From Oligoflexia bacterium (lineage in GTDB: Bacteria > Bdellovibrionota_G > JANQFH01), in assembly GCA_028277945.1 (NCBI GenBank), contig JANQFH010000012.1, positions 1-64,000 on the forward strand: a stretch of DNA of 64,000 bases, written 5' to 3'. The translations under genes were made by a program, and so were the position numbers. The notes under the pieces were generated by a model, which was not told the origin of the DNA, ran no database searches, and saw only the letters and a program-made list of their open reading frames with translations. Shown one piece after another: positions 1 to 64,000 of the stretch (the first letter of the stretch is position 1; every line of letters begins with the position of its first letter).

Positions 1-573
1 AAAGAGCAGCTTCATGAGCTCAACAAAATGGTTGCGTATGTCACGCATGTTCTGCCAGGCAATGGTAGCTGGTTCTTTATAAGCCCCCTTACAGAGGCGT
101 ACGGATCCTCCACATCGAATCAACTTCTGTAGATCGTCCCTGCTCCGAAAAAGATAGGCTTGCAGCACAGCGCCAACGTTATCGAACTCACGCCGCAGCT
201 CCCAGAATATATCTAGCGTCTTTTGTGTCAGCTTTGAGCCTTCCATATCAATACGGACGAAATTCTGCATCTGTTTTGCAGTTATAACTACTTCGCGTAG
301 ATTCGTCAGCGCAAGGCGAGGATCGATCTCCAAGCCCATTTGTGAGAGTTTGAGGCTAACATTACAGTCAATCTTGTGTTGATGGATCTTCACCAATAAG
401 TCTTTGTAAGCCGTGGCGGCAGCTATGGCCATGTCTCGGTCTCGCACACTCTCACCGAGAATATCTAAGGTGGCCATAATCTGTGATTGGTTTAGATGTT
501 GTACGGCCTGGATGGCGTCCGCCGCCTCTGTTCCTGCTACAAAGCGGCGTGCAAAAGGAAGCAAAAGGTTCAT
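1..573 (-). CDS. Proline dehydrogenase (partial, runs off left edge)
   Basis: An open frame of 191 codons starts at ATG 573 and is still open at base 1, so the C-terminal part lies outside the window. The visible protein begins MNLLLPFARRFVAG and contains NVSLKLSQMGLEID, VRIDMEGS and VRLCKGAYKEPA, which are typical of the monofunctional FAD-dependent proline dehydrogenase barrel. The enzyme oxidises proline to pyrroline-5-carboxylate and passes electrons to the respiratory chain. It starts 4 bases after the stop of the aminopeptidase gene on the same strand, so the two are probably cotranscribed. This fits release of proline from peptides followed by its oxidation (inference). There is no clear Shine-Dalgarno sequence. 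Confidence 0.9.
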   Translation of the reverse strand, partial: MNLLLPFARRFVAGTEAADAIQAVQHLNQSQIMATLDILGESVRDRDMAIAAATAYKDLLVKIHQHKIDCNVSLKLSQMGLEIDPRLALTNLREVVITAKQMQNFVRIDMEGSKLTQKTLDIFWELRREFDNVGAVLQAYLFRSRDDLQKLIRCGGSVRLCKGAYKEPATIAWQNMRDIRNHFVELMKLLF

Positions 574-577
574 AGAA

Positions 578-2059
578 CTATAAACTGCTTATGTAGCGAA
601 GAAAGGTGCGCACCCCAAAACCGGTTGCGCCTTTTGTACTAACTAGCTGATCTTTGGAAGAAAAGGCCGGGCCGGCAATGTCTAAGTGAACCCAGGAAAC
701 GCCCTTGACAAACTCCTGTAAGAAGAGACCGCCAATAATCGTAGAGGCAGTAGAAGCCTCGCCGATATTTTTGATATCCGCAATATCCGATTTCATGTGG
801 TCGCGATAGTCATCAACAAGCGGCAGTTGCCAGTAGCGTTCTCCAGCAGCCTCTCCGCATTGCCTCAGCCGTTGCAACATAGCCTCATTATTGGTCATAG
901 CCGCACCAAGCATATCACCTACAGCAACTACACAGCTGCCTGTAAGTGTGGCAATGTTGATAACTTCGCTCATACGAGGCAGTGAGCAGGCATAACTAAG
1001 TGCGTCCGCTAGAGTCAAGCGACCTTCAGCATCGGTATTGAGCACCTCAATACTCTTGCCATTCATCGCATAGACAACGTCACCAGGCAGCGTCGAGCCA
1101 CCACCTGGAATATTTTCGGTTGCCGCAACAATGCCATCGACTTCAACATCTACTTTAAGTCGTTCGAGTCCCTGCATCGCGCCAATCACGGCAGCAGCAC
1201 CTGCCATATCATACTTCATGTCCATCATATGGCGTGCTGGCTTTAGGCTCAGCCCACCGGTATCGAAGGTGACCCCTTTGCCAACCAGGGCAATACGTTT
1301 GCGTGCTGGTTTCGCCGGCTTGTACTTAATGTGAATAAACCGGGGGCCACGTGGGCTACCGGCTGCTACCGAAAGGTAGGCAAACATCTTGCGTCGTTTG
1401 ATTTCTTTTTCATCCCAAATCGTCAATGTGTACGGCTTGCCCTTAAAGAGTCGACGACAGGCAGCCGCCAACAGCTCGGGATAGAGATCACTCCCAGGTC
1501 GGTTAACCAAGTCACGCGCCAGGTTGGTAGAATCTGCGGCAACCTGAGCCAGCTTTAACTGCTTTTGAATGGCCGCCGTCTGCTGAGGACCGTGACAGAC
1601 ATACAGCGTTTGAATACCCGACTGCTGCTTATCTGTTTTATATACATCAAAGCGGTAGAGGCTTAGCAGTATCCCTTCTATGGCTGTTTGGAAAAAATTC
1701 TCTACTTTTTTGTTTTCGGAGTAAAGCAAGGCAAGGTTTGCAACGTTTTCACTTCGAGCCTTACGAGCTGCAGCTGCATAAGCCTTGCTTACTGCGAAGC
1801 TATCTAGTTTTGTCTCCTCACCCATGCCAACCACGTAGACGTTCTTCGCAGCAATCTTACCCAGTGTGTTAAGGCTCACTACCTGAGCCACTTCAGCCTT
1901 AAAGTCTACATCTCGCAGTCGTTTTGCTAGAGCACCGCCAAGCGCTTTGTCGATCTCATTGAAATAACGTGGATACTTCTTTCCTGCCTGCAGCAAATGT
2001 AGAATGATGCCATCAACCTTGGCATTTACAATAGATCCGCTGGTCAACTGAAACCGCAT
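578..2059 (-). CDS. pepA: Leucyl aminopeptidase (M17, cytosol aminopeptidase)
   Basis: The product has 493 residues, the usual length of the M17 family. The C-terminal catalytic half carries the hallmark NTDAEGRL, and upstream VGKGVTFDTGGLSLKP with the di-metal-binding lysine and aspartates, so it looks active. M17 enzymes are hexameric di-zinc exopeptidases that remove N-terminal residues from peptides in the cytoplasm. The N-terminal macro-like domain is divergent, as is usual. The start at 2059 is supported by AAGGAGAG about 10 bases upstream. It heads a unit with the proline dehydrogenase gene. Some PepA proteins also bind DNA, but nothing here shows that. Confidence 0.96.
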   Translation of the reverse strand: MRFQLTSGSIVNAKVDGIILHLLQAGKKYPRYFNEIDKALGGALAKRLRDVDFKAEVAQVVSLNTLGKIAAKNVYVVGMGEETKLDSFAVSKAYAAAARKARSENVANLALLYSENKKVENFFQTAIEGILLSLYRFDVYKTDKQQSGIQTLYVCHGPQQTAAIQKQLKLAQVAADSTNLARDLVNRPGSDLYPELLAAACRRLFKGKPYTLTIWDEKEIKRRKMFAYLSVAAGSPRGPRFIHIKYKPAKPARKRIALVGKGVTFDTGGLSLKPARHMMDMKYDMAGAAAVIGAMQGLERLKVDVEVDGIVAATENIPGGGSTLPGDVVYAMNGKSIEVLNTDAEGRLTLADALSYACSLPRMSEVINIATLTGSCVVAVGDMLGAAMTNNEAMLQRLRQCGEAAGERYWQLPLVDDYRDHMKSDIADIKNIGEASTASTIIGGLFLQEFVKGVSWVHLDIAGPAFSSKDQLVSTKGATGFGVRTFLRYISSL

Positions 2060-2083
2060 ATCCGCTACTCTCCTTGACCGATT

Positions 2084-2111
2084 ATCATACCACGTTCAAT
2101 AATTCCGTAAA
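2084..2111 (-). promoter_or_regulatory. Candidate sigma70 promoter for pepA
   Basis: On the minus strand a TTTACG -35 (2106-2111) and a TATGAT -10 (2084-2089) are 16 bases apart. A short leader with AAGGAGAG precedes the pepA ATG. The -35 matches only in part. Confidence 0.4.
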
Positions 2112-2129
2112 CTCTTTACAATAACTTGG

Positions 2130-2158
2130 TTGACCCTTGCCAAACGCTCCCATATAAG
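2130..2158 (+). promoter_or_regulatory. Candidate sigma70 promoter for polA
   Basis: TTGACC (2130-2135) and TATAAG (2153-2158) are 17 bases apart. The predicted transcript start would be near 2165, so translation from the first ATG (2161) would be impossible on this transcript and the ATG at 2170 would have a leader of about 5 bases. The AAGGG at 2156-2160 could alternatively be a ribosome-binding site for the 2170 ATG on a longer transcript. Confidence 0.4.
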
Positions 2159-2169
2159 GGATGGCGTCG

Positions 2170-4896
2170 ATGTCCGCCACAGCCAAGAGAGAGCAACGGC
2201 TTTTCATTATAGACGGCACAGCCTTGGCCTACCGCGCTTATTTTGCCCTCATTCAGCGACCTCTAATCAATTCGCGTGGTCTTAATACCAGTGCCATCTT
2301 TGGATTTACGCAGTCGCTGTTAAAGATTATCGACACTGAAAAACCCGACTACCTTGCTGTTGCCTTTGACTCTAGTGAACCCACGTTTAGACACCAACTC
2401 TACGAACCATACAAAGCAACTCGTGAAAAGATGCCAGAAGATATGATCGACCAATTACCCTACATTGAAAAAATCGTCCATGCCATGAATATTCCGTTTC
2501 TGCGTCAGGCGACCTTTGAAGCAGACGATATTGTCGGCACCGTGGTAAAAATGGCTGAAACTGAAGGCGTCTCTTCATACATTGTCTCTGGTGACAAAGA
2601 CTTTATGCAGCTGGTCTCAAAACAGGTGTTTATCTACAACAACGCCAAAGGCAAAGAAACCCCAAGCATTGTCGATACCAAAGGCGTTCAAGCAAAACTC
2701 GGTGTCACCCCTACAAAGGTTACCGACTACCTCGGTCTGGTCGGCGATAGCTCGGACAACATACCAGGAGTCCAAGGCGTTGGGCCAAAAACTGCCACCA
2801 CCCTGATCAACGAGTATGGCAGCATAGAAGAGATCCTCGCCAATGCCGAAGCTGGCAATTTCACCAACAAGAAGTTGGCTGAAAAACTCATCACTAACAA
2901 AGCCATGGCCCAACTCTCTAAAGGATTGGTGACCATAAAAACAGACCTACCGCACTCATGGTCTCTGCAAGCGATGCGATACACCTCTTGGAATCGTCAC
3001 GCCTTGGCGAAAATCTTTCGTGAGCTCGAATTTCGTAGCCTTGAGGCCAAGGTGCTACAGACCAAGGAGCGTGTCGACACCGTAGCAACAAAACCAAGCC
3101 GTAGCAGCAATTACCAACTTATCCAGGACATGCAACAGCTCAACAATCTCTGCAATGAGCTGGTAAAGGCGAAAGTCGTTGCTTTTGATACAGAGACCAC
3201 TTCACTCAAATTTTTTGCTGCCAAGCTGGTCGGTATCGCCTTTGCTGTAACACCAGGCCAAGCGGCTTACGTACCCCTTTTGCAAAACCCAGAGTGGTTG
3301 GAGAAAAAAATCCGGCCACTGCTTGAAGATCCTAAGATCAAAAAAGGCGGTCATAATATCAAATACGATCTCTTGGTTCTTCGACACCATGGCGTCAATG
3401 TCCAAGGAGTGGTATTTGATACGATGATCGAAAGTTACCTGTTAGACGCAACTTTAAGGCGCCACAATCTCGACCTCCTGGCACTGCGCTACCTCGACCG
3501 ACCCATGACCCCTATCAGCCAATTGCTTGGTAAAGGTAAAAACCAACGTAGCATGGATGAAGTGCCACTCCATGAGGTGTGCGACTACGCTTGCGAGGAC
3601 GCCGATATGACCCTGCGGTTACACCAGATGTTCTCCAAGAAATTATCTAAAGAAAAACTTGAAAAAATATACCGCGAGCTTGAGCTTCCTCTCCTTAACA
3701 TCCTTTTAGACATGGAGTTTGAAGGAATCTCTATAGATATAGCGGCACTAAAAAAACTTTCAGCATTGTTTGAAAAAAAGCTCAAAGACTTGACGGATAC
3801 CATTTACTCCGAGGCGGGAGAGCCGTTCAACATCCAATCCCCTAAGCAGTTAGCTGAGGTTCTCTTTGACAAGCTTGCCATCCACAAGCAGATGGGGGTG
3901 CGGCTACGCAAAACCAAGACCGGCTATTCCACGGATATCAACCTGCTTGAAAACCTCCGTCCCCACCCGCTGGCCGAAGCGATCATCGAGTTTCGTAATT
4001 TGGCCAAGCTCAAGACAACTTACACCGACACACTGCCACACCTTGTCAACCGCAAAACTGCTAAGATCCATACCAGCTTCAATCAGACCGTCGCTGCTAC
4101 CGGCCGTCTTTCGTCAAGTGAACCAAACCTACAGAACATTCCAATCCGTAGCGACATCGGCAGAAAAATCCGCCAAGCCTTTGTCGCAGGCGACAAAAAT
4201 AGCCTACTGCTCTGCGCAGATTACTCGCAGGTGGAACTGCGTCTACTAGCACATATGAGTGAGGATGAGCAGCTGATCCAGTTTTTTCTCAAAGAGCGGG
4301 ACATCCATAGTGAAACCGCACAACGCATCTTTAAAGTCAGTACCGCTGACCTGACCAGTACTCTGAGAAATCGTGCTAAAGCGATTAATTTTGGCATTCT
4401 CTATGGTATGGGGCCAACACGTTTAGCCAAAGAGACAGGAGTTTCCATCGACGAAGCCAAGGCATTTATCGACGCCTACTTTGAGGCCTTTCCAAAGGTA
4501 AAGGAGTTTATTGAAACCATGGTAGAGTTTGCTCGCAGCACCGGCTATAGCCAAACCCTGCTCGGCAGAAAGCGGCTTATTCCAGAAATTGATAGCAGTA
4601 ACCCACGGCTGCGTGCCGAAGCCGAACGCATCGCCGTCAACACGCCGATTCAGGGCAGTGCCGCAGATCTTATCAAGATCGCCATGATCCATCTAAACAG
4701 CAACCTGAAAACCGCAGCCGTCCGCGCCAAGCTCATCCTGCAGGTTCACGATGAGTTACTCCTCACCCTGCCAAAAGAGGAACGCGATCGTGTCGAACCC
4801 ATCGTGCGCAATAGCATGGAGAAGGCGCTAACACTCAAGGTACCTCTAAAGGCAGAAATTGCTGTCGGCAGAGATTGGCTCGCCGCCCATCCTTAG
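2170..4896 (+). CDS. polA: DNA polymerase I
   Basis: This is a full-length, three-domain polymerase I used in Okazaki fragment processing and repair. Numbering from the alternative ATG at 2161 (911 aa), the 5'-3' exonuclease spans about residues 10-290. The 3'-5' exonuclease spans about 320-510 with intact FDTET (about 342-346), HNIKYD and YACEDAD, so proofreading should be active. The family-A polymerase follows with motif A (CADYSQVELR, about 685), motif B (RAKAINFGILYG) and motif C (VHDE, about 862-865). The ATG at 2170 is preferred because AAGGG lies 9 bases before it; 2161 would have no spacing. It is divergent from pepA. Confidence 0.96.
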   Translation: MSATAKREQRLFIIDGTALAYRAYFALIQRPLINSRGLNTSAIFGFTQSLLKIIDTEKPDYLAVAFDSSEPTFRHQLYEPYKATREKMPEDMIDQLPYIEKIVHAMNIPFLRQATFEADDIVGTVVKMAETEGVSSYIVSGDKDFMQLVSKQVFIYNNAKGKETPSIVDTKGVQAKLGVTPTKVTDYLGLVGDSSDNIPGVQGVGPKTATTLINEYGSIEEILANAEAGNFTNKKLAEKLITNKAMAQLSKGLVTIKTDLPHSWSLQAMRYTSWNRHALAKIFRELEFRSLEAKVLQTKERVDTVATKPSRSSNYQLIQDMQQLNNLCNELVKAKVVAFDTETTSLKFFAAKLVGIAFAVTPGQAAYVPLLQNPEWLEKKIRPLLEDPKIKKGGHNIKYDLLVLRHHGVNVQGVVFDTMIESYLLDATLRRHNLDLLALRYLDRPMTPISQLLGKGKNQRSMDEVPLHEVCDYACEDADMTLRLHQMFSKKLSKEKLEKIYRELELPLLNILLDMEFEGISIDIAALKKLSALFEKKLKDLTDTIYSEAGEPFNIQSPKQLAEVLFDKLAIHKQMGVRLRKTKTGYSTDINLLENLRPHPLAEAIIEFRNLAKLKTTYTDTLPHLVNRKTAKIHTSFNQTVAATGRLSSSEPNLQNIPIRSDIGRKIRQAFVAGDKNSLLLCADYSQVELRLLAHMSEDEQLIQFFLKERDIHSETAQRIFKVSTADLTSTLRNRAKAINFGILYGMGPTRLAKETGVSIDEAKAFIDAYFEAFPKVKEFIETMVEFARSTGYSQTLLGRKRLIPEIDSSNPRLRAEAERIAVNTPIQGSAADLIKIAMIHLNSNLKTAAVRAKLILQVHDELLLTLPKEERDRVEPIVRNSMEKALTLKVPLKAEIAVGRDWLAAHP

Positions 4897-5146
4897 GCAA
4901 CGCGTCAACGGTAGAGGGGTAAGAAAAGTTACCTCAATCGTGAAAAACCATCTGTAGGTTAGTGGCTTTATGGTATAATGATTTTAGCTTAGTAGAGCGA
5001 AAAACCTTCCCTTTCAAAAAAAGACCTGCTAGAGGGTCATCTCCGTCGTGTTGGAGGAGGAAAAACACGTTCGTAGTCTCTAGTTTTAGCCTGTTGTCGT
5101 TTTCCATGACAGATGTCTTGATGCAATTCAATAAGGGAACAGAGTC
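4897..5146. other. Intergenic region polA to M23 gene
   Basis: No gene is supported in these 250 bases. There is a perfect TATAAT at 4974-4979 but no convincing -35 at the right distance. AGGGA at 5134-5138 precedes the GTG start of the next gene. Confidence 0.4.
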
Positions 5147-6088
5147 GTGAGCAAAAGGTCTTTTACCGTTATGATCATCCCACCGCGTTCTCGTAGCGTT
5201 AAAAAGTGGGTTCTTTCACCAAATCAGGTTCGTACATTTCTAGGCTGTGGCATAGGCGTGCTAACGCTGTTTACCTTGGCGTTAGGACTATCTTACGGCT
5301 ACTTCAAACAGCGACACGATATGAAGACGGCAAACACTCGGGTTGGGTTTCTAGAAAATAACTTGAAAGAGATGGAAAATCGTCTTTCGGCTGCAGATGC
5401 CACACTCTCACGTATCCAAAATTTTGAACAGAAATTACGAGTTCTTACCCAATTGGAAGACTCCAATAGACACATTGGCATTGGACCGCTATCAAAATCC
5501 GATGACCCGCACGATCTTGAAAACAGGATCACACCTACACGTATCTTTGGCGAAGACCTCGAGGTGCCAGATGAGTACCGTTTTGAGATAAAAGAGGCCA
5601 GCATTCAGTTGGATGAACTGACCGAACGGGCCTCCCTGGAAGAACAGACGTTGCATGAACTCTACACCCTCCTACAGGATCAAAGCGTTCTCCTCAGCCA
5701 TACACCCTCCATATGGCCGGTGAAAGGATGGGTGACATCAAACTTCGGCTATCGCGCCAGCCCGTTTACCGGTAAGATCCAACTGCACGAAGGTATGGAT
5801 ATAGCAACCCGTACGGGCACGCCGATTTCGGCACCGGCGAACGGTACGGTGGTTCGAGTGCATACGCTTGAAGGCTATGGCAAAACGTTGGTCATCGACC
5901 ATGGCTACGGCATCGTGACGCGTTACGGCCACAACTCTGAAATCCTGGTCAAGTCCGGCGAAAACGTCAAACGCGGCCAGGTGATTGCCACCGTCGGTAG
6001 TACTGGTATCAGCACCGCACCTCACCTCCACTATGAAGTCAGCGTCAACGGTGTACCCGTAGACCCACGCAAGTATATCCTTGACTGA
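5147..6088 (+). CDS. Membrane-anchored M23 (LytM-type) peptidoglycan endopeptidase
   Basis: The 313-residue product has a basic N-terminus, one transmembrane helix (about 27-47), a coiled-coil/stalk segment (about 50-175) and a C-terminal M23 domain (about 195-310). The Zn ligands are present: HxxxD (H214, D218) and HLH (H293-H295), so this is likely a true hydrolase rather than a degenerate EnvC-type activator. Family members cut peptide cross-links in the wall during growth or division. The GTG start at 5147 is supported by AGGGA 8 bases upstream. It lies directly upstream of secA on the same strand. Confidence 0.9.
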   Translation: MSKRSFTVMIIPPRSRSVKKWVLSPNQVRTFLGCGIGVLTLFTLALGLSYGYFKQRHDMKTANTRVGFLENNLKEMENRLSAADATLSRIQNFEQKLRVLTQLEDSNRHIGIGPLSKSDDPHDLENRITPTRIFGEDLEVPDEYRFEIKEASIQLDELTERASLEEQTLHELYTLLQDQSVLLSHTPSIWPVKGWVTSNFGYRASPFTGKIQLHEGMDIATRTGTPISAPANGTVVRVHTLEGYGKTLVIDHGYGIVTRYGHNSEILVKSGENVKRGQVIATVGSTGISTAPHLHYEVSVNGVPVDPRKYILD

Positions 6089-6167
6089 GTGCGCTGAAAC
6101 TACGTAGATTTACTCCGTGTACAAGAAAAACTCCTATCCATCAGCACCTCTCCTGCTGTCTAAATAG

Positions 6168-8708
6168 ATGCTAGCTGCACTCGCGAGAAAGGTATTTGGC
6201 ACAAAAAACGAACGCGAGTTGAGCAGGATCAGCCCCTTGCTGCAACAGATCAACTTGCTAGAACCCGAGATGCGTGCGCTCAGCGACACCCAACTGCGCC
6301 AAAAGACGACAGAGTTCAAAAATCGCCTGGCAGAAGGTACTCCTCTGGATGAACTGCTTGTTGAGGCATTTGCGGTGGTACGCGAGGCAGGCCTACGAGC
6401 AGTGGGTATGCGCACCTTTGACGTGCAGCTGCTTGGCGGTGTTGTTCTGCATGAGGGTAAGATTGCCGAGATGAAGACCGGCGAAGGCAAGACCCTAGTG
6501 GCCACCATGCCGGTCTATCTCAATGCCCTCACTGGCAAAGGCGTACACGTAGTTACCGTTAATGACTACCTTGCCAAGCGCGATGCCGAATGGATGGGGA
6601 AAATCTACCGTTTTCTTGGCCTCAGCACCGGTGTCATCGTCCACGGTTTAAGTGACTCGCAACGTCAAGCGTCTTACGCCTGTGACGTGACCTACGGCAC
6701 GAATAACGAATTCGGTTTTGATTACCTGCGTGACAACATGAAGTTTCGTCTCGAGGACTACGTTCAACGCCCGCTGCACTATGCGATAGTTGATGAAGTC
6801 GATTCTATTCTTATTGACGAAGCTCGTACACCGTTAATTATCTCTGGTCCAACTGAAGACTCCACGGATAAGTACTACACTATCGATCATGTCATTCCAC
6901 CGCTGAAAAGCGAGCAGGACTACACATTGGACGAAAAGGCGCGTAGTTCCATGCTCACTGAAGAGGGTATTGCCAAAGTTGAAAAACTGCTGGGCATAGA
7001 AAACCTCTACGACCCACGCCACATGGAAACCCTTCATCATGTCAACCAGGCACTAAAAGCTCACACTCTATTTAAGCGAGATCGCGATTACGTCATCAAG
7101 GAGGGCGAGGTTATCATCGTCGACGAGTTTACGGGCCGTTTGATGCCAGGTCGGCGCTACAGTGATGGCTTACACCAGGCGCTCGAAGCCAAAGAAAAAG
7201 TTAATATTGAAAACGAAAACCAAACTCTGGCTACAATTACTTTTCAAAACTACTTCCGCATGTATGAGAAACTCGCTGGCATGACTGGTACTGCAGACAC
7301 TGAAGCTGAAGAATTTAGTAAGATCTACAACCTTGAAGTTCTTGTCATCCCCACTGACAAACCAATGATTCGCGGTGATTACGAAGATGCCATTTACAAA
7401 AACGAGACCGCAAAGTTTAATGCGGTCATTGATGAAATTGACGAAATGCGCCAGAGTGGCCGCCCTTCCCTTGTAGGAACGGTCTCTATTGAAAAATCCG
7501 AGAAGCTAAGCGCCCTACTTAAACGTAGAGGCATTGGCCATCATGTACTCAATGCCAAACAGCATGAAAAAGAGGCGGAGATCATCAAAAATGCTGGCCA
7601 GGCTGGCATGGTCACCATCGCCACCAACATGGCTGGCCGCGGTACAGATATTGTTCTTGGCCCTGGCGTCGCCGAAGCAGGTGGACTTCACATCATCGGC
7701 ACGGAGAGGCATGAGAGTCGTCGCATTGATAACCAGCTGCGAGGTCGTAGCGGTCGACAAGGCGACAAGGGTTCGTCGCGCTTCTTTCTCTCCCTAGAGG
7801 ACGATTTAATGCGAATCTTTGCTTCCGACCGTATCTCGGGTTACATGGATCGTATCGGCATGGAGGAAGATGTACCCATTGAACATAAGTTGGTTACCCG
7901 AGCCATAGAGAGTGCACAAAAACGAGTAGAAGGACGTAACTTTGATATACGCAAACACCTACTGAAATACGACGATGTCATGACCCATCAACGCCGCATT
8001 GTCTATGCGCTTAGACGGGAGATCCTCGAACACGACGACATTCATGAGCTCATTCTCGATGACATTCACGAGCTTATTAGTGAGGCAGTACATAGTAGTG
8101 AGAATTCTGAGAACCCTCGCAATCCATGGGATATCGAGAAGCTAGCAGAGATGTTGCATCTCTACTTTGACTGGAGAACCAAGCTCGACGGGCCAGAGTT
8201 TGCAGCAAACCTCACTGATTCAGAAACACTGATTGAGTTTCTATTCAAGAGAGTCTGTGAACGCTATGAGCAGAAGTGTGAACAGATTGGTAGTGAGCTT
8301 TCCGGACGTCTCGAGCTGGAGATCAAACTACGTACCGTAGATGTCCTTTGGAAAGACCATCTGCTTAGTATGGACCAACTGAAGGAGAGTGTCGGCTTCC
8401 AGGGCTATGCCCAACAGGATCCCGTGCGTGTTTACCAAAAAGAGGCTTTTGCACTCTTCTCGGACCTCATCTTTCGCATGAAAGAGGGCACGATTGAAAG
8501 GCTCTTTCGTATTCAGATTGCTCCTGCTGCGGAAGCGCAGCGGGAACAAATCCTCGAGGAGAGACGCAAACAGCAGATGATCCTTGGACGAGGACAGCAA
8601 GCTGATAGTGAGAAAAAGACCATAAAGCGAGACGGCAAGAAGGTTGGTCGCAATGAGCCCTGTCCCTGCGGTAGCGGAAAAAAGTACAAAAAGTGTCATG
8701 GAGCGTAA
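6168..8708 (+). CDS. secA: Preprotein translocase ATPase SecA
   Basis: The 846-residue protein shows all SecA landmarks: Walker A GEGKT (about 105-109), the [12 protein letters not shown] motif (about 209-220), the preprotein cross-linking domain, and [10 protein letters not shown] plus [11 protein letters not shown] of motor domain 2. It ends in a zinc-binding tail with [13 protein letters not shown], which in the family binds SecB and lipids. It drives post-translational export through SecYEG. A local repeat of the peptide DDIHELI (about residue 624-637) lies in the helical wing region and keeps the frame. No Shine-Dalgarno sequence is evident before the ATG at 6168. Confidence 0.98.
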
Positions 8709-8713
8709 GAAGC

Positions 8714-10060
8714 ATGAAAAAGCACTATGTCTTTGATACCAACGTCTTATTACACGATCCCCAGGCAATATTCAAATTTGCCGATAACAACGTGGTTATC
8801 TCCATTGCCGTGATCGAAGAGATAGACCGTTTCAAAAAAGAGATGACTGAAACAGGCCGTAATGCCCGGCTGGCATCACGTTACATCGATGAGTTACGCA
8901 AGCAAGGGCCACTCTCTCAAGGCGTGCAAATGAAAAACGGTGGTATGTTGATTGTCGATATCGGCAGTGAAGATCACACGCAAGCCAAAATCTTTCCCAT
9001 ACCCAAACACACCGGCGCCGATGAGGAGATCCTCGCTACGGCTATACGTTTGAAGAAACGTCATAAGGATCTACCTGTTGTCTTTGTCACCAAAGACACT
9101 AACTTACGTATCCTTGCTGACGCCATGGGCATTCCCGCTGTCGACTACGACCCCGATCAAGTCGAGCTCGATGAACTCTACACTGGCTGGGGCGAGCTTG
9201 AACTCAAAAGCGAATCCATGCAGAAGTTGCGAGATACTGGTGAATTGAATGTAGAAGATAACAATGGATTTTATCCCAACCAGTTCTTTATTGTCCGTGA
9301 TCCCGAGCACCCTTCCATGTCACTACTAACACGCTACTACCAGGAAGGTAGCAAGCTCAGTGTGCTCAAAACTCACAAGGAAATATGGGGTGTAAAACCA
9401 AAAAATCTTGAGCAAACCTTCTCTCTAGAGCTGTTACTAGATGATTCGATTCAACTTGTCACTCTGGTCGGTAAAGCTGGAACTGGTAAAACCCTGCTTG
9501 CCCTTGCTGCTGGCCTTCATGCCACTATAGAGGAAGGCGCCTACAGCCGCCTACTTGTCTCCCGGCCAGTCTACCCGCTTGGTAAAGACATTGGTTTTCT
9601 TCCCGGTGACCTTGAGGAAAAGCTTCTACCCTGGATGCAACCGATCTTTGATAATATCGAGTTTCTTGTCGGCACGCCTGAACGTAGCAAGCTCGGCACT
9701 GGACGCCGTCGCGAAAAGGCATATCGCAGCCACTACCATCTGATGAATATGGGTGTACTGCAGATTGAACCACTCACCTACATCCGTGGCCGCTCTATTC
9801 CAAACCAGTACTTGCTGGTAGACGAAGCACAAAACCTCACGCCTCATGAAATCAAAACCATCGTCACGCGAGTGGGTTATGGCACTAAGATCATCATCAC
9901 CGGAGACCCCTACCAAATAGACAACCCTTACGTAGATGTCTCCAATAATGGCCTCACCTATGTGGTTGAGCGCTTTAAATCTCAGCCCATGGCAGGCCAG
10001 GTCTTTTTGACAAAAGGTGAGCGTTCAGATTTGGCCGAGCTCGCAGCCAACCTACTGTAA
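8714..10060 (+). CDS. PIN-PhoH family ATPase (PhoH2/YlaK-like)
   Basis: The protein has an N-terminal PIN nuclease domain (FDTNVLLHD at about 6-14, acidic residues further on) and a C-terminal PhoH P-loop ATPase with Walker A GKAGTGKT (about 254-261) and Walker B LLVDEAQN (about 366-373). PIN-PhoH proteins of the PhoH2 class act as ATP-dependent RNA helicase/RNases. The start is set at ATG 8714, with GGAG 10 bases upstream. An earlier in-frame ATG at 8693 would overlap the secA end and adds a non-conserved leader. It is probably cotranscribed with secA. Confidence 0.92.
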   Translation: MKKHYVFDTNVLLHDPQAIFKFADNNVVISIAVIEEIDRFKKEMTETGRNARLASRYIDELRKQGPLSQGVQMKNGGMLIVDIGSEDHTQAKIFPIPKHTGADEEILATAIRLKKRHKDLPVVFVTKDTNLRILADAMGIPAVDYDPDQVELDELYTGWGELELKSESMQKLRDTGELNVEDNNGFYPNQFFIVRDPEHPSMSLLTRYYQEGSKLSVLKTHKEIWGVKPKNLEQTFSLELLLDDSIQLVTLVGKAGTGKTLLALAAGLHATIEEGAYSRLLVSRPVYPLGKDIGFLPGDLEEKLLPWMQPIFDNIEFLVGTPERSKLGTGRRREKAYRSHYHLMNMGVLQIEPLTYIRGRSIPNQYLLVDEAQNLTPHEIKTIVTRVGYGTKIIITGDPYQIDNPYVDVSNNGLTYVVERFKSQPMAGQVFLTKGERSDLAELAANLL

Positions 10061-10071
10061 AAATTTTGCTG

Positions 10072-10272
10072 ATGCAGCGGCCTCTCGATATTTACCAGAT
10101 TCTCGGCATTCTCTCGTTAACCATTCTATCTGGCATTATCGTTCTAGCTCTGGTTCTCTTCTTCACAAAGCCATCGAAACGCTTTGTCTTTGTTGCCGGG
10201 TATACGACCCTGGGAGTGCTGATTTTGCTATCGTTTTGTGTATATATCATCTACCAGCACTACCACGGCTAG
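10072..10272 (+). CDS. Small two-helix membrane protein, unknown function
   Basis: A frame of 66 codons from ATG 10072 (or TTG 10066) follows the PhoH gene closely. The product has a short polar start, two hydrophobic helices (about 10-31 and 39-62) and a His/Tyr-rich tail. No family is recognised. Support is its hydrophobic layout and its position in the secA-PhoH direction of transcription. It could still be a chance frame. Confidence 0.45.
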   Translation: MQRPLDIYQILGILSLTILSGIIVLALVLFFTKPSKRFVFVAGYTTLGVLILLSFCVYIIYQHYHG

Positions 10273-10340
10273 AGTAGCGCCCCTTTAACCTCACCTGAAG
10301 CGGATTAAAGCGTAGAAATGATTTTAGGCAGGTAGGCTTG

Positions 10341-13300
10341 CTACTGCGCTAAGGAAATCTTTTTAAACTGGGCTTCTTCTGGCCGGTAGAGGATGATCAG
10401 GCGCTGCTGATCGATGAGGTCCTGACCATCACGAGCGATAATGTAAATACTATTGGTACCCTTTTTTAGCGGTAAGATCGCCTCAAAGGCCCCTTCCTTG
10501 GCAAGCTTATTTGCATCAAAAGCCTGATAGAAGGCCTTTTCATCGTTCACCGTAATGTAGAGATCTTTGACATCTTGATCGTCTTGCACTTTACCCTTAA
10601 GCGTAAACAGACGAGACTGTGCCACAGACTTAGGTTTAAATTCTTGTGAAAGCAGCAAGCTTGGCGGTTCGTTCCAAGCACAGGAGTAGTTTTTGGCAGT
10701 TGCAGTGACTGATTTTGGCTTTTCTGGCGCAACCAGCGTTTGTTTTTGAACCCAACCTTGTCGACAGAATTCCGTCGATTCATCGATATTCACAAGGTAG
10801 AAGTCTCCCCACTCTTTGGCAACTCTAACTGCGCTATTGGCAGCTATCCGACCAACCCTAGGTGAATCTAGTGAAAGACCGGAATAGACATCGACCGACT
10901 TGTCCGGTTGTGTACGCAACCACTGTGGATTGGCAACAGCTGCCTCCTGTAAGGCTGGAGGGTGTACAGGAATCTGCAACTTTTTGTTAACAAACTGAGC
11001 AAATTGACTGTCAAAGACTGTTAGCTCAACTTCTATCTCATCTCTTTTGTAATAATCGCGTACATCAAAATCAAAGATGACTTCCTTAGTCTGTCCTGGC
11101 CCTAGCTCTCCAAGCGGCTCTCTCCCCTTATTGAGAGAAATACCTGAACCAGAGAGGTTTTTCAACGTGACAATATTCTCTTTGCTTGTACCAGCACCAC
11201 TGTTCTTTACAAAGACACGAAATTGAATATTTTCACCTCGCTGCACCAAGCCATCACTGCGATGGGATTCGGCTATATCATTGTCGTTGATACGGTAGAG
11301 ATAACTGAACTTTGGCTGGTCGATACCACTGATAGCAAAGTTGTGATGCTTTTCAAGCGGATATTCCTTTTCATCTTCAAAAAATCTGAAGGCAACTCGA
11401 CTTAACCGATCGGGGGTGTATTCTGGAAGTCGAAATTCAACACTAAACGACTTCTTATCCTTGGGAGCAATTTTGCCAAAGAGAAACTCACGACGATTGA
11501 GAAAAAAGTCATCCGATTGTGACAACGCCCAAAAGTTGGTCAGGGCACAATCTCCTCGGTTGTCTACGTGCAACGTCAGCTGTGCCTTTTTACCCGCACG
11601 GACCGTTTTATCTGCTGCAGAAACCTCGGCACGAACAAAAGGTGGGGCACAGCCCCTCTGCGGCTCCTTAGGCAGTGTATGCGCCCACTGAATACCCCGC
11701 TGGCCTAGAGCCACAGCAATACGCTTTGCTTGCAACGTGGTTTCTTGTTTCACGATAGCCCTCAGCTCCTTGAGCATTTTTTTCCTACTGTTGTACCGTG
11801 TTCTCTTTAACATTTTCCAGGCAAAGGCTATTTCAGGATCTTTCAGCGGCTCTTTCTTTTTATCAAAAAATGAGGCCTGGCCATTATCCTTGCCAGCAAG
11901 GTAACGCACCGAATACGTCGATGGCATCTCCTGAGCAAAACGGTCACCATCAAACTCGAAATGACCATCGAGATCCTTTTCCCCGCGATGCAGGCTGCTG
12001 GTAAACAGAGATACCCGCTCGTCATCAACACGAGCTGGGTTCAAACGGATATCCGGAGCTATACCAATGGATTGGATGGAACTGTCGTTGGAGGTCAGAT
12101 ACTTCTCAACCGTTAATTTGAGTGCGGTCTCACCAGGGAGTTCATAGAGGATATTTACGGACCCCTTACCAAAGGTACGACTGCCAACAACAACCCCGCG
12201 ATCGAGGTATTTGATCGCACCAGCAACAATCTCCGAGGCGCTAGCACTGCCACTGTTGACTAAAATAACCAGTGGAATATCGACAAAGGTCTCCTTGACA
12301 TTTGCCCTTTCGCGACGCTTCTCTTTGTTACCCCTGGCCACAGTTGAAACAATCGAGCCTTTACTGACAAAAAGATCTGCCAAGCCAATGGCTTCCTTAT
12401 ACAATCCACCGGGGTTGTTACGCAGGTCTATAATCACCCCCTTGCTTGGTAGACCCGACTTGGCAGTTTCTTCGAGAAAACGGCGTACATCTGCTGTGGT
12501 GTTAGACTGGAAGTTTCTAAGTCTAATATATTGAATGTTATCCTTTAGCCGGTGAAACTCCGCACTGGTTGTCTTGATAATCGCCCGTACCACCTTAACG
12601 GTCCGCGGCTCAACAAATCCTTGACGCATAAAGGTTAAAACCACTTCATCTCCGGGCTTCCCACGCATGAGGTTTGCCGCTTCAAAGGTGTTCATGTTGA
12701 TGGTTGAAACATCATCTATCTTCTGAATCACATCATTCGCTTGCAAGCCGGCCGCAGCACCCGGCGAACCCTCCATCGCCGTGATAATCGTTAGCTTGCC
12801 GTCACGAATGCCAATAACAACACCCACACCACCAAAACTACCCTTGGTGTCGATCTGTGCCTCCTGCCAGAGTTCCCTATTGAGAAAGATCGAATGCGGG
12901 TCGAGAGTTTCCAGTACGCCCTGAATGCAGAGGTACTGCAGATCTTCGTCGGAAATCGGGGTAATCATGTGTTGTTTCACAAACAGAAGCGACTTCGACA
13001 GCGCTGGTGTAAGGGAATAGAGGCTAATGATATCTTTAGACAGACGCAGACGTTGCCGGTTTACCATGAGGATAACTGATGAACTGTCTGGAGAGAGCAC
13101 CCGCACTTCGGGAATCTGTGCTTGCAGCCGCTTGAGCGCCGAGACAAACATCACACCGGCATCTATCCGTTTCGGATCGACATAGTTCTCTTGCACGAGG
13201 TAGAGTACGCGCTTGAGTAACGGCAACCGCTTAAGGTTGCTACTGGCTTCGCCAAAGAGGCTAACAGCACGGACTGGCGATGGACTCGACAGGGACAACA

Positions 13301-13361
13301 ACAGACCGACCACCAGAGTCATGAAAAAAAGCCAAAGGCTACGATGTCGTTGGATTTTCAA
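10341..13361 (-). CDS. Exported PDZ/S41 C-terminal processing protease, very long (myxobacterial type)
   Basis: The 1006-residue product starts with TTG at 13361 and has a signal peptide (about 1-32). A helical region is followed by a PDZ domain (about 170-255; GGVGVVIGI, SPGAAAGLQANDVIQ). The S41 protease core has catalytic Ser in NSGSASASEIVAG (about 372) and Lys in RTFGKGS (about 398). The long C-terminal half, absent from ordinary CtpA, holds beta-sandwich modules of CARDB/Ig type and an SH3-like segment (about 820-870, SVDVYSGLSLDSPRVG). The protein resembles the long S41 peptidases annotated in myxobacteria. It likely cleaves envelope proteins in the periplasm. It is convergent with the preceding plus-strand genes. 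Confidence 0.88.
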   Translation of the reverse strand: MKIQRHRSLWLFFMTLVVGLLLSLSSPSPVRAVSLFGEASSNLKRLPLLKRVLYLVQENYVDPKRIDAGVMFVSALKRLQAQIPEVRVLSPDSSSVILMVNRQRLRLSKDIISLYSLTPALSKSLLFVKQHMITPISDEDLQYLCIQGVLETLDPHSIFLNRELWQEAQIDTKGSFGGVGVVIGIRDGKLTIITAMEGSPGAAAGLQANDVIQKIDDVSTINMNTFEAANLMRGKPGDEVVLTFMRQGFVEPRTVKVVRAIIKTTSAEFHRLKDNIQYIRLRNFQSNTTADVRRFLEETAKSGLPSKGVIIDLRNNPGGLYKEAIGLADLFVSKGSIVSTVARGNKEKRRERANVKETFVDIPLVILVNSGSASASEIVAGAIKYLDRGVVVGSRTFGKGSVNILYELPGETALKLTVEKYLTSNDSSIQSIGIAPDIRLNPARVDDERVSLFTSSLHRGEKDLDGHFEFDGDRFAQEMPSTYSVRYLAGKDNGQASFFDKKKEPLKDPEIAFAWKMLKRTRYNSRKKMLKELRAIVKQETTLQAKRIAVALGQRGIQWAHTLPKEPQRGCAPPFVRAEVSAADKTVRAGKKAQLTLHVDNRGDCALTNFWALSQSDDFFLNRREFLFGKIAPKDKKSFSVEFRLPEYTPDRLSRVAFRFFEDEKEYPLEKHHNFAISGIDQPKFSYLYRINDNDIAESHRSDGLVQRGENIQFRVFVKNSGAGTSKENIVTLKNLSGSGISLNKGREPLGELGPGQTKEVIFDFDVRDYYKRDEIEVELTVFDSQFAQFVNKKLQIPVHPPALQEAAVANPQWLRTQPDKSVDVYSGLSLDSPRVGRIAANSAVRVAKEWGDFYLVNIDESTEFCRQGWVQKQTLVAPEKPKSVTATAKNYSCAWNEPPSLLLSQEFKPKSVAQSRLFTLKGKVQDDQDVKDLYITVNDEKAFYQAFDANKLAKEGAFEAILPLKKGTNSIYIIARDGQDLIDQQRLIILYRPEEAQFKKISLAQ

Positions 13362-13473
13362 AGCAAATTAGTCAGTAATATCAGGTAATACGGTTGACAA
13401 TACTTAAGGTTAACATTATTGAATACAATTAACAAATTAGGCCCATAAGAAGCTGGGATTATTGAAGAGAGAG

Positions 13474-13548
13474 GCGGGCGTAGTTCAGTGGTAGAATGCT
13501 ACCTTGCCAAGGTAGAAGTCGCGAGTTCGAATCTCGTCGCCCGCTCCA
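13474..13548 (+). tRNA. tRNA-Gly (anticodon GCC)
   Basis: The cloverleaf is complete: acceptor GCGGGCG/CGCCCGC (13474-13480 with 13538-13544), anticodon stem CTACC/GGTAG around loop TTGCCAA with anticodon GCC at 13506-13508, and a T arm with TTCGAAT. The discriminator base T and an encoded CCA (13546-13548) follow. TTGACA at 13394-13399 and TACAAT at 13424-13429 lie upstream but are too far apart to pair as a standard promoter. Confidence 0.97.
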
Positions 13549-13625
13549 CCGTTTTCCCTTGACATTTCAGGCACCTTTTCCTAAATGGGTGAGGTTTTGA
13601 TATTTGTTCACAGGAGAGCCACAGG

Positions 13626-14066
13626 ATGTCTTGGCAGGCCTCTTACACAGCTAAGCCTTTAGAAATAAAAAGGAAATGGCACAGCATCAGCGCCGCCAAC
13701 CAACCACTCGGACGTTTGGCCAGCCGCGTGGCAACGCTGCTCCGTGGCAAGCATAAGGCGATCTACACCCCCCACGTAGATACCGGAGATTTTGTCATCG
13801 TCACCGACGCAGCCCAGATCCGACTGAGTGGCAAGAAGGCTAAGGACAAGATCTACTATCGTTACAGCGGCTATCTTGGTGGCATGAAACGGGTTTCGGC
13901 AGAGACGCTGCTAGCCAAGGACCCAACCGCCTTGGTAAAGCTAGCGGTCCAAGGTATGCTGCCGAAGGGATCGCTGGGACGACAGATGTTCAAAAAGCTC
14001 AAAGTCTATGCCGATGGCAACCACCCACACACCTCGCAACAGCCCGAGAGGCTGGAGCTCTGCTAG
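13626..14066 (+). CDS. rplM: 50S ribosomal protein L13
   Basis: The 146-residue protein matches L13 in length and in its conserved segments (QPLGRLASRVATLLRGKHK, YYRYSGYLGGMK, AVQGMLPKGSLGRQMFKKLKVY). It binds 23S rRNA and is an early assembly protein. The ATG at 13626 follows an AGGAG/CAGG purine stretch. It forms the usual rplM-rpsI operon, downstream of tRNA-Gly. Confidence 0.98.
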   Translation: MSWQASYTAKPLEIKRKWHSISAANQPLGRLASRVATLLRGKHKAIYTPHVDTGDFVIVTDAAQIRLSGKKAKDKIYYRYSGYLGGMKRVSAETLLAKDPTALVKLAVQGMLPKGSLGRQMFKKLKVYADGNHPHTSQQPERLELC

Positions 14067-14077
14067 GAGGGAATTTG
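14065..14077 (+). promoter_or_regulatory. Start region of rpsI: strong SD with TTG start
   Basis: AGGAGGGA (14065-14072) overlaps the rplM stop and sits only a few bases before TTG 14075, the only start that keeps the conserved S9 N-terminus. Confidence 0.6.
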
Positions 14078-14470
14078 GCTAAGGTCGAACACTATCTAGG
14101 TACTGGAAAGCGCAAGACCTCAACAGCGCGAGTGTACCTTAAGAACGGCAAAGGAGTCACCACGGTCAACAATCGTAGCTTTGCAGAGTACTTCCCAGCA
14201 GCACACTTAAAGAATATTGCCATGCAACCGCTGCTAAAGGCTGGCCTGGATGGACAAATGGACATCAAAATCAACGTCCACGGCGGTGGCTTTAAAGGAC
14301 AGCTTGCTGCCATCCGTCACGCCATAGCTAGAGCTCTGGTAAGATACAACCCAGAGCTTCGCAGCCCCTTGAAAAAAGAGGGCTTCTTACGCAGAGACGC
14401 GCGTAAAAAAGAGCGCAAAAAATATGGTCAGAAAGGAGCTCGTGCACGTTTTCAATTTTCCAAGCGTTAA
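14075..14470 (+). CDS. rpsI: 30S ribosomal protein S9
   Basis: The 131-residue protein has the S9 signature: YLGTGKRKTSTARVYL at the start, an internal GGGFKGQLAAIRHAIARAL, and the invariant basic tail ending KGARARFQFSKR whose last residues reach the ribosomal P site. The start codon is TTG. It is separated from rplM by 8 bases and is followed by a strong intrinsic terminator. Confidence 0.98.
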   Translation: MAKVEHYLGTGKRKTSTARVYLKNGKGVTTVNNRSFAEYFPAAHLKNIAMQPLLKAGLDGQMDIKINVHGGGFKGQLAAIRHAIARALVRYNPELRSPLKKEGFLRRDARKKERKKYGQKGARARFQFSKR

Positions 14471-14504
14471 CAAAGTTGGTTCTGCTGTTGACGATAATAT
14501 GATA

Positions 14505-14532
14505 AAAACCCCGCTTGAGTGCGGGGTTTTTT
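14505..14532 (+). terminator. Intrinsic terminator after rpsI, inside the pyrG upstream region
   Basis: AAAACCCCGC (14505-14514) pairs perfectly with GCGGGGTTTT (14521-14530) around loop TTGAGT, with a T run to 14532. It ends 20 bases before the pyrG ATG, so it may also lie in the pyrG leader. Confidence 0.9.
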
Positions 14533-14551
14533 CGTTTCATGAGGTAGTGCA

Positions 14552-16162
14552 ATGAAACCAAAGTACATCTTTATCACCGGTGGGGTTATCTCTTCGCTGG
14601 GGAAAGGACTGGCAGCTGCCTCGATTGGTGCCTTGCTGGAAAGCCGTGGATTATCTATCAGTCTGCAAAAACTCGACCCTTACATTAATGTCGATCCAGG
14701 AACTATGAACCCGTTTCAGCACGGCGAGGTATTTGTAACAGACGACGGTGCAGAAACAGATCTTGATCTTGGACACTACGAACGTTTCACAAGTTCCCCT
14801 ATTGGGCGAATTAATAATATCACTGCTGGGCAAATTTACTATTCGGTAATCAACAAAGAGCGAGAAGGCAAATATCTTGGCGGTACCGTACAAATTATCC
14901 CACATGTAACCGAAGAGATTAAAGAAAAGATTCGTTTAGCCGGTAAGGGTCGCGATGTCGCTATAGTTGAAATTGGCGGAACGGTAGGTGATATCGAGAG
15001 CCTACCCTTTCTAGAGGCTATTCGGCAGTTTCGTGCCGATGTTGGCTGGGAGAACACCCTCTATCTGCACCTGACGCTCGTACCCTTTATTGGTACAGCA
15101 GGCGAACTGAAAACAAAACCGACCCAACACAGTGTAAAAGTCTTACGAGAAATCGGCATCCAACCTGATATTATATTGTGTCGTACGGACCGTCTGTTGC
15201 CAAAGAGTATCAAAGAAAAGATTGCCCTCTTCTGTAACGTTGCTCCTGACTGTGTTATTACTGCCAAGGACGTCGATACGATCTATGAAGTTCCTTTCAG
15301 TTTTCATACTGAAGGACTAGACGATAAAATTGTCGAAAGACTGAGGATGTGGACCAAAGCACCTGACTTAGCACCTTGGAAAACTTTGACCCAACAATTA
15401 AAGAGCCCGCAAAAGGAAGTAGTTATTGCTGTTGTCGGCAAATATGTGAAACTCACGGATTCGTATAAGAGTCTAAACGAAGCTCTTACTCATGGCGGCA
15501 TCGCCAATAACGCTAAAGTGGAATTACGTTTTGTGGACGCAGAAGAAATAGAAAACAAGAATCTTGACGACTTTTTCGCCGATGTGCATGGCATCTTGGT
15601 TCCTGGAGGTTTCGGCTCCCGCGGTATTGAAGGCATGATACAGACAATTCAATACGCCCGAGAAAAGCAGATACCTTTCTTTGGCATCTGCCTGGGTATG
15701 CATACGGCAGTTATCGAAATTGCGCGTAACCTCATTGGCCTCAAAGAGGCTAACAGCACTGAGTTTGCAGCCGACACACCAAAGCCAGTCATTGCATTGA
15801 TGGAAGAACAGAAAGATATTGTTGCCAAGGGAGCAACGATGCGTCTCGGACAGTATCCTTGCACCCTGACTGAGAACACTCTCGCCGCTAAGTCCTATGT
15901 GGCTAAGGAAATATCGGAGCGGCATCGGCATCGATATGAGTTCAATAATGATTTTATTGAACAGTTTAAGGAGCATGGCATCGAATTCAGTGGCTGGTAC
16001 AAGAAAGACAATCTTGCTGAGATCATTGAAATACCTAGTCATCCCTGGTTCTTTGGCTGCCAATTTCACCCAGAGTTCAAGTCAACGCCAATGAAACCAC
16101 ATCCGCTGTTTCGCGATTTTGTAGCGGCTAGTTTCACTTATAAGGAAACACACGTTTGTTAG
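14552..16162 (+). CDS. pyrG: CTP synthase
   Basis: The 536-residue enzyme converts UTP to CTP with glutamine and ATP. The N-terminal synthetase domain begins [17 protein letters not shown] and contains the conserved [17 protein letters not shown]. The C-terminal class-I glutaminase has the nucleophile Cys in FFGICLGMH (about 380) and the HPE triad part in FHPEF (about 506). GAGG precedes the ATG. The gene lies just after a strong terminator and overlaps the next gene by 7 bases. Confidence 0.98.
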
Positions 16163-16932
16163 ACGATGTTCGTGGCATAGCCCATCAAGCTGGAGAGGTT
16201 TTGGTAAAACACTTCAACAACCTTGCTGAGGCGGATGTCTCATGTAAGGACGACGGTGGTATTGTCACTATAGCGGATACGGAAACAGAAAGACTATTAA
16301 TCAAAAACCTTAAAAAACTACGGCCAAATAGCGGCGTTCTTGCTGAAGAAAGCGGCGAACAACGAGAGGGAGACAGCCGCTGGATTATCGATCCCTTGGA
16401 TGGAACCTCGAATTTTGCCAGTGGAATACCTTGGTTCGCAATTTCTATAGCGCTTGAGACAAACCCGGGATCGGGGAACATCGAACTAGGGGTCGTTTAC
16501 AATCCGATATCGCGCGAGATGTTCTACGGCAGTAAAGAAGAGGGAGTTTTTCTCAATGGCAAACCACTACACCTTTCAACAAGAACCTCTCTTGAACAGG
16601 CTATGATGGCAACAGGATTTTACTATCACAAAGGCAAAAAGCTGCAAGACGCCATGAGAATCTTTCAGCACGTGCAAGAGAGAGTGCTTGGTGTACGTCG
16701 GTTTGGCGCAGCAACCTTGGATCTGAGTTTTGTCGCCTGTGGCCGTTATGACGGATTTTGGGAGGCCGGGCTTGCGCCCTGGGATCTAGCCGCAGGCATC
16801 TTTTTTATCCAAATGGCCGGAGGAAAGCTCACTGATTACCAAGGAAAACCGCACTCTATATACGAGAAAGAGACCATCGCCGCCAATGACGCCATCCACA
16901 GTCAGTTAATACAACTCATTCAACATCGATAA
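16156..16932 (+). CDS. Inositol monophosphatase family phosphatase
   Basis: The 258-residue protein starts with TTG 16156, inside the end of pyrG, with AAGGA 9 bases upstream. It has the metal-dependent sugar/inositol phosphatase motifs LAEESGEQ (about 63), [12 protein letters not shown] (about 79) and [15 protein letters not shown] (about 209). Substrate cannot be read from sequence: inositol-1-phosphate, fructose-1,6-bisphosphate, PAP or histidinol phosphate are all used in the family. Its 3' end overlaps the convergent sigma factor gene by 17 bases. Confidence 0.88.
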
Positions 16933-17833
16933 CTTCACCCTCAGCGAGCATACCTTGAATGGTTTCACGCAGCTTCTTTTTAACGTTTTCCTCGATCTGA
17001 CGGACACGCTCACGTGATATAGAGAGTTCATTACCAACCTCTTGCAGAGTACTGGGGTCATTAGCAAGCAGACGGTTATCCAGCACGCGGGTTTCTTTCT
17101 CATTGAGGTGGCGCCGTAATTTTCTCACAGCCTTTTTGACTAGTTCCAAGTTTGACTTACGAATCAACTGCGCATCAATATCCTCTTGCCCACTTACCAC
17201 CAGATCAAGCCGTGACGTACCACTCTCACCATCAACCGGCGTATCGAGCGACACATCGCGAGACTGTAGACGAGCCTTCATATCCCTGACTTCCTGTTCT
17301 TTGACTTCGAGAGTCTCTGCCAACTGTTTGTCAGAAGGCTCTTCACCCTGCATCGCTAAGAGCTTGCGCTGAATCCGCTTCATACTGTTGAACAGTTTAC
17401 GTTGGGCCTGAGTCGTACCCATTCGCACCAAACTCCAGCTATCTAAAATATACTTCTGCATGTAAGCGCGAATCCACCACACGGCATATGAAATAAGACG
17501 GTGCCCGCGATTCGGGTCAAATCGCTTAACTGCCATCATCAGGCCAAGGTTACCCTCTTGAATCAAATCTTTTAGTTTAATGCCGTATTTGGTGTACTGC
17601 ATGGCTATTTTGACGACAAAGCGCAGGTTCGAAGTGACCAGTTTGTGAGCAATACGAGCGTCGCCTGTTTTCCAGTACTGCAGCGCCAACCGATGTTCTT
17701 CATCTCGCGACAACAGCGGAAAACGGTTGATCTCAGCGAAATAAATGTCCAGAGACGTGCTCAGCGCCTTAGACGACCCTGCCTTTGCAAGAGTATGGTT
17801 ACTTTTGTCCTTCTTTTTCTTTTGGGAAGCCAT
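16916..17833 (-). CDS. rpoH: RNA polymerase sigma factor, RpoH (sigma-32) type
   Basis: A group 2/3 sigma70-family factor with region 2 (HKLVTSNLRFVVKIA, LKDLIQEGNLGLMMAVKRFDPNRGHRLISYAVWWIRAYMQ) and region 4 (EKETRVLDNRLLANDPSTLQEVGNELSISRERVRQIEENVKKKL). Lack of region 1.1 and the RpoH-box-like Q..L spacing favour the heat-shock subclass. The frame is open up to an ATG at 17923, which would overlap the upstream gene by 62 bases and add a non-conserved leader. The ATG at 17833 is preferred, although its GGAG is very close. Lysine-rich KKKKDK follows the start. It is probably cotranscribed with the diguanylate cyclase gene. Confidence 0.92.
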   Translation of the reverse strand: MASQKKKKDKSNHTLAKAGSSKALSTSLDIYFAEINRFPLLSRDEEHRLALQYWKTGDARIAHKLVTSNLRFVVKIAMQYTKYGIKLKDLIQEGNLGLMMAVKRFDPNRGHRLISYAVWWIRAYMQKYILDSWSLVRMGTTQAQRKLFNSMKRIQRKLLAMQGEEPSDKQLAETLEVKEQEVRDMKARLQSRDVSLDTPVDGESGTSRLDLVVSGQEDIDAQLIRKSNLELVKKAVRKLRRHLNEKETRVLDNRLLANDPSTLQEVGNELSISRERVRQIEENVKKKLRETIQGMLAEGEVIDVE

Positions 17834-17861
17834 AGCTCCAGGATGCTTGTTTAACTTAGAA

Positions 17862-18971
17862 TTAGTGGCTTGCAAAGCAGACACGGTTGCGTCCTTCTCG
17901 CTTTGCGCGATAGAGTGCGGCATCAGCAGACTTTATTAACTGTTTGTAATTATCGAGCTTTAAACTCATGGAAGCAACTCCAATGCTCACCGAAACAGTC
18001 AGCGCATGTTCTTCATAGGTGAATCTCTCCTTCTCAACCAACTGCCGAAATTTCTCAGCAATCTTTGTAGCACTCTTCTCCGCAGTTTCAGGAAAGATGA
18101 TCATAAACTCTTCTCCGCCATAGCGCCCGAAAATATCTTCTTTCCGCAAATTTTTCATAATCAAGGAGGCTGTTCGTTTCAAAATAAAATCACCCGCTTG
18201 ATGCCCATGTTGATCATTTATTTGCTTAAAGTGGTCAAAATCAAACATAATAATCGACAGATCACGTTTATAGCGACGCGAACGGCTGAATTCTTCTCTC
18301 AGTTTTTCAATAAGGTGTGCCTTGTTGGATACTTGAGTCAAACCATCGAGGGTTGCCAACTTATAAATCTCTTGATGGTAAAGTGCCTCGACGTTGGAGC
18401 CGGTAATAAACTTGAGTATTGTATTACCTATGAGCACGAGGTCACCGTCTCTAAGCTCTTTCGATGGCACCTTTTTGGTGTTAACAAAAGTCCCATTTGT
18501 ACTCTCCAGATCTTCGATGATGACTTTTTTATCACGAATAACTACTTTAGCGTGTCTTCTGGAAACATTTTCATCATTAATAAAAACATCGGCTGTTTCG
18601 CTACGGCCAAGAATATGCTCTTCTTTTATGAGGTCATATTTTTTACCAAAGTTGCTGCCATGAATGACCAAGAGACAGGGGGTTTCCTCCTCTTGCAACA
18701 GTGGCAGCCCTCCCTCATGCGCGGTGATGACGGTCTGTTCACTGGAGAGCTCTTGTTCTTGCTGTAAACCGCTGATCTCGCCATCACGTTTCTGTTGGTA
18801 GTGTTCCAGACATTTGGCACAGACATCTACTACTCCTGTAAATTTTGGATTCACCTTACGGATGTAGGCGAACAGTGTCTTGTCACCACGGTAGTGCTCA
18901 AGAAGCGGCCCTGGCTCAATGGGTAAACTGCACAGGGTACAGCGGGATGGTTTGTCGGCAGTCGACGGCAT
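17862..18971 (-). CDS. FHA-domain diguanylate cyclase
   Basis: The 369-residue protein has an N-terminal CxxC...CxxC zinc-ribbon-like segment (about 11-55), an FHA phosphothreonine-binding domain (about 95-175; LGRSETADV, SRRHAKV, ESTNGTFVN) and a C-terminal GGDEF domain with active-site GGEEF (about 285). An RxxD inhibitory site (RKED) sits exactly five residues before GGEEF, so product feedback is expected. It makes c-di-GMP, probably under control of a Ser/Thr kinase through the FHA domain. FHA-GGDEF proteins are known in Bdellovibrio (DgcB). GAGGAGGA precedes the ATG. Confidence 0.93.
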   Translation of the reverse strand: MPSTADKPSRCTLCSLPIEPGPLLEHYRGDKTLFAYIRKVNPKFTGVVDVCAKCLEHYQQKRDGEISGLQQEQELSSEQTVITAHEGGLPLLQEEETPCLLVIHGSNFGKKYDLIKEEHILGRSETADVFINDENVSRRHAKVVIRDKKVIIEDLESTNGTFVNTKKVPSKELRDGDLVLIGNTILKFITGSNVEALYHQEIYKLATLDGLTQVSNKAHLIEKLREEFSRSRRYKRDLSIIMFDFDHFKQINDQHGHQAGDFILKRTASLIMKNLRKEDIFGRYGGEEFMIIFPETAEKSATKIAEKFRQLVEKERFTYEEHALTVSVSIGVASMSLKLDNYKQLIKSADAALYRAKREGRNRVCFASH

Positions 18972-19005
18972 CGTCCTCCTCGGTTAACATTCCTATGTTG
19001 TTGTA

Positions 19006-19034
19006 ATTATAAGATAATTTAGCGCGGGTGTCAA
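19006..19034 (-). promoter_or_regulatory. Consensus sigma70 promoter for the diguanylate cyclase gene
   Basis: On the minus strand a perfect TTGACA (19029-19034) and a perfect TATAAT (19006-19011) are 17 bases apart. The predicted leader of about 28 bases carries GAGGAGGA before the ATG at 18971. Confidence 0.85.
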
Positions 19035-19045
19035 TGGCAGCAATC

Positions 19046-19073
19046 TTGCCGCTGACAGCCTATCTGCTACGAT
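19046..19073 (+). promoter_or_regulatory. Candidate promoter of the HEAT gene, leaderless geometry
   Basis: TTGCCG (19046-19051) and TACGAT (19068-19073) are 16 bases apart, and only 6 bases separate the -10 from ATG 19080. The A of ATG would be the first transcribed base. No Shine-Dalgarno sequence is present. Confidence 0.45.
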
Positions 19074-19079
19074 TACCAC

Positions 19080-19514
19080 ATGCACCTGCGTAGGTCGATA
19101 GTGCTGCTCGCAGCATTGCTTTTGCTGTGGCCACAGCCGACTCCCAGCCTACAGAGCCAAAGTCTGCCTGCCCATGTCGCTGCGAAGGAACAGCTGATCA
19201 AATTTTGGCAGGCTAAGCTCACAGACCCACTACCCCTATTACGCAAATCAGCAGCAAGAAACCTTGGAGCCCTGAAAGCCTACAGCTCACTGCCTTTGAT
19301 GTTAGAGGCTCTGAGTGACTCTAACCCTGAGGTACGTGATGCCGTAGTGCGTTCCCTGGCTATTATCGGCAATGAGCAAACCATCTCTTATCTGCAAGAT
19401 CAAATCGATCGCGATCCCGATCGTCTGGTTAAGAAACACGCTAGAGATGCGATCCAGCAAATCCTCGACCGCCTCGCCAGCAAAGAAGAGGAAGCAGCCA
19501 AAGCCTCACCTTAA
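19080..19514 (+). CDS. Exported HEAT-repeat protein
   Basis: The 144-residue product has a signal peptide (about 1-31), then about three HEAT-like repeats of PBS-lyase type (LRKSAARNLGALKAYSSLPLMLEALSD, NPEVRDAVVRSLAIIGNEQ, LVKKHARDAIQQIL) and a charged C-terminus. Such repeats serve protein-protein contacts; no catalytic motif is seen, so a periplasmic scaffold is the best guess. It is divergent from the diguanylate cyclase gene and followed by the repeat island. Confidence 0.75.
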   Translation: MHLRRSIVLLAALLLLWPQPTPSLQSQSLPAHVAAKEQLIKFWQAKLTDPLPLLRKSAARNLGALKAYSSLPLMLEALSDSNPEVRDAVVRSLAIIGNEQTISYLQDQIDRDPDRLVKKHARDAIQQILDRLASKEEEAAKASP

Positions 19515-19551
19515 TATCGGACCCACAAACACTTTGGAAGAGTCTTTAGGT

Positions 19552-19740
19552 TTGGAGAGGCAACTGGGTTGTTTTGCAAGCGAGATGCGGAGCCAGCCGA
19601 TTTGTTCGGGAGCGGAGGCGAGGGAGGCCGCGATACCGACCGTAGGGAGGTTAAGCGGAGGGCCCCCGCCGGAGCGACCGCTAACAAATCGAGCTGGTGG
19701 AGCGCACGAGCGTAGCAAAACAACCCAGTTGCCTCTCCAA
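19552..19740. repeat. 189-base inverted-repeat element with perfect 26-base arms (R1)
   Basis: The left arm 19552-19577 (TTGGAGAGGCAACTGGGTTG and six more bases) is the exact reverse complement of 19715-19740. Inside, a second pair occurs: GATTTGTT near 19599-19606 with AACAAATC at 19683-19690. The interior is GC-rich. It encodes no protein and could fold into a long stem. Confidence 0.9.
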
Positions 19741-19814
19741 GCCAAAAACTTCTCAAAGTTATTCATCCGGACAGTACGCTGCATCCATGCAGTCCTGTAA
19801 CCGACAACTCTGCA

Positions 19815-20024
19815 GGCGTGTCCAACAGGCCTGAGGCGAAATAAAGCGCAGGAGGCCCTTAGTAAAGCGACCGAGCGATTTATTCGCGAGGGAGCGCAGA
19901 GCTCGAGAGCATCGCAAAGGCATAAAGAACTATAATCGATGCGAGCAGCTACCTCAAAGCCTTTGCGGGCTCTCGAAGATAATCGTCCGACGAGCCATTC
20001 GCCGAAGGCTTGGTTGGACACGCC
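19815..20024. repeat. 210-base nested inverted-repeat element (R2)
   Basis: GGCGTGTCCAAC (19815-19826) is perfectly complementary to GTTGGACACGCC (20013-20024), with imperfect pairing continuing inward to GGCGAA/TTCGCC. An inner stem pairs TCGAGAGCATCGCAAAGGC (19903-19921) with GCCTTTGCGGGCTCTCGA (19959-19976). The segment 19839-19981 is repeated at 38507-38650, and the right end with its flank CCATATAGAGA recurs at 42342-42352. Confidence 0.88.
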
Positions 20025-20080
20025 ATATAGAGACGACGTTAACGTGGAAGGAATTTACAGAATACGGGTTGGGAACTGAG

Positions 20081-20725
20081 CTAGTAGCGCACGACTTCAA
20101 CGCCAGGAGGTGGCTGGAAGCTGAACACCTTGGCATCGATGGGTTTGTTGACAACGATATTAGAAAAATTGACCTCATTACGGTTACCGAGCAGGTCATA
20201 TACGACAACGGCAACAATGATCTGTTTTTTTCTATCGTAGGTGATACGAAGCTTCTCTACTCCGGGCATGGCTTTCCGTGGTACCAGTGTTGCTAGCAAT
20301 CGTTTTTTTGAGGGCTTTACATTTTCGGCTATAAAAAGTTTATCGAGTTCACCATCTCCCCAAAGAAAGCTCATGGCCAGCGTTTCTCTCTTTTGTGATA
20401 ACACTAGCAACTGCTTGTCTGCTGGATCATAAATCCAACTCTTTTTACCATCGCTGACTATTGCTTTGGCATTTGGCTTGCTATACTTCCAGTACATCTT
20501 CCCAGGAAACTGAAACTTAACTGTGCCCTGACTACGCTTTTCTCCCAGTCGCGGACTAGCGTAGAGTTGCTCAAAGTTTGCGGTGATACTCTTTATCTCT
20601 CTATAACGTCCCTGAATCTCTTGCAGCCAATGGCTATTGACTTTCTGTGTGGCAAACAGAGGCAGCGCCCAGACAAGCGCTGCAGCTACCATAGCAAGAG
20701 TCTGTTTCATAAAAGAGCGTGGCAA
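20081..20725 (-). CDS. lolA: Outer-membrane lipoprotein carrier protein LolA
   Basis: The 214-residue protein has a signal peptide (about 1-25; WALPLFA) and the LolA fold signature: IKSITANFEQLYAS, GTVKFQFPGKMYWKYSKPNAKAIVSDGKKSWIYDP, and a final strand VVYDLLGNRNEVNFSNI. LolA ferries lipoproteins across the periplasm from LolCDE to the outer membrane. It lies 3 bases after ftsK, an arrangement found in many proteobacteria, and is transcribed with it. Confidence 0.93.
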   Translation of the reverse strand: MPRSFMKQTLAMVAAALVWALPLFATQKVNSHWLQEIQGRYREIKSITANFEQLYASPRLGEKRSQGTVKFQFPGKMYWKYSKPNAKAIVSDGKKSWIYDPADKQLLVLSQKRETLAMSFLWGDGELDKLFIAENVKPSKKRLLATLVPRKAMPGVEKLRITYDRKKQIIVAVVVYDLLGNRNEVNFSNIVVNKPIDAKVFSFQPPPGVEVVRY

Positions 20726-20728
20726 GGG

Positions 20729-22978
20729 CTATTCCAATTGCTGCGCTAGCACCGTACGTGGTCTGCCTGCATCTGCCCTAGAAACAATACCCTCAGCCTC
20801 CATACGTTCAATCATACGGGCCGCACGGTTATAGCCAATGCGCAGACGCCTCTGAATCATAGATATTGAAGCCTTCTTGGTTTGCGTGACTATATTGAGG
20901 GCTTCCTCATACATGTCATCGTGAAGATCACTATCTACATGGGTCACCTTCTCCTCTTCAGTCATTTCATAGTTGTAATCCGGCTTGCCCTGTTTGCGTA
21001 GAAAAGCTGTGACCTGCTTGATTTCAGCCTCTGAAATAAAACCGCCATGGATACGCTGGATATTGGCCGATCCCGGCGGCATGAACAACATATCTCCCTC
21101 GCCAAGAAGTTTTTCAGCCCCATTGGTATCTAAAATCGTACGCGAATCAGTCTTTGAAGAGACACGAAATGAGATGCGGCTGGAAAAGTTCGCTTTGATA
21201 ATGCCTGTAAGCACGTCCACCGAAGGCCTCTGGGTTGCTACGATCAGATGAATACCACTAGCTCGAGCCATCTGTGCCAGACGGGTAAGGCTCTCCTCGA
21301 CTTCACGGCCTGAGACCAAAATAAGATCAGCAAGCTCGTCGATAACTACTACAATGTAAGGCAACTTCTCATCCATGTCGCTGTGCAAAGTTGATTCAAC
21401 CTTCTTGTTGTACCCATCAATATGGCGCACCCCTAGATCAGCCATCATGGCATAACGCCGCTCCATCTCTAGCACCATCCACTTGAGTGCTGTAGAGGCC
21501 TGTCTTGGGTTAACAATCACTGGGTGCAGCAGATGTGGGATGTCATCGTAAAAGGAGAGCTCCAACATCTTAGGATCAATCATCATAAACCGTACCTGAT
21601 CAGGCAGCGCGCGGTAGAGTATGCTGAGAATCATGGTGTTGATACCAACGGATTTACCTGAACCCGTTGCTCCGGCAATCAGCAGATGGGGCATCTTCTG
21701 CAGATCGGTTACTACAGGTTTACCGGCAATGCTCTTGCCAAGTGCCAGTGTTAATGGCGACGATGAATCCTTGTAGTCACTACAAGCACAGATTTCAGAG
21801 AAGTAGACTACTTCCCGCTTTGGATTGGAAATCTCAATACCAACCACAGCCTTACCCGGTATGGGCGCGACAATACGCACACTCAAAGCACTCAACGCCA
21901 GTGCTAGATCGTCTGCCAACTGGGCAACTCGATTCACCTTAATACCTGAGGCTGGTTCAAACTCATAGAGGGTGATCACGGGTCCCGGTTGGATCTCTGT
22001 CACCTTGCCTTCAACACCAAAGTCAGCCAATTTCTTCTCTAGAACTTTGGCATTCTCTATGAGCTGGGCCTTGCTCACTTCTGGATTGCCCATCTCAATG
22101 GGTTGAAGTAGATCTAAAGATGGCCTTTGAAAGACTACTTTTTCAAACTCTTGATGGGAGTCGTTGGTCTGTTCTGTGGTCGCCGTTGATATCGGTGCCA
22201 GTGGCTTGTCCGCATCATCAGGGTAAAGGTGGTTGCGCACCATCTCTTCCTGTTCCATGGGCATGGCTCGCGATAACTTGTCATCAGAAACATGGACGCT
22301 GATCTGTCTCGACAAGCGCGGAAGCGGTATCTTGTTCATTGCACTTCTAAAGCCCCGCCAAGCAAAATTGCCACCTTTACGTCCGAAGGTTAACAGGTAC
22401 AGGAACAGTCTCGCATAGTCTTTCATGGAGAGATCTGCTACCAGAGCCAAGGCACCGAGAATAGCCGAGACAATGATGAGCCAAACCCCCAGCTCACCCA
22501 CAAGAGAGCTAAGCAACCCTTGCAACTGCAGACCTATCCACCCTCCTGGAGCAAAGACAGCCACTTCCCGAGCAACTGGTTGGATCAGGGAAAAGAGCAT
22601 CGCTGTAGCTAACAGCAGCAATAGGCCGCCACCGACAAAAAAGGCCCAGAGCTTTTCGCGATTTTTGTAGATGAGACGAATAGCAAAGTAGATAAACAGC
22701 AGCGGCAGCAGAAACGCAGCTCGACCCACAAGTTGCAAGGAGATATCAGCCAGGTAAGCACCAACTACGCCACCGTAGTTATGCAGCCCTTCTGTGGCAA
22801 CCGCGCCAACACGACTCCAACTGGGATCCGCAGGGCTGTACGAGATCAGGCTAAGAAAGTAGAAGAGCCCAACAGCAAAGGCAGCAACCAGCGCCACCTC
22901 TTTCCACAGCTTGAAGGTGAAAGCTGGCTGCGGTTTCTCCAACTGCAGACGACGATTACCCCTCCTATTGCCTGCCAT
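20729..22978 (-). CDS. ftsK: DNA translocase FtsK
   Basis: The 749-residue protein has four N-terminal membrane helices (about 30-190), a short linker, a RecA-like motor with Walker [11 protein letters not shown] (about 436-445) and [10 protein letters not shown], and a C-terminal winged-helix gamma domain ([24 protein letters not shown]) that reads KOPS sites. It couples chromosome dimer resolution and segregation to division. The linker is short compared with E. coli FtsK and similar to SpoIIIE-length proteins. It is upstream of lolA. Confidence 0.96.
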
Positions 22979-22986
22979 AGTTTAGA

Positions 22987-23015
22987 GACATACCGTACTA
23001 ATCCAAAAATGTCAA
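22987..23015 (-). promoter_or_regulatory. Candidate sigma70 promoter for ftsK, leaderless geometry
   Basis: On the minus strand TTGACA (23010-23015) and TATGTC (22987-22992) are 17 bases apart. Only 8 bases lie between the -10 and the ATG at 22978, and no Shine-Dalgarno sequence is present. Confidence 0.6.
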
Positions 23016-23127
23016 GTATTTTTGATAGGTTAACTCAAACGCGTAGCAACAGAAAAATCCGCTGCCTCTTCCTATGCACACCTTTGATATTTACGAGACG
23101 ATTCAGGCAAGATAAAAGCAAACCCTA

Positions 23128-23883
23128 ATGCACCACCCCAAGAGTTTGCTACTTGAAGATTTGACCTCCCCAGAGATTGGTACGCTCATTCAGTCAGGCT
23201 GGCGTCGTGTCATTTTGACTTCAGGCTCAGTGGAACAGCAAGGTCCACACATGCCCATAGACGTGGACAGTGCTGTTGCTAGAGAAGTTGCCCTGCGTGC
23301 GGCAAAGAAACTCAACAAAACATTAGTCGCTCCCGTCGTTCCTATTGGCTGGTCGCAGCACCACATGTCATTTCCTGGTACCCTAAGCGTGCCCAAGCAG
23401 CTCTTCACCGACTATTTGGTACACATCGGCAATTCCCTGCTGCACCATGGTTTTCAGCAACTTTTGATTACTTCGTTTCATGGCGGCAATTTTCAGCTAT
23501 CGTTAGATGCCGCCAAACATATTAAGGAAAAACACCCTGCCGCTGATGTACGCACTGCCGTGGATCTAGATTTGTTCTTTAAGGCATTGAAGCCCGTCTT
23601 AAAGGAGTTTTTCCCAGATCGTACTGCTTTTGACTGCCATGCGGCTTGTTGTATTACCTCGATGCAGTGCTGTATTGATGAGAGTCGGGTTCGCACGGAC
23701 AAGGTGGAGGATGGCGCTATCCTGGAGGCACTTCCTGAATTCAGCAATTTAAGTCAGATCACTAAAAATGGCATTCTTGGAATAACGGCTGGTTATTCTA
23801 AGGAACTTGGCGAAAGACTTTATGACGCTGTAATAGATTTTTTACTTCGTTCGTGGGAACTTGAACCAGATAAAGATGATTAA
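23128..23883 (+). CDS. Creatininase-family amidohydrolase with an altered metal site
   Basis: The 251-residue protein matches the creatininase/MftE family in length and motifs: GSVEQQGPHMPIDVDS and TSFHGGNFQL. In the family the first motif reads EQHGPH with Glu, His and a later Asp as metal ligands; here that His is Gln while the Glu and Asp remain. The second motif keeps HGGN. Function in the family ranges from creatinine and formamide hydrolysis to mycofactocin maturation, and cannot be chosen here. A remnant acetyltransferase gene overlaps its end. Confidence 0.82.
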   Translation: MHHPKSLLLEDLTSPEIGTLIQSGWRRVILTSGSVEQQGPHMPIDVDSAVAREVALRAAKKLNKTLVAPVVPIGWSQHHMSFPGTLSVPKQLFTDYLVHIGNSLLHHGFQQLLITSFHGGNFQLSLDAAKHIKEKHPAADVRTAVDLDLFFKALKPVLKEFFPDRTAFDCHAACCITSMQCCIDESRVRTDKVEDGAILEALPEFSNLSQITKNGILGITAGYSKELGERLYDAVIDFLLRSWELEPDKDD

Positions 23884-24067
23884 CTTCAGAGAAGCAAAAA
23901 TTTTTCCGCAAAGGGTTGATCAAACCCTATCACTAAGGCTCTTTGATGACAAAGATGCAGAAGAATTCTTAGCCATCGTCAAGCGAGACCGAGAGTATCT
24001 CCGTGCATGGGTACCCTGGGTAGACAAGCGACAATCACTTGAAGAGGTCACCAGTTATTTTGAATGA
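23876..24067 (+). pseudogene. Truncated RimJ/RimL-type GNAT acetyltransferase
   Basis: From ATG 23876, overlapping the previous stop codon, 63 codons encode the first third of a RimL-like N-acetyltransferase (LSLRLFDDKDAEEFLAIV, DREYLRAWVPWVD). Then a stop follows and no further GNAT sequence is present in any frame. Full-length relatives have about 180 residues and the acetyl-CoA loop is missing, so it should be inactive. The break coincides with the 3' end of the convergent radical SAM gene. Confidence 0.8.
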
Positions 24068-25219
24068 GTTCGCCATATGTTTAATGAAAACATCGGATTC
24101 TGCCCTAAATAGTTGCCTGCACCAAAGACTCAGTTGAGATCTGTTGCCAGACATGCCTGCAGGTCGCTGAAAAGCTGCAATAGATAGGCGCAAGGGGTCT
24201 TTGTTCAAACCAAACTGTCTGCAAAAGAGCTTGAACATCGCACCGATCTGCTCGGCTTGAATTCCACCACCACGCATGCGCTCTTTGAAGGTTGAATCAT
24301 TAAGCTTGCCACCATGCATGCTACGAATCTGACTTAGCACTTTAGTCTTTTTGTAGGGATAATGCTCCTCTAACCACTCTGCAAAGAGCTGTTTTAGACC
24401 ATATGAGAGGCGTACGATCGTAAAACCAGCGTATTTAGCACCAACCTCAGCTGATACTTTAAGAATAGCTGGCATTTCATGTTCGGTTAGCCCAGGTATG
24501 ATTGGACTGACGTTTACACCTACGGGAATGCCGGCTGCAGCCAGCGCCTTAACTGTCGCTAGCCGCTGTTTAGGTTGCGCGGCACGTGGCTCCATCTTGC
24601 GACTGAGCTCAGGATCCAAGGTTGTGATCGATACAAACACCACAGCAGCATTTACCTTGGCAAGCCTCTCGAGAATATCGATGTCTCGTTTGATTAGTTG
24701 GCTCTTGGTGATGATAGAGACAGGATTGAAAAACTCGGCAAAGAGCTCAAGACAACGACGAGTCAACTCTAGCTTTCTCTCAATGGGCTGATAGGCATCG
24801 GTAACACCACTGATGCCAACCACTTGCGGCTGCCATTTGGCTGCGGCCAACTCTTTTTGCAACAGCTCTGGGGCATCCTCTTTAACAAAGATCTTGCTCT
24901 CAAAATCAAGACCCGCAGAGAGACCCAGATACTCGTGATAGGGACGCGCATAACAGTAGATACAACCGTGCTCACAGCCACGGTAAGGGTTGATGCTAGC
25001 ATTAAAGCCGACATCAGGGCTATCGTTGTAGGCAATCAGCGACTTGGAGTAATCACGAAAGTACTCGGTTTTGAGCTGCTGCCTTGTCTCACTCTCCTCG
25101 GCAAACTCCCCTACCGCAGCCGTGTAGGCATCATCCCAGTCGATCTCAAGCCGCTCAAACCTGCCTGTGGGATTGCTCAGAGAACCACGTCCGTGCTTTG
25201 GCAAGCTAATGGTCACCAT
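24035..25219 (-). CDS. Radical SAM protein, PA0069 / spore-photoproduct-lyase-like family
   Basis: The 394-residue protein has the iron-sulfur motif CEHGCIYC within [24 protein letters not shown], diagnostic of the PA0069 branch. Further conserved blocks are [12 protein letters not shown] and [11 protein letters not shown]. Function of the branch is not established. The last about 25 residues after SQLSLW look unrelated to the family and run into the acetyltransferase remnant, as if the native stop had been lost. It overlaps the upstream sirtuin gene by 7 bases, so the two are cotranscribed. Confidence 0.87.
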
Positions 25220-25953
25220 GAGCCTCCTGCCTGCTGCTGCGGCAAAATCCTCTCGACATACTTGGGTACCACTTCCGAGGCTTTGCCGTAGACGGCCTCA
25301 GCAAAGTCAGAGTTTGTTTGCGACGGCTCAAGGTTGAGCTCCACAGTATGCGCCCTTCCATGTTGACGAACCTCGGCAGCAAAACCAGCTGCAGGGTAGA
25401 CATTGCCTGATGTGCCAATGGCCATGAAGAGATCACACTCTGCCAAAGCGCTCAAGACAGGCTCCATCTGCATAGGCATCTCACCAAACCAGACAACGTT
25501 AGGACGTAAGCTGCCCTTACTCTGGCAGCAGGGACAGAGAGAGGCTTCGGTGACATCTTCGCGCCAATGGTGGACCTCGCCCGTATGCACACACCGCACC
25601 TCCAACAGTTTTCCGTGCATATGGATTATCCGTTTGCTACCCGCACGCTCGTGTAAATCGTCAATATTCTGGGTGACCACGGTGACCTTCCCAGAAAATT
25701 CTTGCTCAAGCTGCGCCAAGGCAAGGTGGGCGCGGTTGGGAACAATCTGCGCAGACTGCAATTGTCGACGCCTCTCATTATAAAAACGTTGCACCAACTC
25801 GGGATTTTGTGCGAAGGCCTCAGGCGTAGCCACGTCGTAGACGCTGTGATTCTCCCATAGGCCGTCACTACCACGAAAGGTGTTAAGGCCCGATTCGGCG
25901 GAGATCCCCGCACCGGTTAAAACGACAATCGCTTCCAACTGCGTATCCATCAA
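25213..25953 (-). CDS. cobB: NAD-dependent protein deacylase (Sir2, CobB-type)
   Basis: The 246-residue sirtuin has [18 protein letters not shown], the catalytic [12 protein letters not shown]...HMHGKL, and a zinc module (CVHTG...CPCC) followed by [19 protein letters not shown] carries the Tyr and Arg that recognise acidic acyl groups in the SIRT5/CobB class, so desuccinylase activity is likely besides deacetylation. The product of the reaction is O-acyl-ADP-ribose. It is divergent, by 53 bases, from a macrodomain gene that could use this product. Confidence 0.93.
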
Positions 25954-26006
25954 TAATACTCGGGCACAAACTCGACTCGGCTCTGCAACTCTGCTATAGC
26001 GCGCTC

Positions 26007-26555
26007 ATGCAGCACGCGATCGGCACAGCCGTACTCTCGCTGGTTCAGGGGGATATTACCAAACAGCGGGCCGAGGCTCTAGTGACTGCAGCAAACACGC
26101 AGCTTCGCGGTGGTGGCGGCGTTGACGGGGCTATCCATCGTGCGGCTGGAGTAGAGCTACTGCAAGCGTGCCGTCAGGTTGGTGGCTGCCCCACGGGTGC
26201 TGCTGTGCTCACCCCGGCCTTTAACCTGCAAGCACAAGGGGTGAATTATATTATCCATGCGGTTGGCCCCATCTGGCAGGGTGGCCGTGCCGGCGAAGCC
26301 GAGCTATTGCAGAGCGCTTATCGCCAGGCGTTGCAACTGGCCGATAGCGCTGGCTGCAAGTCCATTGCCTTTCCTGCGATCAGCACCGGCGTCTATGGCT
26401 ATCCCCTAGAACTCGCGGCTGAGGTGGCCATTACCACGGTTGTTAGCTATCTTGAGCAAATGCGCCCATCCATTCAGCAAGTGCTCTTGGTGCAGTTTGA
26501 TTCACAGAGCCATGTGGTCTTTACAAAAACGCTCTCAACGTATCAACGGAGGTAA
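26007..26555 (+). CDS. Macrodomain O-acetyl-ADP-ribose deacetylase (YmdB/MacroD type)
   Basis: The 182-residue protein is a single macrodomain: GDITKQRAEALVTAANTQLRGGGGVDGAIHRAAG in front and AFPAISTGVYGYPLELAA behind, including the catalytic Asp of GGVDGAI. MacroD enzymes hydrolyse O-acetyl-ADP-ribose and remove mono-ADP-ribose from acidic residues or DNA. It sits divergently next to the sirtuin gene, and its stop overlaps the ribosome-binding site of the ArsC remnant. Confidence 0.93.
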   Translation: MQHAIGTAVLSLVQGDITKQRAEALVTAANTQLRGGGGVDGAIHRAAGVELLQACRQVGGCPTGAAVLTPAFNLQAQGVNYIIHAVGPIWQGGRAGEAELLQSAYRQALQLADSAGCKSIAFPAISTGVYGYPLELAAEVAITTVVSYLEQMRPSIQQVLLVQFDSQSHVVFTKTLSTYQRR

Positions 26556-26558
26556 AAG

Positions 26559-26699
26559 ATGAAAGAGTGGACGATGTATCACAACCCAAAGTGCAGCACA
26601 TGCCGCAATACTTTGAGCTTGCTCAAAGAAAACAGTGTCGCACCAAAAGCGGTAATGGCAAGGCCTCCTGAAAGTATACAGAGTCTTCTGGCCGAATAA
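26559..26699 (+). pseudogene. ArsC/YffB-like reductase with large internal deletion
   Basis: A 46-codon frame with GGAGG 6 bases before ATG 26559. The first 27 codons match the start of ArsC/Spx-family proteins (MYHNPKCSTCRNTLSLLKENSV) and the last dozen match their C-terminus (RPPESIQSLL). The middle, about 70 residues in full-length proteins of about 115, is missing in frame. The CSTC redox pair remains but the fold cannot form. It is translatable, so a peptide could still be made. Confidence 0.8.
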
Positions 26700-26710
26700 T
26701 GTATAGATTT

Positions 26711-27058
26711 TCAACTAAGATCGAGAGCGGCTTTAATGCCGTTTTCAATTTGGTAGACGAGATTTTTGGGGAGAGTGCCCACAGGTTGGGTAAGTTTCGA
26801 TCGATCTAGGGTCGTGACCTGGTGGCATAGAGCTACACTGCTCTGTTTTAGATTAGCACTGCCTTTGGGTAATAAAATAGCCGTTGGGCCTCGTTTTGCC
26901 TGAACCTTAGACGTTGATAAGGGAACGACGATAATGGAACGCCAGTTAGGAACCTGATTAAAAGCGTCGTGAGATATTACAATACAGGGACGCCTGCCGC
27001 TTTGTTCTGACCCTGAACGAGGTTTAAGATCGGCCCAATAGATGTCACCCCGTTTCAA
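26711..27058 (-). CDS. MazF/PemK-family endoribonuclease toxin
   Basis: The 115-residue protein has the MazF fold signature: KRGDIYWADLKPRSGSEQSGRRPCIVISHDAFN, IIVVPLSTS, and SVALCHQVTTLDRSKL. MazF toxins cut mRNA at short sequences. The start is TTG 27058, supported by AAGGA that overlaps the antitoxin stop region. It follows the antitoxin gene by 9 bases. Confidence 0.93.
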   Translation of the reverse strand: MKRGDIYWADLKPRSGSEQSGRRPCIVISHDAFNQVPNWRSIIVVPLSTSKVQAKRGPTAILLPKGSANLKQSSVALCHQVTTLDRSKLTQPVGTLPKNLVYQIENGIKAALDLS

Positions 27059-27067
27059 GATGAATCC

Positions 27068-27334
27068 TTACTCTTCATCAGCTAATAGCTCAGAAGATGC
27101 CGCTTCAAACTCTGGATCAAGGTCAACATCCGTGCGGGCCCACTTAGATGCATAAGAGGCTACGGCTTCATGGAGCGCTTGTTTTTTTCTCCGCGCTAAC
27201 CAGTGGTCAATGGCTTCTCTGGCAAGTTCCGTGGCTGGCTGGTCAGAACGTTGAGCTTCCTCGCGAAGCTCATCATAAAGCTCTTCGCTAAGTGGTACAT
27301 GAAAGTTACGCCTGGCTTTTGATCTAATGGCCAT
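27068..27334 (-). CDS. Antitoxin partner of the MazF-type toxin (ribbon-helix-helix type)
   Basis: From ATG 27334 the product has 88 residues. Its N-terminus reads RRNFHVPLSEELYDELREEAQRSDQPATELAREAI, a ribbon-helix-helix DNA-binding pattern, and the acidic C-terminus (DVDLDPEFEAASSELLADEE) is the usual toxin-neutralising tail. An in-frame ATG at 27358 is unlikely because it lies inside the -10 box of the promoter. It is first gene of the module. Confidence 0.85.
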   Translation of the reverse strand: MAIRSKARRNFHVPLSEELYDELREEAQRSDQPATELAREAIDHWLARRKKQALHEAVASYASKWARTDVDLDPEFEAASSELLADEE

Positions 27335-27346
27335 AATCTTGCCATA

Positions 27347-27376
27347 ATTATATGGCACATTCTATGCCATTGTCAA
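27347..27376 (-). promoter_or_regulatory. Promoter and palindromic operator of the MazEF-type module
   Basis: On the minus strand a perfect TTGACA (27371-27376) and a perfect TATAAT (27347-27352) are 18 bases apart. The spacer is almost wholly the palindrome TGGCA-N7-TGCCA (27353-27369), a good operator for antitoxin autoregulation. A further TGGCA half-site-like sequence lies just downstream at the -10 (GCCATAATTATATGGC, 27341-27356). The leader would be only about 6 bases. Confidence 0.8.
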
Positions 27377-27396
27377 GACAAAATCAGCCTATCTGC

Positions 27397-27617
27397 CTAC
27401 AGTAAAGATCTTACGGCGTCCGCTAATGCAGCATTGGTGGCAACACCACTGTTACAATAGATATCTGGCTCACCATGGATGCCACAAAACCGCCCTCCGG
27501 CTTGCTCGATAATGACCTTTAGCGGCACCAAATCCCAAATATGAAAAGTAGGATCTGTTCACTAGCTAACTCGGCTAAGTCCAAAGCAAGCTCCAATTTT
27601 TCCGCCAGCTCATCCAT
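27397..27617 (-). pseudogene. Remnant of a HisN/inositol-monophosphatase-family gene
   Basis: From ATG 27617, 10 bases after the ABC ATPase stop, the first about 22 codons read MDELAEKLELALDLAELASEQIL, the start of HisN-type phosphatases. In another frame the segment down to TAG 27397 reads IWDLVPLKVIIEQAGGRF...DIYCNSGVATNAALADAV, their C-terminus. About 190 central residues including the metal site are gone and the frame is shifted. The gene is dead. Confidence 0.82.
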
Positions 27618-27626
27618 CACTAGTTT

Positions 27627-28619
27627 TCAAACAAGATCACAGGCAACCTCATGTTCAGAGTCGAGGCGACGAAGCTTGGGAACCTGCTGCCGACAGCTTG
27701 GCTGTGCTATCGGGCAGCGGGTGTGAAAGACGCAGCCACTTGGTGGGGCAACGGCGCTGGGCAGATCACCTTCAAGGAGAAGTTTGGCTGCTGGCTGTTG
27801 CGCCTGCAACTGCGGAATTGCCGCTATCAACGCCTTTGAGTATGGATGCTGCGCCCGGTTGTGTAGTTCCTTAGCTGGAAGAACCTCCAGCAAACGTCCT
27901 AGATACATGATGCCGACCCGATCACAGACAAACTCTACCAGGTCTAGATCATGCGAAATAAACAGATAGGTCAGTTGCAAGCGCTGTTGCAGATCTTTCA
28001 GGAGGTTGACGATCTGCGCTTGAATCGACACATCGAGTGCAGAGACCGGCTCATCTGCCACAATAAACTCTGGCTCAGCTGCCAGCGCTCTGGCGATACC
28101 TATACGCTGACGCTGACCACCACTGAATTCATGTGGGTACTTACTGGCAACGTTGGCTGGCAGCCCTACGGTTTCCAGTAATTCAGCAACACGTTGTTGC
28201 CGTTGCTCCGGCAAAGTGATGTTGTGGATCTTAAGGACTTCACCAAGAATACTACCAACGCTCATGCGTCCATTCAAGGAGGCATAGGGATCTTGGAAAA
28301 TCAGCTGTAATCTTTTGCGCAGGGGCCGTAGAGCCGACTGGCTCCATGAAGCAATGTCATTCTCGCCAAGAAAGATTTCGCCTGATGTTGGTTGTAAGAG
28401 CCGTAGCAGCAAAAAACCAAACGTCGATTTGCCACAACCACTCTCACCCACGAGACCAAAGACCTCACCCCGGTGAATGGTCAGGGTTACCTTATGAACC
28501 GCTTGTAGCCACTGTCGACGCTGCTGCCACCACGTCTGCTTTAGTGAAAAGTACTTGGTCAGAGCGTTAACACGAATCAGCGGTTTGTTATTTGCCCTGT
28601 CAGCTAGATTGGCCTGCAT
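27627..28619 (-). CDS. Oligopeptide/dipeptide ABC transporter ATPase (DppF/OppF type)
   Basis: About 330 residues with Walker [12 protein letters not shown], signature SGGQRQRIGIARAL, Walker B FIVADEPVSALD and the C-terminal oligopeptide/nickel transporter extension with its cysteine-rich CVFHTRCPIAQPSC. It energises import of peptides. ATG 28619 is preferred, since the upstream ATG (28634) lies deeper in the preceding gene. It overlaps the end of the DppD-type gene. No permease or binding-protein genes accompany it. Confidence 0.92.
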   Translation of the reverse strand: MQANLADRANNKPLIRVNALTKYFSLKQTWWQQRRQWLQAVHKVTLTIHRGEVFGLVGESGCGKSTFGFLLLRLLQPTSGEIFLGENDIASWSQSALRPLRKRLQLIFQDPYASLNGRMSVGSILGEVLKIHNITLPEQRQQRVAELLETVGLPANVASKYPHEFSGGQRQRIGIARALAAEPEFIVADEPVSALDVSIQAQIVNLLKDLQQRLQLTYLFISHDLDLVEFVCDRVGIMYLGRLLEVLPAKELHNRAQHPYSKALIAAIPQLQAQQPAAKLLLEGDLPSAVAPPSGCVFHTRCPIAQPSCRQQVPKLRRLDSEHEVACDLV

Positions 28620-29577
28620 AAATACACCGTGCAAAATGGCCAGGGTAGATCTCGCGAAGATCCGGCTCTTTCTCCGAGCACTCTGTGGTTGCTAACGCAC
28701 AACGATCACGAAACTTGCAACCGGATGGCAGCTTAAGAGGATCGGGAATGGACCCAGGGATAGCATCGAGTTGCCTGCGCCCTTGTGAGCGGCAGACACT
28801 GGGTAGAGAAGCGTAAAGTCCCTGAGTATAGGGATGTAAGGGCTGTTGCAAAAGCGAGGTTGTTGGTGCCATCTCAACAACACGTCCAGCATACATAACC
28901 ATGACTCGTGTAGACAGCGTCGCAATGACACCTAAGTTGTGAGAGATTAGCAGGATGGCCATTGCAAACTCTTGCTGTAGACGTTTAAGCAGATCGAGAA
29001 TTTGTGCTTGAATGGTGACATCGAGCGCTGTTGTGGGTTCGTCAGCAATCAACAGCTGGGGTCTACACGCAAGGGCTATGGCAATCATCACTCGCTGCCT
29101 CATACCACCGCTCAGCTCATGGGGATAAGAATGCAGCCGCAGTTCTGGTTGTGGAATACCGACAATCTTTAGCATTGCAAAAGCCTGTTGCAGCGCCTCG
29201 CTGCGGCTTATCTGTTGATGTAAACGGATGGCTTCGCAAATCTGGTTACCAATAGTAAAGACTGGATTTAGACTGGTCATGGGTTCTTGAAAGATCATTG
29301 AGATCTTTCTACCCCGGACCGTGCGCATCTCCTTCTCTGTCAGATCGAAGAGCTGCTGCCCGGCAAAAGTCAATGACTCTGAGAAGACTTCACCCGGTGG
29401 TTGCGGTACAAGGCGCATCAGTGACAAACCGGTAACAGACTTACCACAGCCACTCTCGCCAACAACACCGACAGCTTCAGCCGCAGCAACCTCAAAAGAG
29501 ATGCCATCCACTGCTCTGACATGGCCACGCGGAGTATTAAAGAGCGCGTGCAAATTCCGCACCGCAAGCAGCGACAC
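28600..29577 (-). CDS. Oligopeptide/dipeptide ABC transporter ATPase (DppD/OppD type)
   Basis: The 325-residue protein (GTG start) has Walker [12 protein letters not shown], signature [15 protein letters not shown], Walker [13 protein letters not shown] and the family C-terminal cysteine cluster ([15 protein letters not shown]). It pairs with the DppF-type ATPase that follows. Both lie after the MshEN gene with only 4 bases between, so the three probably share a transcript. Confidence 0.92.
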
Positions 29578-29581
29578 GGAA

Positions 29582-30541
29582 TCAGCTCTCCTTTGGCTTA
29601 GCTAAACGGTCGAGAACCGCGTCTAACTCTTCCTGGGTGAGCAGTTGTTTTGAAAAAAGCATCTTACAGAGAAATTCAAGCGGATGGGTAACCTGTAGCA
29701 ATGCCTCCTTCTCTTCTGCCTGGAGCAACCCTTTGTCAGCAAGCGTTTCTATGAGCTGCTGCGACGCACTGTCAGAAGCGCTAGGAGTGGCAGCGGCGGT
29801 AGAATCAGGCACCGGGTGAGTGTCGTCTTGTAGAACCTGATCCAAGCCAGCGAGATCCTGGCTGGAAAAGAGTCCCTCTTCTTCTGACGGTGGCGTGCTG
29901 CTTGCAGTCGCAGTCGCGCCCACCTCGGCATCATCCTCTGCACTGAGATACTCCTCAGGTGGCTCCTCAGGTTGGTCCTCAAGCCGAACAACTTCTTCTT
30001 CGCCACGACGAATAACCTGAATACGGCTGTCACCTGGTCGTTTAGCCAGCATGGAAATGCCACTACGCTCACCAGGAAAAGCAAAATGTGCTCCGCTATC
30101 AAGATAGTACTTGTGTAGTGCCTTCTCAATGCTAGAGATCGTACTTACCATCGGTAGAATCTGCATACCAGCGGTAAACTGCATCTCATCAATTGCCTCA
30201 AGGTTGGTTGGGTCGCTCATCGCAACCACCAACTGTTTCTTGTTATTAATGGTCTTTAACGCTAATGGAATGGCCCAGTACTTTTGGGCAATATCCCGGG
30301 ATAATAAGCTGATGATGTTGGCTGGAATGTCGATCTTGTTGATGTTTACACTGGGAATATTAAAGTACTTACTTAAAATTTTGATGAGGCTGTTTTCGCT
30401 GATAAAACCAAGCTCAACCAGGGTTTCACCGAGTCGTCTGCCCCACTGCTTCTGGTGGGCCAAGGCGTTTTTAAGCTGAAACTCATCGATAATCTGGTTT
30501 TCAACCAGAATCTCGCCTAGTCTCTTTTTCTTTGCCTGCAT
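29582..30541 (-). CDS. Stand-alone MshEN (GspE N-terminal) domain protein, probable c-di-GMP effector
   Basis: The 319-residue protein opens with the tandem MshEN motif: RLGEILVENQIIDEFQLKNAL and RRLGETLVELGFISENSLIKIL, the long motif that binds c-di-GMP in MshE-type ATPases. The GspE N-terminal domain continues to about 145 (AMSDPTNLEAIDEMQF). There is no P-loop ATPase. An acidic, low-complexity linker (about 165-260) precedes a helical C-terminus that looks like a second half-motif (ETLADKGLLQAEEKEALL). It is likely a cytosolic c-di-GMP adaptor. Confidence 0.8.
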   Translation of the reverse strand: MQAKKKRLGEILVENQIIDEFQLKNALAHQKQWGRRLGETLVELGFISENSLIKILSKYFNIPSVNINKIDIPANIISLLSRDIAQKYWAIPLALKTINNKKQLVVAMSDPTNLEAIDEMQFTAGMQILPMVSTISSIEKALHKYYLDSGAHFAFPGERSGISMLAKRPGDSRIQVIRRGEEEVVRLEDQPEEPPEEYLSAEDDAEVGATATASSTPPSEEEGLFSSQDLAGLDQVLQDDTHPVPDSTAAATPSASDSASQQLIETLADKGLLQAEEKEALLQVTHPLEFLCKMLFSKQLLTQEELDAVLDRLAKPKES

Positions 30542-30552
30542 ATAACCACTCT

Positions 30553-30581
30553 AAAATACAACGGTTACAGAGTACATGCAA
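30553..30581 (-). promoter_or_regulatory. Candidate promoter of the MshEN gene
   Basis: On the minus strand TTGCAT (30576-30581) and TATTTT (30553-30558) are 17 bases apart, and the ATG (30541) follows the -10 by 11 bases, giving a leader of about 5 bases. Confidence 0.4.
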
Positions 30582-30584
30582 CCG

Positions 30585-31238
30585 CTATTCTGATGCCTCT
30601 GAAGCTCTCTCTCTCTCACGATGACACTCACCCAGCTCAAAAAAGGCCGCATCCAACCTCTCTAAACCTTGCCACTGCTGTACTCGCAGAGAAAAGATCA
30701 AGCGCTCCCTATTTTTTACTGTGATCAGCGAAGGACGTAAGCCCACGGCAAACTCTTGTGGATGAAAGAAACGAATCTCAAAATTTTTTTCAGTAAAATT
30801 CTGAGCGTTATAGAGCGCTTCGGCGAGGTCTTTTACATCGAGCTCAATCCCATATTCATCTTTAAAATAAGGGAGATAACCATCATTGGTGCAGCGAACT
30901 CCGGTCCACTGATTACTTCTATGAGAAATTTCTAAACCATTGAAAGAGATTTGCGCTAGAGGGGTGTCAGCCTTTGCAATCTCTACAAAGAGCCGGCCGC
31001 TGCTATCAACAAATAGGGTCACTCCACCGCGATGACGCGTCTCCGAACTAGTAACTGCAAACCTGCCGGCAATCTTATAGGTTGCTATTCTATCAGGACG
31101 CAACTGCTGTTGGAAGGAGGATCGTCGATGACAGCCATTACACAGAAAGAGTAGCAGCAGGCCTGAGATGAAAAGCAAGCTCGTTTTCCAACCCGTTGAT
31201 CTTTTCCTTAAGCCGAATTTCAACCTTGTCGTCTTCAT
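30585..31238 (-). CDS. Putative outer-membrane lipoprotein (LolB/DUF4292-like), unknown function
   Basis: The 217-residue product has a basic start, a strong hydrophobic segment and a Cys in LFLCNGC (about 36), a loose lipobox. The rest is beta-rich (IATYKIAGRFAVTS, GGVTLFVDSSGRLFVEI, FEIRFFHPQEFAVGLRPSLITVKN) as in LolB or DUF4292 proteins, and it ends in a charged tail. The assignment is by shape and context, not by a firm motif. The start overlaps the upstream TPR gene by 101 bases; every start that keeps the signal sequence overlaps by 86 or more. Confidence 0.6.
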   Translation of the reverse strand: MKTTRLKFGLRKRSTGWKTSLLFISGLLLLFLCNGCHRRSSFQQQLRPDRIATYKIAGRFAVTSSETRHRGGVTLFVDSSGRLFVEIAKADTPLAQISFNGLEISHRSNQWTGVRCTNDGYLPYFKDEYGIELDVKDLAEALYNAQNFTEKNFEIRFFHPQEFAVGLRPSLITVKNRERLIFSLRVQQWQGLERLDAAFFELGECHRERERASEASE

Positions 31239-32940
31239 TCACTTCAAGCGCCTTTTTATAACTGTCCAGGGCCTCCTTGGCCTGCGCCCTCTTGCGAAAG
31301 GCATCACCCAAATGCTCGAGGATAATAGGTTCGTTCGGTGCCAGCGTATTTGCCTGCTTCAAGGTAGCAAGAGCCTCTTCGTACCTACCCTGTTGGTAGA
31401 AAACCCAACCAAGGCTGTCGGTAATGTAGCCATCTCCTGGTTTGATATCCAAGGCTCGTCGGATGAGCTTCTCAGCTTCATCCAAATTTTCATTGCGTTC
31501 AGCAAAAGTGTAGCCAAGAAAGTTCAGCGCACTGAAGTTGTCGGGGTTTATTTCCTCAACCACTCTACGCATACTCTGGATGCTCATAGCCACATTGCCC
31601 ATACGGTAGTGGAGCGCGCCTAAAGTGTACCATAGGTTTTCGTCTTCTGGCAGTCGTTGCAGACCCTTATCAAGGGTTTCTACAGCCCTGTCGGCGTTAT
31701 CATCCTTCTCATGCAAATTTGCTTTAACAATGTAGAATTCTGCCTCATCTGGTTTGTGACGAATTGCCTTTTTTAATGCCCTGATCGCCTTTTTTCTCTT
31801 TTGCTGTTTTTCATACAGAAAGCTCATAGTCAATACGGCATCGTTATAGAGCTCAGAATCTTTGGGAATCCGCTGTAGGTGCTGGCGTGCTTCGTCATAG
31901 TGACCTAATTGGTAGGCAACACTACCAACGTAGTAACGCACACGAATCGAATTCGGATTCAGAGCCACCGCTTTACGTAACCATGACAGGCACTCTTCTA
32001 AACCTTGCAACTTAAGATGTAACAGCCCTATTCTGAGGGGCAGTGAAGAATCTTCTGGCTCTAGCGCATAGACATCTTCTAACGTGTTCAAAGCGTTTTC
32101 ATAATCGTCTAATGCAATATAGCTCTTGGTCAGACGTCGGAGAACCTCCGTATTGGTCGGATCCAACTCATGCAGGCGCAAGAGCAAATCGCGCGCACGT
32201 TGAAACGACTTCTGATACTCGGCAAGACGGGAGAGCGCCTGTAATGCCGGCACAAAGTCCTCTCTAATGGCAAGGGCGTTCGTGTAAGACTCGGTGGCTT
32301 TCTCCAGTTCGTTCATCTCTGTATACACCCTGCCAAAGTAATAGAGTGCGATGACATCTTTGGGGTCGGCTGCAAGCCTTTGCTCCAACATTTGCAGAGC
32401 AAGATCATAGTTTTTGCCATAGATATGGATATTCAAAATCGCACTGCGGGCATCCTCATACTGAGGATCCTTAGCAAGAATCTCTTGAAAGCGTTCGATC
32501 GCTGCTTCCCTGTTCCCTTCCATAAGCAATAGCTTACCGAACAGAAACCGCGCCTCATTGTTGTCTGGATCTAGGCGCAAGACTTCGACGATCTGCGCCT
32601 TTGCGCCTTCTAGCTCACCTTGCCGCAAGAGCTCTAAAGCGAGGTTAAAGTGGGTAACCGCGCTGTCTGGAGTCCGTTTCAGTACCTCTTCAAGATCGGC
32701 AACGGCACTCTGACTATCCCCGGCAAAGCTGTGTTGCTTGCCCTTGAGAAAGCGGGAATAAATCTCAGCACGTTCATCTAAACTAGCCGGTTGCTTAAGG
32801 GCAGCAGGTTCCACTGGAGCACGCCGATGGCTACAGGAGATAGGCATGCAAACAAGCAGAAAAAATCCTACAAAAGTCACTGCTGTTTTCCACAGAGGCG
32901 CTCTCTTCACCTCTGTTGCGATAATTCCTCCTGTGATCAT
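31138..32940 (-). CDS. TPR-repeat envelope protein (probable lipoprotein)
   Basis: From ATG 32940 the product has about 600 residues. It has a signal-like hydrophobic segment ending in MPISC (possible lipid-attached Cys), then more than a dozen tetratricopeptide repeats to the C-terminus (for example ALQMLEQRLAADPKDVIALYYFGRVY). TPR arrays are scaffolds for multiprotein complexes. The 32940 start is chosen because a promoter ends 6 bases before it. An upstream ATG at 32964 would lie in the promoter. It is followed by the overlapping lipoprotein gene. Confidence 0.85.
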   Translation of the reverse strand: MITGGIIATEVKRAPLWKTAVTFVGFFLLVCMPISCSHRRAPVEPAALKQPASLDERAEIYSRFLKGKQHSFAGDSQSAVADLEEVLKRTPDSAVTHFNLALELLRQGELEGAKAQIVEVLRLDPDNNEARFLFGKLLLMEGNREAAIERFQEILAKDPQYEDARSAILNIHIYGKNYDLALQMLEQRLAADPKDVIALYYFGRVYTEMNELEKATESYTNALAIREDFVPALQALSRLAEYQKSFQRARDLLLRLHELDPTNTEVLRRLTKSYIALDDYENALNTLEDVYALEPEDSSLPLRIGLLHLKLQGLEECLSWLRKAVALNPNSIRVRYYVGSVAYQLGHYDEARQHLQRIPKDSELYNDAVLTMSFLYEKQQKRKKAIRALKKAIRHKPDEAEFYIVKANLHEKDDNADRAVETLDKGLQRLPEDENLWYTLGALHYRMGNVAMSIQSMRRVVEEINPDNFSALNFLGYTFAERNENLDEAEKLIRRALDIKPGDGYITDSLGWVFYQQGRYEEALATLKQANTLAPNEPIILEHLGDAFRKRAQAKEALDSYKKALEVNEDDKVEIRLKEKINGLENELAFHLRPAATLSV

Positions 32941-32946
32941 AAGTAG

Positions 32947-32975
32947 ATAGTACACTGAGGCCAAACCTCGGTCAA
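32947..32975 (-). promoter_or_regulatory. Candidate sigma70 promoter, leaderless geometry (minus-strand TPR gene)
   Basis: On the minus strand TTGACC (32970-32975) and TACTAT (32947-32952) are 17 bases apart. Six bases separate the -10 from ATG 32940, so the A of ATG should be +1. Confidence 0.6.
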
Positions 32976-32983
32976 AAATTTAA

Positions 32984-33012
32984 TTGAAGCGCCAAACCAA
33001 TGATGTTAAATT
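32984..33012 (+). promoter_or_regulatory. Candidate promoter, leaderless geometry (plus-strand TPR gene)
   Basis: TTGAAG (32984-32989) and TAAATT (33007-33012) are 17 bases apart. Nine bases separate the -10 from ATG 33022, with no Shine-Dalgarno sequence. Confidence 0.5.
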
Positions 33013-33021
33013 TTTTTAACA

Positions 33022-37819
<4,798 letters not shown>

Positions 37820-37831
37820 AACGGAGGAACT

Positions 37832-38413
37832 ATGCAATTCACACCGGTTAACTCGACAGAAAAACAGATCCAACAACTCGAAGAGGAGCTGCACCAACTG
37901 CAAAAAAAGCTCACCGAGCTACATAGAAGTAGACCACACGAAGAGATTAAAGACTACAGCTTGCAAACAACAAATGGCGCGGTGTCGCTGAGAAGTCTTT
38001 TTGGTGACAAGAGTGAGCTCATCCTTGTACACAACATGGGCAAATCTTGCCCTTACTGTACGCTTTGGGCGGATGGCTATAACGGCATGCTGCCCCACCT
38101 GGAGAACCGTGCTGCCTTTGCCGTAGTCTCATCAGACGACCCACAAGTGCAAGAGAGTTTTGCCAAGGAGCGCGGCTGGAAGTTTAAAATGGCCTCGGCT
38201 AAGGATTCCACCTTTACCAAAGATCTTGGATTTGAAACGGATGACGGCAGCAAACTACCTGGTGTCTCTGTTCTGGTAAAAGAACCTTCCGGAAAAATCT
38301 ATCGCACCACGCGCGCAGCCTTTGGCCCGGGCGATCTCTTCTGCAGCATCTGGCATTTCTTTGATCTACTGCCACAGGGAGCCAATGGTTGGAGGCCAAA
38401 GTATAAGTACTGA
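37832..38413 (+). CDS. DUF899-family thioredoxin-like protein
   Basis: The 193-residue protein has a coiled-coil start (about 9-38) and a thioredoxin-like core with CPYC in GKSCPYCTLWADGYNG, the place where DUF899 proteins carry C-x2-C. The end has SIWHFFDLLPQG. Function is not established; a redox role is suggested by the motif. GGAGG precedes the ATG. It ends the serS unit. Confidence 0.82.
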   Translation: MQFTPVNSTEKQIQQLEEELHQLQKKLTELHRSRPHEEIKDYSLQTTNGAVSLRSLFGDKSELILVHNMGKSCPYCTLWADGYNGMLPHLENRAAFAVVSSDDPQVQESFAKERGWKFKMASAKDSTFTKDLGFETDDGSKLPGVSVLVKEPSGKIYRTTRAAFGPGDLFCSIWHFFDLLPQGANGWRPKYKY

Positions 38414-38483
38414 GACAGTAACAACACTACAAACATTCTGGCAGAGTTAAGGACACTGTTTTTTTCTTTGCACGCCTACGTTA

Positions 38484-38650
38484 GCGCTGGTACGACAACC
38501 TGAGAGAAAATAAAACGCAGGAGGCTCTTAGAAAGCGACCGAGCGATTCACTCGCGAGGGAGCGCAGAGCTCGAGAGCATCGCAAAGGCGTTAAAGGCTA
38601 TAGTCGATATGAGTAATCACCTTAAAGCCTTTGCGGGCTCTCGAAATAAT
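38484..38650. repeat. Third copy of the dispersed repeat (R3), one-sided
   Basis: Bases 38507-38650 match R2 19839-19981 almost throughout, including AGCGACCGAGCGATT, TCGCGAGGGAGCGCAGAGCT and the inner stem (TCGAGAGCATCGCAAAGGC with GCCTTTGCGGGCTCTCGA). Its left end, AGCGCTGG...ACGACAACCTGAGAGAAAA, instead matches the reverse complement of R4a. The matching outer right arm is missing. Confidence 0.85.
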
Positions 38651-38669
38651 GACCAACCGCGGCATCAAC

Positions 38670-38698
38670 TTGACAGCCTATGGCCGGTTTGCGACAAT
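38670..38698 (+). promoter_or_regulatory. Sigma70 promoter upstream of the lytic transglycosylase gene
   Basis: A perfect TTGACA (38670-38675) and GACAAT (38693-38698) are 17 bases apart, leaving a leader of about 78 bases before ATG 38783. Confidence 0.6.
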
Positions 38699-38782
38699 TA
38701 AAAAGGGCTGAGGAAAAACACCGTTCCCTAGCCTAACTCACTGAAAAGCAAAGACTCTATTCAACACTGCAGGTAGGCGCCT

Positions 38783-39403
38783 ATGTGTTTTCGACTCTGG
38801 CTACAGATTCTACTTCTCACAGCAATACCGAGCAGCCTGCTGGCCACAGAGCCCATCTACACCTTTACCGACAGTGATGGCAGCCTCAGTTTCACCGACA
38901 CCCCCTCCCATCCTGAAGCAAAGAGATACTACCTGAAGGAGGAAATCGAGAAGAGGACGGCACTGCCTGCTCACAGCACAGCGACTTATAGGCCTAGTAT
39001 TCCTAGTACCCCCAGTACCATTGACGCTCTCATCAATACGCTAGCCAGCCGCTTCCAACTGGACCCGCTTCTGGTACGCGCCATCATTAAGACAGAATCG
39101 AACTTCAATCCACAGGCGATTTCCCACAAGGGAGCCCAAGGGCTAATGCAACTCATGCCGGAGACAGCGCGTCTGCTCAAGGTGGAAAACCCCTTTGATC
39201 CCCGTGAGAATATCCAGGCTGGGGTGCGTTACTTTCGCTCCTTGCTACGCCGGTTTCAAGGAGATCTGCCTGTTGCTCTAGCTGCCTACAATGCGGGGCC
39301 AACAACCGTACAGAGGTATGGTGGCATCCCCCCCTACCCTGAAACAATCCATTACATTGAGCAGGTTTTGCTGTACTATAGACAGCTAAAATCGCTCTCG
39401 TAA
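38783..39403 (+). CDS. Lytic transglycosylase (SLT) with N-terminal DUF4124 segment
   Basis: The 206-residue protein has a signal peptide (about 1-21), a short DUF4124-type segment (PIYTFTDSDGSLSFTDTP) and a C-terminal SLT domain with catalytic Glu in IIKTESNFNP, followed by GAQGLMQLMPETA and AAYNAGPTTV. It cleaves the MurNAc-GlcNAc bond of peptidoglycan in the periplasm. It heads a unit with pgsA and oligopeptidase B. Confidence 0.93.
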   Translation: MCFRLWLQILLLTAIPSSLLATEPIYTFTDSDGSLSFTDTPSHPEAKRYYLKEEIEKRTALPAHSTATYRPSIPSTPSTIDALINTLASRFQLDPLLVRAIIKTESNFNPQAISHKGAQGLMQLMPETARLLKVENPFDPRENIQAGVRYFRSLLRRFQGDLPVALAAYNAGPTTVQRYGGIPPYPETIHYIEQVLLYYRQLKSLS

Positions 39404-39417
39404 TAGGATTGTCCCAG

Positions 39418-40029
39418 TTGAACTGGTTTCGCGACTTAAGTTTACCAAACAAACTATCCCTATCGCGCATTTTGGTCGTGCCCCTACTGGTACTGCTGCT
39501 TGCCGTCGACCGTGCCTGGCTCAGCCTGATAGCAGGACTGTTGTTCATCGCCGCCACAGTCACCGACATCATAGACGGCTATTTAGCAAGGAAACACAAT
39601 AAGATCAGTCAAATGGGAAAACTCCTCGATCCACTTGCCGACAAGCTACTGGTAATCACCACTCTTACCATGTTGCTTTATCTGGGTCGTATCCACTTTT
39701 TCTTTGTACTGCTGTTGATCGGTAGAGAGTTTGCTGTCAATAGTCTACGTGGCATTGCTACCCAGGAGGGTGTCGTTATCGCTGCTAGCCAGATCGCGAA
39801 ATTCAAGACGACAACCCTAAACATTGCTCTCGCCTGCCTTATTCTGGGTGAGGAGAACGACCTCTTTGGCGTACAGTGGTTTGCCATCGGTGAACTCTTC
39901 CTTGTTGTTGCTACAGTCATTGCCTTGGTTTCGGCGTATCAGTATTTTGTCTCCTATCGCGTTGGCTCTATGGCAAAAGCCCATGGCGGAGCGACCGAAG
40001 ACATCTCTGCTCAGGACTATGACGACTAA
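39418..40029 (+). CDS. pgsA: CDP-diacylglycerol-glycerol-3-phosphate 3-phosphatidyltransferase
   Basis: This membrane enzyme makes phosphatidylglycerophosphate. It has the CDP-alcohol transferase motif with all acidic residues and spacing intact (TDIIDGYLARKHN...MGKLLDPLADK, about 55-80) and several membrane helices. The frame opens at TTG 39409, but AGGA touches that codon; TTG 39418 has AGGA 9 bases upstream and is preferred. Confidence 0.93.
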   Translation: MNWFRDLSLPNKLSLSRILVVPLLVLLLAVDRAWLSLIAGLLFIAATVTDIIDGYLARKHNKISQMGKLLDPLADKLLVITTLTMLLYLGRIHFFFVLLLIGREFAVNSLRGIATQEGVVIAASQIAKFKTTTLNIALACLILGEENDLFGVQWFAIGELFLVVATVIALVSAYQYFVSYRVGSMAKAHGGATEDISAQDYDD

Positions 40030-42079
40030 AAGAGCTCCACAACTGCCAATCGCAAAAAAGCAAACAAAGGTCACCGAAGCTCATGGTGGAAAGCGGTATG
40101 ACGACTATTTCTGGCTGCAGAAACGTGACGATCCAGAAGTCCGCGCTCACCTTGAGGCAGAAAATCAGTATACTGAGGGATCTCTACAGGACACTGTGGC
40201 TTTGCAAGAGACGATCTTCAACGAACTCAAGGCAAGAATCAAAGAAGCGGACACAACCGTTCCTACCCAAGATGGCGACTACTACTACTATGAGCAAACA
40301 TTTGCTGATAAACAGTATCGCGCCTACTATCGTAAACTCAAAAGCCTGGAGGCACCGGCAGAACTGTTGCTCGACTGCAATGAGCTCGCGAAAGGTCACA
40401 GCTACTTCTTTCTTGGCGCATTTGCCATCAGCCCAGACCATCGTTACCTCGCCTACTCTGTTGACTACACAGGAGCCGAGAGCTTTACCACCTATGTTAA
40501 GGACTTGGAATCAGGCGAACTCTTTAGCAACGAGATCATCAAGGAGACCTATGACGACATCGTTTGGGCAAATGACAGCGCAACGCTGTACTACACTCGT
40601 ATGGATGCCACTCGAAGGCCTTATCAGGTTTGGCAGCACCGTCTAGGCCAAGAGCCGCAACAAGACCTCCAGCTATTTGAAGAAGCCGATTGTGCCTTTT
40701 ATGTTGGGATCTCTAAGGCAAAGAGCAAGAAGTATATATTCTTTAATAGCCACAGCAAAACCTCATCAGAGGTCTACTATATGGATGCCGACCGGCCATC
40801 CGCAAAACCCGAGCTAGTCACCAAACGACGGCAAGACGTTGAGTACCATGTATTTCACAACGGAGAGGAGTTCTATATCCTCACCAACGACGCAGCTAAA
40901 GACTTTCGTGTTATGGTTACTCCAGTTAACAACACGGCAAAAGAACACTGGGCAGAATTCCTGCCTGCTCGCAGGCAGACCATGATCGACGACATTGAAC
41001 TCTTTAAAGACTTTATGGCCATCTACAAACTCAAAGAGGGTTTTAATAAAGTTGAGATTGTGCATCTAGCATCGAAGCAAAGCCATGAAGTGAGCTTGCC
41101 AGACCCCATCTGTGAGATCGGACAAACTGCAAACCCGCAATTCAACAGCCAGACTCTGCGGTTTCACTACTCATCGTTAACCACCCCGAAGTCGGTATAT
41201 GAATACGACATGCAAAAGCAGCAGCTGACGCTACGTAAACAGGATGAAATTCCCAGCGGCTATGATGCTAACAACTACGTAAGCAAGAGAGTCTACGCCG
41301 AGCAATCTGACGGTTCCAAGATCCCTATTTCACTCCTCTACCGCAAGGATGTTGCCAAAGACAGCAACAATCCACTCTACCTCCATGCTTACGGCTCTTA
41401 TGGCTACAGTACCCAACCAGCCTTCTCTTCATACCGCTTGAGCCTGCTGGACCGTGGCTTCACTTTTGCCATGGCCCATATTCGCGGTGGCGGTGAAATG
41501 GGGCGAAGCTGGTATGAACAAGGCAAACTGTTAAAAAAGCGCAATAGCTTCGAAGACTTCATCGCCTGTGCCGAACACCTTATCCAGCAGGGTTACACCA
41601 GCCGCGAGCGGCTCTGCATCAAGGGTGGTAGTGCTGGAGGACTCTTAATGGGTGCGGTAGTCAACATGCGACCAGATCTCTTTAAGGCCGTTGTCGCTAG
41701 CGTACCCTTTGTCGATGTGCTCAACACCATGTCTGATCCAAACTTGCCGCTCACGATTGCCGAATATGAGGAGTGGGGAAATCCAGCAAAGAGAGAATAC
41801 TACGACTATATAGAATCTTACTCCCCTTACGATAACGTTGCTGCCAAAGCCTACCCCCATATGCTGGTTATTGCTGGTTGGAATGATCCACGTGTGTCCT
41901 ACTGGGAACCAGCTAAATGGGTCGCCAAACTGCGTGCGCTGAAAACAGACAACAACCTTCTGCTGTTAAAAACCGATATGGATGTAGGACACCGTGGAGC
42001 GTCAGGACGATTCGACTATCTCAAGGAGATCGCCCTCGAACAGGCCTTCCTCCTCAAGGTGCTCGGCCTCACCAAATAG
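40019..42079 (+). CDS. Oligopeptidase B / prolyl oligopeptidase family (S9A)
   Basis: From ATG 40019, overlapping pgsA by 11 bases, the product has 686 residues, as expected. A beta-propeller region (about 60-400) precedes the alpha/beta hydrolase with catalytic Ser in KGGSAGGLLMG, Asp in GWNDPRVSYWEP and His in DVGHRGASGRF. Oligopeptidase B cuts after basic residues in short peptides. The frame is open further upstream within pgsA but that part is a shadow. Confidence 0.95.
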   Translation: MTTKRAPQLPIAKKQTKVTEAHGGKRYDDYFWLQKRDDPEVRAHLEAENQYTEGSLQDTVALQETIFNELKARIKEADTTVPTQDGDYYYYEQTFADKQYRAYYRKLKSLEAPAELLLDCNELAKGHSYFFLGAFAISPDHRYLAYSVDYTGAESFTTYVKDLESGELFSNEIIKETYDDIVWANDSATLYYTRMDATRRPYQVWQHRLGQEPQQDLQLFEEADCAFYVGISKAKSKKYIFFNSHSKTSSEVYYMDADRPSAKPELVTKRRQDVEYHVFHNGEEFYILTNDAAKDFRVMVTPVNNTAKEHWAEFLPARRQTMIDDIELFKDFMAIYKLKEGFNKVEIVHLASKQSHEVSLPDPICEIGQTANPQFNSQTLRFHYSSLTTPKSVYEYDMQKQQLTLRKQDEIPSGYDANNYVSKRVYAEQSDGSKIPISLLYRKDVAKDSNNPLYLHAYGSYGYSTQPAFSSYRLSLLDRGFTFAMAHIRGGGEMGRSWYEQGKLLKKRNSFEDFIACAEHLIQQGYTSRERLCIKGGSAGGLLMGAVVNMRPDLFKAVVASVPFVDVLNTMSDPNLPLTIAEYEEWGNPAKREYYDYIESYSPYDNVAAKAYPHMLVIAGWNDPRVSYWEPAKWVAKLRALKTDNNLLLLKTDMDVGHRGASGRFDYLKEIALEQAFLLKVLGLTK

Positions 42080-42111
42080 TCTCGAAAAGAGCTGTTATAC
42101 ACCCTCTACCT

Positions 42112-42200
42112 TAGCGATGGTGCGACAACCTTCGAGAAATGGCTCGCTTCGCTCCGCTCGTCTGCGCTTTATTTTCTCTCAGGTTGTCACACCATCGCTA
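42112..42200. repeat. Inverted-repeat element R4a (28-base arms)
   Basis: 42112-42139 pairs with 42173-42200 at 25 of 28 positions (TAGCGATGGTGYGACAACCT then GAGAAA). The interior on the minus strand reads AATAAAGCGCAG then GAGCGGAGCGAAGCGAGCC, matching the R2/R3 core AATAAARCGCAGGAGGC at its start. Confidence 0.88.
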
Positions 42201-42256
42201 TGACAGTGTGGATGCGACAGCGTTACAGATTCGTTTCATTCGCTGTCACCTCCATA

Positions 42257-42343
42257 GGCTTGTCCAACCCAGCCTTCGGCGAATGGCTCGTCGGCCTCCG
42301 GCCTCCTGCGCTTGATTTCGCCGAAGGCTGGGTTGGACAAGCC
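42257..42343. repeat. Inverted-repeat element R4b (perfect 27-base arms)
   Basis: 42257-42283 (starts GGCTTGTCCAACCCAGCC) is the exact reverse complement of 42317-42343. The 33-base interior on the minus strand reads ATCAAGCGCAGGAGGC...GACGAGCCA, shared with R2 at both its ends. The flank CATATAGAGA-GAC after the right arm is shared with R2. Confidence 0.92.
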
Positions 42344-42377
42344 ATATAGAGAAGACATGAAAAGAATGAACGAAGTA

Positions 42378-43757
42378 TTACTGAATGTCTGCGATGTTGA
42401 CGATTCGAACTGCTTTGGGCTCAACCCCATACTCTGCCACTATCGGCAGCAGCTTCTCTTTATCTCCCATCAGGTAGAGACGGCCATGCTGGCGTCGCAG
42501 TGTGGATTGTGCCATACGCATGACATCTTTTGCCTTGACCCGCTGCAGGTGCTTTAAAAATCGCGACATGAACCTTTCGTTGAGATTGTAGTGTCTGTAG
42601 TCTATACGGTCAAAGAGTCGATCTTTAGCCAGCTCCATAGATGCCTTATAAGACGACGTCAGCTTTTCTTTAACCTCAGCTATCTCCTGTTTTCTAATGC
42701 GTTCTTTTTTGAATGCATCAACAACCTCGTCAATGCCCTGTAGTAATTTGCCTGTTTGATCGGTAACCGCAAAGGTGGCAACCCCCCACACGGGCAAAAC
42801 GGAAAAGAAAAAGCTGTTAATGCTGTATGTTAGCCCTCTCTTCGTGCGCAGAGTCGACAAGAGTCGGCTATCAAAACCACCTTGCCCAAGAATCCTGTGC
42901 ATGATCCATAAGTGGAAGTACTCTTTTGAATCTCGTCTAATTTTTTTTGGCAACAGGTGCACAAAACGAATCTGATTATCTGTGGCGCCTGGTTTGTCTA
43001 TTAAGGTTACTTTGAGACCTTTAACATGAACGTCGTCGATTTCGATCTCTGGATAAGCGTAAGGTGTGTAGTCTTGTTTAGTCTGCTCATTAAAAAAGAG
43101 GCCATTCACTGTCTTTACGACTATCTTCGGCGGCACCGGACCTATAAAGGTTACAAAGGCGTGCTGCCATTGAAACAGCTTGGTTGCATACTCCTTTACG
43201 TGATCAAGCGTGACTCGATTGATCGACCAAGGTGAGCCTGTGCCGTCTAACACCTCGGGATGGTAGGCAAAGGTATCACGGAGCCAATAGTAGGCTATCA
43301 GCTGGCGCATGTTGTCATCCATGGCTCGCCGCTGTACAAGCACCCGCTGTTTATTCTCCTGAAAGGTCTTAACGTCCAACTTTGGGCCCTGGAGCACAGC
43401 TTTGGCAAGCGCCATGGCCTTAGCAAAACTCTCTTTAGGCGCAACAATGACAACACGTGCATAGCGTGAATCCACTTGAAATGAGATAGAGCTGTTGAGA
43501 AGAAAGAGCTCTTTACGGTAGGCATCACCGGTCATGGAACCAGGGCCCTCGCGGAACACCTTTGTCACTATCCAGCTAACACCCTGGAGATCTTTCGGCA
43601 CAAGTCCAGCCCCGCCAGGAAAGTCAAGCACGACAATTTCTCGTGGCAATGAGTTGTCCAGCTCACCTTCATAGGGGGAGCCATTCCATAAATAGCCCCG
43701 TTCCGCCTCGGCTGTACCTGTTAAAACAAGGCAAAAAATTATGCATAAACGCTTCAT
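42378..43757 (-). CDS. M16-family peptidase-like protein, non-catalytic partner
   Basis: The 459-residue protein has a signal peptide (about 1-18) and two M16 half-domains, but no HxxEH zinc motif in the N-terminal half, as in the regulatory subunit of two-protein M16 peptidases. Conserved later parts such as GQGGFDSRLLSTLRTKRGLTYS are present. It lies 22 bases after the catalytic partner gene and is cotranscribed with it. Confidence 0.9.
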   Translation of the reverse strand: MKRLCIIFCLVLTGTAEAERGYLWNGSPYEGELDNSLPREIVVLDFPGGAGLVPKDLQGVSWIVTKVFREGPGSMTGDAYRKELFLLNSSISFQVDSRYARVVIVAPKESFAKAMALAKAVLQGPKLDVKTFQENKQRVLVQRRAMDDNMRQLIAYYWLRDTFAYHPEVLDGTGSPWSINRVTLDHVKEYATKLFQWQHAFVTFIGPVPPKIVVKTVNGLFFNEQTKQDYTPYAYPEIEIDDVHVKGLKVTLIDKPGATDNQIRFVHLLPKKIRRDSKEYFHLWIMHRILGQGGFDSRLLSTLRTKRGLTYSINSFFFSVLPVWGVATFAVTDQTGKLLQGIDEVVDAFKKERIRKQEIAEVKEKLTSSYKASMELAKDRLFDRIDYRHYNLNERFMSRFLKHLQRVKAKDVMRMAQSTLRRQHGRLYLMGDKEKLLPIVAEYGVEPKAVRIVNIADIQ

Positions 43758-43779
43758 CGCTATTAACTGCTTATACGAG

Positions 43780-45126
43780 TTATGATTTGTTAGACACCAC
43801 CACCATGTTGCTTTTCACAAAGTAACGATCAATAAAGGTCTGTACAGAACCTTTTTCTACCTTCAGAGGTTGTCTGCTCTCTTCAATGGCGTATTTGATA
43901 TCACCAAACTTATTCCAGCTGTGGCTGAGCCCTTCGACCAACACGAAGTTGCGCTGTATAGACTCTGCTAGACTTATCTGCCACTGCCTAAGGTAGGCTT
44001 GAAACTCCCGCTCCGGCAAGTTGCGAAAGTCTTGGCGCAACGCATCTATTGCGCCCATGGCCTGCTGCAGTGTGGTTGCGGGCAGTAGGTTTACCAGTAC
44101 CTTGGCCATGCCCCGGGCATAATCAAAGTTGAAACTTGAAACCATAGATACCAGCTTCTGGTCAAACAGTAACCGTCGATCCGCCAAACTGTAATTTGCT
44201 GCAAAGAGAATGTAGTTGGCTACCTCAACAATATACCGTCTCTCACCCTGCCACTCTGGAATCCGATAACCAATGAGGAAACGTCGAACCGAAGATTTGA
44301 GCTTGCCCTGCTGAAAAACGTACTTGTCGTTATGTTGGTATGCTAGTGGCAGCTCTGTCTTTTCGCCACTGACCCAACCTCCATAGTACTGCGAGATCCA
44401 CTTGAGGACTTTCTTGCGACTAAAGTCGCCGGCAATAAACAGCCCGACGTTGTTGGGTTTGTAGTACTTGGCAAAAAATTCATTACAGTCTTTAGCGGTG
44501 ATCTTTTCAAGATCCTCACGAAAGCCAGTAATCATCCATTCGTAGGGATGTTTACGAAAGGCAGCACGATAGATGGTAAACCACAGATCCCAGATCGGAT
44601 TGGCATCAAGACCGGTAGAGTATTCCGACCTCACAGCCTCGCGTTCAACATCGAGCAGCTCTTTGGTCACCTGCAGGTGTTGAAATCGGTCTGCCTCAAT
44701 CTCTAACACTCGCTGCAGATGTTTGGCAGGAGCTAGAGTATAGTAATGGGTCGAGGCAAAGCGGGTAGTGGCATTTTTCGAAGCGCCTAGTCCCTTTACC
44801 AGATCATCGAACCCCGGCGCTCCTGGTCTTAGCGGGCGAAACATCATGTGCTCAAAGAGGTGGGCAATACCGGTAATACCCGGGCGTTCGTGCAGGCTGC
44901 CAACTTTGACAAGGTGGTATACAGTAGTACGAGGGGCCTTCTTATTAGGAACGAGAACCACGGTAAGGCCATTTGGATAATGGTACTCGTAGACTTTAAG
45001 CTTAGGTGAAATCGTAATTGCTTGCTTTAGAGTGGCATTCACCGTCTTGCCTGCCACAGCAGACAGTGGGGCCATTGTAACGACCAGGATAAAAACAACA
45101 GCAACCGTATAAAAAACTCGCTTCAT
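43780..45126 (-). CDS. M16-family zinc peptidase, catalytic subunit
   Basis: The 448-residue protein has a signal peptide (about 1-26) and the inverted zinc motif HLFEH (in GIAHLFEHMMFR), with the downstream Glu in LLDVEREAVRSEYS. It is expected to form a periplasmic heterodimer with the following M16 protein and degrade peptides. The ATG is directly next to the stop of the acyl-CoA dehydrogenase gene. Confidence 0.93.
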   Translation of the reverse strand: MKRVFYTVAVVFILVVTMAPLSAVAGKTVNATLKQAITISPKLKVYEYHYPNGLTVVLVPNKKAPRTTVYHLVKVGSLHERPGITGIAHLFEHMMFRPLRPGAPGFDDLVKGLGASKNATTRFASTHYYTLAPAKHLQRVLEIEADRFQHLQVTKELLDVEREAVRSEYSTGLDANPIWDLWFTIYRAAFRKHPYEWMITGFREDLEKITAKDCNEFFAKYYKPNNVGLFIAGDFSRKKVLKWISQYYGGWVSGEKTELPLAYQHNDKYVFQQGKLKSSVRRFLIGYRIPEWQGERRYIVEVANYILFAANYSLADRRLLFDQKLVSMVSSFNFDYARGMAKVLVNLLPATTLQQAMGAIDALRQDFRNLPEREFQAYLRQWQISLAESIQRNFVLVEGLSHSWNKFGDIKYAIEESRQPLKVEKGSVQTFIDRYFVKSNMVVVSNKS

Positions 45127-46269
45127 CTAATCAGCAAATATCGCCCGGGCAATCACCTCGCGCTGGATCTCAGAGGTGCCCTCACCGATTTCACAAATCT
45201 TGGCATCACGATAGAATCGCTCCACCGGATACTCCTTCATGTAGCCGTAACCCCCGTGAATCTGAATAGCCCGAGCCGTAACCCGCATGGCCATCTCTGA
45301 AGCATAGAGCTTCGCCATGGACGCCTCTTTTTTGACGTACATCTTTTGATCACACATCCAGGCTGCGCGTCGCGTAAGCAGTGTGGCCGCTGTCAACTCA
45401 GTAGCTGAATCAGCCAACATCCACTGGATTGCCTGGAAATTGGCAATGGATTGCGAAAACTGCTCGCGTTCTTTGGCGTACTGCAAAGCCTCCTCCAAGG
45501 CACCGCGCGCTAGACCCAACGCCATAGAGGCAATCATGACACGACCCCGATCGAGAACCTTAAGCGTATCGACAAAACCTTTGTTTTCCTTACCGAGTAG
45601 ATTCTCTGCTGGAACTTTGACTTGGTCAAAACTGAGCGATGTGGTATCCGATGCCCGACAGCCGAGTTTGTCCTCTTTACGCCCCGCTGTGAGCCCTCGG
45701 GTACCCTTCTCGACGATAAATGCAGAGATACCTTTGGTTCCTTGGTCTGGCTGAGTGAGTGCTAAAACCACATAGACGTCGGCAACAGAGCCTTGAGTGA
45801 TAAATGCCTTGGAGCCGTTGATGACCCAGTGATCGCCATGACGCTCAGCTCGCGTCTGCATCGCCGCGGCATCGGAGCCAGATCCAGGCTCGGTCAATGC
45901 CCAAGCTCCCAAGTGGGCCCCAGCTGCTAACTGTGGCAGGTAGCGTTGTTTTTGTGCGTCACTGCCAGCCAGCAGAATGTGGCCGACACAGAGTGAATTG
46001 TGGCTACTGACCGTTAGGGCTATAGCTCCATCATAGCGAGCTAACTCCTCGATAACGAGCGAGAGCGTCATGTAGTCAGAAGCTGCCCCGCCATACTCTT
46101 CAGGCACCAACATGCCCAGCACACCCAACTCACCCAGCTTGGCAACGACTTCAGTCGGAAAGGTCCCGTCTTCATCCCATCCGCTAGCATTGGGGACAAT
46201 GTGGGTCGCGGCAAAATCACGAATGGTCTGCCGCAGTAGCTGCTGCTCTTCGCTCAAAAAGCCACTCAT
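45127..46269 (-). CDS. Acyl-CoA dehydrogenase
   Basis: From ATG 46269 the product has 380 residues. It shows the FAD-binding ALTEPGSGSDAAAMQT and INGSKAFITQG, and the C-terminal RDAKICEIGEGTSEIQR with the catalytic Glu of short-chain/branched-chain enzymes. It oxidises acyl-CoA in the cytosol and passes electrons to ETF. An upstream ATG (46317) would overlap the kinase gene and adds 16 non-conserved residues. Its place between a kinase gene and M16 genes gives no hint of substrate. Confidence 0.93.
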   Translation of the reverse strand: MSGFLSEEQQLLRQTIRDFAATHIVPNASGWDEDGTFPTEVVAKLGELGVLGMLVPEEYGGAASDYMTLSLVIEELARYDGAIALTVSSHNSLCVGHILLAGSDAQKQRYLPQLAAGAHLGAWALTEPGSGSDAAAMQTRAERHGDHWVINGSKAFITQGSVADVYVVLALTQPDQGTKGISAFIVEKGTRGLTAGRKEDKLGCRASDTTSLSFDQVKVPAENLLGKENKGFVDTLKVLDRGRVMIASMALGLARGALEEALQYAKEREQFSQSIANFQAIQWMLADSATELTAATLLTRRAAWMCDQKMYVKKEASMAKLYASEMAMRVTARAIQIHGGYGYMKEYPVERFYRDAKICEIGEGTSEIQREVIARAIFAD

Positions 46270-46309
46270 AAAGGCAGTAAGGTACCATAGCCGGCAAACG
46301 CGAACAAGC

Positions 46310-48766
46310 TCAGCCAATACCGATTTTCAGCGCCTGCATGAGCTCGGCTACCGACTGGTAACGATCACTCGGCTCCTTCTCAAGGCACTTCAGGATTACC
46401 GTACTGAGGCTTGTTGGGATTTTGGCGTTGATCTCCTGCGGGTTGGGCGGTGCGGTATGCACGTGGTGGTATCCCAAATCTCCCTCGACAAAAGGAAGGC
46501 GACCTGCAGCCAGCTCGAATAGGTTACATCCAAGCGCATAGATGTCCGCCCGTTGATCGATAGGAGCACCTCGAACTTGTTCCGGCGCCATATAGGAGGG
46601 CGTTCCACCGATGATCGACTGCTCGCTCATCAAGTGCTCAACGATACGTGCGAGGCCAAAGTCCATAATCTTGATGATATTGTCTTTGGTCAGCATGATA
46701 TTGGCATTCGTCAGATCACGATGGATAACTTTTTTGCTGTGAGCATAGTTAAGACCGCTGCAAACCTGGCGCATAATGCGCAAAATCGATGCAAACGAAA
46801 ATCTCTTATCCCGAATGATTTCTTTGATGGTTTGACCATGTATCAATTCCATGGCAATAAAGTAGTTATTGTTTTCTATGCCCGCATCATAGATCGTCAC
46901 TATGTTGACATGATTCAACATTGCCGCTGCCTTTGCTTCTCTAAGAAACGTCTCAACAACAAATTTATCTTCTCGAAACGCTGCGGAGAGCACCTTCAAA
47001 GCGACTTTGCGATCGAGCACACGATCCGTGGCCTCATAGACGACTCCCATTCCACCCCTTCCAATGACTTTGATCTTTTCGTATCGGGTTTCTTTGGCTG
47101 TTCTTACAGTATCAACGGCGGCAAAATCTGAAACCTTGTGTTCAAGCTTTGTGCGTTGTTCTAACTTTTGCACCTTCCTTCTTAAATGTTCGACGCGCTT
47201 GTGAACATCACGAAAATTATAGTCTACACCTAAAATCTTCTCGTAGATCTCTAAGGCCTTAGGATACTGGCCGAGGTGCTCATGAGCAATAGCCACGTTG
47301 TAATAGTGCCGCAAGTTCTTTCTATGTACTGCTTCACCAGCAACGACTTTGTCATAGCATTTGATCGCCTGTTGCCACTGTCTTTGCTCCATATAGATCT
47401 TTGCCAGGTAATAGCAGGCCTTCCGATACTTTTCGTGACTGGTGTCTACTCGTTTAAAATACTCGAGCGCTGCTTTTGTATCCCCACCATGGAGTTTGTT
47501 CTTCGCAGTATAGTAAAAGTCACCAGTCTTCTCATAAACCCGCCCCCGATCCTCATACATACCAACTTCATGATACAACTTAGCCGCCTTGACGTAATCT
47601 CCCGCCATCTCAAAAGCCTTGGCAGCCTTCTTGTAATCTTTTAACAGCTCGTACATTTCGCCAGCAAATCCATAGACATTGGCAACCTCGTACATTTCAG
47701 CGGCTTTACGATAGTCGCCTATCTCTCGATAGATGTCTCCCGCTTTAAAGTTGTTGGCAGCTTTTTCAAAAAATCCTGCTGCCTCTCGGGCTTTCGCTTC
47801 CTGTTTGATGACTCGATCCATAACCGTCTCTAGCTTGTCTATGAGCAGCGGCATGTTGAGTGGGGTCTCTACAAAGTCTTCAACCGGAACATAATCATTG
47901 GATTTGATACCAGCTTTTATTCCTTTCTGTTGTAAAACTATCACAGGCTTGTGGATGTAAATGTCATGCTCTCCGCACAACTCGACGAGCTGCTTAAACA
48001 GTGGAATAGTAACAATCAACACGTGAGGAGAAAACTCAGCAACCGCCTCAAAGGTGCCCTGTTCATCACTTTTGGTTCTGATGGTGAATCCATTTTCCAT
48101 GAGTGCATTGGCCAATTGAAAACGCAAATCATCCTTCTCAACAGCAACTAAGATCCGGGCATCGTTCTCTTTGAACAACCCCTTATATTCGCTACTAAGC
48201 GCTTCAGTTAGGCAGTCGACCATTTCCGGGTCAAGATAAGTTCCGGCGCGCTTGCGTAGCGATTTAAGCGCCGCATCTCGTCGAATCACTTGGGTATCAA
48301 CCTTCCCTCGACTAATCTCATCTAACATGTTCGCAACTGCGATGATACGGCTGCCTAGCGGAATGCTCGTACCTACCAGCCCTCCGGCAGCATCCTTACC
48401 GTCAAAGCGATCGTGGACGTGGTTGATTATCTCCTCAAGACCTTCTGGTGCGCCTAAGCTCGCCAAGATTTCAGTTATATTGTAGGTTCGTTTCTTGTTG
48501 TCGATGAGTTTATGAAAGTCGTGGAGATAGGCTGCTAAGACTATCTGGTTGATCTCACTCAAAGAGAGTTTTAGGCGCTCGGCAACGATACGACTATACT
48601 TTGCTACTGTTTGCGCGTGGGCACGAAACGTATCGCTCTCGGCATCCAGTACAGAGACGACAAAATCAAGAACCGTAAAAGAAAACTCTCTAAGAACTGC
48701 ATCCGTGGAGTCTGGCTCACCAGTGCCTTTGATAGGCTTGGCTTTCTTGCTGGGGCTCTCTTTCAC
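46310..48766 (-). CDS. HD-GYP-like / receiver / TPR / Ser-Thr kinase fusion protein
   Basis: The 818-residue cytosolic protein (GTG start) has four parts. Residues about 25-190 resemble HD-GYP (LHDFHKL, then HVHDRFDGKDAAGGLVG...IPLGSRIIAVANMLDEI) but the GYP triplet is lost. Residues about 203-315 look like a receiver domain (RILVAVEKDDLRFQLANALMENGF). Residues about 325-520 are TPR-like (FEKAANNFKAGDIYREIGDYRKAAEMYE) followed by a coiled coil. Residues about 565-815 are a Hanks kinase with GRGGMGVVYEA, ALKVL, HRDLTNANI, DFGLA and GTPSYMAPEQV. The catalytic loop has Thr where HRDLK is usual. There is no membrane helix. Confidence 0.9.
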   Translation of the reverse strand: MKESPSKKAKPIKGTGEPDSTDAVLREFSFTVLDFVVSVLDAESDTFRAHAQTVAKYSRIVAERLKLSLSEINQIVLAAYLHDFHKLIDNKKRTYNITEILASLGAPEGLEEIINHVHDRFDGKDAAGGLVGTSIPLGSRIIAVANMLDEISRGKVDTQVIRRDAALKSLRKRAGTYLDPEMVDCLTEALSSEYKGLFKENDARILVAVEKDDLRFQLANALMENGFTIRTKSDEQGTFEAVAEFSPHVLIVTIPLFKQLVELCGEHDIYIHKPVIVLQQKGIKAGIKSNDYVPVEDFVETPLNMPLLIDKLETVMDRVIKQEAKAREAAGFFEKAANNFKAGDIYREIGDYRKAAEMYEVANVYGFAGEMYELLKDYKKAAKAFEMAGDYVKAAKLYHEVGMYEDRGRVYEKTGDFYYTAKNKLHGGDTKAALEYFKRVDTSHEKYRKACYYLAKIYMEQRQWQQAIKCYDKVVAGEAVHRKNLRHYYNVAIAHEHLGQYPKALEIYEKILGVDYNFRDVHKRVEHLRRKVQKLEQRTKLEHKVSDFAAVDTVRTAKETRYEKIKVIGRGGMGVVYEATDRVLDRKVALKVLSAAFREDKFVVETFLREAKAAAMLNHVNIVTIYDAGIENNNYFIAMELIHGQTIKEIIRDKRFSFASILRIMRQVCSGLNYAHSKKVIHRDLTNANIMLTKDNIIKIMDFGLARIVEHLMSEQSIIGGTPSYMAPEQVRGAPIDQRADIYALGCNLFELAAGRLPFVEGDLGYHHVHTAPPNPQEINAKIPTSLSTVILKCLEKEPSDRYQSVAELMQALKIGIG

Positions 48767-48864
48767 GCTCTTCGGGGACGGTTGGGGAAAGGTTTACACG
48801 TTCTCACCCTGATTTTATGGTGCCGGCGGCAAAAAGTCAAATCATAACCAACACTTTTTAGTTC

Positions 48865-48892
48865 TTGCAGGGATTTTCGGTAATGTTAAATT
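48865..48892 (+). promoter_or_regulatory. Candidate promoter of exbB, leaderless geometry
   Basis: TTGCAG (48865-48870) and TAAATT (48887-48892) are 16 bases apart. Seven bases separate the -10 from ATG 48900, and there is no Shine-Dalgarno sequence. Confidence 0.45.
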
Positions 48893-48899
48893 CTAGAAC

Positions 48900-49544
48900 A
48901 TGTTAGGCTTTTTCCAGTCGACTTTCCAATTGCTGAGCAAGGGTGGCATTGTCATGATCCCACTGCTGCTCTTTTCTCTCTTAGCACTTGCCTTTACTAT
49001 CGAACGCTTTTTCTATTTAAGACGGTCTCGAGTTCTTTCTGAAGAACTCCGAAGAATGCTGCACGAAATGCTGGCGGAGAATAGGATTTCAGATGCGATC
49101 ACCCTTTGCCGCGTGAATCGCTCTAACCTCTCGCGTATCTTTTTTGCTGGTTTGGCAAAAGCGGAACAAGGTCAAGAGGAAGTGCAGAAAGCCATGGAAG
49201 CTGCTGGCAGATCAGAGAACACTAGCCTCTCTAAGCATATCCACATCATCAGTACTGTTGCCGCCGTAAGTCCCCTTCTCGGCCTACTTGGTACTGTTAT
49301 CGGTATGATCAAAACCTTTTCTGTTATCCAAATGCAGGGCTTGTCAAACACAGAAAATCTTGCCGGTGGCATATCCGAAGCCTTAATCAGCACGGCAGCG
49401 GGACTCAGTATCGCAATTCCCTACTTTATTGCCGCAAGGTACTACACAGCAAAAGTGGCAAGCTTGATGACTCAGATGGAAGAGGAAGCGGAAAGAGTAA
49501 TAGAGCAGCTAGACACAATCAGAAACCAGCCGCAGAAAAAATAG
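48900..49544 (+). CDS. MotA/TolQ/ExbB proton-channel family protein
   Basis: The 214-residue protein has three membrane helices (about 15-37, 110-135, 150-175) and the family core ISTVAAVSPLLGLLGTVIGMIKTF with AGGISEALISTAAGLSIAIPYF. With the next gene it forms an ExbB-ExbD type stator unit that turns proton flow into force on envelope proteins. It starts one base before no spacer: its stop is directly followed by the exbD ATG. TonB-linked, Tol-Pal and gliding motors all use such proteins. Confidence 0.93.
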   Translation: MLGFFQSTFQLLSKGGIVMIPLLLFSLLALAFTIERFFYLRRSRVLSEELRRMLHEMLAENRISDAITLCRVNRSNLSRIFFAGLAKAEQGQEEVQKAMEAAGRSENTSLSKHIHIISTVAAVSPLLGLLGTVIGMIKTFSVIQMQGLSNTENLAGGISEALISTAAGLSIAIPYFIAARYYTAKVASLMTQMEEEAERVIEQLDTIRNQPQKK

Positions 49545-51668
<2,124 letters not shown>

Positions 51669-51771
51669 GGTTGCTAGACTCCTGCATAATGGCAATTTTC
51701 TCTATTATATTAACAACTTCTTGAACAGACCCTGGCTTTATGTTAGTTTAAATGGCTGATTTGTCAAAGAG

Positions 51772-53607
51772 ATGTTGCAACACTTAGCAAAAACAACGTT
51801 ACTGCTGATCTCCTTGTTTGCAGGCCTTGCGCTGGTGGAACCGACGCTGGCAAGCGCTGATTACACGCTTAGGAGTGATGAGATTCTTAAACATTGGAAC
51901 CGACGCCAGGACCTGCAGGCCTATGGCGACGATTCCCTAGGAATCGCTGCCATAGAAGAGCTGCAAAGACAACGTGTCAAGCTCTCGCTAAAAGATCTGC
52001 CGGAAATCTCTATCGCCCTACTTCGTGAAGCACGAGTACTTGAGCAGACCGACCGCACGAAAGATGCCGAAATACTCTTGGATTATGCTGTGGCACTTTC
52101 TCCCTCTTTGGTAGAGCCACACTATGAAAAACTGCGTTTCTTTCTGCCTTGGAATAACTTCAATCCTGTGGGCATGTTTCATTCGATAGTCAGCATTGTT
52201 AAACTTACAGCCGAAGATCCGGTAAGACTGTTAAGATACATTTTCAACACCGTTGTCATGGTCGAAACAGTAGCCTCTGTCCTCTTAACTTTAATAGTGA
52301 TACTTTTGCTCCTCAAGTTATTTAGTCTAGTGAATCACGATATGAAACATATCTTCCCCCTACAACTCCCCTCTTATCTAGTCTACTTTCTCATTCTTCT
52401 GTTATTTTCCATCGTGTATTTTTCGCTTGGATTCGTAGCAGTCAAATTACTGATAATTCTTCTAGTCTGGAGGTATATCTCTTCATCCGAAAGATCTATT
52501 ATTATTGCTTTACTCTTTGTCTCCCTGGCGATACCGGCTGCTACTAAAGGCTTGTCTCGGCATATGTCATTGGTCTCGGGCCCTTACTATGACATGCTTA
52601 CAGTCAATTCAGGATTGAACCTCGGTGATAAAGTTAAAGCGATCCATAACCAACTAAAACAAAAACCTGATGACCACCTTGCTCTGTTCAGTCTCGCCTT
52701 GGCACAACAGTCGGTACAAAAAAATAATGATGCAAAGCTCGTTCTTGAACGGGCAATCAATGCAAATCCAGATTTTGAAAAGTCCTTGATCAATCTGGGC
52801 AATATATACAGTAGCCAAAATCAACCGTTAGCTGCGATCGAACAATTCAAAAAAGTGATAGACCTGAACCCAAACAACTTCCTCGCACACTATAATTTGG
52901 GAAAAGCCTACTATAGCGAAACAAGACTGGATGAAGGCAACCAAGCGCTGAGAGTCGCCAAGAATATTAATGCCAAGAGGTTTCAGGAGTATGAAGAAGT
53001 ATATCAAAAATATAATCTGTCTGGACTACACCTGTTCAACACACACTTAAACTGGCCTGATGTTAAAAAAGTTCTCTCTCGACTTCCTTACGATCAGCTT
53101 CCAAGACAAGATTTTTCTAAGGCCTTGTTAGTTCTGGCCACCTTATTGATACTCATACCACTTTCAGGCTACACAAGAAAACGCTCGCATGCTATCCGTT
53201 GCGAAAAATGCGGTCTTATTACTTGTGCACGTTGTGACAAGAAGGTTTTAACTACACAGCTTTGCTTGCAGTGCTTTAATATTTATGAGAGACGGTTGAC
53301 CATCGATCCAGAGCTTAAAATAAGAAAGGAACGCGCTATTCGCTACTACCAGAATAGAAGAAATTTTATCGCCCGTTTGGTGACTCTGATCTTGCCTGGC
53401 AGTGGCCTGCTCTATCTCGGAGATAGAAAGACAAGCTATGCTTTCCTAGCGATCACCGCATGCTTTTTAACTGCTCTATTACCCTTACCATACGTACAAA
53501 CAGAGTTTTATCTGCCCATTTTGCCCAAGATGTCTCAACTAGTTATTTTAATGGTTGTCTTTTTGATTTTTTATATGACTAACTTTGTAAAAATTTTGAG
53601 AGCTTAA
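51772..53607 (+). CDS. Multi-pass membrane protein with TPR array and C-terminal zinc ribbon
   Basis: The 611-residue product has a signal peptide (about 1-29), a helical domain (about 30-130), a block of four or so membrane helices (about 150-265), a TPR array (about 285-400; KPDDHLALFSLALAQQ, NPDFEKSLINLGNIYSSQNQP), another membrane helix (about 450-467), a Cys-rich segment CEKCG...CARC...CLQC (about 480-505), and two or three terminal helices. The Cys segment is probably a cytosolic zinc ribbon. No family is recognised with certainty. It is followed at 2 bases by the DUF4388 gene. Confidence 0.82.
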   Translation: MLQHLAKTTLLLISLFAGLALVEPTLASADYTLRSDEILKHWNRRQDLQAYGDDSLGIAAIEELQRQRVKLSLKDLPEISIALLREARVLEQTDRTKDAEILLDYAVALSPSLVEPHYEKLRFFLPWNNFNPVGMFHSIVSIVKLTAEDPVRLLRYIFNTVVMVETVASVLLTLIVILLLLKLFSLVNHDMKHIFPLQLPSYLVYFLILLLFSIVYFSLGFVAVKLLIILLVWRYISSSERSIIIALLFVSLAIPAATKGLSRHMSLVSGPYYDMLTVNSGLNLGDKVKAIHNQLKQKPDDHLALFSLALAQQSVQKNNDAKLVLERAINANPDFEKSLINLGNIYSSQNQPLAAIEQFKKVIDLNPNNFLAHYNLGKAYYSETRLDEGNQALRVAKNINAKRFQEYEEVYQKYNLSGLHLFNTHLNWPDVKKVLSRLPYDQLPRQDFSKALLVLATLLILIPLSGYTRKRSHAIRCEKCGLITCARCDKKVLTTQLCLQCFNIYERRLTIDPELKIRKERAIRYYQNRRNFIARLVTLILPGSGLLYLGDRKTSYAFLAITACFLTALLPLPYVQTEFYLPILPKMSQLVILMVVFLIFYMTNFVKILRA

Positions 53608-53609
53608 AT

Positions 53610-54854
53610 ATGGCACTACAAGGCACACTCAAAGACTTTTCTGTTGCTGACATTTTTCAGCTTATTGGGCAACAGGGCAAATCTGGATCTCTCTTTGTTG
53701 TCGCCGGTGACCAGGAAACGCACGTTGTATTTGACAAGGGAAGCGTTGTCTTAGCACGCTTCATTAAGTCGCATGAAGATTTGCGCCTTGGAAATATGCT
53801 ATTGCGTGCAGGTATAATCACTAAAAACCAGCTGGAGACAGCATTCGAAGAACATCGACGTGTAATGAAAAGTCTTGGAGATGTATTACTTGGTAATAAT
53901 TTTATTAGCCAGGAAACATTAAGCGAATTTCTTAATTTGCAGACACGAGAAGTGCTTTTCAGAATTATTCAATGGAAGTCCGGCATTTATCGATTTAAGA
54001 CGGAAGAATTTCACTACAACAAACAGATCATCCACCCCATCAGTACGGACTATTTACTCATGGATGGCTTTCGTCAGTTAGACGAGTGGCCGGCAATCAT
54101 AGAAGAACTTGGATCGTTGGAGGCCGTTTTTGACCTAACAGCAAAAGGGCGCGAGACGGTTGCATTCCTTATGCAGCAGGAAGCATCTGGAAGCAAGACG
54201 GGCTTTGAGGATGAAATGGATGCCGCATTTGTAGAGTTTGCAGAAGAATCAGCAGACACAACGGCCAACAAAAACAGTTCCTCGACCGCGCTGCAGGAGA
54301 GCGAAAAGAGCGTTCTCAAACTGATCGATGGCCAGCACCCCGTTGCCTGGATCATCGACCACAGCCGTTTGGGCCAATTTGAGACCTGCAAGTCTCTGCT
54401 CTCTCTAAAAAAGGGCAAACTAGTCCAAGAGGTTACCGATTTTCAACCGAGCGCTGTACAGTCATCCTATCGAGATTCCCTAGCGCCCCGTTTTTCACTC
54501 AAGGACTTGATTTTACACGGAATATTCTATTTGGCCCTGCTTACAACGGTTGCTGCTTTGATTTTCCATATGCGCCCAGATATAATGGGAGCACATGCTA
54601 AAACAACACTGCCAGGAGTTGCTACGGTAATTCCACAGGAGTTTGTTAAAGACTATCGGGTAAGGATTTTTTTTCGACGATTGCGAACCGCACTAGAACT
54701 CTATCGTGTTGAAAATACTAGTTATCCAAATAACATCGAATCCCTTGTAAAGGAAGGGCTCCTCTCGCACCGAGATTGGAAGAAGATTACTAGAGAGCAG
54801 TTTCATTATCTTAAGTCCTTGGAGACTATATCTGTTTTTGCTTCCCCCTATTGA
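53610..54854 (+). CDS. DUF4388 (PATAN) protein with MshEN-like repeat and membrane anchor
   Basis: The 414-residue product opens with a DUF4388 domain (MALQGTLKDFSVADIFQLIGQQGKSGSLFV). At about 65-125 comes LGNMLLRAGIITKNQLETAF and LGDVLLGNNFISQETLSEFL, which fits the tandem L-G-x2-L/x-L pattern of MshEN c-di-GMP-binding motifs. A linker, one membrane helix (about 300-320) and a short pilin/GspG-like tail (RTALELYRVENTSYPNNIESLV) follow. It may link a signal in the cytosol to an envelope process. Immediate neighbours are the TPR protein and PgpH. Confidence 0.8.
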   Translation: MALQGTLKDFSVADIFQLIGQQGKSGSLFVVAGDQETHVVFDKGSVVLARFIKSHEDLRLGNMLLRAGIITKNQLETAFEEHRRVMKSLGDVLLGNNFISQETLSEFLNLQTREVLFRIIQWKSGIYRFKTEEFHYNKQIIHPISTDYLLMDGFRQLDEWPAIIEELGSLEAVFDLTAKGRETVAFLMQQEASGSKTGFEDEMDAAFVEFAEESADTTANKNSSSTALQESEKSVLKLIDGQHPVAWIIDHSRLGQFETCKSLLSLKKGKLVQEVTDFQPSAVQSSYRDSLAPRFSLKDLILHGIFYLALLTTVAALIFHMRPDIMGAHAKTTLPGVATVIPQEFVKDYRVRIFFRRLRTALELYRVENTSYPNNIESLVKEGLLSHRDWKKITREQFHYLKSLETISVFASPY

Positions 54855-54885
54855 CTGAGTCGAAACTAAGCGAAGATTCTAAAAT

Positions 54886-57294
54886 ATGAGTACGCTTGGC
54901 AACAATCTCGCAAAGCGCAGGCAGAGCCAACGAGTCTCCATGGACGTTCTGAAGGGTCTGTTTGCAGATAAGAATAAGTTGTACCCATTAGCCCTACTGG
55001 CAGTGGTGGCCCTGCTAGTTACGATTCTCTTGACCACTAAATCAACCCTCACTTCTAGAGACTACAAGGTTGGCGACATTGTCCCAGAGACAATGAAAGC
55101 TGATGCTGATTATTCCATAGTTGACGAAGATTCAACCGCCAGACTTCGAGAAGAAGCGGTACGCTCTGAACCCCCCATCTTTGACTATGATTCTCATGTA
55201 TATACTGAAATTAGGAAAAAGGTGAGCCACTTTTTCAGTAAAATCGGCTCATTCCAACAGGTACCAGGAGGTTCCGAAGGTGACGACCTGGAAGAGCTTA
55301 ACAGCTTTTTACAGAGCGAGATTTCACCTGAACTCGTTCAGTCTTTTAGCAAAATTAAAGACCGGACTCTGCTGCAAAGCGAGATGTTAAATGTACTCGA
55401 CGAACTCCTTAGAAACCGCTATGTCATTGCAACCAAAGAAAATCTTCCCTCGGAAGCAGAAACGGGAATCAAAATCCGTGACCTCTACTCGGAAAATCAA
55501 ACCTCAACCTATCTACTCGATTTAGGCGGATTTGCCGATATCCAGGAAGTGCGCCGCCGTGTCCCTGAACGTCTACAGACTAGACTGAAATCGTCCGGAC
55601 TGAGTGTCAATATCTCTCATTATGTCGAACTCGGTACGGAATTGGCACAACAGTTCTTGAAGCCTAATCTTTTTTATAACAGCAAGGCAACCGAGGAAAA
55701 AAAGCGAGAAGTGGCTGACCAAGTAAAACCAGTGGTGATTTCTTTAGAAAAAGGCGAAACCGTCGTGAGAGATGGTGACAGGATCAACACAAGACAGCTT
55801 ATGCTACTGAAAGGAATCAACAAAGCGAAGAAGAGCGAAAATCCTCTGTCGGCATTTTTTGGTAAGTTTCTGCTTATGTTGTTACTCATTCTGACAATCG
55901 TTTCCTTCGCACAAACGTTTTTTAAACAGTTTAAGCCGACAATTCGAGATTACTACCTTATGGGTACCCTGCTTGTCTTTTGCGTTGCATTAGCTAAAGG
56001 CATGCTATTTCTGATCGAAAAAACCGCTCCAGGACTACCCCAAGTCCCACCTGAGTACTTTTACTATATGATTCCCGTGGCCGCTGGAGCCATGGCCATT
56101 CAACTGGTCCTACGGCCTGAAAGCGTTGTTGTCTTTACACTTATCTTTGCCGTTGTAATAGCAATCCTATTTGACTCAAATTTTCTTATGGGAACCTTCA
56201 CCTTGCTCTCGTCGTTGTTTGGAAGTTATGTTGTGTCAAAATGTCAAACACGAACCAGTCTATTTAAAGCCTCGCTTTCAACTGCCCTATTCAGCGCTTT
56301 AATAGTCGTTTTGTTCAGTCTTCTTATCAGTTATGGAACTTCTGTACATAGAATTTTTGTTTCTCTTTTAATTACCGGTAGCAGCTCAGTATGGATTTTT
56401 TGTGTCTTGAGCATTGCCATGCCGATAATCGAAAAATTTGATTACGTAACAGACATGAGGCTCATTGAATTAGCTAATTTTAACAACCCACTACTAAATC
56501 GTCTCGCTCTTGAGGCACCTGGCACCTATCATCATAGTCGAGTTGTCGCCCAACTCGTAGAGGCAGGAGCTGAACAGATTGGCGCCAACCCTCTTCTCGC
56601 GATGGTCTCAGCCCTTTACCATGACATCGGCAAGACTAAGGCACCGCAGTATTTTGTCGAAAATCAGACCGCAGAGACACGTAACGTTCACGACAAGTTA
56701 AAACCCAGCATGAGCAAAATGATTATTGTCTCACATATAAAAGATGGGATAGAAATGGGTAAAAAGGCCGGTTTGCCTAGTGCCGTGATCAATGGAATCC
56801 CTGAACATCACGGCACTAGTTTGATCACCTTCTTTTATCACAAAGCAAAAGATCAAGAGGATCCAGAGCTTGATCAGATTGATGAGAGCGAGTTTCGTTA
56901 TCCAGGACCCAAGCCTAGAAGTAAAGAGACAGCTCTGCTTCTGTTAGCTGATTCGGTGGAGGCTGCGACCAAATCGCTTCAAGATCCCACTCCCGAAAAA
57001 ATCCGTGGAGTGGTTCAGAAGATTTTTAATAAATACTTTGCTGATGGACAGCTCAGCGAATGTGACCTAACCTTGCAAGACCTGCATTTGATAGCCAAGT
57101 CATTCCACCGCACCTTGACAAGCGTATACAAGCCACGCGTTGAGTATCCAGAAGTTACCACTGGATCTGGTGGTACACAAAAGGTAAAAAAGCAAGATGC
57201 CAGTAGAAATCAACAACAGCCAAAGGGCACACAAAATAAACAGAAGGAAAGTGAGGACGACAACGGAGAGGATCTTAAGCGTCTTGGGTTGTAA
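54886..57294 (+). CDS. HD-domain cyclic-di-AMP phosphodiesterase family protein (PgpH type)
   Basis: The 802-residue protein has a first membrane helix (about 35-55), an extracytoplasmic 7TMR-HDED domain (about 60-310), a block of about seven helices (about 325-515) and a cytosolic HD domain (about 540-720) with HHSRVVAQLVEAGAE and ALYHDIGK. This is the PgpH architecture, known to hydrolyse c-di-AMP in Listeria. The tail (about 770-802) is basic/acidic and disordered and its DNA also encodes the start of ybeY. Confidence 0.92.
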   Translation: MSTLGNNLAKRRQSQRVSMDVLKGLFADKNKLYPLALLAVVALLVTILLTTKSTLTSRDYKVGDIVPETMKADADYSIVDEDSTARLREEAVRSEPPIFDYDSHVYTEIRKKVSHFFSKIGSFQQVPGGSEGDDLEELNSFLQSEISPELVQSFSKIKDRTLLQSEMLNVLDELLRNRYVIATKENLPSEAETGIKIRDLYSENQTSTYLLDLGGFADIQEVRRRVPERLQTRLKSSGLSVNISHYVELGTELAQQFLKPNLFYNSKATEEKKREVADQVKPVVISLEKGETVVRDGDRINTRQLMLLKGINKAKKSENPLSAFFGKFLLMLLLILTIVSFAQTFFKQFKPTIRDYYLMGTLLVFCVALAKGMLFLIEKTAPGLPQVPPEYFYYMIPVAAGAMAIQLVLRPESVVVFTLIFAVVIAILFDSNFLMGTFTLLSSLFGSYVVSKCQTRTSLFKASLSTALFSALIVVLFSLLISYGTSVHRIFVSLLITGSSSVWIFCVLSIAMPIIEKFDYVTDMRLIELANFNNPLLNRLALEAPGTYHHSRVVAQLVEAGAEQIGANPLLAMVSALYHDIGKTKAPQYFVENQTAETRNVHDKLKPSMSKMIIVSHIKDGIEMGKKAGLPSAVINGIPEHHGTSLITFFYHKAKDQEDPELDQIDESEFRYPGPKPRSKETALLLLADSVEAATKSLQDPTPEKIRGVVQKIFNKYFADGQLSECDLTLQDLHLIAKSFHRTLTSVYKPRVEYPEVTTGSGGTQKVKKQDASRNQQQPKGTQNKQKESEDDNGEDLKRLGL

Positions 57295-57664
57295 AGAGTT
57301 CTCCGTCTCCATTGCCTTTGTTGGCACCCATAAGATACGGCAATTGAACTGCCAGCATCGCAATAGAAATGTCGTTACCGATGTCCTCAGTTTTCCTCAA
57401 CTCACCATAGAAGAACGTAAGCTACTACCAAATTTTGACGTGGAAAAAAAACGACTTGGCCTGGCTCTACTCGGCGATATTGTTATCTGCCCAGCAATTG
57501 CTCATAACAATAGCCGCAAGTGCCATAGAACTTTAGAGGACGAGATTACAGCTTTAATTATCCATTCTCTTCTGCATCTATTAGGGTATGATCATCAGTC
57601 TGATGCAGATGCAAAACGCATGCAACGGAGAGAACAAGAGGTCCTTGCGGCGATCAAATCCTAG
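57197..57664 (+). CDS. ybeY: Endoribonuclease YbeY (rRNA maturation)
   Basis: The 155-residue protein has the zinc motif HSLLHLLGYDH and the conserved TDVLSFP and LGDIVIC. YbeY acts in 16S rRNA 3'-end maturation and ribosome quality control. The ATG at 57197 gives VEINNSQRAHKINRRKV, which fits the family N-terminus but overlaps pgpH by 98 bases. GTG 57251 with AAGGA upstream is an alternative that would still overlap by 44 bases. Confidence 0.93.
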   Translation: MPVEINNSQRAHKINRRKVRTTTERILSVLGCKEFSVSIAFVGTHKIRQLNCQHRNRNVVTDVLSFPQLTIEERKLLPNFDVEKKRLGLALLGDIVICPAIAHNNSRKCHRTLEDEITALIIHSLLHLLGYDHQSDADAKRMQRREQEVLAAIKS

Positions 57665-59000
57665 AGTGGTTGCAGCTTCCCTGCTGATTGGCCTGTTGTT
57701 TTTAAAGTTTGGCATGTTAGGCTTGGCAAGACCTGCTCTTGCATTAGGTTTCACTCCAACAATGCCTAAAGATGTGGGTCGTGTGGAGATCTACCTATGG
57801 ACCTTTGGCCGTGGCAAAAAAGTAGAAGAAAAATGGGGGCATAATGCATTAAGAGTTGTAGATCCTGAGGCACACACGGATCTTATCTACAATATGGGTA
57901 CTTACGACCAATTCCAACCGGGTTTTATGTTTAACTTCGTCAAAGGCGTGCTCATTTACAAGCTTAGCATTTCTACCTACCGCGCTACGTTAAGGCGCTA
58001 TCAACATATACAACGCTCCGTACTACAAGAAAAACTTAACCTTACTACTGGACAAAAAGAGAGGCTGTTGGCACGACTCATCTGGCAGGCTCAACCAGAA
58101 AATGTTAACTACCCGTACCAATACTGGTTTAACAATTGTTCGACAAAATTGCGAGATTTTATTGATGAAGCTGTGGGCGGTCAGATCCACCAACTTACCC
58201 ACGATATAGACACGGATAAGACTTTTCGACACTACGTGCGTCATAACCTGGAAAAGATGCCCCTTCTCGCCTCCCTATTAGATATGGCCATGAACAGCGA
58301 TATCGACCGAACGATCACAGTTTGGGAAGAGATGTTTTTGCCTGACAAACTGCGCGAACATCTGCTGCATATGCCAGCTTTTAACAACGAGGGTGTGGCT
58401 GTTTCTGGAAGACACCTACTTAGCGATAGCAAGGAACTGTTTAGCTTCCCCCAGTCTTTTTGGACCTTTTGGTATCGCTGGTACCGAGGTTATCAGTTTG
58501 GCGTGCTGTTGGTTGGCTTGTTGGGAATCTTAGGCCTAAGCCTTATAGCAAAGTCTCGGCTACAAAAAGGCGCAATACACTTCGCATTAGGCAGCCTAGG
58601 TGTCCGCCTAATTGGTATGACCTTTCTGATTTCCGGGCTATTTTCAACCCTCTTCAGTACCCTCAGTATAATGGCCTGGATTTGCTCTTTACACACAGAC
58701 CTCCACCACAATGCAAACCTGTGGCTGTTCTGGCCTCTGGACCTGCTGTATATCGTTTACGGTGTTGCTTTGGCTTACCGAGGAAAATGGCCGGGACCAA
58801 CCAAAGCTAGTTTTATGGTGGCGTGGCTCTCTTTTGCCCACCTGTTGGCGGCTTTGATTTGGGGTAGCGGCTACTATCTGGGTGGGTTTAATCAGGATAT
58901 ACGCTTTACTCTGCTCTACTTGGGACCCTTTATGGTGTCATTCTATGTCCTCGTCCTTTATCAGTTAAAAAACACTCTGCTGCCCTTTGGGCGTAATTGA
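57588..59000 (+). CDS. DUF4105-family membrane protein
   Basis: The product has up to 470 residues. A signal/anchor segment (about 29-52) is followed by the DUF4105 domain (about 65-270; WGHNALRVVDPE, YPYQYWFNNCSTKLRDFIDEAV with the NCS motif) and about five C-terminal membrane helices. The NCS and upstream WGH recall papain-like active sites, so the domain may be a periplasmic hydrolase. The start is uncertain: ATG 57588, ATG 57603 and TTG 57645 all lie within ybeY. Confidence 0.85.
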   Translation: MIISLMQMQNACNGENKRSLRRSNPRVVAASLLIGLLFLKFGMLGLARPALALGFTPTMPKDVGRVEIYLWTFGRGKKVEEKWGHNALRVVDPEAHTDLIYNMGTYDQFQPGFMFNFVKGVLIYKLSISTYRATLRRYQHIQRSVLQEKLNLTTGQKERLLARLIWQAQPENVNYPYQYWFNNCSTKLRDFIDEAVGGQIHQLTHDIDTDKTFRHYVRHNLEKMPLLASLLDMAMNSDIDRTITVWEEMFLPDKLREHLLHMPAFNNEGVAVSGRHLLSDSKELFSFPQSFWTFWYRWYRGYQFGVLLVGLLGILGLSLIAKSRLQKGAIHFALGSLGVRLIGMTFLISGLFSTLFSTLSIMAWICSLHTDLHHNANLWLFWPLDLLYIVYGVALAYRGKWPGPTKASFMVAWLSFAHLLAALIWGSGYYLGGFNQDIRFTLLYLGPFMVSFYVLVLYQLKNTLLPFGRN

Positions 59001-59060
59001 CTTTTTCCAATTTTTCCAGTAGGTTATCATCCAAATGGTCGTGGACGAGAGTCGATCGAT

Positions 59061-59639
59061 ATGAGACAGCTACTCTGCGCTTGCATGCTACTACACCTGC
59101 TAGGACTTTTTGCTCTACCGCTCCAGGCTGAGCAATCCAGCCAAAAATCCAAACAGCTAGAAAACGAGATTGAGACATTAAAGGAAGAGGTGCTGCGGCA
59201 AAAGATCATCCTCCGCCAGCTCGAAGAGGCGGTGCTCTTTGGCAAAATCACTTCGACAACAACTTACATTACCTTTAAAAATCTTGCTGAGGGTTATTTC
59301 ACGTTTGTCGAAGGTGAGTTTTTTCTCGATGGTAAACTGATCAACAAGCTTACCCGCGAAAGCTTTCTAAAAAGCGGTGGTAAGATAGCCGTCATACTAG
59401 ATGCGGAGGTGCCGCCAGGAGAGCATCTACTCTCAACAAAATTGATATACCGCGTAAAAAAACAGGGGCCCTTTACTTACGTAGAAGACTATAGGTTCGA
59501 CATTCAATCTCAGAAACACTTTACGATCCAACAGGGTAGAACCCGTGCCGTAGACATTATAGTATCCGATCGTGGCTTTTTTAAATCAGAACTCAAAGAA
59601 CGGCTGGCCGTAAGCTTTAGTTTAGCTTCAGGTTCTTAA
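59061..59639 (+). CDS. Exported coiled-coil/beta protein, unknown function
   Basis: The 192-residue product has a signal peptide (about 1-24), a coiled coil (about 28-60; LENEIETLKEEVLRQKIILRQLEEAV) and a beta-rich domain (about 65-190; GYFTFVEGEFFLDGKLINK, VPPGEHLLSTKLIYRV). No family is recognised. It lies directly upstream of two TPR genes in the same direction, with 1 base to the next start, so it probably forms an envelope complex with them. Confidence 0.75.
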   Translation: MRQLLCACMLLHLLGLFALPLQAEQSSQKSKQLENEIETLKEEVLRQKIILRQLEEAVLFGKITSTTTYITFKNLAEGYFTFVEGEFFLDGKLINKLTRESFLKSGGKIAVILDAEVPPGEHLLSTKLIYRVKKQGPFTYVEDYRFDIQSQKHFTIQQGRTRAVDIIVSDRGFFKSELKERLAVSFSLASGS

Positions 59640-59640
59640 C

Positions 59641-61698
59641 TTGGCCTCTATCCGACCAACACTTTTCTGCACTACGGTTGTATTTCTTGTAGTACTTTTA
59701 CTCCCGTCCGTCGGCAGATCGTCAGCCGAACTTCCCAAACACTTCCGTGACGAAATTGCGCTGATAACCAACAGGGCTAACGCCTGGCTCGATAAATCTG
59801 AAAAATCTAGCGATCTTACGGGTATCATGGGCTTGTATCAGGCACGCGACGGCGATTCTATACTCTCAGATCGCATGTCGCTATTCCTTGCCGACCCTGG
59901 ACTCCTCAAGGAGTATGATGCGGATACTGCCAAGGTCTTTTTAAAAAATGGCCTAACCAAAAAGGCGATCAACATACTATCCACGAGTGTACGCCAATCT
60001 TCTGACCCCGGATACTTAGACGTCCTAGTCAGCCATTTAGAAACACAGGCAATTGATCGAGAGACGATCAGAAAAGTCTATGAAATCTACGAGTTTCTAT
60101 TGCAGCAAAATAAAACCCCATCTCATGTTACGACTACGAGGTTGGCAATTCTTCACTACCATGTAGGAGAATTTAAACTCACCCGCGAAATCCTGAAATC
60201 CATACCACCCACCTCAATGCACGCTGCCTGGAAAGAATTCATTATTGGTACGCTGGCAATTAAAGACGGTTTCAAAGCAGCAGCAGCAAATATTTTCGAA
60301 CGGCTTTGTTTCAATAATAAACTGCCTCTGGATCTTAAAAATAGTGCCTGTTTTACTTATGGGAAGGTACAAGCAGCTAGCAATAAATTTTTACAGAGTC
60401 GAGAAGCCCTTGATACCATTCCAGGAGACTCGAAGCTATTTTCTCAGGCCCTGCTAGAGAAGGTTTGGACTGAGTGGCATCAAGGTCTTGTTTCTGAGGT
60501 TCTTGATACTAGTGAACAGTGGCAGACGGTATTTCCGTACTCTCATGAACTTTTCGAGATTAGTCGTCTGAGAGCTCTTGCCTTACTGCAGACGGGCCAG
60601 TTTAAGCCGGCTCTGAACCTTTACGAAGAGCTTGAAACGATAATACTCTACGAAATTCGTACGGTTGATGACTTATTAACCTACTACAAAAAGGACATGG
60701 CTCAGTTTGTCCAACATGTAGAAAAGTCAGCTGCTCCGATCCACTATTCGACTCAGTTGAAGAGCTATTTGCTGGGTGCAAGTCAATTTCAGCATATGAT
60801 GCTCCTCCAAAAACATCTTCGTCTTCTCGATCTCATGCTGCGAGAGCTCAGTAACCGCGTTATTCGCCTAAAAGCTTACCTTGCAACAGACAAGACGTTC
60901 AATAACCCCGATAGTATGAATAGAATTCAAAAAGGACTTGTGGTGTTTGAACTGCTTGAGAAGCTAAAGGCAAACATACTTGACAAAGATGTTGCTCACA
61001 GATCGTTAAGTGGCAAAACTTACGAAATGACCAAACTAGAGTCCGTGAAAAGCGACATTCTGGCCTTGAGAGACTCTTACGACGACATTATACAACACTT
61101 CGGCACAACACCGCTTTTTCTCATTGGCAACAAACGAAAGACCTATAGAGACATCTTGGCACAGGCAAATCGTGTAGATAAGAGACTGCAGCGCCAGTCA
61201 CACCGATTAATGGAGATCGAGGCAGAAATGGCGGGCTCTAACAGCAGTCAGGCCAACAGACAACTGCTTGCCAGACTCGATTCCATAATAAAACAAAAAC
61301 CTCTTGATAAGAGACAACCACCTAAAGTCCAGCAGATCGATGCTCTCCTCGAAAAGATTAGAAAAGAACTGGCATTGTTGCAGACACCAGCTACCATGGA
61401 CGTCGATCAGTATCGGACTGAGATACGCACCCTCAGCAAGCACCTCTTGAAACTCACGGATCAAACAAATCGTTTACATATTCAGGTGTCAAGAGAGGCT
61501 GAACGTCAGATACCTCCTCTTCTACAGGCCTACAAACAGGCTCTACTTGATCTAAAAACAAATGTTAGCTGGGGGATTGTAAATTCCCGTCATGCCTATA
61601 TTGGCGATCTGCGAACACAGATGAATGAAACCGTAAGACAAAAGTTCGACACTCTCGATAAGCTATCGGAAAGATTTAATACGGGATACAGCCAATGA
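59641..61698 (+). CDS. Exported TPR/coiled-coil protein, unknown function
   Basis: The 685-residue product starts with TTG 59641, one base after the previous stop, which gives a proper signal peptide (about 1-29). TPR-like helices fill about 50-350, and the last 300 residues are predominantly charged helix with coiled-coil character (ILALRDSYDDIIQHFG, RLQRQSHRLMEIEAEM). No enzyme motif is seen. Its stop overlaps the next ATG (ATGA), so the three genes form an operon. Confidence 0.8.
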   Translation: MASIRPTLFCTTVVFLVVLLLPSVGRSSAELPKHFRDEIALITNRANAWLDKSEKSSDLTGIMGLYQARDGDSILSDRMSLFLADPGLLKEYDADTAKVFLKNGLTKKAINILSTSVRQSSDPGYLDVLVSHLETQAIDRETIRKVYEIYEFLLQQNKTPSHVTTTRLAILHYHVGEFKLTREILKSIPPTSMHAAWKEFIIGTLAIKDGFKAAAANIFERLCFNNKLPLDLKNSACFTYGKVQAASNKFLQSREALDTIPGDSKLFSQALLEKVWTEWHQGLVSEVLDTSEQWQTVFPYSHELFEISRLRALALLQTGQFKPALNLYEELETIILYEIRTVDDLLTYYKKDMAQFVQHVEKSAAPIHYSTQLKSYLLGASQFQHMMLLQKHLRLLDLMLRELSNRVIRLKAYLATDKTFNNPDSMNRIQKGLVVFELLEKLKANILDKDVAHRSLSGKTYEMTKLESVKSDILALRDSYDDIIQHFGTTPLFLIGNKRKTYRDILAQANRVDKRLQRQSHRLMEIEAEMAGSNSSQANRQLLARLDSIIKQKPLDKRQPPKVQQIDALLEKIRKELALLQTPATMDVDQYRTEIRTLSKHLLKLTDQTNRLHIQVSREAERQIPPLLQAYKQALLDLKTNVSWGIVNSRHAYIGDLRTQMNETVRQKFDTLDKLSERFNTGYSQ

Positions 61699-64000
61699 AA
61701 CGTTTGGTGATTTTTCTAATCGCCTCTGCTTTCTCTACTGCTAACGCAGACGAAGCTACCGAAAAAATCTTTAGAGAGGCACAAAAAGTCTATGTTGAAG
61801 AGATTGAGTTCCTAAGGGATAGATTGCGTGGCGACAAGCTTAAGGGGCTCATTGGCTTTTTCGAAAACGAGGAAAAGAGAATAGACCAGCACATCCGTGA
61901 TATCAGTGATGACCTCGAATTGTCGTTATTACGCTTTATCAGAGAGAATACGCGACATGACTACACACCTTACGCCATGTTTCAGCTCGCCAGTCTCTAT
62001 TTCCAGTTAGGGGAGAAAGAGGCGCACTATTACTCACAAGCTGAACACTATTTGCAAGCACTAACAAAAGAGCACAGAACCTTTGGATTCTTAGAAGAAT
62101 CCTATTACTTATTAGCCTACAGCCAGCTACAACAGGAAAAGGAAAAAAATGCCATCCAAACCTTTCGTCAGTTGCTAAAACAGTATCCCAAAAGTCGATT
62201 TATTGAAGAAGCTAGGGTAAGAATTGGTGAGTACTTTTTTCACAGAGAACTTTTTGATAAAGCACTACCATTTTATCAGAGCATTGTAAACAATCGCCAA
62301 AGCCCATTTTATTTTAAAGCATTGTACAAATCTGCCTGGGCATTTTATCTTACGAAACGTTATACGGCTGCTTTGCAGCGGTTTCTGGAAATTAACAGCA
62401 CTGGCAAAGAGAGTGAATTCTTCGCTGAATCTTCTGAATACGTGGCTTTCTGTTTATACCGGTTAGACAGAGGCGTGGCTACCATCAATGTATTACGACA
62501 GCGAGGCTGGAATGATCAGAGTTACGGCCATATCAGCAGGTATGCCCAGCTACTTGTAGCAGATGGACGTTTCCGTACCGCCGCAGCCATCTATCAACGT
62601 TTAAACCGTGAGTTTCCTGAACACCCAGAGGCTTCGGAGACCATCTTCCGGGCTGCAAACGCGCTGCTGGCCAATGGTGATACCAGTGAAGCCATCCAAC
62701 TTGAGCGACTCTATCTAAAACGCTTTCCGGAAAAGAATTCCAGACGCAAACAAATACTGTTTCATATTGCCTCATATAAGTATGCACTTTGGCAGAAAGA
62801 TAGATCGGCCAAAGATGCCATAGTTGAGTCGCAGCGAGCATTTGCTGAAATTTTTACAGACTATCCTGGCACCATTGAAGCCTATCAAAGTCAATTTTAC
62901 GCCTCGGAGGCGGCCTTTATCGTTGGAGACTATGAGCGAGCTGTCCAGGGCTACAAGCGAGTAATCTCTAATCCGACCTACAATAAACATTTTGCGGCTG
63001 CCTTAAGATCGATTGTTGTCTGTCAGGAAAAAAGACTTGAGAAAGCTAAAGACAAATTAGAAAAGAGAACCGTTGCCTTGGAATTGCTTGAATCCTTAGA
63101 TGATTACCTTGCTCGTGGAGATCTTACTGATGAACAACCTAAGATTCTCTTCCGGTCGGGACAGGTGTTCTTGGTACTGGAAGACAACAAGAGTGCTATA
63201 GAGCGATTTGCTAAACTCCTTAACTGGTATCCACAGAGCGATCTAGCCACCGCTAGTGCGACACAGATTCTTGACACCTTGATCAAAGCCAAGCAGTGGG
63301 CGCAGGTTGTGGACTGGGCAGAGTTTCTCGAGACCGTCGCATCTTTTACTCAACTTACTGATTTTATAGGTAAAATTAGAAACGCCGAGTTCGACGCCAG
63401 ATACTCTTTGGCACAGGAGGCAAAGACACGCTCAGAGCTAGCTACGGCAGCTGCCCACTATATGAACATCGTTAGGCGATTCCCAGAAAAAGAAAATGCA
63501 GATCAAATTCTTTTGCATGTCGCCCGTCTTTTCCGTCAGCAAGGACAAATTAGAAACGCTATAAATATTTATCGAAAGTTTCTCAAGAGCTATCCAGAGT
63601 CTTCGATGTATCAAGATGCTGTCTTTGAGCTTTCAAATCTTTCTATAAAGCTCTATTGGTTTGCAGAAGCTTTGGAGGTTCTGAAACAGCTCGTTACCAA
63701 ACAGAACGCGCAAGCAGCTTATAGAGTCGGGCAGATCTACGAGTTTGTTGGAAATCAAGCCGCAGCCATAAGGCACTATGATTTGGCTGCACAATGGACT
63801 AAAGATCGTAAACTACAAAGAAGCAGCCTGCTTAAATTAGTAACGTTGCTAGAAAAGTCCGGGCGTTCCGCAGAGGCCTTACAAACCTCGAACCGTTTAG
63901 TCCGCCTGGAGCCAACAACGACCCATCTTATGAGTACGTGTCGCATTGCGGTAAAAACATTGCCGCCAAATAGCGCCAGGCGGTACTGCCGGAGGCTAGG
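61695..64000 (+). CDS. Exported TPR protein, partial (runs off right edge)
   Basis: The frame is open from ATG 61695 to the end, giving at least 768 codons. It begins MKRLVIFLIASAFSTANADE, a signal peptide, and then carries many TPR/sel1-like or YbgF-like helical repeats (YLQALTKEHRTFGFLEESYYLLAYSQLQQ, FRQLLKQYPKSRFIEEARVRIGEYFF, AINIYRKFLKSYPESSMYQDAVFELSNL). It is coupled by a 4-base overlap to the preceding gene. Large periplasmic TPR proteins of this kind occur near gliding and envelope machineries in myxobacteria; here the role is unknown. Confidence 0.88.
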   Translation, partial: MKRLVIFLIASAFSTANADEATEKIFREAQKVYVEEIEFLRDRLRGDKLKGLIGFFENEEKRIDQHIRDISDDLELSLLRFIRENTRHDYTPYAMFQLASLYFQLGEKEAHYYSQAEHYLQALTKEHRTFGFLEESYYLLAYSQLQQEKEKNAIQTFRQLLKQYPKSRFIEEARVRIGEYFFHRELFDKALPFYQSIVNNRQSPFYFKALYKSAWAFYLTKRYTAALQRFLEINSTGKESEFFAESSEYVAFCLYRLDRGVATINVLRQRGWNDQSYGHISRYAQLLVADGRFRTAAAIYQRLNREFPEHPEASETIFRAANALLANGDTSEAIQLERLYLKRFPEKNSRRKQILFHIASYKYALWQKDRSAKDAIVESQRAFAEIFTDYPGTIEAYQSQFYASEAAFIVGDYERAVQGYKRVISNPTYNKHFAAALRSIVVCQEKRLEKAKDKLEKRTVALELLESLDDYLARGDLTDEQPKILFRSGQVFLVLEDNKSAIERFAKLLNWYPQSDLATASATQILDTLIKAKQWAQVVDWAEFLETVASFTQLTDFIGKIRNAEFDARYSLAQEAKTRSELATAAAHYMNIVRRFPEKENADQILLHVARLFRQQGQIRNAINIYRKFLKSYPESSMYQDAVFELSNLSIKLYWFAEALEVLKQLVTKQNAQAAYRVGQIYEFVGNQAAAIRHYDLAAQWTKDRKLQRSSLLKLVTLLEKSGRSAEALQTSNRLVRLEPTTTHLMSTCRIAVKTLPPNSARRYCRRL

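Follow-up and report, generated by a model that had tools for sequence, protein, structure and literature searches.

Introduction

Insertion sequences of the IS200/IS605 type and their miniature derivatives carry subterminal imperfect hairpins and are not known to have terminal inverted repeats or to duplicate their target. Among smaller repeats, the GTAG REPs are defined by a GTAG tag and a RAYT partner (PMC3733652), and the CGTC REPs are palindromes of REP size with a CGTC tag. Rickettsia palindromic elements (RPEs) are short structured repeats of ~150 bp that are present in many copies, lie in frame inside unrelated protein genes and also occur elsewhere (PMC10969869); the RPE sequences of R. 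conorii have CGTC at one end (PMC3733652). The two loci described here, R2 and R3, lie in a stretch of 64,000 nucleotides (the window), and they share a structured repeat, U, which belongs to an apparently undescribed family: searches of an open-access collection of papers turned up no account of it, and one may exist elsewhere.

Composite structure of R2 and R3

The features of the two loci and of an intact hairpin pair in the same window are as follows.

19815–19857, plus strand: left arm of outer hairpin A (R2), a 12-nt perfect arm plus paired region; many copies elsewhere lack an insert
19864–19983, plus strand: inner, very probably mobile, unit U (AAAGCG...ATAAT) in the loop of hairpin A; covariance model R1 scores 145.5 bits at 19858–19988; boundaries from 95 copies
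19867–19897, plus strand: stem P1 of U, from covariation; with 2 × 2 internal G/A mismatches where some other U copies have full pairs
19903–19976, plus strand: stem P2 of U, from covariation; 8 + 10 pairs with a bulged A
19984–20024, plus strand: right arm of outer hairpin A (R2), from pairing, fold and genome search
38483–38525, plus strand: left arm of hairpin B (R3), the partner arm of which is lost; from the B core consensus
38532–38650, plus strand: second U copy (R3); model R1 scores 136.3 bits at 38526–38655
42091–42221, minus strand: intact hairpin B without insert, an inverted repeat; core 42129–42183
42257–42343, minus strand: intact, near-perfect hairpin A without insert, with 27-nt perfect arms; core 42273–42327

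An earlier interpretation made from the letters of the window (the sequence-only reading) had reported that 19839–19981 recurs at 38507–38650 as part of a single nested-hairpin family. The repeat is real and lies at about these places; its gap-free part spans 19864–19977 and 38532–38645 (87% identity), and in a genome-wide search 38499–38650 matched R2 with an E value of 1e-43. The 12-base perfect outer arms claimed for R2 were confirmed (GGCGTGTCCAAC at 19815–19826 and GTTGGACACGCC at 20013–20024), as was the inner stem of ~18 bp, which in the minimum-energy fold has 18 pairs (8 + 10) around a one-base bulge. The fold of the whole is far better than those of shuffled sequences (z = −6.2, 0 of 200). 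The single family did not survive, A and U being separate repeats that are each found without the other. R2 (19815–20024) is hairpin A with a second element, U (~119 nt, 19864–19983), in its loop; R3 (38483–38650), previously counted as a member of R2's family, is U beside one arm of a sister hairpin, B, and not a degenerate R2. The common unit is U (119–120 nt) and the outer parts differ.

A search of the genome with R2 returned 48 matches, which were full-length, inner-only or outer-only; in the last of these the two arms of A are a few bases apart and U is absent. Both A and B often occur empty in the genome (2.86 Mb). Their cores are alike (CCTGAG-N4-AATAAAGCGCAG-loop-CGAGCCAT-N4-CGAAGG), their outer arms differ, and the two usually occur as a pair across a conserved spacer, as in the intact pair at 42091–42343 in the window. 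Double changes were found in seven of the 16 consensus pairs among 18 intact A/B hairpins and largely reflect the difference between A and B. When the flanks of U in the hairpin A of L012 were joined by eye, they read GCGCAGGAGG followed directly by CCGACGAGCC, identical to the empty loop of L027. The R2/R3 feature is probably made up of two superposed non-autonomous mobile repeats, with U inserted in the loops of A and B; both hairpins are long palindromic repeats and, as far as tested, confined to this genome.

A different structured insert (~95 nt) was seen in the loop of hairpin B at L012 (~1745–1880) and L024 (1658–1790); since this insert is not U, inserts of more than one kind are found in the loops. 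Just upstream of R2 (19545–19747 in the window) lies a third long palindromic repeat, with 33-nt arms that are 94% complementary, and pieces of its arms recur in L016 and L024. Integron attC sites were considered for the outer hairpins and rejected: the arms of A fit RYYYAAC/GTTRRRY by chance, those of B fail to, and there was no sign of cassette arrays.

Fold and ends of U

U is 90–130 nt in length and has the unit AAGCGA-P1-GAGCGCGGGG-P2-nnATATAAT. In a two-stem consensus derived from 12 copies of the present genome both sides had changed in 15 of 29 pairs, and in a core model of 13 copies, for which the P2 loops of long copies were shortened by hand, in 19 of 25. Alignment A5, the fairest of these tests, consisted of 29 Nitrospirota copies that had no part in building covariance model R2; its cells were paired to 94.2% compared with 80.3% in shuffles and its covariation score was 0.294 compared with 0.081, values in which the structure is somewhat favoured by the fitting of the alignment to the model. 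Pairing was at most 52% when the partners were slid by 1–3 columns. The two-stem fold is thus backed by covarying pairs, for which the sequence-only reading had proposed to test, and we are very highly confident that U is a repeat family with a conserved fold. The unpaired parts that are conserved are the GAGCGCGGGG linker, the bulged A that adjoins a U–G pair in P2 and the 3′ tail, which is approximately ATATAAT. At L048 and L052 in the present genome P1 is replaced by a perfect hairpin of 12–13 bp with a different sequence, the rest of U being unchanged.

The ends of 95 copies (AAGCGA... and ...ATATAAT) form no terminal inverted repeats and their flanks show no apparent target-site duplication (the sole presence/absence pair is too diverged for a base-exact junction); a classical MITE bearing such repeats, as had been suggested, is a poor fit. 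No target sequence is conserved on the left flank. GTAG occurs neither in the consensus of the U ends nor in the A/B cores, and no conserved CGTC was present in the left and right end logos of the 95 copies. No U scored above the curated threshold of an Rfam model, in agreement with the claim that the element lies outside ordinary annotation.

Distribution across genomes

Model R1 gave ~19 copies of U in the present genome, a count from model searches; one of the listed hits is a weak reverse-strand shadow of R3 and one a damaged partial copy. Many more copies are present in other genomes, so that the repeat extends well beyond the copies from which the sequence-only reading had started. U was absent from four other genomes of the same phylum and from 380 genomes sampled beyond it, where stricter filters may have passed over weak copies. 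When 84,980 species genomes were scanned with a pattern, a single locus was found, in a groundwater Nitrospirae assembly (G385) that contains 59 U matches. Within the Nitrospirota 14 of 396 genomes carry U, with per-genome counts that are lower bounds, capped at the ten candidates scored. The present genome is the only carrier outside the Nitrospirota among the genomes searched, and most carriers are draft assemblies. Two U patterns had no match in viral contigs and U was not found in phage records; plasmid records yielded one copy, on the Candidatus Manganitrophus plasmid CP114558.1 (11247–11351), where U fills the gap between the stop codon of one cobalamin gene and the start of the next.

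Evidence that U moves

The gap between rpoA and rplQ (genes named from their translated sequences) contains U in G516 and is ~12 nt long in G385, a genome of the same family; the two are only 78% identical, so that the insertion point is not base-exact and the difference may reflect a loss as well as a gain. U is nested in the loops of A and B and, in Nitrospirota, in those of related hairpins, it forms head-to-tail tandem arrays, and subfamilies in G385 share the same body within different flanks. In the PcrA/UvrD of G385 U is in frame: where the alignment to 1pjr jumps from residue 340 to 347, the query advances from 111 to 150 and is thereby longer by a net ~32 residues. Oligoendopeptidase F likewise contains an in-frame U, in the antisense direction. 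Pfam confirmed the identity of both proteins and identified five further genes (for a histidine kinase, a MidA-type methyltransferase, an ABC ATPase, a molybdopterin oxidoreductase and a GcvT-like protein) that have U in an open frame, the insertion in these five being placed by translation and not against a solved homologue. Because of the presence and absence at rpoA–rplQ, the nesting, the tandem arrays and the in-frame copies in PcrA and oligoendopeptidase F, we hold with high confidence that U is mobile; against this, no mobilizing gene was found adjoining U, and the movement is deduced from sequence comparison. In several Nitrospirota genomes (L131–L135, L144–L147, L150 and L155) the hairpin that surrounds U is itself U-like (CAGCGAGCAAGGCGAGCGAG...GGCGACGCGAGCCCC) and may belong, in diverged form, to a U superfamily.

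Positions relative to genes and tRNA genes

The repeats of the window had all been placed at gene 3′ ends, often between convergent genes. The convergent arrangement holds for R2, which lies between a HEAT-repeat gene and lolA, and for the hairpin pair at 42.1–42.3 kb, but not for R3, which is flanked by co-directional AhpC/TSA-DUF899 and SLT genes. Across all copies of U, gene 3′ ends make up only a part of the sites, as U also occurs between the genes of operons, against tRNA genes and inside reading frames. With a crude longest-ORF caller, the upstream gene was on the strand of U in 67 cases and on the opposite strand in 20, and between co-directional genes U was sense in 42 cases and antisense in 12. 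It often runs from a stop codon to a point just short of the following start.

Sixteen copies of U lie within 4 nt of a tRNA gene, and all 16 make this contact through the 3′ end of U. Eight abut the 5′ end and share the strand of the tRNA (Tyr, Trp, Pro, Pro, Ser and Ser in Nitrospirota; Tyr and Glu in the present genome), and eight abut the 3′ end and lie on the opposite strand (Pro, Val, Lys, Ala, Lys and one unclassified tRNA in Nitrospirota; Arg and Arg in the present genome). The unclassified case (L152) is at a contig end and was read by eye; two tRNA-Pro copies with common upstream sequence may represent one event. Viewed from the abutting U, the element always lies just 5′ of the acceptor stem. 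That U should always insert 5′ of a hairpin was rejected as a general rule, being supported by the tRNA sites alone; elsewhere the preference for a hairpin immediately 3′ of U was not significant (p = 0.11). In both phyla a U separates tRNA-Thr(tgt) from tRNA-Tyr(gta) (L052 in the present genome and L080 in G385), a site that is either a common hot spot or an old insertion.

Alternative explanations and proposed mechanism

The covariation, the 42:12 sense bias and the placement of U from stop codon to ribosome-binding site, for example in the Ca. Manganitrophus cobalamin operon, would also be expected of a cis-acting structured RNA (an mRNA stabilizer, processing site or regulator) that is selected and only secondarily dispersed. 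We consider this unlikely: the neighbouring genes are unrelated, copies are found in antisense orientation at the 3′ ends of tRNA genes, in tandem, within reading frames and nested in other repeats, and selection against damaging insertions would give the same bias in gene position.

Less likely again is that U, and A/B with it, are REP-type substrates of resident RAYT/Y1 transposases in the manner of GTAG REPs. The two-hairpin layout, the bulged stem and the head-to-tail copies recall IS200/IS605 ends, as does the lack of inverted repeats and of evident target duplication, and Y1 genes were detected in 12 of 13 carriers tested. They are also present in most non-carriers, one carrier (G658) has no detected Y1 gene, the GTAG tag is missing and no U lies within ~1.5 kb of 20 Y1 genes from carrier genomes. 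The search for a RAYT elsewhere in the genome that the sequence-only reading had proposed did find two Y1 genes (216 aa; L062 1465–2115 and L063 1213–1863, minus). Each lies between inverted repeats of its own that have no relation to U, A or B, and resembles in this respect the TIR-flanked genes described in PMC3733652. The REP side of the earlier proposal was rejected.

Intrinsic terminators or attenuators would explain why strong hairpins lie at the 3′ ends of genes and between convergent ones; this is very improbable for repeats in which P2 is followed by ATATAAT and not by a T run, and for a U that lies inside operons (rpoA–rplQ), just upstream of tRNA genes and inside genes. Spread of U as a retroelement-type RNA by a resident reverse transcriptase, which its structured RNA, defined 3′ end at the tRNA junction and tandem copies might suggest, is the least credible explanation and is largely refuted by the lack of an RVT_1 match in 12 of 13 carriers, including the present genome; it would require a diverged enzyme that RVT_1 misses. 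With no RVT_1 match in these 12 carriers, Y1 genes also in most non-carriers and no U near the 20 Y1 genes searched, both enzyme explanations are without support.

We think it likely that U is a non-autonomous, structure-recognized mobile repeat that behaves like the Rickettsia palindromic elements, which agrees with the earlier view of a palindromic, non-autonomous element. An enzyme supplied in trans would recognize the folded single strand of U, presumably by the bulged stem P2, the conserved linker and the AT-rich tail; it would join the 3′ end of U beside targets that are structured or AT-rich, among them hairpin loops, the acceptor ends of tRNAs and the regions of stop codons. The copies that survive would be those that keep transcription and reading frames, and a transcribed U would form a pair of RNA hairpins between cistrons. 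The conserved fold, the lack of inverted repeats and of evident target duplication and the tRNA polarity lead us to infer action on the folded strand, for which we put the chances at about even. Only tentatively do we suggest that the enzyme joins the 3′ end of U to the foot of a folded strand (a tRNA acceptor stem, a hairpin loop or another U) and that U has passed from one bacterial phylum to another; joining at the foot would account for the one-sided tRNA junctions, the tandem arrays and the self-nesting.

Comparison with known systems

Like the RPEs, U is a short structured multi-copy repeat that enters protein genes in frame. It differs in its two-stem architecture and the lack of a conserved CGTC, a distinction drawn from published descriptions of RPEs, in its hosts (Nitrospirota and one other phylum) and in its strict 3′-end polarity at tRNA genes. 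A/B and U resemble GTAG REPs, BIMEs and REPINs in being dispersed extragenic palindromes that lie mostly downstream of genes and possibly act as RNA, and the A–B pairs with their spacer resemble BIMEs; U differs from GTAG REPs in its longer unit with two dissimilar stems, in having no GTAG and in not flanking Y1 genes. With the CGTC REPs it shares the character of a palindromic repeat without a dedicated transposase (PMC3733652), but in U the CGTC tag is not conserved. The imperfect hairpins and the lack of terminal inverted repeats and of evident target duplication are as in IS200/IS605, from which U is separated by having no conserved left-flank target sequence and no Y1 gene found adjoining it. 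Because it has no CGTC tag, no GTAG tag and no RAYT partner, U was placed in no existing family.

U adds tens of unannotated structured insertions per genome in environmentally important bacteria, some of them in frame within PcrA and metabolic enzymes. Small palindromic repeats for which no transposase is known, such as the RPEs and CGTC REPs, are an old unsolved problem, of which U is a cleaner case: it has a fold backed by covariation, fairly sharp ends and a polarity rule at tRNA genes, and it offers occupied and empty sites in related genomes together with a short list of carriers in which to hunt for the enzyme.
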